Shown piece after piece: positions 1 to 21,338 of a stretch of DNA of 21,338 bases. The DNA lies in IMG/VR virus record IMGVR_UViG_3300044634_004722, positions 1 through 21,338 of that record; one strand, given 5' to 3'. Below the pieces are notes generated by a model, which ran no database searches, was not told the origin of the DNA, and saw only the letters and a program-made list of their open reading frames with translations. Source of the stretch: a virus. The first letter of the stretch is position 1, and every line of letters starts with the position of its first letter. The position numbers and the translations under genes were made by a program.

Positions 1-430
1 TTATCGATGTATTGTTAACCTGATCAACAACAAAAGATAACCCCTTGACTGTTGAATTTGATGTTGGAAGAGCTACGTCATATGTAAGAGAACCAGTCTC
101 TAACTGTAACGTGCTGTTTGAGGCTGCAAACGTTGCATTTATCAAGTCACCAGATGAAACTGGTTTTGAAAACGTTCTGTAATATACAAAAATATTATTG
201 GTGTTTGATGACGGTGCTTCAGAAAATACTAATGTAGTGTAGTTTGATACTGTATAGCTTCCGTCACTGGGATTTTGTTGAACGTTGTTGACAATGACTT
301 CTATATCTGCAGTTTTATTAACTCTGTAACCAAGAGTGAACTGAGTATTGCTACCGTTTCCACTAAATGTCTCTGAAAGGTTCTTGAAGATTCCAGCATC
401 TCCTGGTGGAGTACTACCTATGTAACTCAT
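1..430 (-). CDS. Fibre/receptor-binding type structural protein, 5' part only
   Basis: The reading frame opens with ATG at 428-430 and stays open for 143 codons to the left edge, so only the N-terminal part is present. The protein begins MSYIGSTPPGDAGIFK. Residues about 20-87 (FSGNGSNTQFTLGYRV through NNIFVYYRTF) look like a beta-sandwich unit that recurs in fibre and adhesin proteins of marine phages, with a core of the type 'sGnGs.t.Ftl....... .v.V.vnnv.q.p'. It is followed by Ser/Asn/Thr-rich sequence. The start codon overlaps the stop of the upstream gene as TAATG, so translational coupling is likely. Its place at the end of the fibre cassette supports a distal adhesin or tail-fibre role. 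The receptor and total length cannot be seen. The family call is from recognised sequence style, not from a search. Confidence 0.75.
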   Translation of the reverse strand, partial: MSYIGSTPPGDAGIFKNLSETFSGNGSNTQFTLGYRVNKTADIEVIVNNVQQNPSDGSYTVSNYTTLVFSEAPSSNTNNIFVYYRTFSKPVSSGDLINATFAASNSTLQLETGSLTYDVALPTSNSTVKGLSFVVDQVNNTSI

Positions 431-759
431 TACGTAATCTCCAATGCCGAAATGATAACATCAACGGATGAAGCGGTATTACTTGTTACATATATCGAGT
501 TGTTTTGTTCAAGAACCAGCTTCTGATCACCACCGATAGGAACAAGTGTTCCTCCGACTGGAACAACTGCATTCTTAATTAAGTATGTGTTTGCACTACC
601 ATCATACAAAAAAACACTGACACTGACTGTAGATGTGATAATATTTGATAGAGTCATTCCTATCACTGTTGACTGTATGTTAGCAGTGGTCGGATTGTAT
701 ACAGCATTTGCTGTTATACCTACGGCTTGGGCAGTAAAGTTTTTGAATGAGCTTGCCAT
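430..759 (-). CDS. Conserved small phage structural protein, 109 aa
   Basis: This is a complete 109-aa protein starting MASSFKNFTAQAVG. It has alternating hydrophobic and Ser/Thr stretches typical of a single beta-sandwich. The core runs QSTVIGMTLSNI (29-40), then VSVSVFLYDG (45-54), then LVLEQNNSIYVTS (81-93), and it ends VIISALEIT. Small proteins of this pattern recur in marine T4-like phages and are usually left as hypothetical or virion-associated; that resemblance is from memory. An AGGAT Shine-Dalgarno element 5 nt before the ATG is formed by the last codons of the upstream 105-aa gene (Leu-Gly-stop). The stop overlaps the next ATG by one base. A virion accessory role, for instance a fibre-associated or decoration protein, is inferred only from position and fold style. 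Confidence 0.72.
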   Translation of the reverse strand: MASSFKNFTAQAVGITANAVYNPTTANIQSTVIGMTLSNIITSTVSVSVFLYDGSANTYLIKNAVVPVGGTLVPIGGDQKLVLEQNNSIYVTSNTASSVDVIISALEIT

Positions 760-762
760 ATT

Positions 763-1080
763 TTATCCTAATGCTATTGCATAAACTATTGCATCTGAAC
801 TTGCTGCAGGTGCTGTAGTCATTGTTGTGTTGTCTGAAAACAGTATGCCATTTGAACTAAGAATCAGTGTACCATCAATATCAGTATTACCAGATACAGC
901 AAGACTGGCAAGATTTGATCCGATTTCGAAGTGAACAGTTCCGTTAGACGAAAACATTTTACGATCTGTCAGGTTGAGCGCTAGCTCACCAGTATCGATG
1001 TAATGAGTGTTTCCGGAATTGGTAGTGTTTGGCGTACGGCCGGTAACAGTCGTGCGCTTGACTTGAAACTTATTAGCCAT
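763..1080 (-). CDS. Fibre-like protein with a [FI]Q[VI]KR[ST] N-terminus, 105 aa
   Basis: The N-terminus MANKFQVKRTTVTGRTPNTT, followed by GELALNLTDRKMFSSNGT (31-48), is a recognisable N-terminal unit of phage tail-fibre proteins. In that unit a 'VKRTtv.G..P....l..GELALN..D.kmf' motif precedes the fibre shaft. The 504-aa protein at 1316-2830 opens with a divergent version (IQIKRS, then NGELAFTANGDVLYVG). Here only a short shaft follows: FEIGSNLASLAVSGNTDIDG (51-70), then a NGILFSDNTTMTT strand. The gene therefore looks like a mini-fibre or a head-only adaptor. The start is ATG at 1078-1080, with GGGGAG only 4 nt upstream. A 28-nt gap, the joint-largest in the window, separates it from the 68-aa gene. 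The structural assignment is fairly safe; the exact role is not known. Confidence 0.75.
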   Translation of the reverse strand: MANKFQVKRTTVTGRTPNTTNSGNTHYIDTGELALNLTDRKMFSSNGTVHFEIGSNLASLAVSGNTDIDGTLILSSNGILFSDNTTMTTAPAASSDAIVYAIALG

Positions 1081-1093
1081 ATGGCTCCCCAGA

Positions 1094-1105
1094 CTCTATA
1101 TAGAG
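1094..1105. promoter_or_regulatory. Perfect 12-bp palindrome in an intergenic gap
   Basis: CTCTATATAGAG reads the same on both strands and sits in the 28-nt gap between the 68-aa and 105-aa genes, 14 nt upstream of the 105-aa start codon. It contains TATATAG, a two-mismatch match to the T4-type late promoter TATAAATA, and it could instead be an operator or an RNA hairpin. A function is only suggested by its placement in one of the few intergenic gaps. Confidence 0.3.
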
Positions 1106-1108
1106 CTA

Positions 1109-1315
1109 TTAATAATTTGAGTCAGAATTTTCTGACTTTTTTCTCGATGATTGCTTTTCTAACTTATTATTTAGTTCAGATAATTGATCGGCTAGCTGTG
1201 CTGCTTTTGCCTCAGCTATCTGAACCCGTACTTCTAAAATAATATGCTTTGCAAGTAAATCTTCAATCCAACTTTTTTGCTTAATTATATATGCATTGAC
1301 AAACTCAGTATCCAA
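1109..1315 (-). CDS. Small coiled-coil protein with a TTG start, 68 aa
   Basis: The frame is bounded by the in-frame stop of the upstream fibre gene at 1316-1318, and the very next codon is TTG. No ATG or GTG occurs in the first part of the frame, so TTG at 1313-1315 is the likely start. The protein begins (M)DTEFVNAYIIKQ, a start I associate with small proteins of T4-like marine phages. It continues as a long amphipathic helix at about 13-58 (IILEVRVQIAEAKAAQLADQ, then LSELNNKLEK) and ends in a charged tail KKSENSDSNY. A coiled coil is very likely. The GATGGGGGC stretch that encodes the end of the upstream fibre lies about 10 nt before the TTG and may act as its ribosome-binding site. A fibre assembly factor or trimerisation partner is possible from context but is not shown. 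Confidence 0.7.
   Translation of the reverse strand: MDTEFVNAYIIKQKSWIEDLLAKHIILEVRVQIAEAKAAQLADQLSELNNKLEKQSSRKKSENSDSNY
1120..1142 (+). terminator. Hairpin plus T6 tract, possible intrinsic terminator
   Basis: AGTCAGAATTTTCTGACT is an exact inverted repeat (7-bp stem with 4-nt loop, or 8-bp with 2-nt) followed on the plus strand by six T residues. It lies inside the 3' end of the 68-aa gene. In the direction of that gene the hairpin is followed by the A/T-rich CAAATTATTAAT rather than a clean T run. It is best oriented for plus-strand (antisense) transcription, but no plus-strand gene is visible. The stem is weak, with 3 G/C pairs in 7. Confidence 0.3.
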
Positions 1316-1336
1316 TTAGAATGTGCCCCCATCCAA
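1313..1336 (-). promoter_or_regulatory. Probable ribosome-binding region and TTG start
   Basis: On the minus strand GATGGGGGC is followed by ACATTC, the TAA stop of the 504-aa gene and then TTG. The G-rich stretch encodes the C-terminal Asp-Gly-Gly of the fibre and is the only Shine-Dalgarno-like element before the TTG. The zero-base spacing of stop and start suggests coupled translation. Confidence 0.4.
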
Positions 1337-2830
1337 TGTAGAGTAAATGATTGCAGTGCCGTTAGACTGCAACACGAATCCGTCCGTGCCCAGTCCTAGT
1401 TTTCTGAATCCATTTGATGAGTTAGCAACTAAAATATCTTCTGCAGTATATGATGACAGGCCTGTACCACCACTTGTTCCAACTAGTGCAGTTGTCAGTG
1501 TTAGAGAATTAGCTGTCATATTAACAGCAACAGTTGAATTAGCTGTCAACGTCACTGCTGTTGAATTAGATACCAAAGCACCTGATGATAGGTAAGCTTC
1601 AAGGGAAGCCTGTGTATAACCTGTACCAGATACGTTTACAGTTGTTGTTGGCTCTGGCTCAAGTCCTTTGAACAACTTGAAACTATCTGATGTTGCATCT
1701 CTGAACAAACCAGCATGAACGTTTGCTACGCCGTTGTTATAGTTACCAAAGAAACCAATATCAAGAGTATCTGATACAACGTTATTTGAAGCTAATTGAA
1801 TGAGTGAGTCAGTAACAGACAGCGTTGCAACATTGATTGTAACAAGTGAACCGGATACAGTTAGGTTACCATTAATAACTGCATTTGTATCTACAGTTAA
1901 GTTAGTTGTATGAGTGTTCCCAGCGTGGATTTCACTCCATCTCAGGGTATTGTTACCCAATGAGTGGGTTACGTTTGCTGCTGGTAGTATACTTGTATTG
2001 ACACCAGCATTGATCGAAACTACATCCGAGAAGTTACTACCAATTGCAGTATTACCATTAATAGTTACATCATTGAATGTAACATTATCTGTTGTACCAA
2101 CCGCTTGGCCAATATGGACACCAGTTGCATTTGACGTAACACCAGTTCCAGCAACAACGTGTACACCAGTTGCATTAGAGGCAATACCGTTACCTGCGAC
2201 AACAAACACCCCAGTAGAATTAGAAGCTATACCGCTACCAGCAACAACTGCTATCGTAGGAGCTGATCCTTCAGAAGTTGCATTACCCGATAAACCGTTA
2301 CCAGCTGTAATTGTTGCAACATAATCACCTGTTGTATCTGTCCCAAGTGCAACTGAGTCTGCTGCAATAGAAACAAGACCTGTACTATCAACTGTGATAT
2401 CACCAGACAGTGATACGTTTCTGAATATACCTGTTGAGTTAGATATTAGTATCTGGCCAGCTGAAGCAGCTGAAACTGCAACATCTGACAAATCATCAAG
2501 ATCAATTACAGCCGGTGCTGCCCAAAATAAACCACCTGTTGAGTTAGATGTTAGAAGTTGATCTGCAGTACCGTGTGCACCGTTAGCATAAACTTTATCT
2601 AGTGTTGCATTGGCAACTTTAATAGAGTCGAGATAGCTGGTCGCGTTTGCAACAAGAGCTTGGTTTGCTGTAAGAGTACCAGGTGTTCGTTTGCCACCAA
2701 TAGCAACTACTGTTGAATTACTACCAACGTAAAGAACGTCACCATTTGCTGTAAAAGCAAGCTCACCATTTGCAAGTGAACCAGGGGTTGCTGTATTCAG
2801 CGACCTTTTAATTTGAATTAGATTTGCCAT
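1316..2830 (-). CDS. Repetitive tail-fibre/adhesin protein, 504 aa
   Basis: The N-terminus MANLIQIKRSLNTATPGSLA with GELAFTANGDVLYVG (22-36) is a phage fibre head unit. Residues 84-142 hold 'GTADQLLTSNSTGGLFW' and 'DLDDLSDV...GQILISNSTG' fibre repeats. Residues 198-242 are three tandem 15-residue repeats. Residues about 338-398 (DSLIQLASNN, TLDIGFFGNY, HAGLFRDATSDSFKLFKGLE) match a domain I recognise from many marine phage fibres. The C-terminal part has GGTGLSSYTAEDILVANSSN, then LQSNGTA, and ends STLDGGTF, a tag also seen on the 88-aa protein upstream. An AAGGAA Shine-Dalgarno lies 8 nt before the ATG in a 28-nt gap. The protein is very rich in Asn, Ser and Thr. It is probably a trimeric fibre shaft exposed on the virion; its receptor is unknown. 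Confidence 0.85.
   Translation of the reverse strand: MANLIQIKRSLNTATPGSLANGELAFTANGDVLYVGSNSTVVAIGGKRTPGTLTANQALVANATSYLDSIKVANATLDKVYANGAHGTADQLLTSNSTGGLFWAAPAVIDLDDLSDVAVSAASAGQILISNSTGIFRNVSLSGDITVDSTGLVSIAADSVALGTDTTGDYVATITAGNGLSGNATSEGSAPTIAVVAGSGIASNSTGVFVVAGNGIASNATGVHVVAGTGVTSNATGVHIGQAVGTTDNVTFNDVTINGNTAIGSNFSDVVSINAGVNTSILPAANVTHSLGNNTLRWSEIHAGNTHTTNLTVDTNAVINGNLTVSGSLVTINVATLSVTDSLIQLASNNVVSDTLDIGFFGNYNNGVANVHAGLFRDATSDSFKLFKGLEPEPTTTVNVSGTGYTQASLEAYLSSGALVSNSTAVTLTANSTVAVNMTANSLTLTTALVGTSGGTGLSSYTAEDILVANSSNGFRKLGLGTDGFVLQSNGTAIIYSTLDGGTF
2105..2239 (-). repeat. Three tandem 15-aa (45-nt) repeats in the 504-aa fibre
   Basis: Residues 198-212, 213-227 and 228-242 read G-[SNT]-G-[IV]-[AT]-S-N-[SA]-T-G-V-[FH]-[VI]-x-x. 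The units are GSGIASNSTGVFVVA, GNGIASNATGVHVVA and GTGVTSNATGVHIGQ. They look like successive strands of a beta-helix or shaft. Confidence 0.9.
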
Positions 2831-2858
2831 TTATTAATTTCCTTTTTAGGCAACCATA

Positions 2859-3125
2859 TTAAAAAGAACCACCATCAAGTGCGCCTGAAACGTTTTCTAG
2901 AGAAAGTTGTTGTACTACGTATTTATCATCTGAGGATCTGTATACTAACGTGTGACCATCAGCCGGAGATACCTCTTCAACATCTACAAGGGTGTCGAGT
3001 CTTCCAGCTGTTGCAGTTTTAAGCGTAACAGGTGAACTCGATTGAATACTACCGCCACTTGTATTGACAGTTGCCTTTATTGCAGAAGAGGTAACAAGCC
3101 GTACGGTTGCTGCTGATAGTGACAT
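2859..3125 (-). CDS. Fibre mini-protein with C-terminal LDGGSF tag, 88 aa
   Basis: This is a complete 88-aa protein starting MSLSAATVRLVTSSAIKATV. Residues about 43-72 (LDTLVDVEEVSPADGHTLVY, then DDKYVVQQL) match the widespread fibre element 'LdDLsDV....p.dGq.LvYn....kwv...l', which also occurs twice in the 504-aa fibre. It ends ALDGGSF, nearly the same as the STLDGGTF end of that fibre. The gene thus looks like one fibre repeat plus the tag, without a shaft. Its AAGGTAA ribosome site overlaps the stop codon of the gene before it. The products may sit on the same fibre or share a docking partner; this is inference from the shared ends. Confidence 0.7.
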   Translation of the reverse strand: MSLSAATVRLVTSSAIKATVNTSGGSIQSSSPVTLKTATAGRLDTLVDVEEVSPADGHTLVYRSSDDKYVVQQLSLENVSGALDGGSF

Positions 3126-3128
3126 TTG

Positions 3129-3458
3129 TTACCTTGTAACTTCGGGAGTTACTGTTACAATTCCTTCTACTATTCTTGAAACGATGTTAGAAGAGCTAGT
3201 AACTTCAACATCGTAAACATATCTACCAGCTACTAAATTCGATGTTTGAGTAGATGTTAAACTCAATGTTACTGTTCCTTGTGTTCCACCAAGAGAGACT
3301 GAAAAACTTTGAGAATTTGATGAGGAATAATGTTTACGGATCTGTGAGTTGGCAGAATACCCAGTTAGGTCAATAGCGTCTCCGTTTTCATCAGCTAAGT
3401 TTATAACTGTAGAAAACGTTGTTCCTTGATCTATAACTATATTAGCCTTGGTTGCCAT
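3129..3458 (-). CDS. Ig-like baseplate/fibre accessory protein, 109 aa
   Basis: The protein reads [40 protein letters not shown], then [20 protein letters not shown] and ends [12 protein letters not shown]. The pattern 'i.i.qG.tf...i...d.nG..idLtGysa.aqiRk.......f.......G.v.L.Lt...T..L..GrYvYDv...' is a recognised single beta-sandwich of phage structural proteins. It resembles the N-terminal Ig-like domain of BppU-type baseplate upper proteins, and small proteins of this kind are common in marine T4-like phages. The ATG lies inside the last codons of the S74 fibre gene (17-nt overlap, different frame) and has only a weak GAGATGA ribosome site, so coupling to that gene is likely. A connector or decoration role near the fibres is inferred. 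Confidence 0.72.
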
Positions 3459-4995
3459 TTTTCATCTCGTTCATTTGATTTTTAAGATCATCAACTTCAT
3501 TCTTGAGTTCCTTGATAGCCTCGATAAGAAGAGGAACCAATCTCTCATATTTAACTGTCAAGTATTTATCATCTATTGGAGCAGGTGCTACTGTCTCAGG
3601 CTGAACAGCATTAACTTCCTGTGCTGATATTCCAACTTCGCGTTTTACCTTGTATCCAAGTGACTGTGCTATCTCATTAGCTTCATAATAAAACCCTGAT
3701 AGATGCATAACCTTGTCAAGAGCTTTTAAAATTGGACCTAATTTAGTTTTAAGTCTTTCATCTGAAAAATAAGCTGTAATGTCTCCAATTGCACGAATCT
3801 CACCAGCTGTTCCTGTTGCAGCTGTACCAACGCCAAGTGAATTTACCTGAGCATTTGATCCTGTTGAAAATCCTCCTGTAGGACCCGTTGGACCCGTTGG
3901 GCCTGTTGGACCTTGAGCACCTTGAGCACCCTGAGCACCTGTAGGGCCTGTAGGACCAGCTGGACCCTGAGCACCCTGAGGACCTGTTGGTCCAGTAGGA
4001 CCCGTAGCACCCTGCGCTCCTTGTGCACCCTGTGGTCCTGTTGGACCTAATGGACCTGTAGGACCTTGAGCACCCTGAGCACCCTGAGCACCCTGAGCAC
4101 CCTGTGGTCCTGTTGGTCCAGTAGGACCAGTAGCACCTTGAGGACCGACAACAGCTGCACCGTTGATTGTAAAACCAGTGGCTGACATTGTTGCATTGGT
4201 AGTACTGTTACCAACCCTTACAATTGATGTATTGACAGATATATTAGCACCAATGGAAACCGTATCCGACACTCTCAACGAGCCAGTAACTTCAAGAGCT
4301 ACGCCAGGTGATGTATTTGCAACCCCGACTCTGTTATTAACAGAATCAACAAAGAGAACTCCAGAATCAAAATTAGTGTTACCTGATATTGTTTGCAGAG
4401 TACCGCTCAATACAGCATTACCTGAAAGTGTGGTGTTTCCTGTTATAGTTACATCACCACTGAAGTTACCAGAATTAGCAGATACTACAAACCTACCAGT
4501 CGAATTACCAAGTTGTATTGTATTAGACGTAGGTACTATAGCTGTCGTATTAGCAACGAATCCAGATGTTGTATGGCTAGCAGCATTAACTGTACCGGTA
4601 TGATATACACCAGTAGTGTTGGCAATAAAACTAGAACCAACCGTCAACAATGCAGAATTAACAGATGTTGATACATTGGCAAACCCGGTTACTGTCGTGT
4701 TTCCGCTACTCAGAGTTTTCGAAAGAGTAACATCATCTTGTAGTGATGTTATTCCCGCCACTGTAAGAGTACTTGCAACGTTGGCAATATATCCCTGTAA
4801 ATTCCATCTGTTTACAGTGTTACCCAAGCTACGTTGATCCTGATCAGGAAGAAAATTACCTTGTACGGTCCCGCTGAAAGCAAGATTACCACCTACTGCC
4901 AGCGATCCTGATACGTCTAGATCACCGTTGACGTTGCTAGTAGCACGTGAATCAAAACCAAAATCTATTAATAGCTTACTATTTGCTGTTGCCAT
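3442..4995 (-). CDS. Tail fibre with collagen-like stalk and peptidase S74 chaperone tail, 517 aa
   Basis: Domains in order: a short head (1-25); beta-rich Asn/Ser/Thr shaft repeats (26-280), including modules shared with the neighbouring 368-aa fibre; an uninterrupted Gly-X-Y collagen-like tract (284-374); a short linker; and a C-terminal intramolecular chaperone of the peptidase S74 family (about 408-517). The chaperone opens with [12 protein letters not shown], the usual Ser-Asp cleavage region, followed by [18 protein letters not shown] and [20 protein letters not shown], and ends in a coiled coil (484-513). In this family the chaperone drives trimerisation of the fibre and then cuts itself off, here expected next to Ser411/Asp412. 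An AAGGAAAG ribosome site lies 4 nt before the ATG. The C-terminal end overlaps the next gene by 17 nt. The protein is very probably a trimeric adhesin. Confidence 0.93.
3874..4146 (-). repeat. Collagen-like Gly-X-Y tract, 30 triplets
   Basis: Residues 284-374 of the 517-aa fibre have Gly at every third position without a break. The triplets are mostly GPT, GAQ and GPQ. Such tracts form triple helices in phage fibres and fit the trimerising S74 domain that follows. Confidence 0.95.
4068..4103 (-). repeat. Four exact copies of a 9-bp unit inside the collagen tract
   Basis: On the plus strand GAGCACCCT is repeated four times without a mismatch. It encodes successive Ala-Gln-Gly triplets. Gain or loss of units would keep the reading frame. 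Confidence 0.9.
4267..4398 (-). repeat. Shared fibre module P, copy in the 517-aa fibre
   Basis: Residues 200-243 ([20 protein letters not shown], then [19 protein letters not shown]) are paralogous to residues 121-164 of the 368-aa fibre. Here the module lies after module Q. Confidence 0.9.
4438..4671 (-). repeat. Shared fibre module Q, copy in the 517-aa fibre
   Basis: Residues 109-186 ([19 protein letters not shown] through [15 protein letters not shown]) align without gaps to residues 164-241 of the 368-aa fibre, at about 80% identity counted by eye. The DNA has drifted more, mostly at synonymous sites. Confidence 0.92.
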
Positions 4996-5005
4996 CTAAC
5001 TTTCC

Positions 5006-6112
5006 TTAGATAATCATGTTTGCTAAAATCTTTACTGATGAATTACTTGCTCTTTGACGCATGTTAACATCAATGTTTGTCGAATTAACAGTCATGACTA
5101 TATTGTTGGCAAGTGGTGAAGAGCTGGAAGGTGCAACAATTGTTCCGTAAATAGTTTGATTGACATCAACACCATTGTGTGCAAACAATATCTTTGTAAT
5201 TTGATACTCAGAACCCCTTGAAAGATATACAAGTAACTCTCCAGCTTGGTGATTTGCTTTTGGGAAACTGATAGCTGTTACATTTGCAGTTGTGTTAGAT
5301 CCTAGATCTGTATTTGCAAATGTTAAAAATGTTGCAAATGTATTTATTGATACGTTTCCAGAAACATTTAAACTACCGCTGTTTGAAGAACCAGTAATAC
5401 TAACGTTGCCACTGAAGTTACCTGAGTTTGCTGATAATACATATCTACCTGTGCTGTTTCCAAGCAGTATGGTATTAGAAGTTGGAACTATTGCTGTTGA
5501 GTTTGCAACTAGCCCAGATGTCGTGAAGCTAGCAGCATTGATTGTACCTGTGTGAAAAGCACCAGTTGTATTGGCAACAAAGGATGTTCCCACAGTCAGT
5601 AAGGAAGAGTTTACGGATACAGATACGTTTGCTGCACCAGTAACGACAAAAGCGACATCAGGGGCTGTGTTATTAACTCCAACTCGGTTATTAGTTGCAT
5701 CAACAAATAACACACCTGAATCAAAATTAGCATTTCCAGATATTGTTTGAAGCGCTCCACCAAAATTAGTATTACCAGCTACTACTAATTGTAGGTCCGT
5801 ATCAATTGTCGTTGTGGATATTACAGTATTAACTGTAGTATTACCAATTGACACGTTACTGGTGATGTACAGAACATTAGATGTTGTTGTGTTTCCACCT
5901 CTCAAACCAAATGTTGTATTGCCATTAATCGTAACCGAGTTAGCAGTAAAAATACCATTAACAGTACCGTTACCAGTGGTAAGTCCACCTTGACTATTTG
6001 CAGCTGTCGTTACTATTGTTGTTGAGTATGCGTCAAGCAATATATTAGTTTTATCGATCCAATTTTGAAACGAGTCAGTTACGGTACTTACATTTGATGT
6101 AGCCAGAGCCAT
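5006..6112 (-). CDS. Tail-fibre/virion surface protein, 368 aa
   Basis: The N-terminus (SFQNWIDKTNILLDAYSTTI, residues 14-33, then GGLTTGNGTVNG) is a recognised N-terminal unit of marine phage fibre proteins. The middle (50-255) is an Asn/Ser/Thr-rich beta shaft with modules P (121-164) and Q (164-241), both also present in the 517-aa fibre. The C-terminal part (about 280-368) has EYQITKILFAHNGVDVNQTI, YGTIVAP and a final SSVKILANMII. This fits a compact C-terminal head found on several phage fibres ('qvtkill.hdG......eyGtv'). It lacks the collagen stalk and S74 tail of its neighbour. It lies 3 nt after the 71-aa gene with a weak AAAGAG ribosome site. It probably forms a second, shorter fibre or a connector; which one cannot be told. 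Confidence 0.85.
   Translation of the reverse strand: MALATSNVSTVTDSFQNWIDKTNILLDAYSTTIVTTAANSQGGLTTGNGTVNGIFTANSVTINGNTTFGLRGGNTTTSNVLYITSNVSIGNTTVNTVISTTTIDTDLQLVVAGNTNFGGALQTISGNANFDSGVLFVDATNNRVGVNNTAPDVAFVVTGAANVSVSVNSSLLTVGTSFVANTTGAFHTGTINAASFTTSGLVANSTAIVPTSNTILLGNSTGRYVLSANSGNFSGNVSITGSSNSGSLNVSGNVSINTFATFLTFANTDLGSNTTANVTAISFPKANHQAGELLVYLSRGSEYQITKILFAHNGVDVNQTIYGTIVAPSSSSPLANNIVMTVNSTNIDVNMRQRASNSSVKILANMII
5390..5623 (-). repeat. Shared fibre module Q, copy in the 368-aa fibre
   Basis: Residues 164-241, including FVANTTGAFHTGTINAAS and TILLGNSTGRYVLSANSGNF. It follows module P directly, whereas in the 517-aa fibre it precedes it. Confidence 0.92.
5621..5752 (-). repeat. Shared fibre module P, copy in the 368-aa fibre
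   Basis: Residues 121-164 ([20 protein letters not shown], then NNRVGVNNTAPDVAFVVTG). It resembles the 'sG..gIGT.sP' type unit that often precedes fibre shafts. Confidence 0.9.
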
Positions 6113-6115
6113 TTG

Positions 6116-6331
6116 TTAATTCTCTTTGTTTGTTTGTTTAAGTAAAATCATAAGCATCTCTTTTATTTCACCGACATCTTTCTTCAAATTACCAACTTCA
6201 TCCTCAATGTCGATAACCTTTTTTTGAGCTTGCCTCTGCTGAACATAATTTTTATATGCGTTGACATTTGTATTTATTAATGCGTGATTGCTATCGTCTC
6301 TAATATAATCAGGATTCTCGGTCTTTATCAT
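6116..6331 (-). CDS. Small coiled-coil protein, 71 aa
   Basis: The protein reads MIKTENPDYIRDDSNHALIN, then TNVNAYKNYVQQRQAQKK, then a heptad-like helix IDIEDEVGNLKKDVGEIKEM (40-59) and LMILLKQTNKEN. Hydrophobic residues at i/i+3/i+4 spacing (I, V, L, V, I, L, L) predict a coiled coil from about 38 to 66. I recognise the 'NP.yirD..n.ALiNtn..ay..Y...R' start from small uncharacterised proteins beside fibre genes of T4-like marine phages, but no function is known to me. It sits 1 nt after the giant structural gene and 3 nt before a fibre gene. A role as fibre assembly factor or minor baseplate part is possible but unproven. There is no clear ribosome site, so coupling is likely. Confidence 0.78.
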   Translation of the reverse strand: MIKTENPDYIRDDSNHALINTNVNAYKNYVQQRQAQKKVIDIEDEVGNLKKDVGEIKEMLMILLKQTNKEN

Positions 6332-6332
6332 T

Positions 6333-9300
6333 TTATATTGATACAGCTAATGCTCTGACATCCGATAATATAGGAACAAACTTACTTGAGCTAGAAGTAA
6401 GCACGACTTTGATTGCAAATATTTTATAACTTGAATGTTGACCTCTATCAGCATCAAGATAGTTTACAATATTATCATTTCTATTGTATTTGAAAGCAGC
6501 TCCTGGCTGTGTTACCTTCTCGATTGAGGCACTTCCTGAGAATGTAGTATTCGACTTCAAAACAAGATGAGTACTATTTGTTACAGAATTGACAACTCCA
6601 AGATCATAGCTTGTTAGTGTATTTCCTTGAACAATTTTGACAACGTCATTAGCTACGAGTGAGGAGTTAAATGATGTTCCAGCACCGGTCAACGTTGTGT
6701 TACTAGACGAAGTAATAATACCGGTCAATAAGGTAGAAGGAGGTGTCTTTGGAAATGTGTACTCATATTCGATGTAATCATTTTCATTCAAAGAGTCACT
6801 GTATAGGTTGCTCTCTGTTACTTGATTGAGTAACGTCCAATCTCTATCTTCAAAAACAGTAGTGTCATCAGTAGCTAGTACTCTTGCATACACGTAGATA
6901 TTGGATGTAGATGGTTTATAAGCTGTAATGAATACTTTCATATCCTCAGCATCCAATCCATCTGCTAGAACTACGTTCTTGGAGATGTATCTTACCTTTG
7001 AGTTACCATACTTAGTGGTTTCATCAGTATTGTCGTTATTGATAATGTTTGACAAAGTTACAGCGCTGACCGGTGCTACGTCTATAACTGGTGAAACTGA
7101 GCTAAACGTATTGGCTCTTGTCAGATTGGCAAAAATCTTAAACGATTTTGAACCACTTGTGATTTCATTACTTCTAGATTTGAGCTGTCCTTCGTATCTA
7201 AGTGAATTAGATATCCCCTCCACCATACCAGTGTTAGCCGGTGTTGCTGTCACACCATCAATCCGTTGTATCAAGCTGACGGATGTTGTTGGAGGACTGA
7301 TGTATCTTATATGAGGTTCTGTAAAATTAACTACCTTATTGTCTACAGAAATAATAGTGGCCTTAGCTTGAGATATCTCACCAACTATGTTCTTAGATGA
7401 TTCAAATTTGAAGGTTGAATTTGACGCATTAGAATCTCTGACAACAATTGTACCGTCATTATTAAGAACATCAATAGTTCCCCTCACTACCTTCTGAATA
7501 GCTCCGTAGTAAGTAGATCCACCATCTATAACATAGTAAGGATAATCCTTCAAAGTAATAGATGATGAGTTAACACTATTTACTCTTGATATTTGAATAA
7601 CATCTGTAACACCGTAGTGAACATTTGATGATACTGTGTTGCTTAATGGACCATCAATCACTATGTGAGTTGCGTTGGTTGTAGCAGTGATTTCTCTAAC
7701 ATTTCCGTTGATAAGAATGTAATCACCAGGATCATATTCATTGACAAAATCTGTTCCAGATCCTATCACGTTAGTAGTAGAGGTGTTTCCAACAGTTACA
7801 GTTCCAGTTTTTACTGAAGCACCATTAGCATAAACCACCAACACGTAATCCCCGGATGCTAATGATCCAGTCTGCGATGTGGAAGTATTAACGACAAGAC
7901 TAGACGTGTTTGCAGTAATCGATCCGGTCAGGTATGTATTAGACTTTTGAGCAACCTCTTCACTCTCAACAAAAGAACCAGAAGTATTAGACACAGTCAA
8001 AAACTCATATGGGTCGTTTTCTAAAACAAGGGTAGCAGCTGTTTTTGTGAAGTTTGCAATGTAGACTTTGAATTTCAAATCTTCTGTCTGAACAGGAGTC
8101 CATGCTGTATCATTGGATGATAGGAACATTACTCCACCGCCCCAGTTCTTATTAGAAACCAAGTTAGTATTGACAACATCAGGTACACCTGTAGCAGCAG
8201 TCCATATCTGATAGTCGGGATTTTCTTGATCTGGCATTATGACAATACTGTAATCACTACTCGATTTCAAATAAACTGGAGTATCAAAAGTTACAGTGGT
8301 CGCAGAAGACCCGTTGTTACTTACAGATATTGAGGAGCTATTGAGAAATTTCTGACTCAATATAAATGGAGATGGGTATCCATTTTCCGTTTCTCTAATC
8401 TGTACAGTTATACCCAAACTACTGCTTTTAGTTTTAAAGTAAAGATCTACTTTAGTTAAAAATACTCCGTCAGATCCATTTTGCTGGTTTACGTTAAACG
8501 TTTGAGCTATAGGGTCTCTGCGAGGAGGAGGTGGCGGTGGTAATCTTGGTACCAAGATACTATTAACAGTCCTAGAGATATCAACTGTAGTGTTGGAAGA
8601 AGATATAACAGGAGTCGGTGTTTTTGTAGAGACTGTTAAAGTTGATGACTTTTTGTAAAAGTTATAAGCATTGAATGTAGTTCTACAAACAGAAATAGAA
8701 TCATCACTGCTGTTGTAATCATTATTATCCGCAATGGTAAGTGATCTCTCTCCAACAAAGAAGGTTTCTGGTTCTATGTAAAAAGCTCCAACAAGTGTAC
8801 CAGAAGAGCTAGAGATCAAAGAAGACCCTTTTGGACCTGTCCATGATGCAGTAGGTTCGTGCAGTATCCCTCTTGAATCCATAGTCTCTACATTGCTTAC
8901 CGTTGCAGGTCTTGACTGATTTGAAACATTAATCTTATCAAAGAACACAAAATGTTCTGTGTTTGGTCTCAAACCTACAGCAACAAAAGTTACCCACTGT
9001 GATCTTATATAAGCATTCATTCCAAAATCAGTTAAGAACTCACCAACTTGTTGAGTGTTAGTTAGTGTTCCTCCTGGCTGGAAAGAGTTTCTTACGGTTG
9101 TGGTTGTCGTGGTTATTGTCCTTTGATCAATACCCTCTGTCTGTATTGTTGGTGGAATAACAGTAGTCAACGAACCAACATCAACATTTATTTGTGTGCT
9201 ATCTCTCTTGAACTGTACATTATCATTAAGAGAGTTGACCAGCTGATTCAAAGGAGTTGCCAAATCGATAGTTACATTGACAGATCCTTTTTCAATATCA

Positions 9301-12300
9301 TAATAGTCATCATATTTTGGAAATAAACTTACTACTCCTTTGAATGACCATGTAGATTGAACTGGATTTCTAGTCTTATTTGCTATTGGCTGACTAATAA
9401 ATTCAACATCAGTATAATCAATAATACCATACTCTCCCTTGAATGTTACATTCGAGGAAGCGGAAGTGTTTGCTGTGAATTTTATTCTGTTCTTTTCAAT
9501 CTGCGGTCTTGCTGTTGAAGACCTGGTATCAACAAGAATAGTAAATTCAGGATCATTCACATTAGAAATATCATAGGAATTAAACGATTCAGCAAAGAAA
9601 CCGTTTTTGAATCTAGATACAGCTGTGTTTGATTCACTAGGAACCACTAGATTAGTAACACTGCTTTCAAGAGTATTGAATAGTGAGTAATACTCGAGTC
9701 TATTAATTCTGTCTTCAATAAACTTAATATCCTTCATTGTATAGCCTTTGACTTGGTCATGCTTAACCAATGTACTATACTCATTTCTTTTAGCTGCAAG
9801 TGCAGATTTTGGAGACAGTGAAGGGAACGGAGGAACAGTAATCGTTCCAAGCTTCATAGTTCCATCTGGCGCCTTAGGTGGGACAGGTGTAAGACTCGGT
9901 ACTCCTTCCACAACCGATACAGAGCTCTGAGGGGTAATAACTATTGTATCAACTCTGCTCAAATAGTGAACAATATCTGCTTGAAACTCTTCATTCGGTG
10001 TAGGAAAGAATATACTTCCTGTTAGTGTTTCTGAAGATGAAGGATCTACCGTTGCACCAGCAACAGATGTTGCGGCTGCATTAGCGGTATTAGCTGTTAT
10101 TGGTCTGAAATCAACTGCATCCCTCAGATTATAATATTTGTTAGTTTTAGGAGATATGTAGTAAGGAATATCCTGCGTTCTAATCTTATTACTTGGTAGA
10201 GATGGGGTAGCATCATCAACAGGGTATGATTCAGTAGAAATATAACTACCAGTTCCATGTGTGAATAAGTTCAATCTGACAAGAAGATTGGTTGAGCTTG
10301 TCAAAGAAAGACTGCTTCCGGGTTTCTTTCTGATATAAGAGAGACCGTAGTAATTATCGTTTTGACCTGTAATGAGTTCAAAGTTTGATGCTTGATTGGT
10401 TGTCGTGTTTGAATAGGTATTACTAGATCCAACATAAACAGCCACTATATTAAGTACATCTGGAACCCCCAAACACCATGGTCCTGTAGCAGTTGCTGAT
10501 AATTTATCTGTAGACAATTTCACATAAACATCTTTGACAACACTCTTCAATTTCGGAGAAGCACCGTCCACTCTCACATTTGAATATACTGTTGCAGAGG
10601 TAGTTCCACTGATTGTGTTACCAACAAAGATTGTAGCAGTATTACCATTACTATCAATTGACACATTAGCTGATCCCCTGTCTAGTCTGATGGGAACATT
10701 CTTTGGAAAAGCGTATACAAATGTGTTTGATGAAAGTGTAGGAGAAGGACCTACACCGTACACAGTCATTGATGTGTCGCCAGCTATAGTGCTGACTCTA
10801 AAATAATCATTATTTGACTGGAACTTAATATAGTCACCAGCATCTAACTCACTTATGAAGCTAGTACCGCTACCGGTCACAACGTTACCAGAAGTAGATA
10901 CTGTTCCAGTTAGATTTGTTGTTGAGTATGCATTTGACGCAGGTACAATAATCAAGTCTTTTTCTTGAGTATCATTGAGTGTGCTACTCACTGTGTACGG
11001 AAACTCTTCGCCAGTCCCTGTCAGTGATAGAGATGCAACTCCTGAGCTAAGAATAGAAACAGTTGAAATATTTCTGTAGATAAACTGCTCACCTTCAAAG
11101 TAACTAACGGCTGGGGTACCAGAATCAAAAATTAAACTATCAAAACTTGTTTCCTTAAGAACCGCATTACCAGTATCAAGAATCAAATCAGCAACACCAC
11201 CTGATACTTGTACGGATCTGACGCTAGAAAAGGATTTTCCAGGCTGCATATTAATATCAAATAGATATAGCCTGTAAATACAAGAAGGAGATCCAACCAC
11301 TCCGGATTGATATACAAGAGATTTCATTCTTGCTGTACCAATGATAGAGCCAGGAGAAGTAGGGGCTCCACCAAAATTATCAGATACATCATCTCCAGCA
11401 GTATCTCTCAGGTTAATAGATGTACCTGCGGAAAAATCGAAGTTTCCTAGTAATTCTTCAATTTCTACATAGTTTCCATAGTTTGTACTGATTGACTGAT
11501 TGTTACTGGTTACAGTGTTGTCAGACTTTCTAACAGGCACCCTCACTGTACCAGTGAGTTCAGATCTAAATCCATCAACATATGCAATACCGGGACTGAC
11601 AGCCAAATTTAAGTGTGTTGTATTACCTGATATTTCCTCGGTATAGAGACTGAATTGATTGACAACATAGTTACCACTCTCTTCCCTTGTTCTTCTTGAT
11701 AGTTCCGATGCAACAGAATTGAATTCAGTACTTGTTCTTCTCTTGGTAACGTTTCCATTTTCAAATTCTAAGATGGTCAAGAATTCACTGTTTGAGGCAG
11801 CGTTAGACGTGGCAATAGAAATCAAATTTGCTGTTAGCTGAAGTCTATGAGCACCTGGCGCTGTGTAATTGCTATACCCTTGGGCATTGTCTAGCAATGT
11901 GGAGTCCACGTTATTGTTGACTACCGTCTCTGAAGTAGAGAATCCCAATGAGATATCTGTTGGTACATTGGAGTATTTGTCAACTATAGTTATTTGATCT
12001 TCCACTCTAACAAAGTGACCTTTTTGATAAATTACCCCATCACTTGTTCTTACAGCAGATCCAACACCAACTGGTGCAGTGTATGAAGAATTTGCAACAC
12101 GCACTTGTGCAATATAATTTAGTGCAGTTAATGCCCCTGACGATCCAGTTGTAGTGGTAATTGTCAACGAAGGAGCAGCTATGTAACCAGATCCACCATC
12201 AGAAATTACAACATCTCTAATTGAACCATTTGCAAACGTAACGATATTAGCAGAAGCACCCGTACCACTGTTGCTTGTAAAAACAATTACATCAGAATTG

Positions 12301-12806
12301 CTATACAACGTTCCTGAAGCAGATATTTCAATGGACTGAACTGAATAATCTCTTGCATAAACCGTTAATACATCTGTATTCGAGTACTTCTTCTTTGCCC
12401 CTACTCCAGTGTTAATATATTTGATGAACAGTGTGGAAAGATCAGGATCCTGTGATTCCAATCCCTGAGCATAGTTTACAATCTCGGATGTTAAATTTGC
12501 AGAATCTTTTAGATAACCATTAGCGTAGTTGGATACAAGAGTTGTCTGACCATCTACCTGGAGATCTTCAAGTTTAACATAGTAGTAACTGAAATCAAAT
12601 GAGAGGCTACACCCCTTGATTATGGTACCTTGTTTGTAAATATTATCACCGAATCTTTCAACTTGATTCTGAAGAATAGTTTGTAACTGGGTTAATTCTC
12701 TTGCCTGAATAGGTACAGCTGGTCTGAAAAGAACTCTGTAAAAGTTTTTATCTTCATCAAAATCATCATAGTACGGTGATACATTGAAATCTGTATTAAG
12801 TGCCAT
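6333..12806 (-). CDS. Giant DUF4815-type baseplate/tail structural protein, 2157 aa
   Basis: The N-terminus (NVSPYYDDFDEDKNFYRVLF, then PIQARELTQLQTILQNQVER, residues 8-51) is the hallmark of the DUF4815 family of large virion proteins in marine T4-like phages. Further family marks are VSPGIAYVDGF (403-413), YNLRDAVDFRP (892-902), YTMKDIKFIEDRINRLEYYS (1022-1041) and NDPEFTILVD (1084-1093). A six-proline stretch (1423-1428) precedes a second region, DPIAQTFNV...FLTKVDLYFKTK...GYPSP (1431-1590). The C-terminus (FAIKVVLTSSSSKFVPILSD, then VRALAVSI) is also typical. Three copies of a beta module shared with gp7 lie at 632-700, 1666-1735 and 2027-2097. An AGAGGAAC ribosome site lies 4 nt before the ATG. 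Position after gp8 suggests it occupies the baseplate rim where T4 has gp9-gp10; this is inference. Confidence 0.9.
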   Translation of the reverse strand: MALNTDFNVSPYYDDFDEDKNFYRVLFRPAVPIQARELTQLQTILQNQVERFGDNIYKQGTIIKGCSLSFDFSYYYVKLEDLQVDGQTTLVSNYANGYLKDSANLTSEIVNYAQGLESQDPDLSTLFIKYINTGVGAKKKYSNTDVLTVYARDYSVQSIEISASGTLYSNSDVIVFTSNSGTGASANIVTFANGSIRDVVISDGGSGYIAAPSLTITTTTGSSGALTALNYIAQVRVANSSYTAPVGVGSAVRTSDGVIYQKGHFVRVEDQITIVDKYSNVPTDISLGFSTSETVVNNNVDSTLLDNAQGYSNYTAPGAHRLQLTANLISIATSNAASNSEFLTILEFENGNVTKRRTSTEFNSVASELSRRTREESGNYVVNQFSLYTEEISGNTTHLNLAVSPGIAYVDGFRSELTGTVRVPVRKSDNTVTSNNQSISTNYGNYVEIEELLGNFDFSAGTSINLRDTAGDDVSDNFGGAPTSPGSIIGTARMKSLVYQSGVVGSPSCIYRLYLFDINMQPGKSFSSVRSVQVSGGVADLILDTGNAVLKETSFDSLIFDSGTPAVSYFEGEQFIYRNISTVSILSSGVASLSLTGTGEEFPYTVSSTLNDTQEKDLIIVPASNAYSTTNLTGTVSTSGNVVTGSGTSFISELDAGDYIKFQSNNDYFRVSTIAGDTSMTVYGVGPSPTLSSNTFVYAFPKNVPIRLDRGSANVSIDSNGNTATIFVGNTISGTTSATVYSNVRVDGASPKLKSVVKDVYVKLSTDKLSATATGPWCLGVPDVLNIVAVYVGSSNTYSNTTTNQASNFELITGQNDNYYGLSYIRKKPGSSLSLTSSTNLLVRLNLFTHGTGSYISTESYPVDDATPSLPSNKIRTQDIPYYISPKTNKYYNLRDAVDFRPITANTANAAATSVAGATVDPSSSETLTGSIFFPTPNEEFQADIVHYLSRVDTIVITPQSSVSVVEGVPSLTPVPPKAPDGTMKLGTITVPPFPSLSPKSALAAKRNEYSTLVKHDQVKGYTMKDIKFIEDRINRLEYYSLFNTLESSVTNLVVPSESNTAVSRFKNGFFAESFNSYDISNVNDPEFTILVDTRSSTARPQIEKNRIKFTANTSASSNVTFKGEYGIIDYTDVEFISQPIANKTRNPVQSTWSFKGVVSLFPKYDDYYDIEKGSVNVTIDLATPLNQLVNSLNDNVQFKRDSTQINVDVGSLTTVIPPTIQTEGIDQRTITTTTTTVRNSFQPGGTLTNTQQVGEFLTDFGMNAYIRSQWVTFVAVGLRPNTEHFVFFDKINVSNQSRPATVSNVETMDSRGILHEPTASWTGPKGSSLISSSSGTLVGAFYIEPETFFVGERSLTIADNNDYNSSDDSISVCRTTFNAYNFYKKSSTLTVSTKTPTPVISSSNTTVDISRTVNSILVPRLPPPPPPRRDPIAQTFNVNQQNGSDGVFLTKVDLYFKTKSSSLGITVQIRETENGYPSPFILSQKFLNSSSISVSNNGSSATTVTFDTPVYLKSSSDYSIVIMPDQENPDYQIWTAATGVPDVVNTNLVSNKNWGGGVMFLSSNDTAWTPVQTEDLKFKVYIANFTKTAATLVLENDPYEFLTVSNTSGSFVESEEVAQKSNTYLTGSITANTSSLVVNTSTSQTGSLASGDYVLVVYANGASVKTGTVTVGNTSTTNVIGSGTDFVNEYDPGDYILINGNVREITATTNATHIVIDGPLSNTVSSNVHYGVTDVIQISRVNSVNSSSITLKDYPYYVIDGGSTYYGAIQKVVRGTIDVLNNDGTIVVRDSNASNSTFKFESSKNIVGEISQAKATIISVDNKVVNFTEPHIRYISPPTTSVSLIQRIDGVTATPANTGMVEGISNSLRYEGQLKSRSNEITSGSKSFKIFANLTRANTFSSVSPVIDVAPVSAVTLSNIINNDNTDETTKYGNSKVRYISKNVVLADGLDAEDMKVFITAYKPSTSNIYVYARVLATDDTTVFEDRDWTLLNQVTESNLYSDSLNENDYIEYEYTFPKTPPSTLLTGIITSSSNTTLTGAGTSFNSSLVANDVVKIVQGNTLTSYDLGVVNSVTNSTHLVLKSNTTFSGSASIEKVTQPGAAFKYNRNDNIVNYLDADRGQHSSYKIFAIKVVLTSSSSKFVPILSDVRALAVSI
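6516..6728 (-). repeat. Beta module copy F, in the C-terminal domain of the giant protein
   Basis: Residues 2027-2097: LTGIITSSSNTTLTGAGTSF, then NDVVKI, then a T-h-L-V-L strand. It splits the conserved end domain, between EYEYTFPKTPP and AAFKYNRND. Confidence 0.8.
7602..7811 (-). repeat. Beta module copy E in the giant protein
   Basis: Residues 1666-1735: KTGTVTVGNTSTTNVIGSGT, then DFVNEYDPGDYILING, then THIVIDGPL. Confidence 0.82.
10707..10913 (-). repeat. Beta module copy D in the giant protein
   Basis: Residues 632-700: LTGTVSTSGNVVTGSGTSFI, then SELDAGDYIKFQSNNDYF, then TSMTVYG. It is closest by eye to copy A of gp7 (shared IKFQSNN..F). Confidence 0.85.
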
Positions 12807-12817
12807 TTGTTCCTCTA

Positions 12818-15115
12818 TTAAAATTCCAAGACAAGCTTCAAGGTTTCTGTTTGTCCGTTAGTTTTTGTGATTGGTGTGAAGTTCTCAATATATATAACGT
12901 CTCCAGAACCGTGAACCAAATCCGATGGAACGATACCTGACACGAGAAACTGCGCATCCGATGCATCACCAGTAATATAGTACTGCGTACCACCAACCTC
13001 ACTTTGGTTGATAGTTCCTTTTTTGTTGACTATCCGTACTACAGTGTTATTAGATGAGTAGAAAAACCCATTAGCATTTTCATTCTGAACTACTAACTCG
13101 TCTTCTGTGAATCCCTGAGCAGTTTGTAAGACACCTACAACTTTGTAAGTTTGATCAAAGTAGGTAGTTGGTTGCGTAGATGTATCGCATACGGCTGTAT
13201 ATCCAGATGAATTCCCTAACAGTAAACTCGTTGATGTGTTACCAGTAACAAAAAATCCATAAGTGTTCGTAAGTTTGACAATAGAATCGTTTGCAGAAAA
13301 TACAATACCTCGAGCTGTTGTTGTCTTGTTGGTGTCAACAACTGCAACAGCTGTAGCGGTATTTCCTGTCAAGCTATGACCTGTCTCGGATACACCAGCA
13401 GTGATATCTATTGCTCCTCCATTCAAACTTGATGACAACTTAACTCCTGTTGAATTAGCCTGAACAACAAAATAACTAGAATTGTTGGATAATGCTGATA
13501 GAGATGTATTGCCTGCAGCTACTAAGTATTTGACATAGTCGTTATTCTGAAATACATTATTAGAAATAGTAATGAAATCATTCGTGTTTGATACTGCAGT
13601 ATTCGAATTGAAAGAAACAGCTGAAGGAGCAGATATTGATATACTTGGTAGAATGTAACCCTGACCTGTATTGCTTATATTAATTTGAGATATTCTACCT
13701 GTTGAATTAGAACTTGCATTGGCAACAGCAGTAACGCTAGTTGTTCCGGATATTGTAACAACAGCATTAGAGGTGTATCCTGAACCAGGATTAGTAATTA
13801 CGATACCAGCAATAGGAGATCCTTGCGATTGAATTACTGTCTCCCCATCGGCAAAAACTCCAGTACTAGAACTTATTTCAAGGACCACGTTGGAAAATAA
13901 AGGGTCCTTAATTATTCCCACTGCTCTGAAATCATTTTCATCAACTAATTTGCTTCCAGAGACTGAGCTATCAAAAACTGTACTAATTCCAACATACCTC
14001 GCTCCCAACTCTGCAGCTGCATTGCTACCATGACCACCTTTAGGACTAATTATTACTTTGGCTGCTGCTGTGTTTGCTGTTATAGCAGTTCCTGTCGAAA
14101 CATTAATTATTCCAGTATTACCCGTTACCGTAACAGAAGCATAGCTGTATCCTGCTCCTCTCTGCACTACTTCAATACTGTATATTGTGTTACTTGATGT
14201 GTTAACAAGAGCCCTAGCTTGTGCACCTGAACCATCACCATCGATAGATACAAGTGGTGTAATTTCATATGTTGAGCTAGTTGTAGGATTGATATCGAAA
14301 GGAGAATCTATAATAACTCTTCTTGTAGAACCTGCAACAGTATATCCAGTAATAAATTTCTGTTGGCCGCTACCAGTTCCATTAGTAACTTTTAAAGCAG
14401 AGTTAATATAAAAATTAGCATTTGCTGAAGCATTAGATGGATCAATTGCATAAATCAAAGGATTACCACCAACTAAAACTTCTTGGAAAAATCCATTAGC
14501 ATATGATGCGTATCCACTTCCGCCTGACAAGACCTCTATATTGTCTATTGATCCTATCACAGAATTACTAACAACGTTAGCGTTAACAAACACTGGAATG
14601 TGAGATGCGGTGGCAAATTTTGTAAACTGAGTTGGTGTTATTGAATACATATACTTCCACTGATATCCATCAGCAGTTGTAAAGTAAAAATCATCATCGG
14701 CAGCTGTTTCTGACAGTCTAGGTCTATAAGTTGATGGAGTGCCTCGATTATTGTCTAAACACTTGAATACACTATAGGATGAATTTTCATCCGACAGAAC
14801 ATAAAAATTAGAACCCATAACATCAGGATCATCATGGGTGTATTTGTTGAACACTGTGTTAGCAACCCAATCATGCCTAGGTGTCATTTGAACAATATCA
14901 CTAGAGGTAATCCTCTTACCGTATATCATATTGTCATAAGGATCAATTAATGTGGTTTGAACATTATCATTCAAAACAGGTGGTGAATTATCATTAGCAA
15001 AAGGAACAGGGTTACCTACAAAAAAATAGTAAATATTAAAGTTAGGCTCTGAAAAAGATTCAATGAATTGATCAACATTGAAAAGTTTAATGTTGTTTGT
15101 GATAAGTTTGCTCAT
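12818..15115 (-). CDS. 8: Baseplate wedge protein, gp8-like, 765 aa
   Basis: The N-terminal 180 residues carry gp8 marks: MTPRHDWVANTVF (77-89), YSVFKCLDNNRGTPS (114-128) and TADGYQWKYMYSITP (147-161). These match 'PRrDW', 'vYrCLd' and 'DGYvWeYlf.i' of T4 gp8. SPKGGHGSNAAAELGARYVG (357-376) and the C-terminus GDVIYIENFTPITKTNGQTE (738-757), then LKLVLEF, fit marine gp8 homologues. T4 gp8 is 334 aa, so this version is more than twice as long. The extra sequence includes four GxGY beta repeats (198, 319, 443, 483) and a 503-585 unit ending ETGHSLTG. In T4, gp8 is a dimer in the wedge that binds gp7, gp10 and gp6. The start codon overlaps the gp7 stop as ATGA, so coupled translation is likely. 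Confidence 0.9.
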   Translation of the reverse strand: MSKLITNNIKLFNVDQFIESFSEPNFNIYYFFVGNPVPFANDNSPPVLNDNVQTTLIDPYDNMIYGKRITSSDIVQMTPRHDWVANTVFNKYTHDDPDVMGSNFYVLSDENSSYSVFKCLDNNRGTPSTYRPRLSETAADDDFYFTTADGYQWKYMYSITPTQFTKFATASHIPVFVNANVVSNSVIGSIDNIEVLSGGSGYASYANGFFQEVLVGGNPLIYAIDPSNASANANFYINSALKVTNGTGSGQQKFITGYTVAGSTRRVIIDSPFDINPTTSSTYEITPLVSIDGDGSGAQARALVNTSSNTIYSIEVVQRGAGYSYASVTVTGNTGIINVSTGTAITANTAAAKVIISPKGGHGSNAAAELGARYVGISTVFDSSVSGSKLVDENDFRAVGIIKDPLFSNVVLEISSSTGVFADGETVIQSQGSPIAGIVITNPGSGYTSNAVVTISGTTSVTAVANASSNSTGRISQINISNTGQGYILPSISISAPSAVSFNSNTAVSNTNDFITISNNVFQNNDYVKYLVAAGNTSLSALSNNSSYFVVQANSTGVKLSSSLNGGAIDITAGVSETGHSLTGNTATAVAVVDTNKTTTARGIVFSANDSIVKLTNTYGFFVTGNTSTSLLLGNSSGYTAVCDTSTQPTTYFDQTYKVVGVLQTAQGFTEDELVVQNENANGFFYSSNNTVVRIVNKKGTINQSEVGGTQYYITGDASDAQFLVSGIVPSDLVHGSGDVIYIENFTPITKTNGQTETLKLVLEF

Positions 15116-18100
15116 GTTGTTATTTCTACACCGGAAGATTTGATTGTAACATCCACGTTAGATACTTTGATTACATTACCAAATAACTTAGTGCCTGCTA
15201 CGTGCATCAGTTTCTTTAAAGTATCCCCATATGTCTCGAGCGGTAGCTCAGTTTGAATTTGATAAGAATAAAACTGGTAAAAATCACCGTCATGAATGTA
15301 TTTATCACTGTTGAGGAATCCCCTGGTGGATTTGAAATATCCCTCCCCAACTCCTTGATTAATAAGATTAGCATATCCGGTCGCAATGTATGCATTTGTA
15401 TCTATTTCTATGTTAATAGATTCTCCATCTTCATATGCGAAACCCGAATCTATCACTGACAGCGATGTTATAGATCCATTTACAATACCAGCAAAAGAGT
15501 TGACAACTGCATTGTTACCCATCAGTGACGATTCTTCTATCTGGGTAACAGATACCACGTTAGCGGTTGCCCCAGAGGTTGCCCCAGTTATTTCGACACC
15601 GGATGTGAAAGATTGATTGAATGTCTTTCTCTTGACGTTAATAAACGAAGCTCCGGAGTTGATCACTTTGCCTCTTGACAAGGATATTTGGGTATTTGAT
15701 ATTGATGTGTTCACAAAGAACTTAACACCACTGGTCATTCCTATAGCTACATTTGTAACTTCTGAAATAGAGTTAGATGTTGTAATTGAACTGTTGGTTG
15801 TTAAGTTGAGTATAGTGTTGTTGCTAATTGTATTAATTTGAAATATCAAATTGTTACCTGAAAACTTAATGAAGTCACCAGCTGATAATTCTGAAGTAAA
15901 CAATGTAGAAACACCATTTACTTGAGAGCTTGTTGCATTAGAAGAAACTGTACCAGTCAACGAACTACCAATCGCAGAATTCACAAATGTATTACCAAAG
16001 GTAGAATTTGAAAAAGCTGAGACCGTAACAACAGATACAGTTGTGTTCGAAGATCCAGCTATACCATATCCGTTAGCTGTAGAATTAATAATCTGAGTGA
16101 CACTTTCATTTAAAACTAGTCCACTGTTTGATCCACTTACCTGAAGAGTGAAGGCGGGATCAGAAAAGTTTTGAACTATCTCTTCATCATCTGTAAATGT
16201 TCCAACTTGATTTTCAACAACTAAGTTGAGATCACGTCTATTGAAATTGGCAAGTTCGTTATCCCTTACAAGAACAAACGGAGATATGTTGTAATCCGAT
16301 CCTGGATTAATGCCACTCAAAGAAGCTATTGTTCCGATATCATAGCTACCTCTTGTCAAGGCAAGATTTAGGAGAATACTAACATTACCAGTTGGTAGTT
16401 TTGGAAATCCATATTTCAATGCACTGAGAGGAGTTGATAGGTATGCCCCGTTAGTGATACTTATAGTGTTAGCCGATGAATTGATAGCATTGGTGTTAAG
16501 ATTCAATATAGTATTATTACTTACAGTGTTCACCTGAAACACTGTGTTATTACTTCCAATTTTTATGTAAGCACCATCGTAGAGTTCAGAGGTGAAAAGA
16601 GTTGACACACCATTTACCTGAGGACTTGTAGAATTAGAAGATATACTACCCGTCAATGCAACTGTTGTAATCGAGTTATTACCTCCAATTAAATCCGTAT
16701 TCAGATAAACTGTTTCCTCATCAGTCAGACTACCAACATTGAAATCAGCTCCAGTTCCAGTACTTACAACAGATACGTTAGCGTATACATTGGAAGTTCC
16801 ACCGTAAATAAAATTATACTGGTTTGATGTAAACGTGTTTGATACAGAGGATATTCCAATGTATTGAGAGTTGACTCCCATCACCGTGCCTGTTGCAGTT
16901 TTATCTGTATATGAATCAACAAGCGCTGATGTCCCATCAATCCTATCAGCCAGAGACCAATTACCCGAAGTAACTATGATAAGAAAACTTCCGTTTGCTG
17001 ACGTGACTGTATTAGCAACTACATCAGGACCCGTAGTTGTCAGTTGAAGACTTGTATTACTTGCAATAGAGCTGATCTGAAATGTTGAATTGTTAGACTG
17101 AAATTTAATAATATCGTTGTTAGCTAGATCTACTGAAAACTGTGTACCAATACCAGTCACTGTATTGGAAGTAGAGTTTGCTGTCGCTGTTCCAGTTACT
17201 GTTTTTTGTACTTTACCAACAATTCTTCCAGTAGCAACATTTGCTGTTGAATTAGCACCTGTTACTAGCTGAGCAAGAGAAAATGATGTGTTTGAAGAAC
17301 TAAAAACTATATTTGCAAGTGGTTGGTATACGGTCTCATCAATCAAAAAATTGGGAATGTAGGTGTTTGAGAATACCTTGTTAGAATAAGCTATCATTTT
17401 TTCAGCAATAACTGGAGAAGTCGTAAGTCTATAACCAGTACCACCATCTAACAGAGTAAATGTAACCTTACCAGTTTGCTGGCCAACAGAATCAATTCTT
17501 GCCTTACCTTGTTTTCCTCTTACCGCCGAAACAATATCGACTACGTCACCAACAGCAAAATCTCTACCAGCGTCATTGATTGTAATTTTAGTAAGAGATC
17601 CTATCACTTTGGGACAATCATTAAGACTGCCATCTGAAGTAATTAACTCATCAAGTAAGAAATCACCATTAACACTTGATAGATATATTACATCAAGATA
17701 TTTTCCGTTTATACTTTTTCTTCCTACTCCCTCAACAAAAGCTGAAGCACCAGATGTTGAACCAACAACTGTTTTACCAATGAAAGAGGGTGTCTTTGTC
17801 GATAAAGATACTTCAAGATAAACAGGAACAAACCATTCACCGTCTGAAGCTTTTATTACATCTTTACCTGGAAAATATACTTCTGTTTCTGAAACGTTAA
17901 AAACTCTGTTAAGAAATAGTTTAGTACCTCTTTCTGTTCCTTTTGATGAGTAAAAATCACCAGAATGCTTTACATTGAATCTTGTTCTATCAAAACTAAC
18001 TGGAGCACCTGTCAGGTACTTCAGTTTATAGTGGTACAAAAAATCATCTATAGTCTTGTCAATATCTCTATACTCAAGAAGGTTTCTTGTAAAGAAAATA

Positions 18101-18231
18101 TTATTATTGGTTTGCTCAGCCCATTGATAATATTCCTTTACAAAATCAACAAAAGTATTTCCTTGCTCTTTATAGAACTGCGGAAAGTGATTTTCGATTA
18201 ATAGACTAATATCATCTTCTATCTGCTTCAT
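15112..18231 (-). CDS. 7: Baseplate wedge protein, gp7-like, 1039 aa
   Basis: The N-terminus (DISLLIENHFPQFYKEQGNT, then FVDFVKEYYQWAEQ, residues 7-40) and the stretch FYSSKGTERGTKLFLNRVF (93-111) are typical of the gp7 wedge protein of marine T4-like phages. So is the C-terminus SDKYIHDGDFYQFYSYQIQT (975-994), then LKKLMHVAGTKLFGNV (1005-1020). The length is close to T4 gp7 (1032 aa), though direct similarity to T4 is weak by eye. The middle carries three copies of a beta module (345-415, 526-595, 758-828), two TSGA[ST]A units (159-164, 885-890) and one LDGGTGY motif (261). In T4, gp7 is the wedge core that contacts gp10, gp8 and gp6. Position between gp6 and gp8 supports the call. ATGA overlaps join it to both neighbours. 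Confidence 0.85.
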   Translation of the reverse strand: MKQIEDDISLLIENHFPQFYKEQGNTFVDFVKEYYQWAEQTNNNIFFTRNLLEYRDIDKTIDDFLYHYKLKYLTGAPVSFDRTRFNVKHSGDFYSSKGTERGTKLFLNRVFNVSETEVYFPGKDVIKASDGEWFVPVYLEVSLSTKTPSFIGKTVVGSTSGASAFVEGVGRKSINGKYLDVIYLSSVNGDFLLDELITSDGSLNDCPKVIGSLTKITINDAGRDFAVGDVVDIVSAVRGKQGKARIDSVGQQTGKVTFTLLDGGTGYRLTTSPVIAEKMIAYSNKVFSNTYIPNFLIDETVYQPLANIVFSSSNTSFSLAQLVTGANSTANVATGRIVGKVQKTVTGTATANSTSNTVTGIGTQFSVDLANNDIIKFQSNNSTFQISSIASNTSLQLTTTGPDVVANTVTSANGSFLIIVTSGNWSLADRIDGTSALVDSYTDKTATGTVMGVNSQYIGISSVSNTFTSNQYNFIYGGTSNVYANVSVVSTGTGADFNVGSLTDEETVYLNTDLIGGNNSITTVALTGSISSNSTSPQVNGVSTLFTSELYDGAYIKIGSNNTVFQVNTVSNNTILNLNTNAINSSANTISITNGAYLSTPLSALKYGFPKLPTGNVSILLNLALTRGSYDIGTIASLSGINPGSDYNISPFVLVRDNELANFNRRDLNLVVENQVGTFTDDEEIVQNFSDPAFTLQVSGSNSGLVLNESVTQIINSTANGYGIAGSSNTTVSVVTVSAFSNSTFGNTFVNSAIGSSLTGTVSSNATSSQVNGVSTLFTSELSAGDFIKFSGNNLIFQINTISNNTILNLTTNSSITTSNSISEVTNVAIGMTSGVKFFVNTSISNTQISLSRGKVINSGASFINVKRKTFNQSFTSGVEITGATSGATANVVSVTQIEESSLMGNNAVVNSFAGIVNGSITSLSVIDSGFAYEDGESINIEIDTNAYIATGYANLINQGVGEGYFKSTRGFLNSDKYIHDGDFYQFYSYQIQTELPLETYGDTLKKLMHVAGTKLFGNVIKVSNVDVTIKSSGVEITT
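15748..15960 (-). repeat. Beta module copy C in gp7
   Basis: Residues 758-828: LTGTVSSNATSSQVNGVSTL, then FTSELSAGDFIKFSGNN, then NNTILNLTT. It shares QVNGVSTLFTSEL exactly with copy B. Confidence 0.92.
16447..16656 (-). repeat. Beta module copy B in gp7
   Basis: Residues 526-595: LTGSISSNSTSPQVNGVSTL, then FTSELYDGAYIKIGSNN, then NNTILNLNT. It is the closest relative of copy C, pointing to a duplication inside the gene. Confidence 0.92.
16987..17199 (-). repeat. Beta module copy A in gp7
   Basis: Residues 345-415: VTGTATANSTSNTVTGIGTQ, then FSVDLANNDIIKFQSNN, then SNTSLQLTT. By eye it is closer to copy D in the giant protein than to B or C of its own gene. Confidence 0.88.
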
Positions 18232-20015
18232 GATTTTCTAGGTACCATAGTAACGTTGATATCTTCTGGTTTTATTTTAAGTATATTTCGAAATGATGAT
18301 GTGTAGTCTTGACTTACGAGTTTAGTGTAAAGTTTGATACCTGAACCCGAGTAACTCTCAACATTGAGATTAGAAATAACTATTGATCCTGTAGAATAAT
18401 CTATAGTACCTACCTTAGACCTCTCGATGTGAGAGGTAGATGTAACTCTAACAATTCGTATATTACCAATACCATCATCTTCTAATTGGCAATTCAAACC
18501 ATCTACTACAAAGGATGAAGAAAATACTCCTCTATCCGCTGTAATACTGTGAGATTGTTCAGATGGAGTAGTAATTAATATTTCAGCCCCGAAAGAAAAG
18601 GCGAAGTTAGTAGCTACACCTGTATCTAATGTAAGTAAGTAATAAGGTACAACCACAGTATCATTGTTGATGATAGATTTGTCGGTATTGTCTATTGTTG
18701 TTACAAAATTACTGTATAAGAAGCTAGCGTTAAAGTCGTTTAAATATGTGTCATTGTAGTTTGATATCGTAGTCAATACCTTGGTAGATAACTGATTCTC
18801 TGACAGTGTTGTTATATTGAAATTGTAGTTTACCGATGTGTCTACCTTCAAGTAAACAAAATCAGGATTAACGATTTCTGTGAGAATACCAAGAGGAACC
18901 TTATCACTCAAGTAATTATTATAAATGCTTTTCTTTAGGTCAGGAATACCATCAGAATTTTCTACATCGATAGAAATAAACACTTTACCGTACTGAGGAG
19001 GGTCTTCCTTTTCTCCGCCATACACTGATATTGCTTGAATTTCAGGAAACTCTCTTGTTAGTAAGATTTCGTAATCACTTTCGGTTATAGCTCTTTCCTG
19101 TGTTTGAAAGCTTCTTGGAGCATTGAATTTAATTGATGTGTTGGATTCTGATACTGATCCGCTAACAGCTTCAGAATTGAGTGTAATCGTAACATTTGAG
19201 TGTCCATCGATGCTTGAATTATTAACAAAGGTATCTGCTCCGTTTGGCAGTTCTCCACTACAAACTCTATATGTTATACCAATCACTGCACCGTTACGAG
19301 GGGTTCTACCTGACACATCGTCACCAAACACAACCTCATACTGCTCGTTTTCAGCAGGCTGTACAAAAAATATATTAGTATTTGAAACTACTCCAAACAA
19401 CGAATATGCTTGTGTATATGTGTAAACATTTGCACCACTATTTTCAGAAACAGAAATCTCGATACTAGTCGTATCAATAGTTGGATTATTTAAAACAAAT
19501 CTTTGATTTTCAATAGCACTATTTTTTACAAACGTATCTGTTACATATGAACCTTCATACAAGGTAGTATTATTAGCATAGTATACACCATTATTACTTG
19601 TTACAATTGCAATAGACTCACTTGTTACGAAGTTGAATGTGTTAGAACCGACTCGAGATGTAAATCCTGTCTTTGCTGGAATAACAATAGAAGACGCGTT
19701 GGTTGAAGGTGTTATTGAAATATTTACATTTGCTTGAGCTGATCTGAACGATCTAGGAAGGTAGTTGAGTTCCTTTGCATGAGATACAATACTATCCCTA
19801 AGTTGCGCAGTATCAAGAAACATCTCACTCGCTACCATGTTCATGTAAAAGGTATTAAGATATGTGTTGTAAGCAAGGACATCTAACAAAACACTCATAT
19901 TCGAGCCATCAAAATTATAATCTTGAAACTTTGATTGTGATGATAGGTATGACTTCAACGACGACTTCAAAGAATTGAAATCTAAGTCAATTAGGTTGAT
20001 AGATGAATTTGCCAT
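18228..20015 (-). CDS. 6: Baseplate wedge protein, gp6-like (baseplate J family), 595 aa
   Basis: The N-terminus FQDYNFDGSNMSVLLDVLAY (30-49), then NTYLNTFYMNMVASEMFLDT (50-69) and HAKELNYLPRSFRSAQA (79-95), is a strong match to gp6. The middle has YEVVFGDDVSGRTPRNGAVI (226-245) and GELPNGADTF (254-263), the baseplate-J type core. Then comes FQTQERAITESDYEILLTRE (303-322) and VYGGEKEDPPQYGKVFISI (331-349), which is characteristic of T4-like gp6. The length is near that of T4 gp6 (660 aa). In T4, gp6 dimers link neighbouring wedges into a ring around the hub and drive the baseplate shape change. The start follows the gp25 stop by 1 nt, with AAGGTAA as ribosome site. The stop overlaps the gp7 start as ATGA. 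Confidence 0.95.
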   Translation of the reverse strand: MANSSINLIDLDFNSLKSSLKSYLSSQSKFQDYNFDGSNMSVLLDVLAYNTYLNTFYMNMVASEMFLDTAQLRDSIVSHAKELNYLPRSFRSAQANVNISITPSTNASSIVIPAKTGFTSRVGSNTFNFVTSESIAIVTSNNGVYYANNTTLYEGSYVTDTFVKNSAIENQRFVLNNPTIDTTSIEISVSENSGANVYTYTQAYSLFGVVSNTNIFFVQPAENEQYEVVFGDDVSGRTPRNGAVIGITYRVCSGELPNGADTFVNNSSIDGHSNVTITLNSEAVSGSVSESNTSIKFNAPRSFQTQERAITESDYEILLTREFPEIQAISVYGGEKEDPPQYGKVFISIDVENSDGIPDLKKSIYNNYLSDKVPLGILTEIVNPDFVYLKVDTSVNYNFNITTLSENQLSTKVLTTISNYNDTYLNDFNASFLYSNFVTTIDNTDKSIINNDTVVVPYYLLTLDTGVATNFAFSFGAEILITTPSEQSHSITADRGVFSSSFVVDGLNCQLEDDGIGNIRIVRVTSTSHIERSKVGTIDYSTGSIVISNLNVESYSGSGIKLYTKLVSQDYTSSFRNILKIKPEDINVTMVPRKS

Positions 20016-20016
20016 T

Positions 20017-20442
20017 TTACCTTATTCTTGAAAGAAAGAAACTGATTGAAACATTCTCAGGATTATTTATAGTGGTAAAAACTAATTGAAGTTCGATTGA
20101 GTGGTTATCTGGTGTTTCAAGAGCTTTTACTTTAATTGTTTTGATTCTAGGCTCAAAGTTTTCAACCGCTGTTTTAATTTCTGTTTCTATAGCATCTGTT
20201 GTAAATTTAGAGAAGTTTTCAAACAACAATCCAGAAATATTACAACCAAATTCTGGAAAGAAAGGACGTTCTCCCTTTCTTGTCAAAATAATATTCTTCA
20301 AACAATTGATTATAGAATCTTCGTTAGTCAGTCTAGCAAGATCTTTTGTTCCAAAGTTTTTACTGAAGCTATTGTAGAAATCACTGTACCTCTCCGACCT
20401 CAGAGAAGTTACTGTAAATTTATCTGCATATGACGTTGCCAT
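20017..20442 (-). CDS. 25: Baseplate wedge / sheath initiator, gp25-like, 141 aa
   Basis: The GPW/gp25 family signature is clear: SIINCLKNIILTRKGERPFF (43-62), PEFGCNISGLLFEN (63-76) and then EIKTAVENFEPRIKTIKVKA (88-107), which contains the conserved Glu-Pro-Arg. The length is close to T4 gp25 (132 aa). In contractile systems this protein attaches to the wedge core around the spike and starts polymerisation of the sheath. TAA of the PAAR gene is followed directly by this ATG, and the last PAAR codons supply the TAGGAG ribosome site. A T4-type late promoter octamer lies within the 3' part of the gene. Confidence 0.95.
   Translation of the reverse strand: MATSYADKFTVTSLRSERYSDFYNSFSKNFGTKDLARLTNEDSIINCLKNIILTRKGERPFFPEFGCNISGLLFENFSKFTTDAIETEIKTAVENFEPRIKTIKVKALETPDNHSIELQLVFTTINNPENVSISFFLSRIR
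20064..20071 (-). promoter_or_regulatory. T4-type late promoter octamer TATAAATA inside gp25
   Basis: Minus-strand CTATAAATAAT contains an exact match to the T4 late promoter -10 element TATAAATA, 48 nt before the gp6 start codon. I saw no other exact copy in this orientation. With this base composition one or two matches per strand are expected by chance, so support is limited to the favourable position. Confidence 0.3.
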
Positions 20443-20733
20443 TTAATCTCCTACAAATACGTTACTTGATCCACCCACTGCATTGGGTGCACAGTGTGCT
20501 CCTCCAAGCGGTGCACACAACGCATCAGGAGCTGCAGATTCATTATTATTACAAACAGCTATTCCACCTATGAAAACATTATTAGTGGCTGCAACCAATG
20601 CACCTCCGCCATGAGAATTAGGATCACCGTTTATAGACCACAGAAGACCATTGACAAAAACATTCCTGTTTTGCTCAGATACTGTAGTAGCACCACATGC
20701 TCTGGAATCCGTGTTTCTGTGAACTGATGGCAT
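20443..20733 (-). CDS. PAAR-type spike tip protein, 96 aa
   Basis: A 96-aa Gly/Asn-rich protein starting MPSVHRNTDSRACGATTVSE. It has the PAAR layout: VHRNTDSRACGA near the start, then NVFVNGLLWSINGDPNSHGG (24-43), NVFIGGIAV (52-60) and a final GSSNVFVGD. Metal-ligand candidates are His5, His41, His80 and cysteines 13, 61, 73 and 81. PAAR proteins such as T4 gp5.4 cap the central spike with a pointed metal-holding cone. Its place directly after the gp5 spike gene fits this role. The start overlaps the spike stop as TAATG and has no clear Shine-Dalgarno element, so coupled translation is expected. Confidence 0.88.
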   Translation of the reverse strand: MPSVHRNTDSRACGATTVSEQNRNVFVNGLLWSINGDPNSHGGGALVAATNNVFIGGIAVCNNNESAAPDALCAPLGGAHCAPNAVGGSSNVFVGD

Positions 20734-21338
20734 TATGGGTTGAAATCTATCTTAGGTGCTTTGATTAACATATTTCCTTTGGATTCCAGAGTATATGTTC
20801 CATCAACAAGAATATTAACATTTCCTTTGATACGTACACTAACATTACCACCGACATATACATTATTGTCCTTGGTTGTAACATCGAATCTATCATCAAC
20901 TGACTTTATAACAACTTGACCGTCTTGGTCTATTTCAACATAAGTTCCGGTCTTATGCATGATATGTATTCGTTCTTTAGAAACTGTATCATCAACCTCT
21001 ATCAAATGACCGGACTCTGTCCTCAATACTTTGTTATAAGGATATTTAGCATTAAATGGAGAAGATGGTTCACCTGGGAACGGCGAGGCAGAACTTACCT
21101 TCTTTGATTCTTTGATTTGTGCAGCTGAATTGATACCAATAGCTGATTTAGGAAGTTCATTATCCTCTTTGGTTCCAACGATACCAGCAAGAGTACCAAG
21201 TATGACCGGAATCTGACATTCGTTTCCATCTGCAAAGAAACCAAACACTGTTGTTCCTACCATCATTCCCGTTGGACTGATACCCACCCCGTCATTATTG
21301 ACTCCCAAAATACCAGCACTGATTATAGAATTAATCAC
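20733..21338 (-). CDS. 5: Central baseplate spike, gp5-like, 3' part (no lysozyme domain)
   Basis: The frame is open to the right edge, so the N-terminus is missing. The apparent GTG at 21336-21338 is an artefact of the window end. Residues in the fragment: VGISPTGMMVGTTVFGFFAD (18-37) and ECQIPVILGTLAG (40-52) form the end of the gp5 OB-fold. A linker of about 40 residues follows, then FNAKYPYNKVLRTESGHLIE (95-114), DDTVSKERIHIMHKTGTYVE (116-135), and a short beta-helix ending NMLIKAPKIDFNP. In T4 gp5 a lysozyme domain lies between OB-fold and beta-helix; here the linker is too short for it. The protein is thus a trimeric spike that punctures the outer membrane without a built-in T4-type muramidase. 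Confidence 0.92.
   Translation of the reverse strand: MINSIISAGILGVNNDGVGISPTGMMVGTTVFGFFADGNECQIPVILGTLAGIVGTKEDNELPKSAIGINSAAQIKESKKVSSASPFPGEPSSPFNAKYPYNKVLRTESGHLIEVDDTVSKERIHIMHKTGTYVEIDQDGQVVIKSVDDRFDVTTKDNNVYVGGNVSVRIKGNVNILVDGTYTLESKGNMLIKAPKIDFNP

Follow-up and report, generated by a model that had tools for sequence, protein, structure and literature searches.

Why does one short sequence unit recur in two different proteins of a single phage baseplate, how did its copies come to lie where they do, and what could they contribute there? The question is raised by a window of 21,338 bases, an entire virus record, in which the baseplate cluster of a T4-like phage is encoded on the minus strand. 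The cluster contains a gp5-type hub, a 96-aa ORF, gp25, gp6, a gp7-like protein, gp8, a protein of 2157 aa, and tail-fibre-like genes. The gene order gp25-gp6-gp7-gp8-VrlC is likewise found in the phages Cr30 and phiM12, and the nearest named phages by gp7 are Sinorhizobium phages phiN3 and phiM12, Caulobacter phage Cr30, and Stenotrophomonas phage DLP_6, at about 40% identity.

The two proteins that carry the unit can be assigned to known baseplate families. The 2157-aa protein (6333..12806, minus strand) matches PF16075 (E=4.5e-54) with 184 bits against a cut-off of 30 and therefore belongs to the DUF4815/VrlC family; it is called VrlC below. Sequence (E=3e-48) and fold (E=1e-18) alike relate it to ORF65 of Staphylococcus phage phi812, a homologous component of a solved baseplate (PDB 9euf). 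ORF65 has 1152 aa, whereas the protein of the window is 2157 aa long, and the three full copies of the unit (D, E, and F below) lie outside the VrlC segments that align with it. The other carrier (15112..18231, minus strand; 1039 aa) is a gp7-like baseplate wedge protein (phrog_17744, baseplate wedge subunit, E=8e-165). Like the gp7 gene of T4, its gene is located between gp6 and gp8, and a wedge domain is shared with T4 gp7. The best Foldseek matches of its predicted model are T4-type chains (E=2e-5 over 133 columns), which we take to be gp7 from chain length and context, and profile positions ~14-119 align with residues 652-760 of Klebsiella phage KP1 gp7 at an E-value (0.035) that is weak alone. 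The full-length architecture of T4 gp7 is not matched, as the ~100-130 aligned residues are only part of either protein. About the middle half of the gp7 of the window consists of modules and linkers that are missing from RHph_I1_18, the shortest relative. Between the two carriers lies the gp8 wedge protein (12818..15115, minus strand; PF09215, E=6.5e-11), which contains no copy of the unit and instead has another shared repeat, GGxGY, in two or three copies, with a phrog_460 match at 428-612.

From the letters of the window, an earlier note had described a ~70-residue unit occurring three times in gp7 and three times in the giant protein, and all six copies were located at the residues it gave. 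In gp7, these are copy A (16987..17199; residues 345-415), copy B (16447..16656; residues 526-595), and copy C (15748..15960; residues 758-828); in VrlC, copy D (10707..10913; residues 632-700), copy E (7602..7811; residues 1666-1735), and copy F (6516..6728; residues 2027-2097), the last with a 5-residue insertion. All are on the minus strand. When a profile was built from the remaining copies and then searched for the copy left out, each was recovered, with i-E-values of 1e-14 for A, 2e-21 for B, 2e-23 for C, 3e-17 for D, 2e-5 for E, and 2e-8 for F. Furthermore, a profile made from the copies of one protein alone finds all three copies in the other. The stated length was less accurate, since the conserved unit spans ~58-61 residues across relatives, and the count of six omits a partial, half-length seventh copy (7824..7931, minus strand; VrlC residues 1626-1661) directly before E, with i-E-values of 3e-5 to 2e-4 and a match to module profile positions 1-37 at E 1.8e-5.

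N, S, and T abound in both proteins, and the six segments might accordingly have been unrelated β repeats alike by composition. This explanation deserves practically no credence and is dismissed as an artefact because in 12 tests, each with 1000 shuffles that preserved composition, no shuffle reached the real score, while the leave-one-out E-values range from 2e-5 to 2e-23. Even in the weakest cross-protein case, copy E, 15.1 bits were obtained against 9.8 for the best shuffle. Significant alignment of the six segments, on which the earlier note had staked its claim beforehand, was thus seen with every leave-one-out profile. On sequence grounds, the six segments are confirmed as one homologous module.

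AlphaFold models were made of gp7 and of VrlC residues 600-1735, a span that includes copies D and E and ends before F. Both are poor overall (mean pLDDT 44 and pTM 0.23 for gp7; mean pLDDT 56 and pTM 0.30 for the VrlC segment), although the modules rank among their more confident parts. In copies A-E, the predicted elements follow the same order, namely two strands, a short helix or turn at GT.F..EL, and then four strands. For copy A, the predicted strands are 344-351, 357-361, 374-377, 383-391, 394-397, and 404-411, and copy D, with a pLDDT of ~67-83, has the strand order of the other modelled copies. The models suggest that the unit is most likely a small autonomous all-β domain of ~60 residues with six predicted strands. 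The fold prediction proposed in the earlier note thus gave one strand order for A-E, but because both models are poor overall it did not establish a fold class. Matches of the gp7 model to Tudor/SH3-like proteins and EF-Tu, and one short match of the VrlC model to an ATP-synthase subunit, all had E > 0.1 and were not relied on.

The earlier note had also surmised that the unit could be a familiar generic phage repeat and had recommended a profile search among viral proteins, and this search bore the surmise out. The module profile matches the start (positions ~5-74) of the tail-fibre families phrog_1980, 17834, 1591, 24607, and 12714. The first of these is matched by four of the six window copies (best E 2e-7) and by 27 of 43 diverse copies (best 5e-11). 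In structures, residues 7-59 of the F2-pyocin side fibre (PDB 25ve; E=1.7e-4) and residues 4-59 of the distal tail protein gp20 (PDB 23gd; E=2.2e-4) match the profile. The entry 25ve did not appear in the fold-search listings, for which the models are poor and the date limit of the search set may omit it. In addition, a module lies inside the sheath protein of Ochrobactrum phage OC (residues 159-211), and the gp8 of one relative (L086, a single contig) carries one. Weaker matches (E ~0.02) were obtained to depolymerase N-termini; PDB entry 7lzj is presumably the depolymerase of Klebsiella phage RAD2. The published model of the RAD2 depolymerase starts at residue 191 (PMC8552709), and therefore the N-terminal match region would be unresolved there. 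Other PDB matches, to unrelated enzymes and further proteins, were noise that disappeared or stayed insignificant with a deeper profile, and a tblastn search of one module against phage records found nothing. Among Pfam families, there was no convincing match for the six window copies or the 43 diverse copies, and none to an Ig-like family.

Judged by these profile matches, the module is a generic, unnamed phage tail module. The fibre families phrog_1980, 17834, 1591, and 24607 and the F2-pyocin fibre share its GTvt....VtG.GT.F...l..GD.i pattern, with PHROG E-values down to 5e-11, but they have a single copy near the N-terminus, whereas the wedge and VrlC proteins of the window have several internal ones. 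Since all window copies are internal, they represent a homologous domain and not a fibre N-terminus, and the role need not be the same in the two settings. Similarly, gp20 is a small chain of 199 aa with a single N-terminal copy, unlike the multiple internal copies of the window. A comparable case is that of phage Ig-like domains, which are promiscuous among phage proteins; they too are small β domains shuffled among tail fibre, baseplate, and sheath, but the window module matches no Ig-like Pfam family. More widely, phage tail and baseplate proteins are known to be mosaics of domains (PMC10684548).

How the copies spread is a separate question. The earlier note proposed exchange between the two genes, pointing to the greater resemblance of copy A to copy D than to B or C. 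The identities of A are 41% to D, 37% to B, and 39% to C, which is not a meaningful difference, and C is as near the D-type copies as A is. In a tree of copies from related phages, a check that the earlier note had suggested, the copies at each of the positions A, E, and F form one group across phages (supports of 98, 99, and 99) and B groups with C, and the tree gives no indication of recent exchange. About six switches of gene label suffice on a tree of 178 copies. Best matches between the two genes score slightly better inside one phage than across phages (mean rank 0.66, 0.5 being no excess), and A and D as one clade are neither shown nor rejected (AU p 0.615); these two observations are what speaks for copies having been exchanged between the gp7 and VrlC genes by recombination. 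Set against the grouping by position, the few gene switches needed, and the equal nearness of C to the D-type copies, they leave this a very improbable account. Recent exchange is not supported, while an ancient link or exchange between A and D is neither shown nor excluded by the copy tree.

The other observation that had suggested copying, an exact peptide shared by B and C, holds for the protein but not for the DNA. Both copies contain QVNGVSTLFTSEL, yet their DNA is only ~60% identical and different codons are used within the shared peptide. The identity therefore does not reflect recent copying, and gene conversion is not supported as its source, given the unlike codons and the lack of any conspicuous identical tract.

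Duplication within gp7, the second process envisaged in the earlier note, is supported by varying copy number, an empty site for B, and a C-type copy nested in B. The gp7 orthologues of Cr30, phiM12, RHph_I1_18, and DLP_6 have no copy, those of the L016-L023 group have two, the clade of the window has three, and those of L013 and L014 have five, one of which is split in two by another. In Cr30, the two VrlC genes together carry three copies. In the alignment, the site of copy B is cleanly empty in the sister lineage L016/L017. The gp7 of L013 has a complete C-type copy set into B after the third strand of B and before the fourth, in the β3-β4 hairpin, and a further C-type copy ahead of A, with a single open frame maintained throughout. 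The left junction of the nested copy is present in exactly two contigs, which come from different metagenome datasets and show six differences over their 5677-base overlap. The two contigs, L013 and L014, represent one virus population, and an assembly error is an unlikely explanation of the nested copy. In the copy tree, B clusters with C (support of 96 for the main group) and the C of the two-copy lineage falls outside this cluster, a topology that favours the gain of B by duplication of C. This tree rests on 60 columns, too few for proof, the reading of B as gained rather than lost depends on it, and a clade of C copies alone, from which B is excluded, is not rejected (p 0.697). Where measurable, dN/dS of the modules lies between 0 and 0.18 and resembles that of the remaining protein, with dS saturated in most comparisons. 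The copies are under purifying selection; no diversifying selection on them was seen.

Taken together, the data make it rather probable that the module is a structural or adaptor domain of the outer tail that entered gp7 and VrlC at tolerant loops, was inherited in place, and spread by duplication within gp7. Phages would reuse it in the outer tail, at the start of side fibres and as insertions in wedge proteins, in VrlC, and occasionally in gp8 or the sheath. In the lineage of the window, a few tolerant loops of gp7 and VrlC would have received the domain, each copy then being inherited at its position. In gp7, duplication of a C-type copy would have given B in one slot, and one relative may have gained two more C-type duplicates, one of them inside the β3-β4 hairpin of B; we infer the order of these duplications. 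Once inserted, the copies would have been kept by purifying selection. The job of the domain would presumably be mechanical, as a spacer, an extension of the wedge arm, or a docking face for neighbouring baseplate or fibre proteins, the last perhaps like that at fibre N-termini. It is plausible that it forms a putative surface domain on the baseplate rim.

Two other accounts of the role deserve comparison with a structural or adaptor function. Phage Ig-like domains have been proposed to bind glycans weakly, and by analogy the modules could be surface decorations with a weak affinity for host or environmental glycans, in which many copies on the rim would raise avidity. The outer tail location, which includes a sheath, the variable copy number, and the parallel with Ig-like domains would all fit such decorations. 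Nevertheless, none of the six copies contains a tryptophan, and the residues invariant in 43 diverse copies (G3, G16, T19, and F21) are typical of turns and core and not of a binding face. Moreover, amino-acid change in the modules does not clearly exceed that in the remainder of gp7, and the module has no significant match to a carbohydrate-binding Pfam family. Glycan decoration is thus unlikely, and receptor or glycan binding by the module is possible but unsupported. Alternatively, the copies could be neutral or nearly neutral insertions in tolerant loops, duplicated by chance through illegitimate recombination. Variation in presence and absence, the nested insertion, and the several cultured phages whose gp7 has no copy at all are what such insertions would leave behind. 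However, the copies remain whole and in frame, purifying selection acts on them (dN/dS ~0-0.18), and their positions are orthologous across relatives; neutrality appears still less likely than glycan binding.

The site of copy B also bears on how wedge proteins change. At the position of B in the alignment, the gp7 of phiM12 has a segment of the GGTGY type (phrog_460 match at residues 618-840), a type whose GGxGY form recurs in the window in gp7, gp8, and VrlC. This hint that the loop at this position accepts different modules comes from a single alignment and a small number of sequences. A tentative extension, to which we give somewhat less than even weight, is that core baseplate wedge proteins have preferred slots for interchangeable small β modules. 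The GT.F module would spread by copy-and-paste within gp7, also into another module, and the slot of copy B holds a GGxGY-type segment in the gp7 of phiM12 and is empty in other phages.

Mosaicism of phage tail domains is already known, and the module can be recognized in PHROGs and in PDB sequences; within the literature searched, what seems to be new is that gp7 and VrlC each use it several times and that one copy is nested in another. A module previously visible mainly as the start of tail fibres is now tied to essential baseplate wedge proteins. The inserts hamper the alignment of gp7 and VrlC from different phages, and recognizing them would help annotation; the module merits a Pfam entry. 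The series of 0, 2, 3, and 5 copies, with empty, filled, and nested sites, documents how a contractile machine gains or loses domains. Should the tentative view of preferred slots prove true, the arms of the baseplate would evolve through the gain and exchange of small domains around an unchanging contractile core.

Copy E of the module in the giant VrlC-type protein is directly preceded by a partial, half-length seventh copy, which spans residues 1626-1661 (window 7824-7931). In Caulobacter phage Cr30 (L110, 8158-14143), two genes stand in place of a single VrlC homologue, and the product of the second, smaller gene carries two copies of the module.

A second repeat, of the GGxGY type, is common to three baseplate genes, being located at residues ~220-280 and ~642 of gp7, at residues ~197, 442 and 482 of gp8, and at residues ~203 of the giant protein. 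The repeat is matched by phrog_460 in both gp8 and the giant protein. In the gp7 of the related Sinorhizobium phage phiM12, the site of copy B is taken up by a GGxGY-type segment.

Two adjacent genes of the window (3442-4995 and 5006-6112) are tail-fibre-like, and their products share 62% identity over 131 residues, which suggests that part of a fibre was duplicated. The C-terminus of the 3442-4995 product matches many long-tail-fibre families; the same product contains collagen-like repeats, represented by an 11-residue stretch. Internal repeats of the type 'V.AG.GI.SNATGV' are also found in the 504-aa product of 1316-2830.

According to a survey, pelagimyophages and cyanomyophages are without T4 gp7, which was seemingly replaced by VrlC (PMC7029224). 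In the window, the gp7-like protein (15112-18231) and VrlC are both present, and the 1016-aa 'putative structural protein' of HTVC008M (AGE60389.1) is a homologue of this gp7-like protein.
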